Part shown: positions 1-48,596 of the stretch, piece after piece
Numbering within the stretch: the stretch's first letter is position 1
How the letters are laid out: each line of letters opens with the position of its first letter
Assembly (NCBI GenBank): GCA_903900845.1
Contig: CAIUOU010000201.1
Coordinates: forward strand, 1-48,596
Origin: an uncultured Opitutia bacterium
Lineage (GTDB): Bacteria > Verrucomicrobiota > Verrucomicrobiia > Opitutales > Opitutaceae
Length of the DNA stretch: 48,596 nt
Direction: 5' to 3'
Notes under the pieces: model-generated
The model's database searches: none
What the model was told of the DNA's origin: nothing
Seen by the model: the letters and a program-made list of their open reading frames with translations, nothing else
Translations under genes and position numbers: made by a program

Positions 1-39
1 CGAGCACTCAGGACAACCTACCAACCCATAACCAAAAAC

Positions 40-89
40 TGACACCCAGGTGTTACCTATGTCCTGACACTAAAGTGTTACCCATGTCC
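40..89. repeat. Two tandem 25-bp imperfect direct repeats, probable IS terminal sites
   Basis: Bases 40-64 and 65-89 are head-to-tail copies of a 25-bp unit. Both start TGACAC and end with GTGTTACC(T/C)ATGTCC. Each unit contains a small inverted repeat (ACAC...GTGT), as expected of a protein-binding site. From memory, TGTTACC-ATGTCC arrays of this kind lie at the ends of some integrase-type (DDE) insertion sequences. No transposase gene is visible beside it, so this is probably the end of an element lying left of the window, or a relic. The repeat is read directly; the IS assignment is inference. Confidence 0.55.
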
Positions 90-114
90 TGATCGCGCCG
101 CTGGATCCCAACAT

Positions 115-370
115 TCAACGCCCTGACCCCTTACGGACTTCCCCCCCTTACGGACTTCCCAGATCCAGCTGGAGGGCGTGGATTTCCCAAAGCGGGAGCG
201 CGGTGATCCTGTCGGTCAGCGGGTAGCGCAGTTTTCCGGGATACACCACCCAGAGGTGCCCCAGCTTCAGGTCGTAGAGCGTTTGAGGCCGCCCAAAGGG
301 GTCAGGGCGTTGAGCGTTTAAAATCGGCCGGACCCCAAACATTCAACGCCCTGACCCCTTACGGACTACC
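115..370. repeat. Cluster of a dispersed repeat with core TCAACGCCCTGACCCC
   Basis: The 16-bp core occurs at 115-130 and 343-358 and, inverted, at 298-313. At 115-142 and 343-370 the core is extended by TTACGGACTNCC, giving a 28-bp unit that matches in 27 of 28 positions. A partial copy of the extension lies near 147-161. The same core, facing both ways, reappears at the far right end of the window (48372-48442). Several copies in both orientations beside gene debris suggest a REP-like or IS-derived repeat family. Its mobiliser is not seen here. Confidence 0.7.
148..342 (-). other. Short open frame spanning the repeat cluster, possible gene remnant
   Basis: A 64-codon frame lies between two copies of the 28-bp repeat; its stop codon is part of the repeat extension. 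The central part (YDLKLGHLWVVYPGKLRYPL) reads like real protein, while the first 20 residues are translated repeat. I do not recognise the family. It may be the 3' end of a gene carried or disrupted by the repeat element. It may also be non-coding. Confidence 0.25.
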
Positions 371-371
371 C

Positions 372-578
372 GGCGTGGCGACCCGTCGCGAGAGCCTGCA
401 GGCTTACCGCGACAAATTCGTCAAACTACGCACCGAAGTCGCCGCCCTCTTCCGGCAGGGCAAGTCCCATGAGGAAGTCCGCGCGTATCTGGCAACCCAG
501 TAACCGGGGAACTTCTCCAATCCCAGCAGCCTGAACAACCAGTGGTCGCTGCCCAGCTTCATAACCAATTTAAAATGA
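372..578 (+). pseudogene. C-terminal remnant of a gene, possibly metallo-beta-lactamase-fold, with an in-frame stop
   Basis: Directly after the repeat copy ending at 370, a frame without a start codon reads ESLQAYRDKFVKLRTEVAAL and continues to a TAA at 501-503. The helix-rich tail (FRQGKSHEEVRAYL) resembles the C-terminus of MBL-fold hydrolases, by memory only. The same frame then continues coherently for 24 more codons (PGNFSNPSSLNNQWSLPSFI...) to a TGA at 576-578. The TAA may therefore be a nonsense mutation inside a longer decayed gene. The 5' end appears replaced by the repeat. From 579 to 735 I see no gene or clear signal. Confidence 0.4.
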
Positions 579-735
579 CGCGGAGCGCCTCACACCGCTG
601 ATCGGCACACCGTTTCCGGCGTGGCCGAGGGGCCGGGAATGAGAAACCGACCGCCGTGCCACCGGCTGCCGATTCGTTTCGTTATCACGCGAAGACCGGC
701 CGACCAGCTTCTGGGCCGCGCGCCGCCGAGTTCGC

Positions 736-1755
736 TCAGAGACCGAGGATCGCCTTCAGGAGCGCCTGCAGGAGGGCGACCGGGTTAGCGGAACCGCCCG
801 ATGAACTCGGGGGACCACCGGAGGGGCTGCCGGGAGAACCGGGCTGACCGCCCTGGCTGCTGGATGAACTGCCTTGCTGACCGGAACTCGTGCTTTGCTG
901 GGAACCGGGCTGCCCTTGCGAACCGGACTGCGCCAATCGACCGTTTTGCCCGGGTTGCTGCGCACCGCGTTGCCCTGGCTGCCCGGTGGACGCGACTTGC
1001 TGCTGGCCCTGCTGACCGGCGCCGACCGGCGCACCGGAAGCTCCGTCGCCGGCCTGACCGTTGCCTTCGCGACCGTCCTTTACCGCGGAGGCTTGTTTAC
1101 CGCCGGCTCCTTCCTTGCCGCCGCCTTCCTGGCCCGCTTTTGCCACATTACCGTCGGCGCCGGAGCCGCGCAGTTTCTCGTCCATCGCGCCGTAGGGATA
1201 ATCGTCCTGAGCATTCGGAACCCCGTCGCCGTCGATGTCCAAGTCCTTGTCGTTCGGGATCCCGTCACCATCCATGTCGTTGTCGAGGGCGTTGGGAATT
1301 CCGTCACCATCGACATCGCCGTCGGGGCCGCTCTTGCCGTCGGCCGACATGCGCGCCCTGCCCTCGCCGGAACTGGTGCCGTCGCCCCCGCGTCCGAAGA
1401 CGTTGGTGAAGCTGAAGCGCACGAAATCGACCTGGCTGGAAGCGAGCGACGGCCGGTTGCGGATGGCGGCATCGCGGACGGTCTCCATCTCCCACTTCCG
1501 TTTCCGCGCCTCCTCGCGGTCGGCGACCGGTCCGAAAAGGAAAATGAGGTTTTCGTGCCGGTAGCGGACGTACCAGCCCTCGTCACTGGGCCCGAGCCCC
1601 GTCGCGTTGATGCCGGGGTATTTCTGGCGGAACTCGTCGGCGGGAAGATTCCAGAGGTCCTCGATCGCGCCGATCGGATAAATGCTGGTCGCCCCCGGCA
1701 GCGGCGACGCGGCGGCGAGGAGCAGCAGGACAAGGCGGATGATTCCGGGTTTCAC
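736..1755 (-). CDS. Exported protein with thrombospondin type 3-like calcium repeats and a Gln/Gly/Ser-rich tail
   Basis: 339 residues from a GTG start. Residues 1-22 form a signal peptide (MKPGIIRLVLLLLAAASPLP). A globular part follows to about residue 130. At about 140-190 there are acidic repeats of the form DxDGDGxxN(A/D), such as DVDGDGIPNALDND and DIDGDGVPNAQDD. These match the Ca2+-binding thrombospondin type 3/OmpA-linker repeat. The remaining ~140 residues are low complexity (Q, G, S, P). They end in a short hydrophobic helix, NPVALLQALLKAILGL. It is the last gene of a three-gene operon, starting 21 bp after the previous stop. Location is inferred to be periplasm or surface. Function unknown. 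Confidence 0.75.
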   Translation of the reverse strand: MKPGIIRLVLLLLAAASPLPGATSIYPIGAIEDLWNLPADEFRQKYPGINATGLGPSDEGWYVRYRHENLIFLFGPVADREEARKRKWEMETVRDAAIRNRPSLASSQVDFVRFSFTNVFGRGGDGTSSGEGRARMSADGKSGPDGDVDGDGIPNALDNDMDGDGIPNDKDLDIDGDGVPNAQDDYPYGAMDEKLRGSGADGNVAKAGQEGGGKEGAGGKQASAVKDGREGNGQAGDGASGAPVGAGQQGQQQVASTGQPGQRGAQQPGQNGRLAQSGSQGQPGSQQSTSSGQQGSSSSSQGGQPGSPGSPSGGPPSSSGGSANPVALLQALLKAILGL

Positions 1756-1776
1756 GTGCGTGGTCGCAGAGGCGGG

Positions 1777-2508
1777 TTAGAGTCCGGCGGGGATCGAGCG
1801 CCCCTTCTCGGTGCGATTGGCGCCCTGCTTGCCCGTCGGCCCTTTGCCGCCCGTGCCGGTGCCCTTCTCGTAGACTTGGGTGTTCTGGTTGGCCGCCTGC
1901 TGGGCGCCCACCACGCCTGACATCGCCTGCTGGTTCTGCGGGATCCGCATGGCGGTGTCGCCGATCGCCACCTGCGGCGGCTTCTGCGGCCCACCCTCGG
2001 CGCCGACCGAGCCCGAGGCATCGCCGCCCAATTGGGCCACCTTCATTCCCTCCGGCTTGGCATTGGGATCACCGACGGCGGGCGAGCCTCCCGGGCCCTC
2101 TTTGCCGTCCTTACCGCTCCCCTGCCCTTGAACGCCCGGCTTGCCCGATCCCTGCGCCCCGGACTGTACCGCCGGTCCTCCGGAGCCGGACTGTCCCGCG
2201 CCGCCGGATTCATTCTGCTGATTCTCCGGGCCTCCGCTTCCGGAGACGCCCGCTTGGTCTTTCTTGCCATCCTCTTCACCGGGGAGCTCGAAGTCGCCGA
2301 TCATCCCGAACTCGCCCTTCTTCTCGGCGGCGACCTTGGAACCGTCGAGCAAACTGGGATCAGGCAGCGGCCCACGGGAGGAAGGTCCGGTGCGGCCCGA
2401 CGGCAGACGCTCGGCCGAATTGACCGGACGAGCAGCGTCCGCGGCGAAGAGCGAGGCCCCGTAAAAAAGAGCAAAAGCGGCGAGCGGCAGGCGCATGGAA
2501 GGTGTCAT
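1777..2508 (-). CDS. Exported Gly/Gln/Ser-rich low-complexity protein
   Basis: About 243 residues. I place the start at the ATG whose bases overlap the stop of the upstream TPR gene (ATGA). The protein then begins MTPSMRLPLAAFALFYGASL, a good signal peptide with cleavage after about residue 23. The rest is disordered and rich in G, S, Q, K and P (for example SGSGGPENQQNESGGAGQSG), with no recognised domain. The tail (IPQNQQAMSGVVGAQQAANQ) is less repetitive. A longer upstream reading would lie inside the TPR gene and is a shadow. Function is unknown; composition and operon suggest it works with the other two proteins in the envelope. Confidence 0.7.
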   Translation of the reverse strand: MTPSMRLPLAAFALFYGASLFAADAARPVNSAERLPSGRTGPSSRGPLPDPSLLDGSKVAAEKKGEFGMIGDFELPGEEDGKKDQAGVSGSGGPENQQNESGGAGQSGSGGPAVQSGAQGSGKPGVQGQGSGKDGKEGPGGSPAVGDPNAKPEGMKVAQLGGDASGSVGAEGGPQKPPQVAIGDTAMRIPQNQQAMSGVVGAQQAANQNTQVYEKGTGTGGKGPTGKQGANRTEKGRSIPAGL

Positions 2509-4214
2509 TTGTCGGCCTTGACCGTGCAGATGACCGTAACCTCCGGGGCGGGCACGCCGCCACGCACCTGAAGCAGCATGACAACGTCGCGGTAGCCGCG
2601 CCGGCGGCCCACCACCTCGTAATTTCCGGGCAGGATCTTCATCGTCTCGGCCTGGAGTTTCTTCGGGGCGCGGAAGTTTGTGATCTGCACCCACGTCTCG
2701 TCGTCCGACTTGAAGGTGACGTCCACGGGCGTGTTCTGCGCCATGAGCAGGGCCTGCAGCTGCTGGACGCGGTCGCTCGCCTGCAAATACGAAGGTTTCA
2801 CGGCCATGGCCTCGTTGAAGCGACGGATCGCGCCCTGGAAGTCGGCCTTGTTGGCAAGTTGATCCGCGGCCTCGATGTAGCGCTCGTACTGGAGCAACGC
2901 ACGGATGACGGTGCCGGCCCGCTTGTAACCTTCCTTCGCCTCAGCCTGGTCGGGGTCGAGCTGAAGGGTCTCGTTGAAGGCCGCGCGGGCCTCGTTCCAC
3001 TGAAACGTCTTCTCGTGCTCGAAGGCGCGCGCCAGCGCCTTCTGCACGGCGTCGCGATGGGCGCTCGCGCGGGCCGACTTGAGCTGCGACTGCACCTCGG
3101 TCTTCTGCGGGTAGACCTTGAGCGCGTTCTCCAGCTCGGCGATCGCCTTGTTCCAATCGCGCGCCTTCAGCGCTTCCTCCGCGGCGGCCTTGGAGTCGGC
3201 GAAGCGGGTCTCCTTCTCCAGACGCGCCGCGCGGGACTGCCCCTCCTGTGCGGCGGCGGAGAAGCCATCGAGCGCGAAAGCCTTCTTGTAGGACTCGGCC
3301 GCATCGGCAAAGCGCCGCTCCTTCTCGAGCTGCGCTCCCTGCTGGAGGAGCGCGTGCACGCGGTCGATATTCTCGGCGCGCTTCAAGCCGAGGGTGGCGA
3401 CCTCATTGCCGGGGGCCTTCTCCAAGGCCTGCTGGAAAGCCTTCCGGGCCGCTTCCTTCTCCCCGGAAGCCAGCGCCTTCTGGCCCGCGAGCAGGGTGTC
3501 GCGAACGAAGGCCTGCAGCACCTGCTCGGCCTGTTTCAGCTCCGCGAGCCCGCGGTCAAAAACCTGCTTCGCCCCGGTGAAATTGCCGTCGGCCATCAGC
3601 TGGCGACCCGCGCCGGCCGCCTCGAACGCGGCCTCCAGACGGCCGGGCGCAAGGGTGCGCGCCACCTCGAGATCCTTGATCCGCAGCAAAATCGCGTCGT
3701 AGCCCTGCCGCGCCTCACCCTTGGCCTTCACGTTGCGCGAGAACGCGTCGAGGTCCTGGTTGAGCGATTCGAGGATCGCGAAGGCCCGCGCGAACTCGTG
3801 CGCTTTAACCAGCGCCTCCCCTTGGGAGAAAGCCTTCTCCATCACGATCAACTGCTCGAGTTGCGAGGGATGATCGGTGGGCACGCGCCGGAGTTCCTTC
3901 AGGGCCTTGGAAGCCAACTCAAAGGACTGCTCGGCCTTGGCTCGGCTGATGAAAGCGGAACTCGCGCCCTCGACGGTCGTGGCCGCAGAAGCGGCCTCCG
4001 CCGCCCGGGGCGAGAAGACCTCGGCCCCCCAGACTAGCTTGATCCCGCGGATCACCAAACCCGCGGCCAGCAGCAGCCCGAAGGCACCGCCCGCGGTCCA
4101 CGCCGCGATGCGCGGCCAAGTCCAGCGTTGAAGCTCCACCTGCTTGCCGGCGTCGGGATTCCAATGAATCACCCGGCGTTTCCGACCCGCGTTGACTTCG
4201 TTTTCCTCGGCCAT
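2505..4214 (-). CDS. Membrane-anchored TPR-repeat protein with PEGA-like C-terminus
   Basis: 569 residues. The start is taken at MAEENEVNAGRKRR rather than 38 codons upstream, where the extra sequence is not protein-like. A short basic N-terminus is followed by one membrane segment at about residues 34-57 (IAAWTAGGAFGLLLAAGLVI). Repeated helix pairs typical of tetratricopeptide repeats follow (A..A...F..AL...P.N). The last ~75 residues (VDVTFKSDDETWVQITNFRA, then LPGNYEVVGRRRGYRDV) look like a PEGA-type beta domain, which is often found on the outer side of the membrane. It is the first gene of the operon and is coupled by ATGA overlap to the next. It is likely a scaffold for protein-protein contacts; no partner is known. 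Confidence 0.8.
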   Translation of the reverse strand: MAEENEVNAGRKRRVIHWNPDAGKQVELQRWTWPRIAAWTAGGAFGLLLAAGLVIRGIKLVWGAEVFSPRAAEAASAATTVEGASSAFISRAKAEQSFELASKALKELRRVPTDHPSQLEQLIVMEKAFSQGEALVKAHEFARAFAILESLNQDLDAFSRNVKAKGEARQGYDAILLRIKDLEVARTLAPGRLEAAFEAAGAGRQLMADGNFTGAKQVFDRGLAELKQAEQVLQAFVRDTLLAGQKALASGEKEAARKAFQQALEKAPGNEVATLGLKRAENIDRVHALLQQGAQLEKERRFADAAESYKKAFALDGFSAAAQEGQSRAARLEKETRFADSKAAAEEALKARDWNKAIAELENALKVYPQKTEVQSQLKSARASAHRDAVQKALARAFEHEKTFQWNEARAAFNETLQLDPDQAEAKEGYKRAGTVIRALLQYERYIEAADQLANKADFQGAIRRFNEAMAVKPSYLQASDRVQQLQALLMAQNTPVDVTFKSDDETWVQITNFRAPKKLQAETMKILPGNYEVVGRRRGYRDVVMLLQVRGGVPAPEVTVICTVKADK

Positions 4215-4443
4215 GGCGTTGTGGGAATGACGTTCTGGTTGCGCGGTGGTTAGGGAATTTCTGCGGCTGTCCCGCGGAACCGACGCCTTTTCCGCGACAA
4301 CGGATGGCGAGGTTCCGAAAAAATGCAAAGGCCTTCAGGCCTCCGGGAAATTCCCGAAACCCTTGCCGCCCGCCCGCGTCCCACGCTTGCGATTGCCCGC
4401 AACCGTCCTACCCGTCCGGTGTCTTAAACGGGACTCCCACGCC

Positions 4444-5259
4444 ATGAAATCGACGATCGCCGCCTCGCTGCTTCTCGCGTTCTCCGCCCTCTTCCTCGCC
4501 GGCTGCTATGAGGTGCCCGTCACCGGTCGCCGGGCCATGAACCTCGTCGACGACAAGGAGGTCACGAAGATGAGCATCGGGATGTTCGACGACATGAAGC
4601 GCCGGTACCGCGTCTCACGGAACAAAGACCACATCGACCAACTCCAGCGCGTCGGCGACCGGCTTTCCAAGGTGGTCTTCTGGGATATGCCCGACGCCGA
4701 CTGGGAATTCATCGTCTTCGACGTACCCCAGATCAACGCGTTCGCGATGGCCGGCGGCAAAGTCGGGGTGTTCTCGGGCATCTTCAAGATCGCCAGGACC
4801 GATGACCAACTGGCGTCGGTCATCGCGCACGAGATCGCCCACGTCACCGCCAAACACGTCCACGAAAAACTCTCGCGCGAACTGGCCGTCAGCACGGTCG
4901 GCGCCGTGGGGATGGTCGGGGGGGTCGTCGGCGGGGCGTCCGGCCTCACGATCGACGCACTGAGCCAGGTGTACGGGCTTACAACCGGGATCGGTGGCTT
5001 CGCCTTCGATCGCGCCAAGGAGAAGGAGGCCGATTTCGTCGGCCTGATGTACATGGCGCGCGCCGGTTACGATCCGCAGGAATCGGTGAAGGTGATGGAG
5101 GCACTCGAGCTGGAGTCGGCCAACGATCCGACGCCTCCCGCCCTGCTCTCCACCCACCCGACGCACCCGGAGCGTATCCTCGCCCTAATGGACGCGATGC
5201 CGAAGGCCCTCGCCGAGCGTGAGAAGAGCCGCGCCAGCGTCGTGGGCGGCTCGAGGTAG
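4444..5259 (+). CDS. M48-family zinc metallopeptidase lipoprotein
   Basis: 271 residues. A type II signal peptide ends in the lipobox LAGC (Cys21), so the protein should be lipid-anchored in the periplasm. The zinc motif HEIAH lies at 129-133, and the third ligand is probably Glu195 in KEKEADFVG. The Ser-Thr-His-Pro pattern near the end (LLSTHPTHPERI) is also typical of M48 peptidases such as LoiP and BepA/YfgC. Unlike BepA it has no TPR domain. The role is probably outer-membrane protein quality control, by analogy. The ATG at 4444 is chosen because the longer frame lacks a signal. It diverges from the TPR operon. Confidence 0.9.
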   Translation: MKSTIAASLLLAFSALFLAGCYEVPVTGRRAMNLVDDKEVTKMSIGMFDDMKRRYRVSRNKDHIDQLQRVGDRLSKVVFWDMPDADWEFIVFDVPQINAFAMAGGKVGVFSGIFKIARTDDQLASVIAHEIAHVTAKHVHEKLSRELAVSTVGAVGMVGGVVGGASGLTIDALSQVYGLTTGIGGFAFDRAKEKEADFVGLMYMARAGYDPQESVKVMEALELESANDPTPPALLSTHPTHPERILALMDAMPKALAEREKSRASVVGGSR

Positions 5260-5302
5260 AGTCGCCTGCGGAAACGGGTGGCCGTTTCGCCGACGTAAAA
5301 AT

Positions 5303-5320
5303 CCGCGGCTTCAGCCGTGG
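5303..5320. terminator. Small hairpin after the M48 peptidase gene
   Basis: CCGCGGCT-TC-AGCCGTGG can fold into an 8-bp stem with one G-T type mismatch, 44 bp past the peptidase stop. It is followed by CTGTTT only, so the U-tract is weak. It may act as a weak terminator between two convergent genes. Confidence 0.35.
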
Positions 5321-5444
5321 CTGTTTGCACCGGAAGACCGGCAAGTTCGGAAAGGTATAAGTAGCGGCTTTCTCGTCTTCGCTATCCGCGAAGTCTGCAC
5401 TGACCTCCGAGGTGTTCCGAACAGACTTCGGCCGTCCGCCCCGC

Positions 5445-5473
5445 ATCCGTGTCCATCAGTGTCCATCCGTGGT
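5445..5473. repeat. Intergenic GTGTCCATC direct-repeat element
   Basis: In the 306-bp gap between the convergent peptidase and sulfatase genes, the sequence has three near-copies of the phrase TCCATC(A/C)GTG/ATCCGTG in a row (ATCCGTGTCCATCAGTGTCC, then ATCCGTGGT). Very similar phrases recur between genes in many environmental bacterial genomes, as I recall. Function unknown. The rest of 5260-5565 shows nothing else I can support. Confidence 0.4.
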
Positions 5474-5565
5474 GAAAGCCCGCGGAGCGATTCGAGGGTG
5501 CTTCCGCATGCATGCTGATGCGGAATGGCTCCTTCCACTACCCGGAACGCGAGCTGCCGCTGGAT

Positions 5566-6975
5566 TCATTTCCCGCGTTTCGGCGCGGTGGGGGCGGTCG
5601 CGCGAGAGCTGGCGTCGCGTCGGACGTCCTCGAGCCAAGCGTGGTGCGCGGCGGTGAGTCGCGCCAGGTCCGCGGGGCGCTCCCGGGCCAGGTCGCGGCT
5701 CTCGCCGAGGTCCGCCGCCAAATCATAAAGCTCCCAAGGTTTCTCCGGCGTCTCGCGCACGATCTTGAGATCTCCCTGGCGGTAGCCGGCGCCTTTAGCG
5801 TACCCGAAACCCATCCGTGCGTGCGGGGAGCGGGCACCCTCAACCAGCGCCGGCAGCGGATCACGGCCGTCCAAAATGCGGCCGGTCTCCCGCGGTGCTC
5901 CGGCCGCGGCCAGGCACAGCGGCAACACGTCCATCTGCGTGAGCATCGCGCGGACATCGCGTCCCGCCGGAATCCGGCCGGGCCAACGGAACAACGCCGG
6001 CACGCGCGTCCCGCCCTCGTAGCACGTCGTCCCACCGGCGCGCAGCGGGCCGTTGGAAGCGACCTCGAGCCCCCGCCCGGGAAGCATGAACGCACCGTTG
6101 TCCGAGATGAAAATCACCAACGTGCGCTCCCGGAGCCGCAGCGTGTCGATCTCGTCGAGCACGCGACCGACCGCGTCGTCGAGCGCCGTCAGCACCGCGC
6201 GGTAGCGACGCCTTTCGTCGGGCTCATCCGCGCCGACTCCGTAGCGGGCGAAGGCGGCGGCCGGGGCCGGCCAGATCGGCTTCACCCCCGGGGGAACGTT
6301 GCCGGCCGAGACGAAATGGGCGGCGTTAAACGGCAGGTAGACGAACCACGGACGTCCGGAATGGCGCCGCATGAAGTCGATCGCCGCGTCGGCAAAAAGA
6401 TCGGTGCTGTAGGCGTCAGCGCGGAACGGCTCGGTGCCGCGAAACAAGTCATGCTCCCCGCCGTAGAGGTGCTCGTAGTAACCGATGTTGCCCGAACAGA
6501 AGCCTAGGAACTCGTCGAAGCCGCGCTCGGTGGGGCGGCTTCCGGGCGCGAACCCGATGTTCCACTTCCCGAAGCAAGCGGTCGCGTAACCGACGGCCCG
6601 CAGGAACTGCGGAATAAGGCGCTCGCCGTGGGGCAGACCGATCCCGGCCCGGTTCTCCGCGGGTGAGAGCTGGTGGGAAAGGCCGTTGCGGAAAGGATGC
6701 CGGCCCGTGAGCAACGCCCCCCGCGACGGCGTGCAACTCGTGGTGACCACCTGGAAGTCGAGACACCGCGCGCCCTCCCGCGCGAGACGGTCGATCCGCG
6801 GCGTGAGCACCTCGCGGTTTCCGTAGCACCCGAGGTCGCCGTACCCGACGTTGTCCACGAACAGGAGCAGGATGTTCGGCTGCGCCGTCGCCGGCGCAGC
6901 CGGAGTCCCGGTCACCGCCACCCCCGCCATCCCGGCTCCGAGCAGCAATCTCCGGATACCGCGAGGGAAACTCAT
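5566..6975 (-). CDS. Type I (formylglycine) sulfatase with altered active site
   Basis: 469 residues with a twin-arginine-like or Sec signal (RGIRRLLLGAGMAGVAVTG). The formylglycine signature C-T-P-S-R is at 81-85, and the alkaline-phosphatase-fold landmarks (GYGDLGCYG, TGRHP, FISDNGAF, EGGTRVP) are in order, so this is an S1 sulfatase. It would remove sulfate esters from a glycan or other organic sulfate. Several usual catalytic residues differ: the metal pair DD is D41-N42, GKWHLG is GKWNIG, and the lysine before EGG (GGK) is glycine (AGGTTCYEGG). Its ATG overlaps the stop of the ceramidase-like gene (ATGA), so the two are coupled. A matching sulfatase-activating enzyme is not in the window. 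Confidence 0.9.
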   Translation of the reverse strand: MSFPRGIRRLLLGAGMAGVAVTGTPAAPATAQPNILLLFVDNVGYGDLGCYGNREVLTPRIDRLAREGARCLDFQVVTTSCTPSRGALLTGRHPFRNGLSHQLSPAENRAGIGLPHGERLIPQFLRAVGYATACFGKWNIGFAPGSRPTERGFDEFLGFCSGNIGYYEHLYGGEHDLFRGTEPFRADAYSTDLFADAAIDFMRRHSGRPWFVYLPFNAAHFVSAGNVPPGVKPIWPAPAAAFARYGVGADEPDERRRYRAVLTALDDAVGRVLDEIDTLRLRERTLVIFISDNGAFMLPGRGLEVASNGPLRAGGTTCYEGGTRVPALFRWPGRIPAGRDVRAMLTQMDVLPLCLAAAGAPRETGRILDGRDPLPALVEGARSPHARMGFGYAKGAGYRQGDLKIVRETPEKPWELYDLAADLGESRDLARERPADLARLTAAHHAWLEDVRRDASSRATAPTAPKRGK

Positions 6976-8456
6976 GGCCGGCCTTCGCTACCCCGCTTCA
7001 CCTCGGCGAGCAATTCCAGGAGCTTCGCGACAATCTTGTCGGAAGCCGCGGTCTCGACGCGGTTCGTGCCGAGCCAGGTCTCGTAGCCCCCAAGGGCGTG
7101 CTGCGCGGGCGTCGGCAGGTAGCCGTAGCCTCCGTTCGCCAGCTCAATCGTGAAAGTGTCGGGGAACGGCGACCGCGCTTTGATCTCGAGCCCGGTCTCG
7201 GTGAACACCTCAAACGGGATCGCCGCCACGCCGAGCCCACCGATGCGCACCGCCTGCACCATCACGCTCAGCGTCTCGGGCCACTCCGTCGCGGAAACCA
7301 CGCGGTCCGCGTAATTCTTCTCCAGCCGGTGGATCGGCGACACCGTGGCCGGCCGGGCAAGGACCCGCCGCGCCTTCTCGACCGCATCGCCGTCGGGCCT
7401 CCGCGTGCGCAGGACCAACTCCGCATGCGCGGCGCGCAGTTCGACCCAGTCCTGGTGGCGCAAGCCGGCGCGCACCCGCGCGATCTCGCGCGCGACGTCG
7501 TCCGCGACGAGTCGCATCTTCTCGTAGGGCGCGTACTTCCGGCGGTCCGGCTGCGCGACGTTGTTGTTGTTCACGTCGGCACAGGGACCGTTGGCGAGAA
7601 GGCCTACGAACGGCTGGTCCTGACGGTCGGCGCCGAGCAGCTGCTGCAGCCGGTCGGCCACGACCGCGAAGTAGTCGGCGGAGATGTGCCCCGTCGGCAC
7701 ACCGCCGACGTAATGCAGCCAGTAGTTGCCCAGCACGGCGATCGGGCGCCCGTCCTTCGCCTCTACCGAGACGAAGTAGACCTCGGGATTCACCGGCCCG
7801 GCGGGACGCTCGAGATCCGGACGCGAGCCCGGATTCATCACGGCGCGATCCTGACCGCCGAACGGGTTCACCGCCGTCTTACCGTCCTTGAGCACCCAGC
7901 GGCGGTTGAACACATGCTGCGGCACCTGACCCGCGCCCCAGGCGATGCGCGCGGGCTCGAGGTTATTGAGCGCGCGTTTCACCCCGTCGACGATCCGGCG
8001 CGCGAGGAACGACTGGTAATCGTCGAGCGGCGACCGTTCCGCCGCTTCACCGGGAGGGTTGCGCATCGCCATCGCGTCGCGCCCCCGCGCGCTGGTGGCG
8101 GAATGCGTGTGCGTGGCCGACATGACCAGATTGCCTGCGGGGATCCCCGTGTCGCGCTCGATCACACGCCGCGCGCTGTCGAACACCTCGCGGTTGACGG
8201 AAACACTGTCGACAACGACGAAAACCAACCCCGTCGCACCGTCGTCGAGCGCGAGGCAGCGCGCGTGCAGCTCGTCGTGGACGTGCGTCGCGGGGGGGAT
8301 CGTGAAGTTGCCGACGATCCCCTCGCCCAGCTGCGGCGTGATGTTGCTGGTGGCCGCGCCGGCGCGGAAAACGCGGGCATCGGCGGCGAAAGAGATCGGA
8401 AACAGGACCGAAAACAGGAGTAACGCGGTCAAACAACGGCCGGGGGCGGTCTTCAT
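6972..8456 (-). CDS. Exported neutral/alkaline ceramidase-like protein
   Basis: 494 residues starting MKTAPGRCLTALLLFSVLFP, a signal peptide. The start replaces a frame 21 codons longer that has no signal. RAGAATSNITPQ at the mature N-terminus, GLVFVVVDSVSV and the histidine-rich ATHTHSATSA match the N-terminal domain of neutral/non-lysosomal ceramidase proteins (Pfam Ceramidase_alk). The window protein lacks the extra C-terminal Ig-like part of true ceramidases, so the substrate may not be ceramide. Such shortened forms are common in Planctomycetes and Verrucomicrobia. It is the first gene of a two-gene unit with the sulfatase. Confidence 0.8.
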   Translation of the reverse strand: MKTAPGRCLTALLLFSVLFPISFAADARVFRAGAATSNITPQLGEGIVGNFTIPPATHVHDELHARCLALDDGATGLVFVVVDSVSVNREVFDSARRVIERDTGIPAGNLVMSATHTHSATSARGRDAMAMRNPPGEAAERSPLDDYQSFLARRIVDGVKRALNNLEPARIAWGAGQVPQHVFNRRWVLKDGKTAVNPFGGQDRAVMNPGSRPDLERPAGPVNPEVYFVSVEAKDGRPIAVLGNYWLHYVGGVPTGHISADYFAVVADRLQQLLGADRQDQPFVGLLANGPCADVNNNNVAQPDRRKYAPYEKMRLVADDVAREIARVRAGLRHQDWVELRAAHAELVLRTRRPDGDAVEKARRVLARPATVSPIHRLEKNYADRVVSATEWPETLSVMVQAVRIGGLGVAAIPFEVFTETGLEIKARSPFPDTFTIELANGGYGYLPTPAQHALGGYETWLGTNRVETAASDKIVAKLLELLAEVKRGSEGRP

Positions 8457-8749
8457 GGGGTAGATCCGAAGGAAGCAACCGCCCCCCCGCCCGGCAAACC
8501 TGCTTTTGGTCGCGGGCAAAACCTCGCGACGTTTTCGATAACCTCCGTTTGCTCCTCGCGGCGGCTTGAGCCACGAGGCGATCGAGGTCGCGGAGATGGA
8601 ATCGCTCCGGGATTAACCTGTCGTCCACGTCTCCCGCGTATTTCCCCCTCCGCAGCCCGGTGCCCGCCGTTGAAAGCGGCGTTGGTGAAGCCGTCGGCAC
8701 CACGACCGACCTGTTGGTGTCCGCGCGTCGATTGCCCGAACGCGCCAGC
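8457..8749. other. Intergenic stretch, promoter region of the ceramidase-sulfatase pair
   Basis: About 290 bases between the alpha/beta hydrolase stop and the ceramidase-like start, both genes on the minus strand. I find no convincing gene, hairpin or repeat. The frames crossing it are shadows. By position it should hold the promoter of the downstream pair. Confidence 0.4.
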
Positions 8750-9727
8750 TCAGCGCTTCACAGGATGCGGAATCGGCTCCGTCGAGATTACCGAAAGAAT
8801 CCCGCGCAAGTGCTGATCGAGAAACTGCCGCACGCGACGCCGCTCCTCCGCGTTCTCGTAACCATGCCCACCGCCTATCACCGGCACGAGGAGATGCGCG
8901 CCGCCCGCGCGACGCATCGTGGCGTCGAATTCCTCCGCCTGCCCGAACGGCACCAGGGAGTCCGCGGTGCCGTGGAACGTGATGATCGGCGGCAGACCCG
9001 AAGCCGCGTGCGACACCGGTGAGGCCCGCCGGGCGAGCAAGGCCTTCTCGTCGACCGGTCCGCCGAACATGAGCGCGAGCCGCTGCGCGAGCGGCCCCGC
9101 CTGCGCCGCGGAGGCGCGGGCCGACTCCGGCTGCGCGAGGAAATTCAAACGGCCGAAACGATTCACGACGCACGTCACGCGGCTGCTCGCGGCGCCATGC
9201 GGACCGACCGAGCCCTCGAGGTCCTCCGCACCGCCGCTCAGGCCGAGCAGCGTGGCGAGCGTGCCTCCGGCCGAGGTGCCGATGACTCCGATCCGATCCG
9301 GATCCAGCCCGTGGCGCGCCGCGTTGGCGCGGATCCAACGGATGGCCGCCTTGCAATCGTGGATCTGCGCCGGCCAGCGCGCCTCGCCGGCGAGACGGTA
9401 ACCGATCGAGACGCCCGCGTAATTCCCCGTGACGACAGGCGGCTGCACGATCAAGCGCCCGGCCGCCTTGCTACCGCCAACCCAGCCGCCGCCGTGCACA
9501 AAGACGATCACCGGCAACGGCGCCGAGCCCGACCGTGACCGCGGCAGATAAAGGTCCAGCCGCTGGCGCGCGTTTCCGGCGCCGGCGTAATCGATGTCGG
9601 CGGTAACCTCCACCGGCTCCACCTCCGGAGCGGCCGCGCGGGCATGCACCGCGAAGCCTCCAGCCAGCATGACCCAGAACCCCAATGTAGTGTTGGGAAA
9701 CAACCCGCGAAGGTTAGGAGGGAACAC
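8750..9727 (-). CDS. Exported alpha/beta-hydrolase (esterase/lipase-like)
   Basis: 325 residues from a GTG start; an internal ATG at 9670 would shorten the signal region. The hydrophobic stretch TTLGFWVMLAGGFAVHA predicts export. HGGGW (79-82 region) is the oxyanion-hole motif of the hormone-sensitive-lipase/BD-FAE group. GTSAGG holds nucleophile Ser152. The acid is probably the Asp in FHGTADSLVPF, and the base is the His in GGGHGY. It probably hydrolyses an acyl or acetyl ester, for example on plant polysaccharide; the substrate is not readable. It lies upstream of the ceramidase-sulfatase pair on the same strand but is separated from it by ~290 bp. Confidence 0.85.
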   Translation of the reverse strand: MFPPNLRGLFPNTTLGFWVMLAGGFAVHARAAAPEVEPVEVTADIDYAGAGNARQRLDLYLPRSRSGSAPLPVIVFVHGGGWVGGSKAAGRLIVQPPVVTGNYAGVSIGYRLAGEARWPAQIHDCKAAIRWIRANAARHGLDPDRIGVIGTSAGGTLATLLGLSGGAEDLEGSVGPHGAASSRVTCVVNRFGRLNFLAQPESARASAAQAGPLAQRLALMFGGPVDEKALLARRASPVSHAASGLPPIITFHGTADSLVPFGQAEEFDATMRRAGGAHLLVPVIGGGHGYENAEERRRVRQFLDQHLRGILSVISTEPIPHPVKR

Positions 9728-9866
9728 AGCTCCGTGTCTTGATCCGGAGCAGACCGTGTCAAGCGACCGTTAGCCGTTCGGAGACGAACTTGGGCGAATG
9801 AATTCCGGGCGGAATCAAACCCTGGAACGGGAATCGCTCGGGGCAGAACGGACGGCGACCGCGACC

Positions 9867-10901
9867 TCAGTCGATCGGGATCATCCGTACCTGTTTCGTC
9901 TTGGTCGAACCGACGCCGAGCGTCTCGGCAAACTCCAGCGTGCGGATCTCCTCGTCGAGGTTCTCGAATCCCTGCTGCCGGCGGTGGCCGTTGATGCGAT
10001 CGCGCGCCAGCGAGTCCATCATCACCGGATCGTTGGTGAGCCAGAGGAGCGGCTCGGATACGGTGTAGAGCGAGTTGAAGAACGGGCCTCCCACGAACTG
10101 GTAGTGCTCGAGGCTGGCGAGGGTGAACATCCACGTCTGGCGCAGCTCGGGGATGGCGCTCATCTCGGCGACCGCGGCGGGGGCGTTGGCCGGGGAGCGG
10201 AAAAAGCGCGCGGTGTTGGAGGCGTTCCAGAGCGTCGCATTCACCAGGGCGCCATTCACGCCCAGCGTGGGATGATCGGTGAACACAGGCAGGTTAATCC
10301 AGAAATCGGCGTCGAGAAACAGCGGCGTGGCCAGGAAACTTTTGCGATCCTCGTCCTTGGTCGTGTTGGCCTGCACGCCCTTGGTCTGCTCCTGCGCGAA
10401 GATCGGATCAAAGCGCTGCGGGAGCGGCGAATCATAGAACCAAACCGGGTCGTAGTAGCGCCCGGACTCGAGCACGTAGACCGGGTTGCCGGAAAACGGG
10501 GTCGAGCCGGAGACGAGTGACGGCAGGTAGCCGGTCATCCGCAGGCGCAGGGCGTTGAGACCGACCAGGAAGATGCCGTTGTGCTCGAAGCCTCGCTTCT
10601 TGAGCGAGGCGATCACCGCCTTCACGAGCGGAAGCGGCGTGGCGAGACCGGGGCCGGAGTCGGCGTAGATCTTCAGACCGGCCTTGCGCTTGGGGCCGGG
10701 CACGAGGCGCTTGCCCGAGGCCTGCTCGAACGCGGCGATCATCTTCTCGACCTGCGCCGCGTAGGTCGCCTCGTCGAAGGCGGCGAGCCGCGACTGCCAC
10801 ACGGGCTCCATCGGAGCCGTCACCGGCTGGGCCGCCCGCGCGGACGGGCAGGCCGAGAGAAGCAGCAGGACGACGACCGCCGGGACGGGAAAAACACGCA
10901 T
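9867..10901 (-). CDS. DUF362-like exported protein
   Basis: 344 residues starting MRVFPVPAVVVLLLLSACPS, a signal peptide with a possible lipobox (LSAC). GLATPLPLVKAVIASLKKRG, then DADFWINLPVFTDHPTLGVN, GALVNATLWN and LTNDPVMMDSLARDRI follow the pattern of DUF362 proteins. That pattern is a regulated-site residue run, an 'inlp-k-H--gvtgalKN' stretch and a late 'Dp-a-D' motif. The iron-sulfur cysteines present in some DUF362 members are absent. The longer frame to 11102 crosses the dnaG promoter region and is rejected. Biochemical role unknown. It is divergent from dnaG across 200 bp. Confidence 0.65.
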   Translation of the reverse strand: MRVFPVPAVVVLLLLSACPSARAAQPVTAPMEPVWQSRLAAFDEATYAAQVEKMIAAFEQASGKRLVPGPKRKAGLKIYADSGPGLATPLPLVKAVIASLKKRGFEHNGIFLVGLNALRLRMTGYLPSLVSGSTPFSGNPVYVLESGRYYDPVWFYDSPLPQRFDPIFAQEQTKGVQANTTKDEDRKSFLATPLFLDADFWINLPVFTDHPTLGVNGALVNATLWNASNTARFFRSPANAPAAVAEMSAIPELRQTWMFTLASLEHYQFVGGPFFNSLYTVSEPLLWLTNDPVMMDSLARDRINGHRRQQGFENLDEEIRTLEFAETLGVGSTKTKQVRMIPID

Positions 10902-11101
10902 GGAGTGAAATGAGGTGTGACAACCGCCGGGCCGCGGGTTCCGCCGGAGGCCGGGGAATTCCGCCGCCGCGGGCGCGAAGGGGCCGGGAACTTGACAGTC
11001 GGGTGCGCGGGTTGAAAGTGCATTCTTGATCGGCGACGCGACGGCGATCGGCGGCGCCGCCAGGCCCGCGCGAAGCGGTCGTTCCCCGTCTCCTCCGCCC
11101 A

Positions 11102-12973
11102 ATGCCCGTCATCAAGCCCGCCTGCGTCCGCGACCTGAAGTTGCGCGTCAACCTGGCCGACGTCGTGGGCCGCGTGGTCACGCTGCGGAAGGCCGGCGGC
11201 TCGAGGCTCAAGGGCCTGTGCCCGTTCCACAACGAGCGCACGCCTTCGTTCAACGTCGATGCCGACAAAGGATTCTACAAATGCTTCGGCTGCGGGAAGG
11301 CCGGGGACCTGATCACCTTCGTGCGCGAGACGGAGCAGTTGGGGTTCACCGAAGCGGTGGAGGCGATCGGCAAACGTCACGGCATCGTGATCGAGTACGA
11401 GGAGGGCACGGGCGGGCCGACGCGAGAGGAGCGCTCCCTGCGCCAGGAACTTTTCGACCTGCACGAGAACGCGACCGAGCACCTGCACCAGGCTTTCCTT
11501 GCGCGGGACGACACGGGCGCGTGGTTCCGGGAATACTGGACCGGGCGGCGCCGTTTCGCGCCCGAGATCGCGGCGGATTTCAAGATTGGCGCGGCCGACG
11601 CCGCGGGCGGAGGGCTGGCGGGAGCGCTTTTGAGACGGAAGTTCTCCGAGGAGGCGCTCCGGCGCTGCGGGCTGTTTCTCATCCACGATGACGCGGCGAT
11701 CACGCTGCACAGCCTGCGCCCGCGCTTCCGCGGGCGCCTGATGATCCCGATCCGCGACCACCAGGGCCGCGTGGTGGCATTCACGGCGCGCCAGACGGAC
11801 CTCACGCCGGAGGATGACCCTGCGCGGGAGGCCAAGTACGTGAACTCCCCGGAGACCCCGATCTTCACCAAGGGCAATCTGCTCTTCAACCTGGACCGTG
11901 CGCGCACGCAGGTCGGGGACGGCAGGCCCTTCGTGCTGGTCGAGGGACAGCTCGACGCGATCCGGTGCTGGAGCGCGGGGCTGAAGACCGCCATCGCCCC
12001 CCAGGGAACCTCGATCACCGACGGGCAGCTCGCGCTCCTGCGCCGGTACCACCCGCAGGTGGAGTGTTTCTTCGACAGCGACAGCGCGGGACAGAAGGCC
12101 GCGCTGAGATTCCTGCCACTCGCGCTGCGCGCGGGCCTCGAGGCTCGCTTCCTCACGCTCGGCGGAGACGGCAAGGTCGACCCCGACCTCCTGTTCCTCG
12201 AGCGCGGGCTCGAGGCCTACGCGGAAGTGCGCGCGAAATCGCTGAGCGCGGTGGCTTTCGCGAGCCGCGCATTCCTGCCGGACCCGTTGAACGCCAGCCC
12301 GGAGGAACGCAGCCGCGCCGCGCGCGCGGTGGCGGAGCTGATCGCCCAGAGCCCCAGCGAGTCCGCGCGCGCGCATCTCGTGATCGAGGCCGCCGCCAAA
12401 CTCGGGCTGCTCCCGCGGGTGATGGAGAAAGAGCTGCAGACGGCCGAGGTGCAGTTTCGCCGGCAATCGCCGGCCCGCCCGGGCGAGCCTTCTTCCGCCC
12501 CCGCCCAGGTGGCGGCGCCGGCCGGCGTCACGCCCGAACATGAGCTGCTGATGCTTTGCCTCCATTTTGAAACGCTGGGCAAACCCTTGAGCCACGCCGT
12601 GCGACCCGACTGGATCGACCAGGGCGCGGCGCACGTGGCCGGGCGGCTGCTGAACCGCTTCCTCGGGGAGTTCGAGCACGACACGTGGCCAGGCCGCGAG
12701 CAGATCGACAGCCTTCTCGAGGCCGAGGAGGAGCGCGCCTTGGTCGCCGGCATTCTTTTCGAGGTACCGGCGATCGATGACCCATTGAAAGTCGCGCAGG
12801 AAGGACTGCGCCGGCTGCGCGCGCGCAGCGTGGAGCCGCGCCTGAGGCAGATAGAACTTGCTTTGGCCACCCCCCAACCGGACAGTGATTATGACCCGAT
12901 TTCTCTCTTGAAGGAACGTTCTGAAATCCAGCGCCAGCTGCGCCTTCCGTTATCGCTCACGACCGCGGTTTGA
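11102..12973 (+). CDS. dnaG: DNA primase
   Basis: 623 residues. It makes the RNA primers for DNA replication. The N-terminal CHC2 zinc finger is intact (Cys40, His43, Cys61, Cys64 in CPFHNERTPSF...YKCFGCG). The catalytic core includes the Toprim fold with Glu281 in LVEGQLD and the metal site DSDSAG (Asp325, Asp327). The usual sequence there is DGDxAG, so Gly is Ser. The C-terminal third (DnaB-interacting region) is divergent, as is normal. The gene is 39 bp upstream of rpoD. This is the classical macromolecular-synthesis arrangement, but without rpsU in front. Confidence 0.97.
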   Translation: MPVIKPACVRDLKLRVNLADVVGRVVTLRKAGGSRLKGLCPFHNERTPSFNVDADKGFYKCFGCGKAGDLITFVRETEQLGFTEAVEAIGKRHGIVIEYEEGTGGPTREERSLRQELFDLHENATEHLHQAFLARDDTGAWFREYWTGRRRFAPEIAADFKIGAADAAGGGLAGALLRRKFSEEALRRCGLFLIHDDAAITLHSLRPRFRGRLMIPIRDHQGRVVAFTARQTDLTPEDDPAREAKYVNSPETPIFTKGNLLFNLDRARTQVGDGRPFVLVEGQLDAIRCWSAGLKTAIAPQGTSITDGQLALLRRYHPQVECFFDSDSAGQKAALRFLPLALRAGLEARFLTLGGDGKVDPDLLFLERGLEAYAEVRAKSLSAVAFASRAFLPDPLNASPEERSRAARAVAELIAQSPSESARAHLVIEAAAKLGLLPRVMEKELQTAEVQFRRQSPARPGEPSSAPAQVAAPAGVTPEHELLMLCLHFETLGKPLSHAVRPDWIDQGAAHVAGRLLNRFLGEFEHDTWPGREQIDSLLEAEEERALVAGILFEVPAIDDPLKVAQEGLRRLRARSVEPRLRQIELALATPQPDSDYDPISLLKERSEIQRQLRLPLSLTTAV

Positions 12974-13012
12974 CCTCCGCATCCAAAGCCGTTCCGTACC
13001 AGCCACTCCCAC

Positions 13013-14890
<1,878 letters not shown>

Positions 14891-14933
14891 CCAAGACCGG
14901 AGGGTCGAGAGCGGGTAACGGGATTGATCCCGG

Positions 14934-15302
14934 ATGAAAAGCAGCCCCGCGCTTCACGTCCTTTGCATCGCCATCCTGGCGTCAGCCGGCTGCACTTCGG
15001 TGCGCCCGGTTACCTCCCCGCCGGCGCCTCCGCGAGAACCGCTCGCGCCCAGCCCCCGCCTGATCGTGGGACGCATCATCGCCGTCGACCAGGAGCGACG
15101 CTTCGCCTTCGTTGAGCTCGCCGGCGATGCCCCGCCCGCCGCCTTGACGGAGGGTGGCGAACTCCTCGTGCGCAGCCTCGCCGAACTGCGCGAGACCGCC
15201 CGCCTCGCCGTCTCACGCCACGTGCGCGGCCGCACGCTGGGCACCTCCATAGCGAAGGGACGGCCGGCGGTCGGAGAGGAAGTGGTCTGGGTCGCGCCCT
15301 GA
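14934..15302 (+). CDS. Small lipoprotein of unknown function
   Basis: 122 residues with a lipoprotein signal (lipobox ASAGC, Cys20), then a Pro-rich linker (about 26-44). A compact beta-rich domain follows (LIVGRIIAVDQERRFAFVEL, EELLVRS-type strands, GRPAVGEEVVWV). The pattern GRIIAVD..RFAFVEL resembles an OB-fold-like domain seen in small Verrucomicrobia/Planctomycetes proteins, by memory. It lies 43 bp after rpoD on the same strand. No family assigned. Confidence 0.7.
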   Translation: MKSSPALHVLCIAILASAGCTSVRPVTSPPAPPREPLAPSPRLIVGRIIAVDQERRFAFVELAGDAPPAALTEGGELLVRSLAELRETARLAVSRHVRGRTLGTSIAKGRPAVGEEVVWVAP

Positions 15303-15316
15303 CCAGCGGCAGCAGC

Positions 15317-15865
15317 TCAAGCCAACCGCTCCCGCAGCAGCGACTCCACCGCGTCGACGGCAGTCTTTTCCCGCCGCTCCCAGCCGCCGCGGATCTCGAC
15401 GCGGGGCAGGCCGCGCGAAACCAGCGCGTCGCGCCAAAGCCCACGCGCCCGCTCCCGAGCTCCGGGCCCAGGGAAGCATCGCTGCGGATCCGGCGTAAAA
15501 GGCACGTCGGCATCACAGAGGAGATACAGGGCGCAGCCGCGCGCCCGGATCTCCGCCTCGGCCCGCACCCAGTCGGGACACGCCCCGGGATGAAGAAGAT
15601 CATTCCAAACCGTGCAGGTGAGCAGATCCGTATCGAGAAACACCACGCGTCGCGCGGCGATCGCGGCGTTTTCCTCGGCGGCGATCTGGCCGCGCGCGAT
15701 CGCGTCGAGATCGGACGTGCCGATACGCCCGCTGCGCGTCTCCCAGAACTCCCGCACGAACTCCCGGGACCAAGGTTCCCCGAAACGTCGCGCGAGCGCA
15801 CCCGCCAACGCGGTCTTGCCGGTCGATTCGGTGCCGAAAACCACGATCCGCAGAGGGTCAGGCAT
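15317..15865 (-). CDS. NadR-like P-loop kinase (nicotinamide riboside kinase type)
   Basis: 182 residues. The P-loop GTESTGKT is at 11-18. It is followed by the NadR/AAA_28 pattern (EPWSREFVREFWE, GQIAAEENAA, VVFLDTDLLTCTVW), as in the C-terminal ribosylnicotinamide kinase domain of NadR. The adenylyltransferase half of NadR is absent. The expected reaction is phosphorylation of nicotinamide riboside to NMN. The start at MPDPLRIVVF overlaps the pnuC stop by 8 bp; pairing with pnuC strongly supports the NAD-salvage role. It is the last gene of the hslO-pnuC-kinase operon and is convergent with the small lipoprotein gene. Confidence 0.85.
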   Translation of the reverse strand: MPDPLRIVVFGTESTGKTALAGALARRFGEPWSREFVREFWETRSGRIGTSDLDAIARGQIAAEENAAIAARRVVFLDTDLLTCTVWNDLLHPGACPDWVRAEAEIRARGCALYLLCDADVPFTPDPQRCFPGPGARERARGLWRDALVSRGLPRVEIRGGWERREKTAVDAVESLLRERLA

Positions 15866-16427
15866 CGCGCGGCTCCTCCATCGTGCGCCGCCACGAGACA
15901 TGCCCCCAAATCGCCATGCCCAGGAAGAGCAGGTAGAGCGCCGCGAATCCGCGCAGATCGCGCGCCCAGTAGACCCCGATGGCCACCGAGTTCACCGCCA
16001 TCCATCCCACCCAGTTCTCGAGACGCTTCCGTGCCTGCAGCCATTGCGACAGCAGACTGAAGACCAGAATGAACGCATCCCAGTGCGGCAGGGCGGCGCC
16101 GGTCACGCGCCGCATCAGCTCGCCCCAGAGCATCGTCAGAACCAAGCCCAGAACGGCCCACGTCGCCACCAAACGCGGCGCCGATCGCGTCACCGGAGGA
16201 CGGCCCTCTCCCTCCCCGCCTCGGCGCCAATGCCACCAACCGTAAGCCTGCAGGACAAAGAAGCACCCCTGCAGCAGAACGTCGGAGTACAGCCGGGCCC
16301 CGTGAAAGACCCACGCGGACACCGCCACCTGCACGAGACCGACCGGCCAGCCCCACACGCTCTGCCGCACCATGAGCGTGACGCCGATCACGCCGAGCAC
16401 CGTGCCCGCGGTCTCCGCCGGGCTCAT
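15858..16427 (-). CDS. pnuC: PnuC-family nicotinamide riboside transporter
   Basis: 189 residues, almost all in six or seven membrane helices. Recognisable PnuC features are the early GLVQVAVSAWVFHGARLYSD, the YGWWHWRRG loop and the ENWVGWMAVNSVAIGVYWAR motif (W-N substrate-pocket residues). These proteins take up nicotinamide riboside by facilitated diffusion, and uptake is driven by phosphorylation inside. The adjacent kinase supplies that step. Related PnuT proteins carry thiamine, but the kinase neighbour argues for nicotinamide riboside. The start MSPAETAG overlaps the Hsp33-like gene stop by ATGA. Confidence 0.9.
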   Translation of the reverse strand: MSPAETAGTVLGVIGVTLMVRQSVWGWPVGLVQVAVSAWVFHGARLYSDVLLQGCFFVLQAYGWWHWRRGGEGEGRPPVTRSAPRLVATWAVLGLVLTMLWGELMRRVTGAALPHWDAFILVFSLLSQWLQARKRLENWVGWMAVNSVAIGVYWARDLRGFAALYLLFLGMAIWGHVSWRRTMEEPRDA

Positions 16428-17242
16428 GCCGCCGGAGCCGTACCGTCGCCCGCCACGAAGGCCTCCAGCGTCTCGCGGGTGATCACGTGCCGCGAGGCGC
16501 ACCGCGGGCAGCGCATCTCCAGCCGCGCGTCGCCGCCGAAAAGCTCCTCCGGCGCCTGCCGCATCACCGGCGCCAGCACCTCGAGCATGCGCCGCTGGTT
16601 GCAGCCGCAATGCCAGCGGTAGTGGCGGCGCTCGAGCGGCACCACCACCTCGTCGGCGTCAACCGCCGCCGCGCGCGCCCCGTCGAGTCCGCGCAGCCAT
16701 GCGACGTCGCAATCGGGATGCTCCGTGAACAGGCGAAACTCCTCCTCCGCCGTCTGGAAATACCTCGCTCGGCGCTGCTCGCTCTGGGCGTAGAACTTCT
16801 CCACGGCGGCCAGCGGGTCATCTCCCTCGAAAGTCACCGCGCTCCGGCGCTTGGGCTGATGGCCCCGCACCACGTCCGCGTAGAACAGATTCTCCGGACC
16901 GACCTTCACGTCCTCGGTGAAAACGCGGCCGGTCACGATGCCGGTCTCATTGTCACCGACGAGAAACACGTTAACGAGAGGGCGCTGGAAATTGATCGTC
17001 CACGCGGTGAGCTCGTTCCGCGGACGTGACGCGCAGTGCAGCGTGAAGGCCGCGAGCGCCCGCTTGAAGAGGGCGTCAATTCCCGGTTCCAGTCGCAGCC
17101 CGTGGGCGCCGAGGTGCAGGTAATAGTCGACGAAGAGCTCCCCGAAATCAGCCCGCGCGATCAGCGCGTTGCGGTTGCGCACGAACGCGGAGCGGACCTC
17201 GAGGCCGGATTCGGCGGGATTGGGCGGCGTGGATTCGGCCAT
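16424..17242 (-). CDS. hslO: Hsp33-family redox-regulated chaperone
   Basis: 272 residues. The C-terminal zinc/redox switch is present as HCGCNQRR (Cys212, Cys214) and CPRC (Cys245, Cys248), the CxC...CxxC pattern of Hsp33. Such proteins release zinc and become active holdases when oxidised. The N-terminal domain is divergent but of normal length. I use the ATG at 17242; the GTG three codons upstream is less likely. It is the first gene of an overlapping operon with pnuC and the NadR-like kinase, linking redox stress to NAD supply. Confidence 0.88.
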   Translation of the reverse strand: MAESTPPNPAESGLEVRSAFVRNRNALIARADFGELFVDYYLHLGAHGLRLEPGIDALFKRALAAFTLHCASRPRNELTAWTINFQRPLVNVFLVGDNETGIVTGRVFTEDVKVGPENLFYADVVRGHQPKRRSAVTFEGDDPLAAVEKFYAQSEQRRARYFQTAEEEFRLFTEHPDCDVAWLRGLDGARAAAVDADEVVVPLERRHYRWHCGCNQRRMLEVLAPVMRQAPEELFGGDARLEMRCPRCASRHVITRETLEAFVAGDGTAPAA

Positions 17243-17328
17243 CGCGACCACCGTCCCGCAAACGGCGCGGTTGTAAAGCGCGGGGCGTTGCGTCGACCTC
17301 GGGCATTAGCCAAAAAACGGGCCACCCC

Positions 17329-18588
17329 ATGCACCCCACCCGCCGTTCCTTTATCCGTTCCGCCGCACTCGTCGGCTTGGCCGCCGGCGGGCTCACCCGC
17401 TCCCGCGCCGCCGCCCCGGACCCGCGGGTCACCAAGGCCGAGCTCGACCGCATCCTAGGGCAGCCGGTGCTCCGCACGGACTTTCTCAACTCTCCGGTGC
17501 GCGTCGAGTCGGTGGACCTGCTGCGCAACGGAAAGCACTACCTCCTGCGCACGCGGTCCGCCGACGGTCTCGAGGTGATCACGGTACCGAACCCTTCCCG
17601 GATGGCCGAATCATTCCCGGTGTTCCTGAAAAACATCCGCCCGGTCTTCCTCCGACAGGATGCCCGCCGCCTCGAAGATCTCCTCTGGGACGCCTACCGC
17701 CACGGATCCAACTACAAGCTGCAGGGGATCGCGCTGTGGTCCGGCGTGGCCGCGATCGAGATGGCGCTGCTGGAACTTTTGGCGCGCACCGCGCGGCGCC
17801 CGGTGGCGGACCTTTTCGGCGGCGCGATCCGGCGCGACATCCCCGTCTACTACGCGAGCAGCAACCGCGGCAACCGTCCCGAGGAGGAGATCGAGCACCT
17901 CCGGAAACTGGTGGCCGGCTCGGGGGTGAAGGCGCTGAAGTTCCGCGTCGGCGGCCGGATGAGCCGCAACGCCGACTCCCTGCCCGGCCGCACGGAGGCG
18001 CTCATTCCCCTCGTGCGGAAATCCTTCGGGGACGGCTTCACGCTCTATGCCGACAGCAACAGTTCCTACGATGTGCCCGAGGCGATCCGGATCGGCCGGC
18101 TGATGGAGGCCCACGGCTACGCTTTCTATGAGGAACCTTGCCCGTTCGACTGGCACTGGGAAACCAAGGAGGTCGCTGACGCGCTCAACCTGCCCGTGGC
18201 CGGCGGCGAGCAGGAGTTCAGCCTGCGGAACTGGCAATGGATGATCGAGCACCGCGGCGTGGACATCGTGCAGCCCGACCTGCACTACGGGGGTGGTTAT
18301 GTGCGCGCCACCCAGGTCGCCCGCATGGCGGCCGCCGCAGGTATGACGGTGGTGCCGCACATGTCGGGCGGCGGACTAGGCTACCTGGACGTCGTCCACT
18401 TCGCCTCGTTCACGCCGAACATCGGTCCGTTCATGGAGTTCAAAGGGAACGCCGAACTGCCGGTCGCCTGCGAGACGTCGTCGCTCCGCTGCGAGGAAGG
18501 CCGCGTGCGCTGCCCGAACGGCCCCGGTTTCGGCGTGGAGATCGAACCCGCGTTCGTGAAGGCCGCGCGGGTCGTCACCCTGGCCTGA
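17329..18588 (+). CDS. Tat-exported enolase-superfamily protein (mandelate racemase/muconate lactonizing type)
   Basis: 419 residues. A twin-arginine signal (TRRSFIRSAALVGLAAGG) precedes the enolase fold. The N-terminal capping domain is followed by the barrel, with LKFRVGGR (a lysine on strand 2), the metal-site acids in YADSNSSYD, FYEEPCPFDW and GGEQEF, and a histidine in VVPHMSGGGLG. These fit acid-sugar dehydratases and racemases. Export is odd, since most family members are cytoplasmic; Tat-exported copies do occur in this phylum. The substrate cannot be read. Confidence 0.88.
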   Translation: MHPTRRSFIRSAALVGLAAGGLTRSRAAAPDPRVTKAELDRILGQPVLRTDFLNSPVRVESVDLLRNGKHYLLRTRSADGLEVITVPNPSRMAESFPVFLKNIRPVFLRQDARRLEDLLWDAYRHGSNYKLQGIALWSGVAAIEMALLELLARTARRPVADLFGGAIRRDIPVYYASSNRGNRPEEEIEHLRKLVAGSGVKALKFRVGGRMSRNADSLPGRTEALIPLVRKSFGDGFTLYADSNSSYDVPEAIRIGRLMEAHGYAFYEEPCPFDWHWETKEVADALNLPVAGGEQEFSLRNWQWMIEHRGVDIVQPDLHYGGGYVRATQVARMAAAAGMTVVPHMSGGGLGYLDVVHFASFTPNIGPFMEFKGNAELPVACETSSLRCEEGRVRCPNGPGFGVEIEPAFVKAARVVTLA

Positions 18589-18618
18589 CGCCCCGCGCGG
18601 ATCACGGAGCCCGCCGGT

Positions 18619-20850
18619 TCATCCGGCGACCTGCAGCACCAGATCCCGGCAGGCCTTAAGGTCGGTCTTACCGGTGCCCAGCATGGGGATCTTTTCCACG
18701 CGCTGGATGATCTTCGGCACCCAGAGATTCGGCACGCCGCTTGCCGCGAGCCGCGACCGCAAATCCTCGAGGCTCACCTCGCGCGTCGTCAGCAGCACGA
18801 GCGCCTCGCCCTTGGCGACGTCCGGCACCCCCGAGACGAACACCGTGGGCGTCTCGCCATTTTCCCAGCCCATGACCCGCTCGATCGCCTGCTCGACGGT
18901 GCCATGCGGAACCATCTCGCCTCCGATCTTGGAGAAGCGGGACGGGCGGCCCTCGATGTAGAGAAAACCATCGTCATCGAAGCGCCCGAGATCGCCCGTG
19001 ACGAACCAGCCGTCCTGGAAGGCCGCGGCCGTCTTGGCCGGGTCGTCCAGGTATCCGCCGAAGACATTGGCCCCGCGGAGGAGCAGCAGACCGGTCGCCG
19101 TGAGCGGCAGATCGGCGCGCGTTTCCGGATCTATGATACGCGCGGTCAACCCCGGCATCAGGCGGCCGACGGAACCCGCGCGCTTGCCCGGTTGATGCTC
19201 GTTGGTCGAGAAGACCAGCGGGGGATCGGGCTGGTTGATGTTGGCCACCGGGGTGGTCTCCGTGAGGCCGTACCCCTGCAGGATCTCAAGATGGAAGTTC
19301 TCCAGGAATCCCCGGTGCAGATCCTCCGGCAGCCGCTCCGCGCCGGTCACCACCAGATCGAGCGAGCGCAGCTCCGCGGGTTTCGCCTTCTTCAGCACCG
19401 GGCGGATGAAGGTGGGCGCCCCCAGCATGACCGTGACGCCCTCCGCCGCGATCGCGTCGATAATCCGGCGCGTGTCGAGCGGGCTGGGCACGGTGACCAC
19501 CGCGCAGCCCCGCATCATCGGGTACCAGAGCGTCGCGAGGAACCCGAAGCTATGGAAGATCGGGAGGCAGCCGAGCAGCGTGCACGTCTCGGGCATCACG
19601 GAAAGCGAGGAGACCTGCGCGCAATTCGCCAGGATGTTGCGGTGGGTGAGCACGACACCCTTGGGCTCGCCCGAACTGCCGCTGGTGAAGAGCAGGCCGG
19701 CTTCCTCCCCGTCACCCTCCCGGGGAAGTCCGAGCAGACCGGCGCACCATTGATTGGGCAGCAGCAGTGCCGCGAGCATCCACGGTACCATCGCGCGCTT
19801 CCCGCCGGCCGCCTCGATCTCGGACTTCAAATCCAACGTGCGCTCGGGCCAGGGAAAGCCGGGCACCTTTTCCCGCATGACGGTGGCCGAAAGCACGGTG
19901 CCCACGCCTCCGATGCGCATGCTGGCCTCCAGTGCGGCGCGCCCGGCGGTGAAGTTGAGATTCACCGGCACCTTGCCCGCGGCGACGACCGCCAGATTCG
20001 CGATGAAGCCGCCGATGCCCGGCGGGAGCACGATGCCGACGCGACGCTCGGGCACGGTAGCGCGGATCCGGCGGCCCAGCACGGCGGCCGCGGCATAGAG
20101 CTGGCTGCAAGTGAGCACGCGGCGCTCGGTCGTGCGGTCCACGACCGCGACCCGCCGCGGATGACGGGTGAGCATGCGCACGCACTCGCGTCCCAGGTGA
20201 CGCCGTAAGGCAGGCCGCTCGTGGAAGGCGCGTTCGCCTAGATCCAGCAGCTCGCGGCGGGCCCACGCGACAGTGGCCGCGGCCGCCGGCACCGGACGAC
20301 CGAAGGCGATGAAGACCGGCGTGGGCAGGAGACGCGGCGACTTCCAGAGGTACTTGTTTCCCGCGAACGAAAACACGGAGCCCCACACCCCGTCGATCGA
20401 CGCGGCCAGCACGGGCGCACCCGCCTGACGGGCGATGACCTCGAAGCCTCTTTGCAGCTGCATCAGCTGACCGGTACGGGAAATGTGCCCCTCGGGGCAA
20501 AGACCGACGACCTCGCCGGCCTGGAGCGCCGCGGCGGCTGCCCGTAAGCCCTCCCGGGGCTGCTGGGCAGAGATCCCGATGCAGCCCGAGATCTCGAAAC
20601 ACCAGTTGAGAAACGGGGTTCGCCGCAGCCCGTGGTAGGCGACGAAACGGATCGGGCGCGGGCAAGCCAACTGCAGCACGATCACGTCGACGTACGAGAT
20701 GTGGTTGCAGAGGAGCAGGACGCCGCCTTCGCGGGGGAAATGCTCGAGGCCGCTGGAACGAACCCGGTAGAGCAGCCGGGCGACCAGACTGGCTGACAGT
20801 TCGAGGTAATACGGCAGCCGGGAACGCCGCCGCGGGAACGGGAGGGGCAT
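18619..20850 (-). CDS. aas: Bifunctional acyltransferase / acyl-ACP synthetase (Aas-like)
   Basis: 743 residues. Residues ~35-215 form a PlsC-type acyltransferase with NHISYVD (catalytic Asn49-His50...Asp55) and CPEGHISRTG. Residues ~225-740 form an AMP-dependent acyl-activating enzyme with the P-loop LFTSGSSGEPKGVVLTH, the GYGLTE core and TGDLGRFDDDGF. The order and length match E. coli Aas (719 residues), which re-acylates 2-acyl-glycerophosphoethanolamine using activated fatty acid. It should act at the inner membrane in phospholipid repair. No LplT-type transporter domain or neighbour is present. Confidence 0.92.
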   Translation of the reverse strand: MPLPFPRRRSRLPYYLELSASLVARLLYRVRSSGLEHFPREGGVLLLCNHISYVDVIVLQLACPRPIRFVAYHGLRRTPFLNWCFEISGCIGISAQQPREGLRAAAAALQAGEVVGLCPEGHISRTGQLMQLQRGFEVIARQAGAPVLAASIDGVWGSVFSFAGNKYLWKSPRLLPTPVFIAFGRPVPAAAATVAWARRELLDLGERAFHERPALRRHLGRECVRMLTRHPRRVAVVDRTTERRVLTCSQLYAAAAVLGRRIRATVPERRVGIVLPPGIGGFIANLAVVAAGKVPVNLNFTAGRAALEASMRIGGVGTVLSATVMREKVPGFPWPERTLDLKSEIEAAGGKRAMVPWMLAALLLPNQWCAGLLGLPREGDGEEAGLLFTSGSSGEPKGVVLTHRNILANCAQVSSLSVMPETCTLLGCLPIFHSFGFLATLWYPMMRGCAVVTVPSPLDTRRIIDAIAAEGVTVMLGAPTFIRPVLKKAKPAELRSLDLVVTGAERLPEDLHRGFLENFHLEILQGYGLTETTPVANINQPDPPLVFSTNEHQPGKRAGSVGRLMPGLTARIIDPETRADLPLTATGLLLLRGANVFGGYLDDPAKTAAAFQDGWFVTGDLGRFDDDGFLYIEGRPSRFSKIGGEMVPHGTVEQAIERVMGWENGETPTVFVSGVPDVAKGEALVLLTTREVSLEDLRSRLAASGVPNLWVPKIIQRVEKIPMLGTGKTDLKACRDLVLQVAG

Positions 20851-20887
20851 AGATTACGCAGAGCTTTTCGCGCCCCTTCGCAAACGA

Positions 20888-21547
20888 TCAAAGCATTTCT
20901 GCCCGGCCTTGGGCGGGGCTTACGCCGGAACGAAGGTCCGTCGCCAAGGCCGCGAATCCGGGAAATTCATGCTCCAACCTTCGGGTGTCGACCCGGTGCC
21001 TCTCCACCTCGGCCAACGCCCGTTCGATCTCCAGGGCAAGGCTCGGCCGGTCGGTGCCGTAAACGCGCAGCTTGAGCTCCGCCCGCGAATACGGTGCGCG
21101 ACCTGACTGCGCCCCCGCCAGCCACGCCGCCTCGGTAACCTGATCGTCCCTCCCGCACAGGTACCAAGCCTCGATCGCGGGCACCGCTACCCCGACCGAC
21201 CGCAGGACGCGCTCCCGCCCGTTGATGGCGGGAAACCGCCGCGTCGTTTGCCGGTGGACCGCGCGCAGCCGGCACATCCGGCAATGTGGATGGAAATATC
21301 CAGGACGATCATGCTCCGCGGTGTGCACCACGGAATCATCAGCGTCGACCACCACCACCAGCGCGTCGGCGTCGGTGTTGAAGTGCAGGTGTCTCAACAC
21401 GGCCGGCATCACCTGCGCAACGTTCGGCCAGCCCCGCGCGCGGTAGCCGGGCCCCACGAAGTCCAGCGGTCGCCGCAGCACCGCCGCGACGAGCACCCGG
21501 AGCGCCGCCTCGTCCGCGGGCGACTCGCTCAGGAGTGCGACCTTCAT
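20888..21547 (-). CDS. DUF4276/Toprim-like partner protein of the upstream ATPase
   Basis: 219 residues, starting MKVALLSESPADEAAL. The start ATG overlaps the ATPase stop (ATGA). Acidic positions fit a Toprim-like metal site: Glu8 and Asp12-Glu13 at the first strand, DADD (68-71) after a hydrophobic strand (ALVVVVDADD). The motif PAIEAWYL with Glu126 is typical of DUF4276 proteins. Between them sits a His/Cys cluster (HPHCRMC, Cys89 and Cys92) that may bind zinc. Toprim-type proteins encoded with OLD-like ATPases act as nucleases in anti-phage systems such as PARIS and Gabija, so a nuclease effector role is inferred. The longer frame upstream is rejected because it runs into the ATPase. Confidence 0.6.
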   Translation of the reverse strand: MKVALLSESPADEAALRVLVAAVLRRPLDFVGPGYRARGWPNVAQVMPAVLRHLHFNTDADALVVVVDADDSVVHTAEHDRPGYFHPHCRMCRLRAVHRQTTRRFPAINGRERVLRSVGVAVPAIEAWYLCGRDDQVTEAAWLAGAQSGRAPYSRAELKLRVYGTDRPSLALEIERALAEVERHRVDTRRLEHEFPGFAALATDLRSGVSPAQGRAEML

Positions 21548-22521
21548 CGCTCCTCGGGAACGCCCCCCAGGATTCCGCTGAACCACATGTCGCCGAGCGA
21601 GCCCTCCTGCAGCAACTCGGGCAGGTCGGGACGATCCGACAGCCGCTCGAAGCGCGCCGCCCGGCCCACCTTCTGCGAGATGATCACTTCCTCCGGGTGG
21701 TCCCGGAAAAGATCAATGAAGTAGGGCGAGTGGGACGTGGTCAGCACTTGCACCGGCTCCCGGCCGTCGACGGGGTAGGCCAGCCGGTAAAGCAGATCCC
21801 TCACCTGGCGCAGCGTGCGCGGATGGAGGCCACGATCAATCTCCTCGATGCACAACAACCGCGGCGGCCGCGGATCGAAAGCCAGCGCCAGCAATCCGAG
21901 AAGGTAGAGCGTGCCCTGGGACAACTCGGACGCCGGTAGCACCGCGCCCTCGACCAGTTGGAGGGACAATCCGACCAAGCCTTCCGGCCGGTCCTCGATC
22001 AGCAGCGCGCGAAACTCGGGCATCAGACGCAGCGCCTCCGCGACCAACCCCGCGAAGGCCGCCGGCTGCTCCCGCTGGAGATGAGATAGCACCGCGGCAA
22101 GGTTTCCGCCGTCCCGCGCCAGCTCCGCGCCGTCCTCACGCCGGCCCGGGCCGGCCAGCGCGTCATGGTCGAGCACGTAGCCGCGCACCGTCGAGAGCCG
22201 CCACCGCAGGTCACCCCATCGTCCCCCCCCTGCCGGCTCCAAACGCAGCGTGTCGCACACGGCGTCGGACTCACACCCGAGCTTCACGCGCAGGCCGTCG
22301 AACGGCGGGTCGAACCCGAACTCGATCTCCGGTCCCGCCATCTCGCGCCTGAAAGGCACCTCGCTCACCGGAAGCGCGGACAGAGTCCGCAGACGCAGGA
22401 TGGCCTCCATGAGGCTCGTTTTGCCGCTGCCATTGGGACCAACGACGAGATTGAAAGGCGCGAGCGACACACGCGTGTCCCGGAGGGCCCGGAACCGGTG
22501 GAAGGCGATGGACGCGATCAC
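21544..22521 (-). CDS. OLD/SMC-like AAA ATPase (AAA_21), candidate defence sensor
   Basis: 325 residues. Walker A GPNGSGKT is at 28-35. The ABC-type signature SELSQGT is at 198-204, Walker B RLLCIEEID is at 221-229 and the switch histidine is in TTSHSPYFID (His264). A short central region replaces the coiled coil of SMC proteins. The early motif FRALRD and the RLHP-like GLHPRTLR are typical of the AAA_21/RecF-like group found in OLD nucleases, Septu and PARIS. It is the first gene of a two-gene unit with the Toprim-like gene. The module stands alone between house-keeping genes, with no visible integrase. Confidence 0.85.
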   Translation of the reverse strand: MIASIAFHRFRALRDTRVSLAPFNLVVGPNGSGKTSLMEAILRLRTLSALPVSEVPFRREMAGPEIEFGFDPPFDGLRVKLGCESDAVCDTLRLEPAGGGRWGDLRWRLSTVRGYVLDHDALAGPGRREDGAELARDGGNLAAVLSHLQREQPAAFAGLVAEALRLMPEFRALLIEDRPEGLVGLSLQLVEGAVLPASELSQGTLYLLGLLALAFDPRPPRLLCIEEIDRGLHPRTLRQVRDLLYRLAYPVDGREPVQVLTTSHSPYFIDLFRDHPEEVIISQKVGRAARFERLSDRPDLPELLQEGSLGDMWFSGILGGVPEER

Positions 22522-22564
22522 GTCCCGAACATGGACCGCGCCGGCGCCAAGGCAACGCCGCGCG

Positions 22565-25558
22565 TCACTTCGGCGCGCCGATGATACGCTGCAGAAAATC
22601 CCCAGCCTTCTCCGACACCCCGGGTCTGCCCGCCGCCAGCCTCGCCAGACGAGCCGTCAGCTCCGCGCAGTCCGGTTGCGCCGGCGTGCCCGCGATTCGC
22701 AGCGGAAGACGACAGGTCCCGTAACCAAGGTCGTCGACGTCCCCGTCCAGCAGCCCGAGGTGACGCAAAAGGTCGCCCTGCCTCCCTCGCGCGCGAAGCG
22801 AGAGCTCAAACGCGAGGGAGTCGTCGAGCACGCCCGCATCGCCCCGGCCGAGCAGCGAGCCAGCTCCGCCCAGCCGCAGTTCCGGGGCGATGAGAATGAA
22901 CTCGCGCAGCGCCAGGTTGCGCGCGGCATCCCGGCTGATGACGAAGCTGAGTTGGTCGAAGGGTATGGTGCCCAGGCTGGCGGCGAACTCGGCCACCGCC
23001 TGAGCGCGGCTGGCGACGACCGGAGGCTCCTTCCTTCCCGTCAAACCGCCCAGCGTGCTTCCCGCGGCCGCGATCATTCCGGCCACCTTTCCGCCGCCGC
23101 TAGCGACCGCACCGGCTTTCACTGGCAGACCCCGGAAAACTCCCCCACGGCTGCTGACCAGCACCTCCCCTGCCACCGCGTCCGGCAACCCGTCGAGTTC
23201 GGCTGCGCGCCCGCGCAGACGACTGCTCACCATGAAACTGCCCTCGAGCGTCGCGGGCTTTCCACCGGAGGCCACGCGAAACCAAGGTCCGGGATCGAAT
23301 TCGCGCACCTCGACCTGCACTTCTGCCGCATAAGGATCCGGTCGCCCTGCCTCGAAGGCCAGCGCCCCGGAGAGCGTTGCGCGGCCGCGATCCCCCAGGG
23401 AACCCCGGAGCGCCTCCAAGCGCACCTTCCCCGCGTCCAACTCCAGGTTACCCCTGACATCCCGGGCCTGCAGCGCCTCGCCCCGCACGACTTCGGCGAG
23501 ATCTATCTCCACCCTTCCTTCCCAGTCCAACCAGGGCGGCGCCTTCGGCACTGAAACCGCAACCGGAACCGCCGTGGGTGATGAGGCCTTCGGATTCGTT
23601 GGTTTCAGCAACACGGCCAGCGCCTCGCCATCCGCCACGTGCACGACTCCGCCGGTGAGTCGCGCCTCGACGCGACCGCCCGGGGAACCCGCCCGCGGCA
23701 CAAACTCTCCCGTGAGTTTAAAGTCGGAGACACGGCCGTCCTTCGTCCACCGCACCGGCGCCGAGATGAAGACCTTGCCCGCGCGGTCGATCCCGGCGCG
23801 CAGGTCGACCGCCACCGCCGGCAGCTCCACCGCCGCCGGGCCGCCGCGCAAGCGCTCGGTCCGCAATTCGGCCTGCACGTTCCGATCGAACCCCAGCGTA
23901 GCGGCCAGTTTGGCGGTGAGGTCTCCGGCCGTGATCGCGAGACGTCCCTCCGACCACGGTTGCCGCGCCACCGCCGCGAGATCGAGACGCAGGTTGCCCT
24001 CGGCTTTCACCGGCTGGTCCGGCCCGGCGAGTCGGCCGAGGCGCAGCTCTCCCTTCGCCAGATCCTGGCCGAGCGCGCGCAACGCCAGGGTTTCCACCCG
24101 GGCCTGCCAGCCGCCGGACCGGAGCGTGGCCGACCCCGTCAAGGTGAGTTCCCCGCCCTTCACGAGCCGATGCCCCCCGCGCGCGACCGCAAGCGCGCCG
24201 CACGTCACCGCACGAACGGTGCGTAATAAGAGAGCGCCATCCGCGACGTCCGCCGCGATCTCGCCGCTCCAGTCGCCGCCATCGACCTCCACGCCAGCGG
24301 CCCACGGCGCCAGCCAGGACGTCGGCACCCCTTCGATCCGGATCCGCGCCAGCTCGCCGTTCGGCGCCAGCGGGAACCATTCATGCCGCGCGGGGTTCAC
24401 GGTGAACGGCTGGGTCACCTCGATACTCAGCACCGGGCGCCTGCTCTCCGCCCGCGCGGACAACCGCGCGATCGAAATCACCCCCGCCCTCCAGCCAGCG
24501 TCGAAATCCGCGCGTAAGTTCACTTCACCGACCGCCTGCAACTCCGGCTTCAGGACCTCGAGAGCCCGCAGCCCCAACGTGATTTTCCCCGCCGCCCGTG
24601 GCGCGAACGCAACCGGGTCGATCTCGAGCGACCCCTCGCCGCGCGCCGTGAATCCGGGCAGGGCGACGCCGAGCGCGAGGGGCGCAAGATCGGCGGACGC
24701 CAGGTCGAGTCTCCAGCTGCCGCGCACGCGGTCATCCGCCGGGCGGAGCTCCCCCGACACCTCGAGGACCGCGTGACGCGGCGTGGCCAGCGCGAGCCGG
24801 TAGCCTTCGCTTTCGCGTTCGCGGAAAACACGGGCTTCGGTCGAGAGCGTGGCCCCTCCCGGAAACGCGTCGCCCCGCGCCTTCGACTCCAGGTTGACCA
24901 CCACTTCGGAAAAAGCTCTCGGGCCTGACATCCGGGCCCGCAACGAGCCAGCAGTCGCGAAAGAACCGATCCGCGGGTCACCGCTGTCCCAGCCAAGCAC
25001 CACCTCCACCTTGCCCTCGCGTCCGTCGGCAAAGCCTCCACCCCGCGCGGAGAAAACCACGGGCGCCGTCCGCCCGGGCAAAGCGAGCTTTCCGGCGACG
25101 TCGACCCCGTCGAGCGACACATTCACCGGCAACCGCGCTCGCCGCAGCACCCCCGCCAGAGCAACCGCGGGCGGCACGGTTGTTCCGGGCGCCCCGGGAA
25201 CCGTCGCTGGCACGGACGCAACCGCCGGGCGCTCCCGCGCATTGATAGCGAGGTCCCGCATGCGCACCGCCCGGACCGCCACGGCGCGATCCCAAAACAG
25301 GTCCGGCACACTGAACTCGAGCTCCACCTCCGGCGCCGCCACGTCGAGCGACAGCCCCACCCACTTCAGGCCGGCGAGCCGTAAGCTCCCCCACCCGAGG
25401 CCTACTCGCTCCACGGCCAGCCCCCACTCCGGTCGGTTCGCTAACATCCGCCTGGCCAGACCGGTTTGCACGGAGGGCAAGAGCAGCAAAAAGAACGTGG
25501 CGACCATGGCGGCGGCCAACCCAGCTAGAAAAAAAAGCAGGCGGCGGGGCGGACGCAT
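22565..25558 (-). CDS. AsmA-like large envelope protein
   Basis: About 997 residues. The N-terminus MRPPRRLLFFLAGLAAAMVA carries one membrane anchor; an ATG six codons further upstream (25576) is also possible. The rest is a long chain of predicted beta strands with repeated GxLxLD..A / LTGSATL-type stretches, followed by an AsmA_2-like C-terminus (GTCRLPLRIAGTPAQPDCAE). Family members (AsmA, TamB, YhdP) form periplasmic grooves that move phospholipid towards the outer membrane. That role here is inference. The stop is 43 bp from the ATPase start on the same strand. Confidence 0.75.
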   Translation of the reverse strand: MRPPRRLLFFLAGLAAAMVATFFLLLLPSVQTGLARRMLANRPEWGLAVERVGLGWGSLRLAGLKWVGLSLDVAAPEVELEFSVPDLFWDRAVAVRAVRMRDLAINARERPAVASVPATVPGAPGTTVPPAVALAGVLRRARLPVNVSLDGVDVAGKLALPGRTAPVVFSARGGGFADGREGKVEVVLGWDSGDPRIGSFATAGSLRARMSGPRAFSEVVVNLESKARGDAFPGGATLSTEARVFRERESEGYRLALATPRHAVLEVSGELRPADDRVRGSWRLDLASADLAPLALGVALPGFTARGEGSLEIDPVAFAPRAAGKITLGLRALEVLKPELQAVGEVNLRADFDAGWRAGVISIARLSARAESRRPVLSIEVTQPFTVNPARHEWFPLAPNGELARIRIEGVPTSWLAPWAAGVEVDGGDWSGEIAADVADGALLLRTVRAVTCGALAVARGGHRLVKGGELTLTGSATLRSGGWQARVETLALRALGQDLAKGELRLGRLAGPDQPVKAEGNLRLDLAAVARQPWSEGRLAITAGDLTAKLAATLGFDRNVQAELRTERLRGGPAAVELPAVAVDLRAGIDRAGKVFISAPVRWTKDGRVSDFKLTGEFVPRAGSPGGRVEARLTGGVVHVADGEALAVLLKPTNPKASSPTAVPVAVSVPKAPPWLDWEGRVEIDLAEVVRGEALQARDVRGNLELDAGKVRLEALRGSLGDRGRATLSGALAFEAGRPDPYAAEVQVEVREFDPGPWFRVASGGKPATLEGSFMVSSRLRGRAAELDGLPDAVAGEVLVSSRGGVFRGLPVKAGAVASGGGKVAGMIAAAGSTLGGLTGRKEPPVVASRAQAVAEFAASLGTIPFDQLSFVISRDAARNLALREFILIAPELRLGGAGSLLGRGDAGVLDDSLAFELSLRARGRQGDLLRHLGLLDGDVDDLGYGTCRLPLRIAGTPAQPDCAELTARLARLAAGRPGVSEKAGDFLQRIIGAPK

Positions 25559-25683
25559 GACAGAGGGAGTCGACATCGGCACGACGGCCTTGTTTCCGGA
25601 ACGTAGAACGCGCCCCTCTCATCAGCAAGCACCCCGAGAAGTCTTGCCCCGCACCCGACGAGCAGGCCGGCTCGAGTCGCCGC

Positions 25684-26463
25684 ATGAAGACAAAGCTGAT
25701 TACCCTGCTCCTTTCCGGCCTGGCGCTGTCCATGGCAGCCGCCTCCGAGCCGCTCACGCTGCGGGTGATGACTTTCAACATCCACCACGGTGAGGGAATC
25801 GACGGCCGCCTCGACCTGGAACGGATCGCCCGCGTGATCACCGACGCCCGCGCGGACCTGGTCGGCCTGCAGGAAGTGGACCGCGGCGTCGAGCGCACCC
25901 AGCGCCGCGATATTCCCACGGAGCTCGCCCGGCTGACGGGCCTCGCCGTGCGGTTCGAGAGCAATCTTCCGCATCAGGGCGGCGAGTATGGCAACGCCGT
26001 CCTATCACGTTTTCCGGTGAAAACATCGCGGAACACGCGGTTCCGAGCACCGCGTCCCGGCGAGCAACGCGGCTTCCAGGAGGTGACGGTACAAGTGGGC
26101 GGCCGTGAACTGCTGTTCATCAACACGCACCTCGATTTCCGGTCCGGCGACGAGGAGAGGTTGGCCAGCGTGGATGAACTGCGCCTGGCGGTGACCGCAG
26201 CCGGATCTAAGCCCGTGATCGCGGCCGGGGATTTCAACGCCGTTCCAGGCAGCGCGCCCATCCTGCGGCTGGCGGAGTTCCTGCGGGACGCATGGCCGGC
26301 GGTCGGGAAAGGTCAGGGCTTCACCATCCCGGTGCGGAAGCCCGTCCGGCGCATCGACTACCTCTGGTACACCCCTGGAGCGCTCACCCCGATGAGCGCC
26401 GCCGTGATCTCCACCAACGCCTCTGACCACCTGCCCGTGCTGGTGGAGTTCCGGCTTAACTGA
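25684..26463 (+). CDS. Exported endonuclease/exonuclease/phosphatase-family protein
   Basis: 259 residues with a signal peptide (MKTKLITLLLSGLALSMAAA). The EEP fold is complete: MTFNIHHG (metal Asn), GLQEVD (catalytic Glu), FINTHLDF, AAGDFNAVPGS (Asp-Asn) and the terminal SDHLPVLVEF (Asp-His pair). Extracytoplasmic members are usually phosphodiesterases acting on lipids or sugar phosphates, rather than DNA-repair enzymes. The substrate is unknown. It is divergent from the AsmA-like gene. Confidence 0.9.
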   Translation: MKTKLITLLLSGLALSMAAASEPLTLRVMTFNIHHGEGIDGRLDLERIARVITDARADLVGLQEVDRGVERTQRRDIPTELARLTGLAVRFESNLPHQGGEYGNAVLSRFPVKTSRNTRFRAPRPGEQRGFQEVTVQVGGRELLFINTHLDFRSGDEERLASVDELRLAVTAAGSKPVIAAGDFNAVPGSAPILRLAEFLRDAWPAVGKGQGFTIPVRKPVRRIDYLWYTPGALTPMSAAVISTNASDHLPVLVEFRLN

Positions 26464-26526
26464 GCCCGGCGCGACCGCGGGCATGGTTCCATAACCGCAG
26501 GTCTCCGGAGACGACGAAGCGGCCCC

Positions 26527-27009
26527 TCACGGCTGGAGGCGACGTTCCACCTCCACCAGGCGCGTGATGTAGGCGGTGAAGTCAGGGTCCTCCCCTTGGA
26601 GCAGCCCCGGCAGGGCGTCGCGAAACTCGGAGCGGCGCACCCACTCTCGCATGTAATCCTCCCAGGACTGCCAGAGCCGACGGGCCTGTTTTCCCATCCT
26701 CTCCTCGTACACGAGCAAGTAAGCACGCTCGAAGAGCGACACCAGGATGCCGAAGATCGCCAATCGCCGCTCCTTCTGGTCCTCGGTCAACTCGTGCGGG
26801 ACTCCGTCGAACCGCAGGAGATGCAGATCGGAGTTGTCCAAAACGAGTTTCAGGAACTCGCGGTACTCGTCGGACAAGCGCTGGAAAATCTCCTCCTCCT
26901 CGCTCTGCCGCTCACGCCGCTGCTCGAAGATGAAGATCGCGATGGCGAACGGCAGCCCGACCACCGTGACCATGTAACTCAAAACCTCCCACGTCTCGCG
27001 CATGTCCAT
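26527..27009 (-). CDS. Small single-span membrane protein of unknown function
   Basis: 160 residues from [10 protein letters not shown]. One membrane helix at about 10-28 ([20 protein letters not shown]) is followed by a charged, helical cytoplasmic domain ([20 protein letters not shown]). The part [20 protein letters not shown] may be an amphipathic or second membrane-associated helix. Proteins of this plan, with a membrane anchor plus about 120 helical residues, are widespread and uncharacterised. The longer frame upstream is not protein-like. It is divergent from the Fur-like gene. Confidence 0.65.
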
Positions 27010-27098
27010 CAGGGGAAACTGGCGATCCCTGCCCCAGAACGCGAGCCGCCACCGGATCGCCGCCGGGGCTCCGCCCCATAGGCGGCAATGGTCGCGGG

Positions 27099-27674
27099 GT
27101 GAAGGATCCAGGGGCCACGAACCCGTTGACACCGGCGCGCGGCGGCCGCGACATTCGCGTGGTGAGCAAGACGCAGGACCACGAAAAATTCCGGAGCTTC
27201 CTCGCCCGGAAGGGCCTGCGCGCGACTAACCAGCGTCTCGCCATCCTCGACGCCGCGCTCGCGCAGCCCGACCACTTCACCGCCGAGCAACTCCTCGGCT
27301 ACGCGCGCTCCATCGACGACTCCGTCGCCCGCGCCACGGTTTACCGCACGCTGCCGATCATGACGGAAAGCGCGCTCCTGCGGGAAGTGGACATCGGCGC
27401 CGGCGAAAAATACTACCGCGCGAATCGAGCCGGGCAGGATTCGCAGGTTGCCCAGGTGGTGTGCCTCGATTGCGACCGCATCTTCGAAATCGGCGCGCCC
27501 TTCATGTCGTGGTACGGCAACTCCGTTTCCACCAAGCTGGGTCTTACTCCCGTCAGCCAGCGTCTCCAAGTGAGCGCGCGCTGCGACGCGCTGCGCGACA
27601 CCGCCGCCTGCCCGCGTCGACCGGCCTCCAGTTCCTCTCATGCCCAAGTCAAAGGACCGCAGCGTCGAGTTTGA
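27099..27674 (+). CDS. Fur-family regulator lacking the usual metal-sensing histidines
   Basis: 191 residues from a GTG; a GTG at 27162 ([10 protein letters not shown]) gives ~170 and fits the family length better. The winged helix is clear ([32 protein letters not shown]), and the first structural cysteine pair is present (CLDC, 122-125). In Fur the residues just before this pair read HHDH; here they read QVAQ. The later HRL position is QRL, and the second cysteine pair is spread out (Cys162, Cys171) instead of CxxC. DNA binding should be kept, but classic Fe/Zn sensing looks lost. Its end overlaps the next gene by 35 bp. Confidence 0.8.
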
Positions 27675-28014
27675 GGTCGGTTTCTTCGAGTCGGTCCTGC
27701 GCCGCAGCCCCCGCTACACCCGGGTGATCGAGATCCTCGGCGGGCTGTACACCCAGCAGGGCCGGATCGCCGATGGCCTGCGGATGGACCGGCGACTCGT
27801 CCGCCTCGATCCCTCGAATCCCACCGCGCATTACAACCTCGCCTGCAGTCTCGCGCTCTCGCGCCGCCGGACCGACGCGTTGCGCGTCCTACGGCGGGCG
27901 GTGCAACTGGGCTACCGCGATGTCGAGTGGATGCTCCAGGATCCCGATCTGGAGGAACTGAAGGAGCACCAGGGCTTCCAGGCCCTGATCTCCGAAATTG
28001 ATCCGCAGAGCTAA
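27640..28014 (+). CDS. Small TPR-repeat protein
   Basis: 124 residues with two or three tetratricopeptide units. [20 protein letters not shown] followed by [15 protein letters not shown] is canonical. The C-terminal [17 protein letters not shown] is the standard 'TPR end-of-protein' motif. It starts inside the end of the Fur-like gene in another frame, so translation is probably coupled. No signal peptide; cytoplasmic adaptor by inference. Confidence 0.8.
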
Positions 28015-28032
28015 ACGCGGATCGCCCGCGGC

Positions 28033-28416
28033 TCAGCCCACCTGCTGGCCATAGGCGGCCGCGTCGAGCAGGTCGCCGCCGGCCGCCGCATCCGCAGGCT
28101 TCAGACGAATCATCCAGCCGTCGGCAAACGGAGAGCGGTTCACAGTCTCGGGTGTTCCGTCCAGCGTCGCGTTCGCCGCAACCACCGTGCCCGCGACCGG
28201 GGCGTAAAGATCGCTCGCGGCTTTGACCGACTCGACCACGCCGAAGGCCTCACCCGACCGGAAAGAGGCGCCGACTTTCGGCAACTGCACAAAGGTGATG
28301 TCGCCGAGGGAATTCTGGGCGTAATCAGTGATGCCCACGGTGACGGTACCGTCGCTCTCGCGGCGGAGCCACTCGTGCGTCTTGGCGTAGCGAAGGTCGG
28401 CGGGGATGTTGCTCAT
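28033..28416 (-). CDS. gcvH: Glycine cleavage system H protein
   Basis: 127 residues, the lipoyl carrier of the glycine cleavage complex. YAKTHEWL at the N-terminus and the lipoylation site VVESVKAAS (Lys65) are diagnostic, as is the late PFADGWMIRL. It follows gcvT by 40 bp in one operon. The gcvP gene for the decarboxylase is not in the window. The longer frame to 28668 runs into gcvT and is rejected. Confidence 0.96.
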   Translation of the reverse strand: MSNIPADLRYAKTHEWLRRESDGTVTVGITDYAQNSLGDITFVQLPKVGASFRSGEAFGVVESVKAASDLYAPVAGTVVAANATLDGTPETVNRSPFADGWMIRLKPADAAAGGDLLDAAAYGQQVG

Positions 28417-28456
28417 GTTGGGAAATTCAGGGCCGCGGCCGGCACCGGGCTCAAGC

Positions 28457-29557
28457 TCACGTTTTGCGCAGCGGCACGAACGGCGGACGCACCGGCTGCA
28501 GCGCGATGCGGGCGCCACGGATATCCACCGCCAGCGCGCCGGCGGCCGCCGGAGTCGCGACGAGGGCCGAGCCGATCGCCTCGTTGAGGATCGGGGATAG
28601 GGTTCCCGACAGCACGCGGCCCACGATGGCGCCTGTGGAGTCAAGCACCGGAGTCTCAGCGCGCACAATGCGACGGTCGCCCGTGCGGAAGAACACCACC
28701 TTTCGCGCTCCCCCGCTCTCCTGCTCCACCACGAGCGCAGCGCGGCCGACGAAGTCGACCCCCTTGTCGAGCTTCACCGTCCAACCGAGGCTCGCCGTCA
28801 GCGGGGAAATATCCGCCGCGAGTTCATGCCCGTAGAGAGGGTATCCGGCTTCCAGCCGCAGACTGTCGCGCGCGCCGAGACCGGCCAGCTCCAGCCCGCG
28901 CGGACGTCCCGCCTCGAGCAGCGCCGTCGCCAGCGCGACCGCGTCGCCCGCGGCGTGGTAAAGCTCAAAACCATCCTCGCCCGTGTAGCCGGTGCGGCTG
29001 GCGATGCAGTGCACCCCGGCCACCGTCGCCTCCGTAAAGTGGTAATACTTCACGAGATCAAGCTTCGCACCGGTGAGCGACTGCACGATCGCGGCCGCCG
29101 ACGGACCCTGCACAGCCAGAAGGGCGTAGTCGGCCGATCGGTCGGTTACCTTCACATCGAAGGCCGCCGCCTGCGCATGGATCCACGCGAGGTCCTTGTC
29201 GATATTACCGGCGTTGATGCACAGGAAGAAATCATCCGCTCCGCGCATGTACACCAGCAGGTCGTCGACGACACCGCCGTCGGGCTGACACATCGGCGTG
29301 TAAAGCACGCGGCCGGGAAACAGCCGCGAGACGTCGTTCGTGACGAGGTGATTCAGAAACCCCGCGGCACCGGGCCCGCGCACGTCGACCTCGCCCATGT
29401 GGCTCACGTCGAACAAGCCGGCGGCGCGGCGCACCGCCTTGTGCTCCTCAAGGATGCTACGGTACTGCACCGGCATCTCCCAGCCAGCGAAGTCCACCAG
29501 CCGGGCGCCGTGCGCCGCATGGAAATCCCGGAGAGGCGTGCGCTTCAATTCGCTCAT
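28457..29557 (-). CDS. gcvT: Glycine cleavage system T protein (aminomethyltransferase)
   Basis: 366 residues, normal for GcvT. It transfers the methylene group from lipoyl-H protein to tetrahydrofolate, releasing ammonia. Family landmarks are FHAAHGARLVDFAGWEMPVQ, GLFDVSHMGE (catalytic-region Asp), RTGYTGEDGFELY and LGARDSLRLEAGYPLYGHEL. It starts at MSELKRTPLRDF; 16 upstream codons in the longer frame are not conserved-looking. I see no glycine riboswitch in the 112 bp upstream. Confidence 0.96.
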   Translation of the reverse strand: MSELKRTPLRDFHAAHGARLVDFAGWEMPVQYRSILEEHKAVRRAAGLFDVSHMGEVDVRGPGAAGFLNHLVTNDVSRLFPGRVLYTPMCQPDGGVVDDLLVYMRGADDFFLCINAGNIDKDLAWIHAQAAAFDVKVTDRSADYALLAVQGPSAAAIVQSLTGAKLDLVKYYHFTEATVAGVHCIASRTGYTGEDGFELYHAAGDAVALATALLEAGRPRGLELAGLGARDSLRLEAGYPLYGHELAADISPLTASLGWTVKLDKGVDFVGRAALVVEQESGGARKVVFFRTGDRRIVRAETPVLDSTGAIVGRVLSGTLSPILNEAIGSALVATPAAAGALAVDIRGARIALQPVRPPFVPLRKT

Positions 29558-29669
29558 GTCGCGAGGAAGCCAGCGCGGCCGGCGCCGTCGCAAGGTTGTT
29601 TTCACGCGGGCCCGCGGGGTTTCGGGTTGAGCGTGCCGCGCAGCCGCGCATGGCTCTGCGCGTCACGAC

Positions 29670-30731
29670 ATGACCAATCACCCCGAGCTGTCCCTGCGCG
29701 AGAAAATCGGCCAGATGCTGCTCGTCGGTTTCCGCGGCGCCACGCCCGCCGATTGCGCCCTCGCGGTGCGCGACATCCGGGAGCATCATGTTGGCGGCGT
29801 CATCCTCTTCGATCAGGACGTCGCCGACCCGACCCTCGGCCGCCGCAACATCCACTCGCCCGCCCAGGTGCGCGAGCTGCTCGTCTTCCTGCAGGCGCAG
29901 TCCCGCGTGCCGCTCCTGACCGCGGTCGACCAGGAGGGCGGCCGCGTCAACCGGCTGAAGCCCGACTACGGATTCCCGGCCAGCATCTCCCACGAGGAAC
30001 TCGGCCGCCTCGACGACGAACGCGAGACCCAACATCACGCGGCGACCACCGCCGACACGCTGAAAGCCGCCGGCTTCAACCTGAACCTAGCGCCGGTGGT
30101 CGATCTCGACGCCAACCCCGACAATCCGATCATCCACGGCAAGCGGCGGAGTTTCTCCGCGGATCCCGAAGTCGTCGCGCGGCATGCGGCAGCATTTGTC
30201 GGCGCGCACCGCGCGCGCGGCGTGCTGACCTGCGCGAAGCACTTCCCGGGGCACGGCAGCGCACGCGGCGACACACACCTCGGCCTTGTCGACGTCACGG
30301 CAAGTTGGACCGAACGGGAATTGGAACCCTTTCGCACCCTCGCCGCCGCGGGGCTCGCCGACATGATCATGACGGCGCATGTCTTCAACGCGCGGCTCGA
30401 TGCCGACCGGCCGGCGACCCTTTCGGCCAAAGTGGTCACGGGCATCCTGCGTGAACGCCTCGGCTTCGACGGCGTCGTGGTAAGCGACGACATGGAAATG
30501 CGCGCGATCTCGAGCCGCTGGGGCCTGGAGGAATCGGTTCCCGCCGCGGTGGAGGCCGGAATCGACCTGCTCTGTTTCGGCAACAACCTCACCTACGACC
30601 CCGACATCGCGCCGCGAGCCGCCGAAATCCTGGAGCGCGCCGTGACCTCGGGACGCATCCCGCTTTCGCGGATCGACACTTCACACCGCCGTCTAATGGC
30701 GCTGAAAAGCCGCGCCGGCCTCATCGCCTGA
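29670..30731 (+). CDS. nagZ: Beta-N-acetylhexosaminidase NagZ (glycoside hydrolase 3)
   Basis: 353 residues. It cleaves GlcNAc from GlcNAc-anhydroMurNAc or GlcNAc-MurNAc peptides. The NagZ signatures are KHFPGHG (190-196), the Asp-His dyad GDTH (Asp201, His203) on the mobile loop, and VSDDMEM with nucleophile Asp273. DQEGGRVNRL is also typical. No signal peptide, so it acts in the cytoplasm as in Gram-negative recycling. It starts 13 bp before the AmpG-like gene, in one operon. Confidence 0.93.
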   Translation: MTNHPELSLREKIGQMLLVGFRGATPADCALAVRDIREHHVGGVILFDQDVADPTLGRRNIHSPAQVRELLVFLQAQSRVPLLTAVDQEGGRVNRLKPDYGFPASISHEELGRLDDERETQHHAATTADTLKAAGFNLNLAPVVDLDANPDNPIIHGKRRSFSADPEVVARHAAAFVGAHRARGVLTCAKHFPGHGSARGDTHLGLVDVTASWTERELEPFRTLAAAGLADMIMTAHVFNARLDADRPATLSAKVVTGILRERLGFDGVVVSDDMEMRAISSRWGLEESVPAAVEAGIDLLCFGNNLTYDPDIAPRAAEILERAVTSGRIPLSRIDTSHRRLMALKSRAGLIA

Positions 30732-30744
30732 ACCCAGCCAACCC

Positions 30745-32028
30745 ATGAGCAACGCGACCGCGCCCGCCACCGCCCGCCCCTGGGCGTGGATCCCCACGCT
30801 CTATTTCGCTCAGGGCATCCCTTACGTCGTGGTGATGACGCTTTCGACGGTCGTCTACAAGAACCTCGGGATATCGAACACCGACATCGCGCTGTACACC
30901 AGCTGGCTCTACCTGCCCTGGGTGATCAAGCCGCTGTGGTCGCCACTGGTCGATATGTTCGGGACCAAACGGCAGTGGATTGTGACACTGCAGTTTGTGA
31001 TCGGCTTGGCGTTTGCCCTCGTCGCGCTGACCCTGCCCGGGCCTGAGTTCTTCCGTTTATCACTGGCGGTGTTCTGGCTGATGGCGTTCGCCTCGGCGAC
31101 GCACGACATCGCCGCCGACGGGTTCTACCTACTGGCGCTTCCCCAGGGCCAGCAGTCGGCCTTTGTCGGCGTACGGAGCACTTTCTACCGCCTCGCCAGC
31201 CTGACGGCCCAAGGCGGCCTCGTTTATCTCGCGGGGCTCTGGCAGGAGAAAACCGGGAGTGTGGTGCAGGCGTGGGGGATGGTGTTCGGCCTCTTGGCGG
31301 CGGTCTTTGTCGCGGTCGGGCTCCATCATGCGTTCGCGTTGCCGCGCCCGGCGGTGGACCGGCCGACTGCCGGCGGCGACGGGTTGATAAGGGAGTTTGT
31401 CGGGGTGTTCGCGGCCTTCCTGCGGAAGCCCGGCATTTTCCTGATTCTGGCTTTCCTGCTGCTCTACCGCCTCGGCGAGGCACAGGCGCTGAAACTGCTT
31501 TCCCCATTCCTGCTGGATGCGCGCGACAAGGGCGGGCTGGGCCTCAGCACGCGGGAAGTCGGCGTCGTTTACGGCACGGTGGGCATCATCGCGCTCACGG
31601 TCGGAGGTTTGCTCGGCGGCTGGGCGATCTCCCGCCGCGGACTCAAGGCGATGCTGTGGCCGATGATCCTTGCGACGCACGTGCCGGTGGCGGCTTTTCT
31701 CCTCCTCGCGCTTTACCAACCCACCAGCCTCTGGCTCATCGGCGGCGCCCTCGCCGTGGAGCAATTCGGCTACGGCTTCGGTTTCACCGCCTACATGCTC
31801 TACATGATGCTGGTCGCCGATGGTCCCCACAAGACGGCCCACTACGCGATCTACACCGGCTTCATGGCCCTCGGCATGATGCTGCCCGGCATGGCCGCCG
31901 GCTGGATCGAGGACCAGGTCGGCTACGTGAAGTTCTTCGTCTGGGTGCTGGCCTGCACCGTTCCGTCGTTCATCGTCGTCGCCCGGCTCAAGATCGACCC
32001 GGAGTTCGGACGCAGGACGAAGCCCTGA
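30745..32028 (+). CDS. AmpG-like muropeptide permease (MFS)
   Basis: 427 residues with about 12 membrane helices. The N-terminus WAWIPTLYFAQGIPYVVVMT and the early LPWVIKPLWSPLVDMFGTKR match AmpG and related SLC33/MFS carriers. AmpG imports GlcNAc-anhydroMurNAc peptides. The 13-bp gap to nagZ, which acts on this very substrate, supports the assignment. The protein is shorter than E. coli AmpG (491 residues, 14 helices), so the substrate might be a simpler sugar. It is convergent with namZ, with 2 bp between stops. Confidence 0.82.
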   Translation: MSNATAPATARPWAWIPTLYFAQGIPYVVVMTLSTVVYKNLGISNTDIALYTSWLYLPWVIKPLWSPLVDMFGTKRQWIVTLQFVIGLAFALVALTLPGPEFFRLSLAVFWLMAFASATHDIAADGFYLLALPQGQQSAFVGVRSTFYRLASLTAQGGLVYLAGLWQEKTGSVVQAWGMVFGLLAAVFVAVGLHHAFALPRPAVDRPTAGGDGLIREFVGVFAAFLRKPGIFLILAFLLLYRLGEAQALKLLSPFLLDARDKGGLGLSTREVGVVYGTVGIIALTVGGLLGGWAISRRGLKAMLWPMILATHVPVAAFLLLALYQPTSLWLIGGALAVEQFGYGFGFTAYMLYMMLVADGPHKTAHYAIYTGFMALGMMLPGMAAGWIEDQVGYVKFFVWVLACTVPSFIVVARLKIDPEFGRRTKP

Positions 32029-32030
32029 GG

Positions 32031-33266
32031 TCAGTACAACAGGTACGGTTTCCGCTCCCGGCGAAACGCCTCTTCGCCGCCGCGCCACCCCGCGATGATC
32101 GCCGCCACCGGGCGCCCCGCCTGCAGCGCCTCCCGCGTCGCGGCGGTGCCGTTCACCTTGTCAAACATGTCGAATTTCTTCCCGGCGTTCACCGCCTCCG
32201 CGAAAAGATCCCGCCCCGCCACCTTCCGCAGCGCCTCGAGCGCGTGGTAATTGATCGCGGTCAGCGGAGCACCCGCGGGATCCGTGAAGTGCAGCTGCAC
32301 GCCGCCGATAACCTCATCCTTGAACGCGCCGTAGTACGGTTTGTAGGTGAGCGGACGGAAATGCACGCCGGCGATTCCGCGCGCATTCAGGTCGGCGGCC
32401 AAGGCGTGGGGATCAACCTTAGGCACCGCGACCGTCTGGAACGGCAAAGTGTACCCAACCCCGATGCTCACCCCGCCGATTTCCCCGAGCATTCCGGTTG
32501 CTACTTGGAAAAGCGGCGACTCGCCGTGCGGAATGTGCGGCGAGGCCGGCACCCAAGGCAGGCCGGTCTCGCGCCACAACATGTCGCGCCGCCATCCCCG
32601 CAGCGGGATGACCGTCAGCTTGCACGGCTTCCGGATCCACCCGCGGCCGTTGATCATCCGCGCCAGTTCTCCGCTGGTCATGCCGTACACGTAGGGCACG
32701 TCCCACTGGCTCACGAATGAGCGCAGGCGCTCGTCCAGTAACCGTGGTCCCTCGATCCGGTTCCCACCTAGCGGATTCGGCCGGTCGAGCACCATGAACT
32801 CCACCCCCGCCTCGGCGCAGGCCTCCATCGCGAGGCCCAGCGTGCTGATGAAGGTGTAGGAGCGGGCACCCGTGTCCTGCAGGTCGTAAACCAACACGTC
32901 GAGGCCCTGCAGCATCGCGGCCGTGGGCTTGCGGGTGGCGCCGTAAAGCGAGTGCACCGGCAGACCAGTGCGGACGTCGGTGCGGCTCTCAACCTTGTCG
33001 CCCGCCGGGACGTCGCCGTAGATGCCGTGCTCCGGACCGAACAGCGCCACGAGTTTCACGCCGGGCGCGCGTCGCAAGACCTCGATCGTGCTCTCCAGTC
33101 GCCGGTTCACGCCGGAGGGGTTGGTGATGAGCCCCACGCGCCGCCCGGCGAGGTCGCGAAACCCGCCTTCCGCCAACACCTCGCTGCCCAGCAGGACGCG
33201 CGGTGTGTCCGCGGCGACGGCGCCGAACGCCGGGCTCAAAAGCGCGGCTAGCAAAAATATTTTCAT
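32031..33266 (-). CDS. namZ: Exo-beta-N-acetylmuramidase NamZ (DUF1343, GH171)
   Basis: 411 residues with a signal peptide (MKIFLLAALLSPAFGAVAAD). The family blocks are plain: RVGLITNPSGVNR, ALFGPEHGIYGD, VYDLQDTGARSYTFISTLGL, LDRPNPLGG, and YGMTSGELARMIN. NamZ removes terminal MurNAc from peptidoglycan chains, as shown for the Bacillus subtilis enzyme, which is clustered with nagZ and an amidase as here. The predicted location is the periplasm. The longer frame lacks the signal and is rejected. It is divergent from the amidase gene across 101 bp. Confidence 0.92.
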   Translation of the reverse strand: MKIFLLAALLSPAFGAVAADTPRVLLGSEVLAEGGFRDLAGRRVGLITNPSGVNRRLESTIEVLRRAPGVKLVALFGPEHGIYGDVPAGDKVESRTDVRTGLPVHSLYGATRKPTAAMLQGLDVLVYDLQDTGARSYTFISTLGLAMEACAEAGVEFMVLDRPNPLGGNRIEGPRLLDERLRSFVSQWDVPYVYGMTSGELARMINGRGWIRKPCKLTVIPLRGWRRDMLWRETGLPWVPASPHIPHGESPLFQVATGMLGEIGGVSIGVGYTLPFQTVAVPKVDPHALAADLNARGIAGVHFRPLTYKPYYGAFKDEVIGGVQLHFTDPAGAPLTAINYHALEALRKVAGRDLFAEAVNAGKKFDMFDKVNGTAATREALQAGRPVAAIIAGWRGGEEAFRRERKPYLLY

Positions 33267-33367
33267 GCCCGACGGAAAGACGGCATGAGGTTCGGAGCCA
33301 GTCGTTTCCCGCGCGGCTTTCACGATTGAGCCCGCGCTCGCTCCGCCAGCATCGTCTCAAAATCCCC

Positions 33368-34402
33368 ATGCCAAACGCCCAATTCACCGCGCTCATCGCC
33401 GGTCCCGTTCTTCTGCTGCTCGCCGGCTGCGTCAGCGTCCAGCCCGGCACTCCCGCCAAGCGCGTGGGCGACGAGATCATCGTCGCGGGGCAGCTGTTCC
33501 ACACCGGCACACGAGTCGTCACCTGGATGGATCCGGGCGGTTACGACGCCTACCGCGTGGAGCGGCGCTTCTCCCCTTACGCCGCCTCGAGCTGGGAAAA
33601 GACGCCCGACGCGGCGAAGAATCTCGGTACGCCGAACCGGTACGGCATTCGCGCCGCCGCGCTCTCCCCGGCGGAGATCGAGCGGGTGCGCGGCGGCGGC
33701 TGGGACCTGCCATTGCTCCAGCGCGTCGTCGACCAATTCGTCCTGCACTACGACGTCTGCGGCATCAGCAAATCCTGCTTCAACGTCCTCCACGACCACC
33801 GCGGGCTCAGCGTCCACTTCATGTTGGATATCGACGGCACGATCTACCAGACGCTCGACCTGAAGGAGCGCGCCCGCCACGCCACGATCTCCAACGACCG
33901 CTCGATCGGCATCGAGATCGCGAACATGGGCGCGTACCCGCCCAAGGACACCAAGGTCCTCGACGAATGGTACCCGAAGGACGCCGCCGGTCGCCCCTAC
34001 ATCCGCATCCCGGAGCGACTCGGCGACCCGATGCTCCAGGTCGCGGGCTTCGTCGGCCGCCCCGCCCGTGATGAACGCGTCGCGGGCAACGTGCAGCGCA
34101 CGGATCTGGTCCAGCACGACCTCACCCCCGAGCAGTACGCCGCGCTGGAGAAACTCACCGCCGCCCTCTGCCGCGTTTTCCCCAAGATGACCTGCGACTA
34201 TCCGCGCGACGCCGCGGGGAAACTGGTCACCACGAAACTGCCCGACGAGACGTGGAAGGCCTACGCCGGGGTGCTCGGCCACTATCACGTGCAGACCAAC
34301 AAAATCGACCCGGGCCCGGCGCTCGATTGGGACCGCGTCATCCGCGGCGCCCGTCGCGCGCTTGGACTCGACACGCGGACCAAGGACGTGAACGGCCGCT
34401 GA
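33368..34402 (+). CDS. AmpD-like N-acetylmuramoyl-L-alanine amidase lipoprotein
   Basis: 344 residues. Lipobox LLAGC (Cys21) predicts a lipid anchor. The amidase_2 zinc site is visible: VLHYDVCG, later LSVHFMLDIDGTIYQTLD, RHATISNDRSIGIEIANMG, then GHYHVQTNKIDPGPALDWDR with His and Asp ligands. The enzyme cuts stem peptides from MurNAc. It is longer than AmpD (183 residues), with an N-terminal extension and an insertion around 215-250. It resembles outer-membrane AmiD more than cytoplasmic AmpD. Confidence 0.9.
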   Translation: MPNAQFTALIAGPVLLLLAGCVSVQPGTPAKRVGDEIIVAGQLFHTGTRVVTWMDPGGYDAYRVERRFSPYAASSWEKTPDAAKNLGTPNRYGIRAAALSPAEIERVRGGGWDLPLLQRVVDQFVLHYDVCGISKSCFNVLHDHRGLSVHFMLDIDGTIYQTLDLKERARHATISNDRSIGIEIANMGAYPPKDTKVLDEWYPKDAAGRPYIRIPERLGDPMLQVAGFVGRPARDERVAGNVQRTDLVQHDLTPEQYAALEKLTAALCRVFPKMTCDYPRDAAGKLVTTKLPDETWKAYAGVLGHYHVQTNKIDPGPALDWDRVIRGARRALGLDTRTKDVNGR

Positions 34403-34466
34403 ACCCGCGTCCCGCCGTTCTGTCACACGATACGTTTTCCGCCGGTGGCGGGGCGACGGGCAGAGG

Positions 34467-37145
34467 TTACGACGGACCGCCGGGCACGCGGTGGATGGTT
34501 CCGGTGAGGACCCGGGTCACTTCGCCACCATCCGCGTCAACCAGGCGACAGGTGATCTCCAACACTTGCGCGGGAGCCAGGCCCGGCACCGTGAGACGAA
34601 TGACGCGCGGATCGCCACCGCTCGCGACCGAAGTCACGGTCAACCCGCGTTCGTCAATCCGCGGACTGCCATAATTCGCGCTGCGCCGCAGATCCCAGCG
34701 GCGAACCGTGTACCGGGAAACATCCGAAGGATCACGCGGAGGCTCGCTGAAAGTGAGCTCGATCGTGTCCTTCAGCACCCGCCAGCTGGTGGGAAGACAC
34801 GCGGCGCGGCCCGTCGGCCGGAGCCGGTAGAAGCCGCCTTCCTGCAGGGTCTGCGACGTGGCCCACGCCGAGAGTCCGCCCAAATAGAGATCCCCCGAGC
34901 GCGGATGAAACCTCCCGCGCATGATGCCGGTCGGAAAATCCGGCATGGGCAACGCGCACATCCCGCCTTGCACCCCCCCGCCGGCGGCTTCGCTGAAGAA
35001 GACCTCCAGCCGGCCGACCCCATAGGAAAGATTGAGGTGTGTTCCCTTCCAACGCGCCCAGGCCGCGCCCTCGACGGGCAGTAACTCCGCGGGCGAACGA
35101 TCGAAGGCCTTGTCGACCCAGCAGACCGGTGGCGCCATCGCCGCGTCGGACTGGTCCGCCGGCGCGCCATGACTCCACATGTTCCCGTGGAAACTCCCCG
35201 GCATCACGCGGTTCACCCGGTTCATCGGCATCCAGTGCCCTTCCTGATCGGTGACGTAGAAGGATCCGTCGGGGTTCAGGCAGACCCCGTTCGCCGCGCG
35301 GAATCCGTTAGCGAGGATCGTCGTCGCCGAACCATCGGCGCTGACTTTCAGCAATGTGCCGTGATGCGGCACCAGCGCCGTGCGGGCGTGCCGAGCACTC
35401 TTCGCGTAGTAGAAATTACCGGCGTCGTCCGCCTGCAGCCCCATCGCGAACTCGTGGAAATGCTCCGTGACCTGATGGTCGCTGTTGAAGCACTCCAGTA
35501 AGTCCGACTCCCCGTCACCATCGAGGTCCCGCAGCACGACGATCTGGTCCCGGCACGTCACGAACACCTCGTGGCCGCGCCGCTTGACTCCGAGCGGCTG
35601 GAACAAACCCGAGGCGATGCGGCGCCAGCGGAGCTCCGTCCCCGCGTTCAATCCGTCGACGCGCCACACGTCGCCGTCCCACGTGCACAGGAACGCGGCG
35701 TCACCTCCCGCCTCGAAATCGAAGCCGCCGGGGCGCACGCGGGCCCGCCACGGGTTGACCGTGGGCGGCGTCAGGCGCTCCCAGGCGAACGCCCCGGCCG
35801 CGGGGCTTGCCTGGACCGTCGTGGTGACCGTCTCGGCCCATCGCGCCGGGCCGCCGCGCGTGAAAACCGCGAGATCGCGCGGTTCGCCGGCGGCCTCTGG
35901 AATCATCGCGCCCGCCCGCGCAATCCGGATCGCAAACCGGGCGGGAGTCGCCGCCGCCGGGATGCGCAACGTCGCGAAGCCGGCGTCCGCGGTCAGCACC
36001 GCGGTGGAAGGCCCTCGCACCCGGATCGATGCTCCCTCGTTGGCCAGACGCACCACCAGGTCGCGCGCGGAGCGTCCGACATTCAGCGTGCGGACAACCA
36101 CCGGTCCGGCGGCGCCTTCCTCGAGGTCATGGCTCTCCAGCACCGGCGCGTCTCCCACGGTGTAGGAAACCACGATCCGTTCGCCGGAGCGGTAGAGCCC
36201 CCGGTAACGCATCCACGCCCGCGGCAGTGGACCAAACCGGCGGCCGTCGGCCCCGACCACACGTTTGTCCTCGAAGCCCCCCGTAGCGGGATCGGCCCAT
36301 CCGGGCGCGTCGGCGGTCTCCAGCACTGGTGTACCCACGGTGCGGGGACGGGTGACATGGCGCCCGTCGAAGTTGATCCCGTGCCAGTCGATGAAGCCCT
36401 CGCCGGTCCACGCGCCCGCCAGGCGCAGCGTGTCGTGCTCAAAGACCACCCAGGCGCGCCCCGCGGCCACGCCGCCCGGCCCGCCATCCAGGCGGATCGC
36501 GATGCCCTTCTGGGCGATGTTCGCGCCGGGCGCGACGACATCGACCTGCGCACCCTTGAGCCGGGCCGCCTCGGCGCGGCGCGCCTCGTCCGCGATCTCA
36601 AAGGTCCCGATGAGAAACGGACCGTAGTCCATTTCGCGCCAAGGCTCGCGACGCACCGGCTCCGGGCCACGCGAGGCGCCGCGCGGCAATGATGCGAGGT
36701 AGGTTTCGTCCACCGCGGAATACTGCGACGGATTGCGGCGGGCGAGGAACGCCTCCCGGATGTAGTGGATGACGTCGTACTTCTCCCGCGGGGTGAGCTC
36801 GACCTGGGGGGCCATCTGGCCCCAGCCGCGCGTCAGCGAGCGGTAGATCGTGAGCGGATCCTTGCCATGCCGGAATTCGCCCTCGGCGAAACGCAACGCG
36901 TTCGGCAGCGACCCGGGCAGGTTGAGATCGCCGTGACAGGCATGGCAGACGCGCTCGTAGATGCGCTCCCCGCGATCAAGCGCAGCCTTGTTCCAGCCGC
37001 GAATCAGACCGGCGTGGTCCAAATCCCTCTCGTAGGCCGGAAGATCGGCTTCGGCCAGCAGCGGGCCGGGCGCGGTCTCCGCGGCGAAAGTCCCCGTAGC
37101 GACCCACACCAAGGAGCCGAGTAAACGCGCGAACGGGGATTTCAT
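34467..37145 (-). CDS. Large exported c-type cytochrome protein (DUF6797-like)
   Basis: 892 residues with a signal peptide (MKSPFARLLGSLVWVATGTF). A cytochrome c domain has the heme site CHACH (67-71), and its likely distal Met is in GWGQMAPQVEL. Next comes a region typical of Planctomycetes/Verrucomicrobia proteins (DYGPFLIGTFE, GIAIRLDGGPGGVAAGRAWV). A beta-propeller-like section follows (FQPLGVKRRGHEVFVTCRDQ, NGVCLNPDGSFYVTDQEGHW). The end looks like an Ig-like domain. The role is probably periplasmic electron transfer tied to oxidation of a sugar or alcohol; the substrate is unknown. Confidence 0.82.
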   Translation of the reverse strand: MKSPFARLLGSLVWVATGTFAAETAPGPLLAEADLPAYERDLDHAGLIRGWNKAALDRGERIYERVCHACHGDLNLPGSLPNALRFAEGEFRHGKDPLTIYRSLTRGWGQMAPQVELTPREKYDVIHYIREAFLARRNPSQYSAVDETYLASLPRGASRGPEPVRREPWREMDYGPFLIGTFEIADEARRAEAARLKGAQVDVVAPGANIAQKGIAIRLDGGPGGVAAGRAWVVFEHDTLRLAGAWTGEGFIDWHGINFDGRHVTRPRTVGTPVLETADAPGWADPATGGFEDKRVVGADGRRFGPLPRAWMRYRGLYRSGERIVVSYTVGDAPVLESHDLEEGAAGPVVVRTLNVGRSARDLVVRLANEGASIRVRGPSTAVLTADAGFATLRIPAAATPARFAIRIARAGAMIPEAAGEPRDLAVFTRGGPARWAETVTTTVQASPAAGAFAWERLTPPTVNPWRARVRPGGFDFEAGGDAAFLCTWDGDVWRVDGLNAGTELRWRRIASGLFQPLGVKRRGHEVFVTCRDQIVVLRDLDGDGESDLLECFNSDHQVTEHFHEFAMGLQADDAGNFYYAKSARHARTALVPHHGTLLKVSADGSATTILANGFRAANGVCLNPDGSFYVTDQEGHWMPMNRVNRVMPGSFHGNMWSHGAPADQSDAAMAPPVCWVDKAFDRSPAELLPVEGAAWARWKGTHLNLSYGVGRLEVFFSEAAGGGVQGGMCALPMPDFPTGIMRGRFHPRSGDLYLGGLSAWATSQTLQEGGFYRLRPTGRAACLPTSWRVLKDTIELTFSEPPRDPSDVSRYTVRRWDLRRSANYGSPRIDERGLTVTSVASGGDPRVIRLTVPGLAPAQVLEITCRLVDADGGEVTRVLTGTIHRVPGGPS

Positions 37146-37210
37146 GCGGACGCGATCCCTACCGGCCGAGGGAAGAGCCGCAAGGACTCCCTCTCACCCG
37201 AGAAATGCCT

Positions 37211-38212
37211 TCACGGCACGACCCGCACCGACATGCCCACCCACGACATCCCCAGCAGCGTCTGCGCATCCCAGTTGGCGAGCCGGAAGCACCCGTGCGA
37301 CTCCGTTATCCCGACCTTGGAGGGATCCGGCGTGCCGTGGATGCCGTAACCCGGCCGGTCCAATCCCAGCCACGCGACCCCCACCGGGTTGTTGGGTCCC
37401 GGCGGAAGGATGAGCTTCCGGCCCAACTCCCGAGCCTCCGCCGACTCGGGGAACACGGCGGGATCAAAAGTGTAGTCAGGGTTGGACACGATCACCATCA
37501 CCCTCAGGTCCCCGACGGGCCGCTTTTCGACGCGGCGCGCTATGCTGGTGGGGAAGTGGGCCAGCAGCCGCCCGTCGGCCGAGAAAACCTCCAGCACCTT
37601 TTCCGCCAGCCGGATCTCCAGAAACGCGGCCCGTTCGGTTTTCGCGACGAACTCCGCCGCAGGTGCGGCAAAAACCGTTGCGGGCGTGATCGCGTCCCAA
37701 TCCAAACCCGGGTTGATGCGACGCAGGAAACCGGCCCCCGCGCGGAACCGCTCCGCCGCCAACTCCAGCGCGGACTCGTGGGCGAGCGCGGATTGCCGCG
37801 ATTTCCCGAGCCAGGTGGGCTCCAAAGGTTGCAGACCCGCCAGGTCCTGCGGGGCCAGCGATGCCCATACCAGGGCAGGCGCATCGAGCTCGAGAGAACG
37901 CGCGGTGCTCTCGTCGAGTTGCCCCGACTCGGACAAGCCCTGCGCGCGTTGAAAGGCCCGCAGCGCGGCGGAGGATTGCGGCCCGCGAATGCCGTCGATC
38001 GATCCGCCGGAGAAACCCCTTCGCGTCAGCTCCACCTGCACCTCGAGCCAAGTGACCGCCGGTCGGGGATAGACATCGACGTCGCCCAGCAATGAAGTGG
38101 CGGCCCGCGGCAACGGCTGCTCAGCGGGAGACGCCTCGCCCGGAACAGCCGCCCGCAACGCGAACGGAAAAAGCAAGGCCGGCACGAACCGGCGGAATGC
38201 GGCGCGACGCAT
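37211..38212 (-). CDS. L,D-transpeptidase (YkuD) with peptidoglycan-binding and LysM-like domains
   Basis: 333 residues, signal peptide at the N-terminus. A peptidoglycan-binding repeat lies at about 53-110 (VQVELTRRGFSGGSIDGIRG). A LysM-like stretch lies at about 145-185 (FRAGAGFLRRINPGLDWDAI). The YkuD catalytic domain follows with His292 in GIHGTPD and the SHGCFRL motif (His306, Cys308). The enzyme would form 3-3 cross-links or attach proteins to peptidoglycan. Cys, both His and Arg are intact. Confidence 0.92.
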   Translation of the reverse strand: MRRAAFRRFVPALLFPFALRAAVPGEASPAEQPLPRAATSLLGDVDVYPRPAVTWLEVQVELTRRGFSGGSIDGIRGPQSSAALRAFQRAQGLSESGQLDESTARSLELDAPALVWASLAPQDLAGLQPLEPTWLGKSRQSALAHESALELAAERFRAGAGFLRRINPGLDWDAITPATVFAAPAAEFVAKTERAAFLEIRLAEKVLEVFSADGRLLAHFPTSIARRVEKRPVGDLRVMVIVSNPDYTFDPAVFPESAEARELGRKLILPPGPNNPVGVAWLGLDRPGYGIHGTPDPSKVGITESHGCFRLANWDAQTLLGMSWVGMSVRVVP

Positions 38213-38231
38213 AAGAATGATTAGGCGCGGA

Positions 38232-38900
38232 TCACGCCTCCCGGGTAGGAACTTTGCAGGAGGAGATGACCTGATCGGCGGTCACGAGCAGAAGATCCTC
38301 CTCGAGCGCCTGCGCGATGAGCACACGGTCGAAGGGGTCCCCGTGCAATGGGGGCAGGCGCATCGCCCGTTGCGCGTGCTCGATGGTCACGGGCAACTCC
38401 TCGAAACCGTCGCCCAAGGGCGAATCCAGGTAGTCATCCAGCAGAACGAGTTTACGGCGGGCAACCTTGAGGCCGAGCTCCCAGATGCTGGCGGCGCTGA
38501 GCAGGATGTCATTGCCCGGCGTGGCAATGAGCGCGCGCGTTTCCGCGCTGAGTCGTTCCGGGGAGGTGAGCCACCAAACCACCACGTGGGAATCCAGCAG
38601 GAGCCGGAGCGCCCGCGGACGGCGGGGCAGCACGGGCATCAGCACCGAATCCTCCCGGAGGATCGGCTCCTCGATCGAGGATTCCATTTCGCTGTCTCCC
38701 GGCTGCCAGCAGTCGGGAGCCTCCCAACTTTTTCCCGCGAGACGGCCCGGCTGACGAGCCTCGCGGGTTTGCGCGTAGCGCACCAAACGAACCATCGGCT
38801 TGCCGGACTTGGCCAGCACCACGTCATCACCCTCCACCACCTCCTCGACGATGCGGGAAAGGTGGGTCTTAGCGGCCTGGATGTTGATCAACTTCACCAT
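38232..38900 (-). CDS. Antitoxin-toxin fusion frame: Phd/YefM-type antitoxin joined to PIN (VapC-like) toxin
   Basis: One open frame of 222 codons. Residues 1-75 are a Phd/YefM-type antitoxin (INIQAAKTHLSRIVEEVVEG, DVVLAKSGKPMVRLVRY). Residues ~98-215 are a complete PIN ribonuclease: LLLDSH (Asp103), IWELGLK (Glu141), HGDPFDR (Asp188/191), VTADQ (Asp209). Normally these are separate overlapping genes. Here no stop divides them. An internal ATG at codon 88 (38639) stands 10 nt after GGGAGGA on the minus strand, so the toxin may also be made alone. The operator palindrome lies just upstream. Confidence 0.85.
   Translation of the reverse strand: MVKLINIQAAKTHLSRIVEEVVEGDDVVLAKSGKPMVRLVRYAQTREARQPGRLAGKSWEAPDCWQPGDSEMESSIEEPILREDSVLMPVLPRRPRALRLLLDSHVVVWWLTSPERLSAETRALIATPGNDILLSAASIWELGLKVARRKLVLLDDYLDSPLGDGFEELPVTIEHAQRAMRLPPLHGDPFDRVLIAQALEEDLLLVTADQVISSCKVPTREA
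38650..38656 (-). promoter_or_regulatory. Internal Shine-Dalgarno-like site for the PIN toxin part
   Basis: GGGAGGA on the minus strand sits 10 nt before the ATG at 38639 (MPVLPRRPRALRLLLDSH). It is strong for this window, where most genes show no clear site. It argues that the toxin is also translated from its own start. Confidence 0.45.
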
Positions 38901-38903
38901 TAT

Positions 38904-38924
38904 AGACCAGACCAGGTCTGGTCT
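38904..38924. promoter_or_regulatory. Palindromic operator of the toxin-antitoxin locus
   Basis: AGACCAGACC, one central base, GGTCTGGTCT: a perfect 10-bp inverted repeat directly before the antitoxin start, with one further GGTCTG half-unit to 38930. Phd/YefM antitoxins repress their own operon at such sites. A TATAAT hexamer on the minus strand (38904-38899) abuts the palindrome and overlaps the first ATG, so repressor binding would block a promoter here. Confidence 0.75.
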
Positions 38925-38985
38925 GGTCTGTTTTCAATATTTTCCAAAGATCCATCCAGAAACATGCTCCGTAAGTGATCCCCAA

Positions 38986-39023
38986 AGAAAAAGGGGCAGA
39001 CCCCTCCGGGCCTACCCCTTTTG
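38986..39023 (-). terminator. Rho-independent terminator of the TonB-dependent receptor gene
   Basis: On the minus strand, AAAAGGGG-T-AGGCCC-GGAG-GGGTCT-G-CCCCTTTTT forms one long stem with a 4-base loop and a run of T. It begins about 20 bp after the receptor stop. It is the clearest intrinsic terminator in the window and could also work for readthrough from the other side because the outer stem is A/T-symmetrical. Confidence 0.85.
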
Positions 39024-39042
39024 CCGCTAACTCCGTAAAGGC

Positions 39043-42000
39043 CTAGAACTGCCCGTTGACGCCGAACTTCAACGTGCGCGGAATCGTCCAGTTCGACCGC
39101 ACGCGGGAAGTGTCGAAGATATATTCCCGGCGCCCCGCCTCCGCGAGATTGTTCACGCTCAGGAAGGCCGTGGCATCACGGTGCACCTTGTACGTGATCC
39201 CCGCGTTCATGATCGTCCAGGATTCGCGGAAACGATTACCGGCCGCGGAAGTGGTGCTGTAAACCACCGGCCACCCCGCGGTGTGGTTAACATCATAGGA
39301 AGCCCCGAAGTTCCTGTACACGTACTGGAGCCCAACGTTGTAGGACCGCGGGATGAAACCGGCGAGCTGTCCATTCCCCAGAGCCACCGTCCCGCCGAAA
39401 TTACCCTTCGTCTGCAGGTAGGTGTAGTTCGCCCGCACCGACAATCCGCGCAGGGCGCCAGGCAGGAAGGCCAGGCGCTGCCGGAAATCGACCTCCATAC
39501 CCTTGTAGGTCGCGTTGCCGAGGTTCCGAACCTGGATGATCTCGTATCCTTCGTAGAGCCCGTCGAAGCCGTTGTCGGTTCCCGTCCCGATCAATTCCCC
39601 CGAGCGGCCCGAGGCGCCGATGTAGTCCTCGACGTCCTTCTTGTATCCGCGAACCGAGAACATGCCGGTCTTGTAATAATACTCCAGCTTCAGATCCACG
39701 TTCGAAGCGACCTGGGGCCTGATTTCCGGGTTTCCCATCGTGACCGTCCGGGCCGCGTCGTTGGCGGTCGGGGCCGTGATCAGCGTCGCGAGGCCGGCGC
39801 GCCCGTAGCTGGTCGACCAGCTGGCGCGCGCCTTGATGTTCTCCGTGAGGTCGTACGCGGCATGGACGCTCGGGAACGATTTCTGGTAGTCGCCGTCGCG
39901 CGAGAGCTTCTGGTAGTCCAACGCGGCGCGCTTGAAGTGGTCCGGCTCGGCCGCGATCGGGGTCGTACGCGCCCGGAAGAATGTGAACGTGTCGGTGGCG
40001 ACCCACTCACGGCGCACACCGGCGAGCAGCGTGAGCCGGCCGAAGCGTGTCGTGCCTTGGATGTACGCGGCATCGACGCCCTCCTCGAGGATACGGCGAT
40101 TGGTGTACTGGCTGGTGGCGGTGAAGTTCACGTCCTCATACCACAGGTTGGCGTTGCCGAGCGTGGTGCTGATGTAGGCGGGATCGACCACCGGCAGCCG
40201 GCGCCCGCCGTTCTGGCGCTCGAACTCCGTCAGCGGCATCAGTCCGTCGCCGGGCAGGACCGAGCCCGCGACCCCGTACCAGCGGCGCGGGTAGACCTGG
40301 CGGTTATTGACGCGCCGGTTAACCGAATCCAAGCCAGCCTTGATCGTGACAGGGTGGCTGATGGGAAGCAGGTATGAAGCATTGAGGTTGGCGGCGACCT
40401 CGTTCGTGTCGGTGATGGTGTCGCGTTTGTTGAACACCGCCGAGGTGACCGGCACGGGCTGCGCGGCGGTGGGATTGGAAGTGACGAACGGCCGGTAGCT
40501 GCCGATGTCGTACACACTGACGCCGCCGGTCTGGAAAAACGTCTGCCCGAACGGATTCGAGTAATCGAGGATGAAGCCGACCGGCCCCTGCGTGCGCATG
40601 CCGACGGTGCCGTTCTCACGTGAGCGGCCGGCGCCCGAGTTCCAGTGCGTGTTGCTCCAACGGTACGCGTGGTCGACCTTCAAACGCCCCCAGTTGTGCT
40701 CGAAGACCAGCGTGCCGGTCGGGTTCTTGCTGGTGAAGGAGTACCGCTGCGGGTTGATGCGCATCTGCGAGGCGCCGACGGCCACGCCACCCGGCTGCAG
40801 CGCGGTGTTGTTGACGGGCAGCATCTCGATTCGCGTTGCCGTGTAGCCCGGGCGGATGCCGCCGATAGGGTTCGTCACGGGGTCGTTCACCGACACGTTG
40901 GACGCGATCCAAGGGTTGACGGCGGTGTAGCTGAAGAACGGCTCGGATCCCGCGTTGTAGAGGAAGCGCAGGGAGACGCGGGTTGCCTCGGACCATTTGT
41001 AGTCGGCGCGCCCGCTGACGGCGGAAAGGAACCGGTCATTCAGGCCGCTCATCCGCGTGTAATCACGCCACTGGGCAACGGGGTTGGTGGTGGTCTCGTA
41101 GAGGTTGATGTCCCAGTCATGCGGATTGAGCACCTCCTGGAAGGAAGCGGTAACTGCGACGCCAAGGTTGCGGACGCCCTGACCGACGCTGAACACCTCG
41201 GTGTAGCTCGCCGAGAGGTCCGGGCGCCAGGGGCGCTGGGCAACCTCGTAATTGCGCTTCGACCACGACGGGAAGTAGCGCGCGGAAGCCGTGTACGTGA
41301 TGCGGCGGCGCTCAGCCATCGCGAGTGGGGAGCGGGTCTTGAGATTGAGTTGGCCGCCGAGGGAGTCGGCGCGCTTGTCGGGCGTCTGGCCCGCGATGAT
41401 CTCCACCTGCTCGTACATCGAGCCGGAAAACGAGTGCAGCGTGGCCGTGCGTGCGTCGCCGCCCACCCCGGTCGACGACATCCCGTCTATGTTCAGGCGC
41501 GTGTAGCTGGCGGGCAAGCCACCGATGCTGACGTTGTTGATGAGATTATCCTCGTCCGTCGTGAACGTGATGCCGGGCATGCGCGAGACGAGCTCACCCA
41601 CGTTCTGCGTGGGCAGGACACCCCACTCGTCGAACGCGGTGACGTTCTTCACGTTGAGGGCGTTCCGCTGCTCGGTGATGGCGAGCGCCTGGCCCTCGCG
41701 CACCGAGGCGACCGTGAAAGCGTCCAGGACGATCGCCTGCGCCGGCTTCATCTCGGCGTCGACGCGGGTGACCTGTCCGGCGCGCACGACCACCGGTATT
41801 TTTCGGTCCTCGAACCCCGAATAGGAAATCGTGAGCTCGAGGTTACCGGCGGGCAGCCCTTGCAGAAGAAAGGCGCCTGAGTTGTCGGTGAGCTCGGAAC
41901 GTCCGAGCGAGGGAGCGCTCACCACGGCACCCTGCAGCGCGTTGCGGGTGGCGGTACTGACCACGGCGCCGGCGACGGAACCGGTGACCTGGGCGGAAGC

Positions 42001-42087
42001 GGACGTTGCCGAGAGGAGCGCCGCGAGGAAAAGACCTGCGCTGAAACGCGCGAGTCGCGATAGGAACGAACTGCTGGGTGTTTTCAT
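39043..42087 (-). CDS. TonB-dependent outer-membrane receptor with carboxypeptidase-regulatory N-terminus
   Basis: 1014 residues. Signal peptide to about 33 (FSAGLFLAALLSATSASAQV). A carboxypeptidase-regulatory-like beta domain follows (about 34-115: GSVAGAVVSTATRNALQGAV, LPAGNLELTISYSGFE). The plug is at about 130-250 (VGELVSRMPGITF, RLNIDGMSSTGVGGDARTAT, VEIIAGQTPDKRADSLGG). The barrel ends with a typical C-terminal Phe (KFGVNGQF). This layout is common in Opitutaceae and serves uptake of sugars or other large ligands. No SusD partner or regulator adjoins it. Confidence 0.93.
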   Translation of the reverse strand: MKTPSSSFLSRLARFSAGLFLAALLSATSASAQVTGSVAGAVVSTATRNALQGAVVSAPSLGRSELTDNSGAFLLQGLPAGNLELTISYSGFEDRKIPVVVRAGQVTRVDAEMKPAQAIVLDAFTVASVREGQALAITEQRNALNVKNVTAFDEWGVLPTQNVGELVSRMPGITFTTDEDNLINNVSIGGLPASYTRLNIDGMSSTGVGGDARTATLHSFSGSMYEQVEIIAGQTPDKRADSLGGQLNLKTRSPLAMAERRRITYTASARYFPSWSKRNYEVAQRPWRPDLSASYTEVFSVGQGVRNLGVAVTASFQEVLNPHDWDINLYETTTNPVAQWRDYTRMSGLNDRFLSAVSGRADYKWSEATRVSLRFLYNAGSEPFFSYTAVNPWIASNVSVNDPVTNPIGGIRPGYTATRIEMLPVNNTALQPGGVAVGASQMRINPQRYSFTSKNPTGTLVFEHNWGRLKVDHAYRWSNTHWNSGAGRSRENGTVGMRTQGPVGFILDYSNPFGQTFFQTGGVSVYDIGSYRPFVTSNPTAAQPVPVTSAVFNKRDTITDTNEVAANLNASYLLPISHPVTIKAGLDSVNRRVNNRQVYPRRWYGVAGSVLPGDGLMPLTEFERQNGGRRLPVVDPAYISTTLGNANLWYEDVNFTATSQYTNRRILEEGVDAAYIQGTTRFGRLTLLAGVRREWVATDTFTFFRARTTPIAAEPDHFKRAALDYQKLSRDGDYQKSFPSVHAAYDLTENIKARASWSTSYGRAGLATLITAPTANDAARTVTMGNPEIRPQVASNVDLKLEYYYKTGMFSVRGYKKDVEDYIGASGRSGELIGTGTDNGFDGLYEGYEIIQVRNLGNATYKGMEVDFRQRLAFLPGALRGLSVRANYTYLQTKGNFGGTVALGNGQLAGFIPRSYNVGLQYVYRNFGASYDVNHTAGWPVVYSTTSAAGNRFRESWTIMNAGITYKVHRDATAFLSVNNLAEAGRREYIFDTSRVRSNWTIPRTLKFGVNGQF

Positions 42088-42210
42088 GGTGCCGGAGCGG
42101 CCGGCGGCCCTACCCAGGGCCGCGCGACGCGCCAGAGTGTTGCATTGAAACTAAAACCTCCCCCTGCCCTGTCGAAACTATTCCCGCGCCGCGGGGAGCG
42201 GCTTACCGGA

Positions 42211-42807
42211 TCAGTGGTAACCCTTGCGGCCTTCCAACGCGCTACGGAGCGTGACGGCGTCGGCGTAAAGCACGCCGCCGCCGCTCGGCAGGCCGAACCC
42301 GATGCGGGAAGTGCGGACCGCGGGTTCCGCGGGAAGGTGCTCGGTGATGTAGTGGCACGTGGCCTCTCCCTCGACGTCGTTCGGCAGGGCCAGGATGAGC
42401 TCCTGCACCTCACCGGAGGCGATCCGAGCGTGCAGCGACTGCAGGTTGAGATCCTCCGGACGCACCCCGTGCATCGGGGATAGCTTGCCGTGCAGCACGT
42501 GGTAGCGCCCGCGGAAAGCACCGCTGCGCTCGATCGCCACGAGATCCGGCACGTGCTCGACCACACAGACCACCCCGTTGTCCCGGCGATCGTCACCGCA
42601 GACGCCGCAGGACTCACCCTCCGCCAGGTTACCGCAGCGGGCGCAGCGGCGCACCGCGCGGGCGGCGTCCTCGAGGGCCTGCACCAGCTCAGGCAACCGT
42701 GCCGGCTTTTCCACCAGCAGGTGGAGGGCGATGCGTTCGGAGGACCGGAACCCAAGCCCCGGCAGCTGCTTCAGGTGCTGCTGAAGCCGTTCGAAGGCCG
42801 GCGTCAT
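42211..42807 (-). CDS. recR: Recombination mediator RecR
   Basis: 198 residues, standard for RecR. Helix-hairpin-helix near the N-terminus (LKQLPGLGFRSSERIALHLL), a four-cysteine zinc finger (Cys55, Cys58, Cys67, Cys70) and a Toprim domain (VVCVVEHVPDLVAIERSG, YHVLHGKLSPMHGV). With RecFO it loads RecA on gaps. It follows ybaB by 10 bp, the usual arrangement, though the dnaX normally upstream is absent. Confidence 0.97.
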   Translation of the reverse strand: MTPAFERLQQHLKQLPGLGFRSSERIALHLLVEKPARLPELVQALEDAARAVRRCARCGNLAEGESCGVCGDDRRDNGVVCVVEHVPDLVAIERSGAFRGRYHVLHGKLSPMHGVRPEDLNLQSLHARIASGEVQELILALPNDVEGEATCHYITEHLPAEPAVRTSRIGFGLPSGGGVLYADAVTLRSALEGRKGYH

Positions 42808-42817
42808 GCGGGCGGTC

Positions 42818-43126
42818 TCAGAACATCCCGGGCATCTGGAACGCCCCGGTGATTTTCTGCATTTCCGCCTCGTGGTGATCCTTGGCCTGCTTTGCGGCGT
42901 CCTGCACGGCCGTCAGCACGGTGTCGGCGACCAGCTTCGGATCCTCCTTGAGAAACTCCGGGTCGAGCGTGAGCCCGAGGAAACGACCGCTCCCGTTGAT
43001 CCGCACCTTGACCGCGCCCCCCCCGCTCGTGACCTCGATCTCTTTCGCGTCGAGCTGCGCCTGCAGCGCCTCGATGCCGCGCTTCATCTTCTCCGCCTGC
43101 TTAACCAGTTTTCCGAGTCCGGCCAT
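42818..43126 (-). CDS. ybaB: YbaB/EbfC nucleoid-associated protein
   Basis: 102 residues, matching the ~110 of YbaB. The MAGLGKLVKQAEKMKRGIEA start, the GGGAVKVRINGSGRFLGLTL strand pair and the late AKQAKDHHEAEMQKITG helix are characteristic. It binds DNA as a dimer. Same operon as recR and the upstream epimerase. Confidence 0.95.
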   Translation of the reverse strand: MAGLGKLVKQAEKMKRGIEALQAQLDAKEIEVTSGGGAVKVRINGSGRFLGLTLDPEFLKEDPKLVADTVLTAVQDAAKQAKDHHEAEMQKITGAFQMPGMF

Positions 43127-43144
43127 GGGTGTGCTTGGTTTGGG

Positions 43145-44053
43145 TTAGGTGATTCCGTCCCCAGACTGAGCGGCGTCCGTTCCGTGCGACAAGATACTTT
43201 CGTAGCCCTCGCGGTAATTGGAAAAACGGGGGCGCCAGCCGGTTTGCCGGCGGAGCTCGGCATTCATGACGACACGATCCGGCACGACCGCTCGGCGCGC
43301 AGGGTGCGCGGCGCCGGTAAAAAGCGGGGTCGGCACTCCCAACTCCCGCGCCAGCCAACCGGCAACCTCCGCCTTCGGCGCGGGCGCGTCATCCGCGGCG
43401 TTGAAAACATGCGTGCCCGTCGCCAGCTTTGACTCGAGACAAGCCAGGATCGCGCCCGCGGCGTCGTCGCGATGGATCAGGTTCAGCCGGTGCTCACCGC
43501 CGCCGCTGACCTCCCCCGACCGCACCTGCTCCAGCAAGTGGTGACGCCCGGGACCGTAGATGCCCGCCAGCCGCAGGACGAAGCGCCTCCGCGCCGCGCC
43601 GGCGGCCTCCCGCACCAGCCGTTCCGCCTCCAAAAGCAGCCTTCCCCTTTCATCGGACGCCCCTGTCGCCGAAGACTCATCGACCTGCTCCCCAGCCCCC
43701 TGCGGGTAAACCGAAGTACTGCCGGTGTAGAGGAGAGTGTCGGCGCCGCCCGCCGCCTCCGCCCAACGCACGAGGGACGACGTGCCATCCACGTAGCTTT
43801 TCCGGTAGCCTTCGACCCCACCGCCGCCGGAGCTCACGGTATTCACCACCCAGCGAGGGACCGACGGCAGCTCGCGGTGCCACGCTTCCGAGGCCAGATC
43901 GGCCACGATCACATCCGCGCCCACCGCACGCAGCGCCTCCGCCCGCGCGGTGTTGCGCGTGAGCGATCCGACGCGCAGCCCGCGCCGGATCGCCAGCCTC
44001 GCCAGCGCGGCACCCACGTAACCGCAGCCGGCGATGAACAAATCGGGACGCAT
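43145..44053 (-). CDS. NAD(P)-dependent epimerase/dehydratase-family protein (extended SDR)
   Basis: 302 residues. The nucleotide-binding motif [10 protein letters not shown] (from residue 9) fits the atypical SDR GxGxx[14 protein letters not shown] holds the active-site Ser/Tyr region (Tyr in SVYP), with [12 protein letters not shown] after it. The typical YxxxK lysine is not evident, as in many 'SDR a5'-type members. The start MRPDLFIAG is chosen over a longer basic N-terminus. It leads the ybaB-recR operon with an 18-bp gap. Function otherwise unknown. Confidence 0.8.
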
Positions 44054-44138
44054 CTGGAGGAACCTTTCCCGCGTTGCGCGCCGACGCAAGGACCGCGCTT
44101 GCTTCCCCGGAACCCCGGCTCACCTTCCCGCGATCCCC

Positions 44139-45479
44139 ATGCCGAACGCCGCACCGATCGCCGCCCCGTTCGTGACCACGCGCCGTCCGCTCTCCCGACG
44201 GCACTTCCTGCGCGGCGCGGGCGTAGCCCTCGCGCTGCCGGCGCTCGACGTGATGCTCGCCCCCTTCGCGCGCGCCGCCTCCGTCTCATCCGTACTGGCG
44301 CCGGGCGCGAAACCGCGGCGCTTCCTCGGGATCTGCAACAACCTCGGCGTACTCGGCGACCAGTTCTTCCCCACCGGCACCGGGCGCGGCTACCAGGCCT
44401 CGCCTTACCTCGGGCACCTGCAGGAACACCGCGAGCGCTTCACGGTTTTTTCGGGGGTTTCCCATCCCAACGTCGACGGCGGCCACCCCGCCGATATCTG
44501 CTTTCTCACCGCCGCGCCGCATCCGGGCAGCAGCTCATTCCGCAACACCCTTTCGCTCGACCAGCACATCGCCGAGCACATCGGGACACTCACCCGTTTT
44601 CAGTCCCTCACCCTCGCCGTGAACACGCGGGTGCGCAGCCTCTCGTGGACCGGTACCGGCGTGGCGATTCCGCCGGAGGACAAGGCCGCGGAGGTTTTCC
44701 GCCAGCTCTTCCTCCAAGGTTCCGCGGAACAGGTCGCCGCACAGGTGCGCCGCCTCGACACTGGACGCAGCATCCTCGACACGGTCGCCGGCCAGGCGAA
44801 GGAAATCCAACGCGCCGCCACCGCGCGGGACCGCGACCGCCTCGACCAGTATTTCACCAGCGTCCGCGACCTCGAACAGCGGCTGCAGGCCGCGCGCGAC
44901 TGGGAGCAGCGTCCGAAACCGGCGGTCACGGTGGAGCCCCCCATCGACCCCGCCAATCCCTCCGCCTACATGGATAAGGTGCGCGTGATGTACGACCTTA
45001 CCCGACTCGCATTCGAGACCGACTCCACCCGCGCGATCACGCTCATGCTAGACGGCGTGAGCACGCCGGCCCTGGAACTCGCCGACACCCCGATCACCGA
45101 CGGCTACCACAACCTTTCCCACCACGGGAAGTCAGAGAAGAAACGCTCCGAGCTGAAGGCCATCGACCAATGGCACATGCGGCTTCTCGCGAAGCTCCTC
45201 ACCGACCTCAGCGCCGTGCGCGAGGAGGGGGACACGCTGCTCGACCGCACCGCCGTGCTCTACGGTTCCAACTTCGGCGACGCCAACGCGCACACCTGCT
45301 TCAACCTGCCGACAATCCTCGCCGGCGGCGGCTTTCGTCACGGCCAGCACCTCGCTTTCAGCACGTCCAACAATTATCCATTGCCGAATCTCTTCGTCTC
45401 CGTGCTGCAACGCATGGGCATAGAGACGGAGCGTTTCGCCTCTTCCACCGGCACCATGCGCGGGCTGGAACCCGCCTGA
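44139..45479 (+). CDS. Tat-exported DUF1552 protein
   Basis: 446 residues. A twin-arginine signal ([20 protein letters not shown]) precedes a DUF1552 domain, recognisable by [60 protein letters not shown] and the histidine-rich [14 protein letters not shown]1552 belongs to the alkaline-phosphatase-like/sulfatase-like DUF1501 neighbourhood by pattern; its activity is unknown. It precedes the cytochrome-like DUF1592 gene by 4 bp. The pair is common in Planctomycetes and Verrucomicrobia, more often in the opposite order. Confidence 0.9.
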
Positions 45480-45483
45480 GTCC

Positions 45484-48198
45484 ATGGCCCGCCTGAGGTC
45501 GCGCTTTCTCCACGTCACGGTCATTCTCCCGACTTTGGTCGCGTCCCTTGCGGCCGCCACGCCGGGCTCCGGCCGCGCCGCCTTCCTCGAGGCGCACTGC
45601 GCGGGCTGCCATAACGACATCGACCGCAAGGGAGGCCTCGACCTTGAGGCCCTCGTCTTCAAACCGGACGAGCCCGCGAACCAGGAACGCTGGATCAGGA
45701 TTCATGACCGCGTCGCCGCGGGCGAGATGCCGCCCGCCGAGAAGCGTCGCCCCGATCCATCCGCGGTGGCTGACTTTACCCGAGTCCTCGGTCGCGAAAT
45801 CGCCACGGCCGACCGGGAGCGCATCACCCGCGAGGGCCGCTCCCTGCGTCGCCGGCTGAACGGTCACGAGTACGAGAACGCCCTCCGCGACCTGCTCTCC
45901 GCCCCTTGGCTGCAGATCCGGGGGCAATTCCCCGAGGACGGCGAAGCCCACCGGTTCAACAAGTCAGCATCCGCCCTCGACGTCTCGCACGTTCACCTCT
46001 CCCGCTATCTCACGGCCGCCGACCACGCGCTGCGCCAGGTCCTCGCGGCGCAGCTCGCGCGCCGCCCCGCCACGGTCACCCGCCACCACGCCCGCGACCA
46101 GCGCACGCTCACCCGCCTGTTCACCGGCAATATCTTCAACTCCTCGCCCGACCGCATGACGTATCCTGTCATCGGCTACACTCCGCAACCCGACGTCCGC
46201 TGGCTCCGGGCCCCGCTCAGCGTCGGCGACGCCGATCCCGCGACACGTGAGCTCGAGGCCGTCGGCTGGGTCTCCAGCAACTACGTGACCGGCTTCACGT
46301 ACCGCTGGGACGGATTCCGCGCCCCGGTGACCGGCCGTTACCGGGTGCGCTTCAGCGGCTACACCCTCTGGGCCGCGCCGGGCGGAATCACGATGCGATT
46401 CGCCGGCGAGAACGACCGCACGGGCACACCGCGCCCGCCCAACCCGAACGTTCCCGATTACGACCGCATCTCGCCCGGCCGCACCGTCGAGCCCGTCACC
46501 GTCTACACGCGGAACGGCGTCATGAACCGCCGGGTCGGCGAGTTTGACCTTACTCCGGAGCCCGCTGTCCACGATCTCGGCGAGGTTTGGCTGCTGGCCA
46601 ACGAGACCCTCGTGCCCGACGCCTCACGTTTCTACCGTTCGCGGCCGAACAATTTCCGGAATCCGCTCATGACCAAAGAGGGGGTGCCGAGCGTCGCCTT
46701 CCGCTGGATGGAAATCGAGGGCCCCCTCAGCGACGAGACCTCCGACGCCGGCTACCGACTGCTGTTCGGCGACCTCCCGCTGCGGCGCGTCGCTCGCGGC
46801 CAACCAGGCGTAACCGTCCAGGTCGTCGACGACGGCGACAATCGCGAAACCGGCCGTCGGGCCGGCGTCCGCATCGAGCCCATGATCGACGTGGCGGTCG
46901 ATGTCGCGACCGAGGATCCCGCCGGCGACGCCCGCCGCCTGCTCAATGCCTTCGTGGCGCGGGCCTATCGCCGCCCGCCGGCCGCGGGCGAAGCCGACCG
47001 CTTCATCGCACTGGCGGAGGAACGCCGCGCCGCCGGACTCTCGTTCGCCGAGGCGATGCTCGCCGGCTACACCGCCGTGCTCGCGTCACCCGGTTTCATT
47101 TTCCTCGACGACCAGCCAGGCTCGCTCGACCACCATGCGCTCGCGACGCGCCTCGCGCTCTTCCTTTGGAACTCGCCGCCCGACGCCGCGCTGCGGGAGC
47201 GCGCGGACCGCGGCGAAATAAGTCAACCCGAGGTGCTTCGCGCCGAGACCGAACGCCTGCTGGCCGACCCGCGCTCTCATCGCTTCCGCGAGGCGTTCCT
47301 CGATTACTGGCTGGATCTGCGGAAAATGGAGGACTCCACGCCGTCCACGACACTCTACAACGACTACTACCTCGACGACGCGCTGGCCGAGGCCGCCGTC
47401 GCCGAGACCCGGCTCTTTTTCTCCGAATTACTCGAGCGCGACCTGCCGGTGAGAACCCTCGTGGACGCCGATTTCGCCCACCTCAACGGCCGCCTCGCCG
47501 ATCATTACGGCATCACCGGCGTCCAGGGCATCGCGATGCGTCGGGTTAACCTTCCTCCCGACGGCGTGCGCGGCGGCCTGCTGACGCAGGCCAGCGTGCT
47601 CAAAGTAACCGCCAACGGCACCACCACTTCACCCGTGCTACGCGGCAAGTGGATCGTGGAGCGCATCCTCGGTCTCGACATCCCCCCGCCCCCGCCGGTG
47701 CCCGCTGTTGAACCCGACATCCGTGGCGCCGTAACCATCCGCGAGCAGCTCGCCAAGCACCGCGCCGACCCCTCGTGCGCCTCCTGCCACCGCAAGATGG
47801 ATCCGCCGGGCTTCGCGCTCGAGAGCTTCGACATCATGGGCGGCTACCGCGACCGGTACCGCGCGATCGACGAGGACAAGGCCGCGCAGCCCGGCCTCGG
47901 CAAGAACGGCCAACCCTTCGCGTTCCACCTCGCCCTGCCGGTCGATGCCTCGGGCGAGTTGCCCGATGGGCGGCCCTTCACCGATATCCGGGAGTTCAAG
48001 CGTCTTGCGCGCGAGGACGACGCCGCGCTGGCGCGCAACGTCGCTCGCCAGCTGATCACTTTCGCCACCGGCTCCCCGGTGCACTTCAGCGAACGAGGTA
48101 ACCTCGACGACCTGGTGGCGCGCACCCGTGCCTCCGGCCACGGCATCCGCTCTCTCGTGCACGCCGTCGTGCAGAGCGACCTATTCCGCCAGCGCTAA
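45484..48198 (+). CDS. Exported multidomain cytochrome-like protein (PSCyt1 with DUF1587/1592/1588/1585)
   Basis: 904 residues with a signal peptide. An N-terminal cytochrome-like heme site CAGCH (39-43) is followed by a DUF1587 stretch (RRLNGHEYENALRDLL). A beta-rich insert (GRYRVRFSGYTLWAAPGGIT) follows, possibly carbohydrate-binding. Next are DUF1595/1592 (AFVARAYRRPPAAGEADRFI, LATRLALFLWNSPPDAALRE), DUF1588 (GVRGGLLTQASVLKVTANGT, with SCASCHRKMDPPGF, second heme-type site Cys765-His769) and DUF1585 (RQLITFATGSPVHFSERGNL). Heme attachment is predicted, not proven. It is co-transcribed with the DUF1552 gene. Confidence 0.92.
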   Translation: MARLRSRFLHVTVILPTLVASLAAATPGSGRAAFLEAHCAGCHNDIDRKGGLDLEALVFKPDEPANQERWIRIHDRVAAGEMPPAEKRRPDPSAVADFTRVLGREIATADRERITREGRSLRRRLNGHEYENALRDLLSAPWLQIRGQFPEDGEAHRFNKSASALDVSHVHLSRYLTAADHALRQVLAAQLARRPATVTRHHARDQRTLTRLFTGNIFNSSPDRMTYPVIGYTPQPDVRWLRAPLSVGDADPATRELEAVGWVSSNYVTGFTYRWDGFRAPVTGRYRVRFSGYTLWAAPGGITMRFAGENDRTGTPRPPNPNVPDYDRISPGRTVEPVTVYTRNGVMNRRVGEFDLTPEPAVHDLGEVWLLANETLVPDASRFYRSRPNNFRNPLMTKEGVPSVAFRWMEIEGPLSDETSDAGYRLLFGDLPLRRVARGQPGVTVQVVDDGDNRETGRRAGVRIEPMIDVAVDVATEDPAGDARRLLNAFVARAYRRPPAAGEADRFIALAEERRAAGLSFAEAMLAGYTAVLASPGFIFLDDQPGSLDHHALATRLALFLWNSPPDAALRERADRGEISQPEVLRAETERLLADPRSHRFREAFLDYWLDLRKMEDSTPSTTLYNDYYLDDALAEAAVAETRLFFSELLERDLPVRTLVDADFAHLNGRLADHYGITGVQGIAMRRVNLPPDGVRGGLLTQASVLKVTANGTTTSPVLRGKWIVERILGLDIPPPPPVPAVEPDIRGAVTIREQLAKHRADPSCASCHRKMDPPGFALESFDIMGGYRDRYRAIDEDKAAQPGLGKNGQPFAFHLALPVDASGELPDGRPFTDIREFKRLAREDDAALARNVARQLITFATGSPVHFSERGNLDDLVARTRASGHGIRSLVHAVVQSDLFRQR

Positions 48199-48254
48199 GC
48201 CCGGGACCTTCGCGCCGCCAGCGTGGGTTCGCTTGCGGACTTCCCCGTCCGCTG

Positions 48255-48596
48255 TCAGTTGTTTGACTTCTTTCGCTTCCTAATCGCGGGACCCAGCTCC
48301 CCTGGTTGGCCCTGCACGCCCTCGGCGTCTGATGCTCGGAGCAAAACGCCTACTGCCGGCCCAACAAAAAAGGGGTCAGGGCGTTGATTGTTTAACTCCC
48401 ACCTTACCCTGACCGCCAAAAAACGTTCAACGCCCTGACGCCTTAGGAGGCTTCCCTGGTCCGCCGCACCGAACCTGCGCGCGACGTGCAGTTGCTCCTC
48501 GCTCAACTCGACCTCCACTTCCCGCCACAACCACCTCCCCGCATCCGCTCCTCCCAGCCCGTGTAGTGGCGACCTTTTACAAACTTGCGCGATGTA
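48255..48596 (-). other. Open frame running off the right edge through the repeat, possible gene fragment
   Basis: The minus-strand frame is open from the window edge to 48255. REVEVELSEEQLHVARRFGA near the beginning reads like protein. Beyond it the frame enters the repeat (translated as NNQRPDPFF) and then unconvincing sequence. It may be the 3' end of a gene outside the window, cut by the repeat. The same 'QRPDPF' translation occurs in the left-end frame. Low confidence. Confidence 0.25.
48372..48442. repeat. Inverted pair of the TCAACGCCCTGACCCC repeat
   Basis: GGGGTCAGGGCGTTGA at 48372-48387 faces TCAACGCCCTGACGCC at 48427-48442; 15 of 16 positions pair. Together they form a long hairpin with a ~39-bp loop. 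This is the same core as in the left-end cluster. The remaining part of 48199-48596 shows no other feature I can support. Confidence 0.65.

Follow-up and report, generated by a model that had tools for sequence, protein, structure and literature searches.

The window, meaning the whole 48,596-nt stretch of DNA analyzed here, comes from an Opitutaceae-like bacterium and carries four neighboring genes between positions 29670 and 34402:

29670-30731, plus strand: nagZ-like gene, encoding a NagZ-like GH3 beta-N-acetylglucosaminidase
30745-32028, plus strand: gene for an AmpG-like MFS permease (TIGR00901 and PDB sequence matches)
32031-33266 (stop codon included), minus strand: namZ, encoding a predicted NamZ exo-beta-N-acetylmuramidase, GH171
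33368-34402, plus strand: gene for a predicted lipoprotein N-acetylmuramoyl-L-alanine amidase (Amidase_2, AmpD/AmpDh2/AmiD fold)

All four open reading frames are present at these coordinates, and a profile check matched each to the family given in the earlier note, with domain scores above the model cut-offs. Third-position GC lies between 0.84 and 0.89 across the four genes. The nagZ-like gene is separated from the permease gene by 13 nt, while namZ lies tail to tail with the permease gene (stop codons 2 nt apart) and diverges from the amidase gene across 101 nt. Because namZ sits on the minus strand, which the earlier note does not mention, the four genes do not form a single operon; a scan for promoters and terminators gave no signal above chance. 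The gene upstream of nagZ in the window is gcvT, and a Fur-family gene is found near the locus at 27099-27674.

The NagZ-like protein matches Glyco_hydro_3 at 227.4 bits (cut-off 27) and the NCBIfam model PRK05337 at 186.5 bits, below its cut-off of 207; its top PDB match is a GH3 beta-N-acetylglucosaminidase (2.4e-57). It bears KHFPGHGSARGDTH and SDD motifs, corresponding to the KHFPGH...D-H motif and the SDD pattern, both active-site motifs; among the cluster relatives, window included, the first is found in 19 of 19 sequences and the second in 18 of 19. Since no signal peptide was seen, the protein is inferred to be cytoplasmic. The NamZ protein, in which a signal peptide is present as judged by eye, contains NamZ_N (275 bits, cut-off 26.9) and NamZ_C (118.9 bits, cut-off 25) and matches PDB 4k05 over residues 23-411 (1.6e-119). 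It is a predicted exo-muramidase that would remove MurNAc from non-reducing ends. The permease exceeds the MFS_1 cut-off (67.2 versus 33.4 bits), and its best named model is TIGR00901 (AmpG) at 186.5 bits; given that this score is under the curated cut-off of 350, the protein is labeled AmpG-like rather than AmpG.

For the amidase, position 33368 is the more likely start than the listed ORF start at 33203, because a signal peptide with an LAGC lipobox begins there (judged by eye). The protein scores 68.7 bits against Amidase_2 (cut-off 26) and falls under the cut-off of its best named NCBIfam model. Residues H127, E183, H305, K312, and D314 are invariant in 27 of 27 aligned sequences, and H127, H305, and D314, presumably the metal ligands, align with the AmpDh2 motifs. 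The predicted structure (pLDDT 84) superimposes on AmpD with Z 14.8 and an rmsd of 2.2 over 154 residues. Fold scores are largely tied, with LysC/PlyP100 endolysins at 13.3, AmpDh2 at 13.2, and AmiD at 12.8, and the AmpD-like fold is common to endolysins and PGRPs as well. The outer-membrane amidases AmiD and AmpDh2 (PDB 2bh7, 3d2z, 4bol, 4bj4) share the lipobox, the Amidase_2 fold, and the metal-site motifs. Unlike them, the family of the window amidase features an N-terminal part of its own as well as a long insertion separating E183 from H305, and its conservation across Verrucomicrobiota and Planctomycetota is strong.

The synteny comparison suggested in the earlier note bears out the grouping. 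The complete set, in identical order and on the same strands, occurs in 5 of the 65 named amidase loci (L038, L039, L040, L041, and L055), and the grouping therefore exceeds chance. In L038 the gene caller missed nagZ, the permease gene, and namZ, all three of which are revealed by tblastn; thus, neighbor counts based on gene calling are lower bounds.

A survey of 120 genomes of the family extends this linkage, with Fisher tests that treat the genomes as unrelated and so ignore kinship. Permease orthologs were defined by at least 60% identity (plus G054, where an insertion splits the match) and NamZ orthologs by at least 67%, the next best being 47%; for MurQ, matches of at least 200 bits were kept, which retains 13 of 18 genomes. 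AnmK occurs in 14 genomes, all of which contain the amidase, within 15 kb in 11; 13 of the 14 also have the permease, within 15 kb in 10. Permease and amidase co-occur in 30 genomes (within 15 kb in 21); in 5 of 5 genomes that have it, the window-type NamZ lies no more than 15 kb from each of them. Both AnmK and MurQ are absent from 17 of the 30 genomes with the permease-amidase pair, which is therefore independent of those enzymes. HMM searches place AnmK, MurQ, a GHL10 hydrolase, and an epimerase-like gene in clusters of the relatives. Outside the family, the 44 Planctomycetota amidase loci have MurQ nearby in 10 cases, GHL10 in 5 others, and NamZ in 1 other, with marker genes absent from 28; they are likewise absent from the other 10 verrucomicrobial loci (L046-L054 and L066). 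The named loci and the family genomes are not independent sets, as they share contigs (L042 is G043:C103, L044 is G093:C8, and L045 is G068:C278); L045 was accordingly dropped from the tree.

In the permease tree, the window clade, with 8 members, groups as sister to another that includes three GHL10-type entries (100/99). Label A in this tree comprises 11 loci that have NamZ, or have NagZ and lack GHL10; no namZ is visible in L102 (contig end) or L104, and the namZ of L103 is some 10 kb distant. Judged by gene content, the window version is a variant in which an ortholog-specific NamZ occupies the place where AnmK, MurQ, and GHL10 are found in some relatives. A simple functional swap of NamZ for AnmK and MurQ is disfavored, as other NamZ paralogs are found in 115 of the 120 genomes, some adjoining AnmK or MurQ. 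Three families occur in at least 3 of the 13 window-type loci and nowhere else in the set, namely a TonB-dependent receptor (5), a permease with an insertion (3), and an uncharacterized 697-aa protein (3). They were considered as candidates for a MurNAc sink, and there is no convincing sugar enzyme among them.

According to the earlier note, a genome lacking downstream MurNAc catabolism genes would speak against a salvage role, and this is largely the situation found. In the window's genome (205 contigs, 95.98% complete), neither MurQ nor AnmK gave a match at E 0.001, whereas the controls matched (E. coli and others for MurQ, five genomes for AnmK). MupG was found in 0 of 12 genomes searched, this one included (control matches in L. 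lactis only), and GHL10 was not found in the window's genome. A search for APH-type kinases in five genomes at E 1e-10 returned a single one here, which is NahK-like (PDB match 1.5e-85), and hence no AmgK candidate; those of G026 and G043 appear similar on visual inspection. The neighborhoods of the other NamZ loci in this genome contain no obvious MurNAc gene by eye. On the GlcNAc side, a NahK-NagB-PIG-L fusion is encoded elsewhere in the genome. Mpl, which the earlier note had proposed to look for, yields a match of 381.6 bits, just under the cut-off of 388.7; across the family, 92 of the 120 genomes match at 1e-100 and 12 exceed the cut-off. Since such matches are wide but mostly under cut-off, peptide reuse is graded as plausible. 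With the tested MurNAc enzymes absent, the cell, going by the tested routes, probably recovers GlcNAc and perhaps peptide.

Taken together, the locus is probably a peptidoglycan-fragment salvage module that would strip, import, and split wall fragments, because the same genes are linked to AnmK, MurQ, GHL10, and the epimerase-like gene in relatives. The wall-salvage role put forward in the earlier note is upheld by this linkage, but not as regards a MurNAc sink, as none was found. By family membership, the lipoprotein amidase would strip stem peptides outside the cytoplasm, and NamZ, in the periplasm, would trim off the MurNAc at non-reducing ends. The AmpG-like permease would then bring in peptide-poor GlcNAc-(anhydro)MurNAc, and NagZ would cleave the imported disaccharide in the cytoplasm, freeing GlcNAc that the NahK-NagB-PIG-L fusion could take up. 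Some relatives have a fuller version that adds GHL10, AnmK, MurQ, and the epimerase-like enzyme. It is possible, though doubtful, that the permease-amidase core without AnmK and MurQ (17 of 30), joined by NamZ in the window type, represents a second kind of wall-sugar salvage, in which MurNAc would be split off and then discarded or consumed by a not-yet-recognized enzyme.

Other explanations differ in how well they accommodate these data. It is very improbable that the product of the MFS gene transports something unrelated, for example a siderophore, and that its neighbors are coincidental: the missed TIGR00901 cut-off, the weak RhtX/FptX match (73.2 bits), the nearby Fur-family gene, and the 10 amidase-free genomes among the 40 with the permease would fit, but the AmpG model scores far higher, the permease's only PDB sequence matches are four AmpG or muropeptide transporters (best 2.8e-27), and, counting only genomes that have both genes, the permease is linked with AnmK in 10 of 13 and with the amidase in 21 of 30. 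Improbable, too, is a complete MurNAc-recycling pathway, as implied by the earlier note, whose MurNAc genes fall in sequence missing from the assembly or have diverged beyond the models. The fragmented assembly would allow for it, as would G006, a genome of the same genus with AnmK, MurQ, and the cluster. Against it, MurQ and AnmK are also absent from G026, G043, and G054, which have the same NamZ and are 98-100% complete, no MupG emerged from the 12 genomes, and the MurQ and AnmK genes of relatives lie in or near the cluster, a place occupied here by other genes.

The module might serve less to recycle the cell's own wall than to feed on fragments from the walls of other bacteria, a serious possibility that we lean slightly against. 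Five window-type loci encode a TonB-dependent receptor (mutual identity approximately 75-95%) directly upstream of nagZ, with nagB further upstream in two, and the permease is patchy, with orthologs in 40 of 120 family genomes and no homolog at E 1e-20 in 2 of 5 genomes of the window's genus. However, gcvT occupies the upstream position in the window, no ORF above 900 aa within 20001-42000 matches that receptor at 1e-5, and patchy loss of own-wall recycling would give the same pattern.

The preferred reading, a salvage module, has parallels in known systems. The murQRP-amiE-nagZ-namZ cluster of Bacillus subtilis has a secreted NagZ, with MurNAc uptake via a PTS and MurQ. The window likewise keeps NagZ, amidase, and NamZ genes together; unlike in B. 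subtilis, its NagZ has no visible signal peptide and MurQ was not found. The ybbC gene of Tannerella forsythia belongs to the NamZ family. For that species, PMC5388701 describes ampG followed by ybbC in a single transcript with murTKQ, so that the mixing of both schemes in one place, pointed out in the earlier note, is not new. Its AmpG takes in GlcNAc-MurNAc as well as GlcNAc-anhMurNAc, according to PMC7670621. These papers offer a likeness in the adjoining AmpG-like permease and YbbC/NamZ genes, and a further one in the strong amidase activity and the import of peptide-free disaccharides that they propose. T. forsythia has MurT, MurK, and MurQ in the transcript, whereas MurQ, AnmK, and MupG were not found in the window's genome, and the window cluster includes a NagZ-like gene and a lipoprotein amidase gene of its own and carries namZ on the opposite strand. 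The AmpG-NagZ-AmpD route of E. coli and Caulobacter, as outlined in PMC13046382, resembles the window in its AmpG-type import, cytoplasmic NagZ, and AmpD-fold amidase, and AnmK is found in the window's relatives. The differences lie in the window amidase being a predicted lipoprotein outside the cytoplasm, in the added NamZ, and in AnmK, MurQ, and AmgK not being found in the window's genome. That source calls peptidoglycan recycling outside gammaproteobacteria incompletely characterized, and no description of such a cluster in Verrucomicrobiota was found among titles and abstract openings.

The analysis exposes a gap, namely genomes in which NamZ, permease, NagZ, and amidase are retained although no MurNAc sink is known. 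It also connects a single family of lipoprotein amidases with genes for MurNAc catabolism in both Verrucomicrobiota and Planctomycetota. The locus and its relatives display alternative gene sets arranged around one permease-amidase core.

The earlier note had named four genes in the window, and all four open reading frames were found at these positions, each passing its Pfam cut-off:

29670-30731, + strand, nagZ-like GH3 gene
30745-32028, + strand, AmpG-like MFS permease gene
32031-33266, - strand, namZ
33368-34402, + strand, gene of an AmiD-like Amidase_2 lipoprotein

A gap of 13 nt separates nagZ from the permease gene, which lies tail to tail with namZ, the stop codons being 2 nt apart, and namZ and the amidase gene diverge across 101 nt. 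The cluster is flanked by gcvT and a gene for a PVC-type protein with a cytochrome domain. While the Pfam cut-offs were passed, the best named NCBIfam models scored below their curated cut-offs for the permease (186.5 vs 350 bits), NagZ (186.5 vs 207) and the amidase (37.6 vs 143); hence the names AmpG-like, NagZ-like and AmiD-like. Signal peptides and lipoboxes were assigned by eye. About 3 kb from the amidase, a second wall-acting protein, a YkuD L,D-transpeptidase with a PG_binding_1 domain, is encoded at 37211-38212 (- strand).

Of 19 cluster relatives compared, all share the KHFPGHGSARGDTH motif of the NagZ-like protein, and 18 share its SDD pattern. NamZ matches PDB entry 4k05 across residues 23-411 of 411, and the permease has only four matches among PDB sequences, all AmpG or muropeptide transporters. 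In the amidase, H127, E183, H305, K312 and D314 are kept in 27/27 aligned sequences from Verrucomicrobiota and Planctomycetota; by alignment, H127, H305 and D314 match the AmpDh2 motifs LHY, GH and DPG. Its structure model (mean pLDDT 84) resembles AmpD (Z 14.8, rmsd 2.2, 154 residues), AmpDh2 (Z 13.2, rmsd 2.2, 137 residues) and AmiD (Z 12.8, rmsd 2.9, 139 residues). Since endolysins tie with this group (Z 13.3) and PGRPs follow at about 11, the fold indicates the superfamily, not the substrate.

The cluster and its variants recur in relatives; the earlier note had proposed comparing synteny in other Opitutaceae. Scanning named genomes for the amidase gave 65 loci, five of which (L038-L041, L055) hold all four genes in the same order and strands; NamZ accompanies the amidase in L036, L037 and L042, with the permease additionally in L037. 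A survey of 120 family genomes, own genome included, found permease orthologs in 40, the amidase in 37, AnmK in 14 (8 of 49 genera), MurQ, counted only at ≥200 bits, in 13, and the window's NamZ ortholog in five. Permease and amidase occur together in 30 genomes, ≤15 kb apart in 21. The amidase is present in 14/14 AnmK genomes (≤15 kb away in 11) and the permease in 13/14 (≤15 kb in 10); Fisher tests, which ignore kinship among genomes, gave 9e-9 for AnmK with amidase and 2e-13 for permease with amidase. All five NamZ orthologs lie ≤15 kb from both permease and amidase. One in-frame stop each was reported in the G074 amidase (G074:C12:527990-528964) and the G037 permease (G037:C37:55069-56334).

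A fuller arrangement recurs in loci L105 and L109, in the order AnmK, MurQ, GHL10, permease, amidase, NagZ, uncharacterised protein and enolase-fold epimerase. In L105, AnmK scored 465.8 bits, GHL10 220.9 and MurQ 311.7 (TIGR00274, cut-off 302), while the top models for the epimerase, N-acetyl-D-Glu racemase DgcA and L-Ala-D/L-Glu epimerase, all stayed under cut-off. The 556-aa protein (L105:4951-6618) has no match in Pfam or NCBIfam; several Opitutaceae clusters have it at the same place, with NagZ on one side and the epimerase-like gene on the other. DigH is a GHL10 protein. According to an extract of PMC12288456, E. coli DigH cuts denuded glycan ends, so yielding anhydro products for AmpG import. 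In G006, a genome of the window's genus, GHL10, permease, amidase, NamZ, epimerase and NagZ are clustered with AnmK and MurQ alongside. A third arrangement joins permease and amidase to a threonine dehydratase-like gene (labelled by eye). Near one AnmK/GHL10-type cluster lies a gene for a heparan-glucosaminide N-acetyltransferase-like membrane protein (L111:2815-3987), with a similar-looking gene, by eye, in L162. Among 44 Planctomycetota amidase loci, flanks of ≤10 kb hold MurQ in 10, GHL10 in five others, NamZ in one other and no marker genes in 28; ten further verrucomicrobial loci (L046-L054, L066) also hold no marker genes.

The window's permease, placed in a tree of 44 such sequences, groups with window-type rows, eight in all (support 96/96). 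A further four rows, three of them GHL10-type, are sister to these, and the clade of 12 is supported at 100/99; deeper forks are less supported (about 82-94). The permeases of L039 (L039:6745-8616), L055 and L137 form a separate lineage in which an insertion of about 190 residues follows residue ~167 and probably makes up a periplasmic domain; window-type loci therefore need two changes on the tree.

The earlier note had looked to murQ and anmK for downstream MurNAc catabolism. Neither is present in the own genome (205 contigs, completeness rating 95.98%), and both are absent from four of the five genomes carrying this NamZ (own genome G000, G026, G043, G054, G006). MupG was not found in any of 12 genomes searched; GHL10 was not found in G000 or G026, and is weak in G054 and distant in G043. 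A simple swap of NamZ for AnmK and MurQ is countered by NamZ paralogs in 115/120 family genomes, including those with AnmK/MurQ, and by the 17 of 30 permease-amidase genomes that carry neither enzyme. Thus NamZ may have been added at the cluster position instead of replacing other genes, and the lack of MurNAc genes is not peculiar to the window type. The own genome has four NamZ loci (contigs C201, C26, C195, C5), the C26 copy within a frame of about 900 aa.

As the earlier note held, AmpG-like and NamZ genes do stand together; the mixture as such is not new, because an extract of PMC5388701 reports AmpG next to YbbC in a single transcript in 2017. In titles and abstract openings, no description was found of such Opitutaceae-type clusters, of the amidase link spanning Verrucomicrobiota and Planctomycetota, or of the missing MurNAc branch.

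The observations are the gene content, the linkage, the sites that are conserved and the absence of the tested enzymes; the most likely order of action is inferred. The amidase would take off stem peptides outside the cytoplasm, NamZ would release terminal MurNAc, and the permease would bring in the peptide-poor disaccharide. Such a permease can import GlcNAc-MurNAc lacking the anhydro end, as an extract on T. forsythia AmpG states (PMC7670621). Inside, NagZ would free GlcNAc for use by NahK/NagB. The own genome has a single APH-family kinase at 1e-10, NahK-like (N-acetylhexosamine 1-kinase structures, 1.5e-85); it shares one 1034-aa frame with NagB and a weak PIG-L match (L156:7448-10549, + strand, own contig C71), an unusual fusion of GlcNAc enzymes. 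The freed tripeptide may return via an Mpl-like ligase: mpl, also raised earlier, has a match of 381.6 bits, under the cut-off of 388.7. In five window-type loci the gene immediately upstream of nagZ encodes a TonB receptor, a hint that those relatives take up fragments from outside; the window has gcvT at this place.
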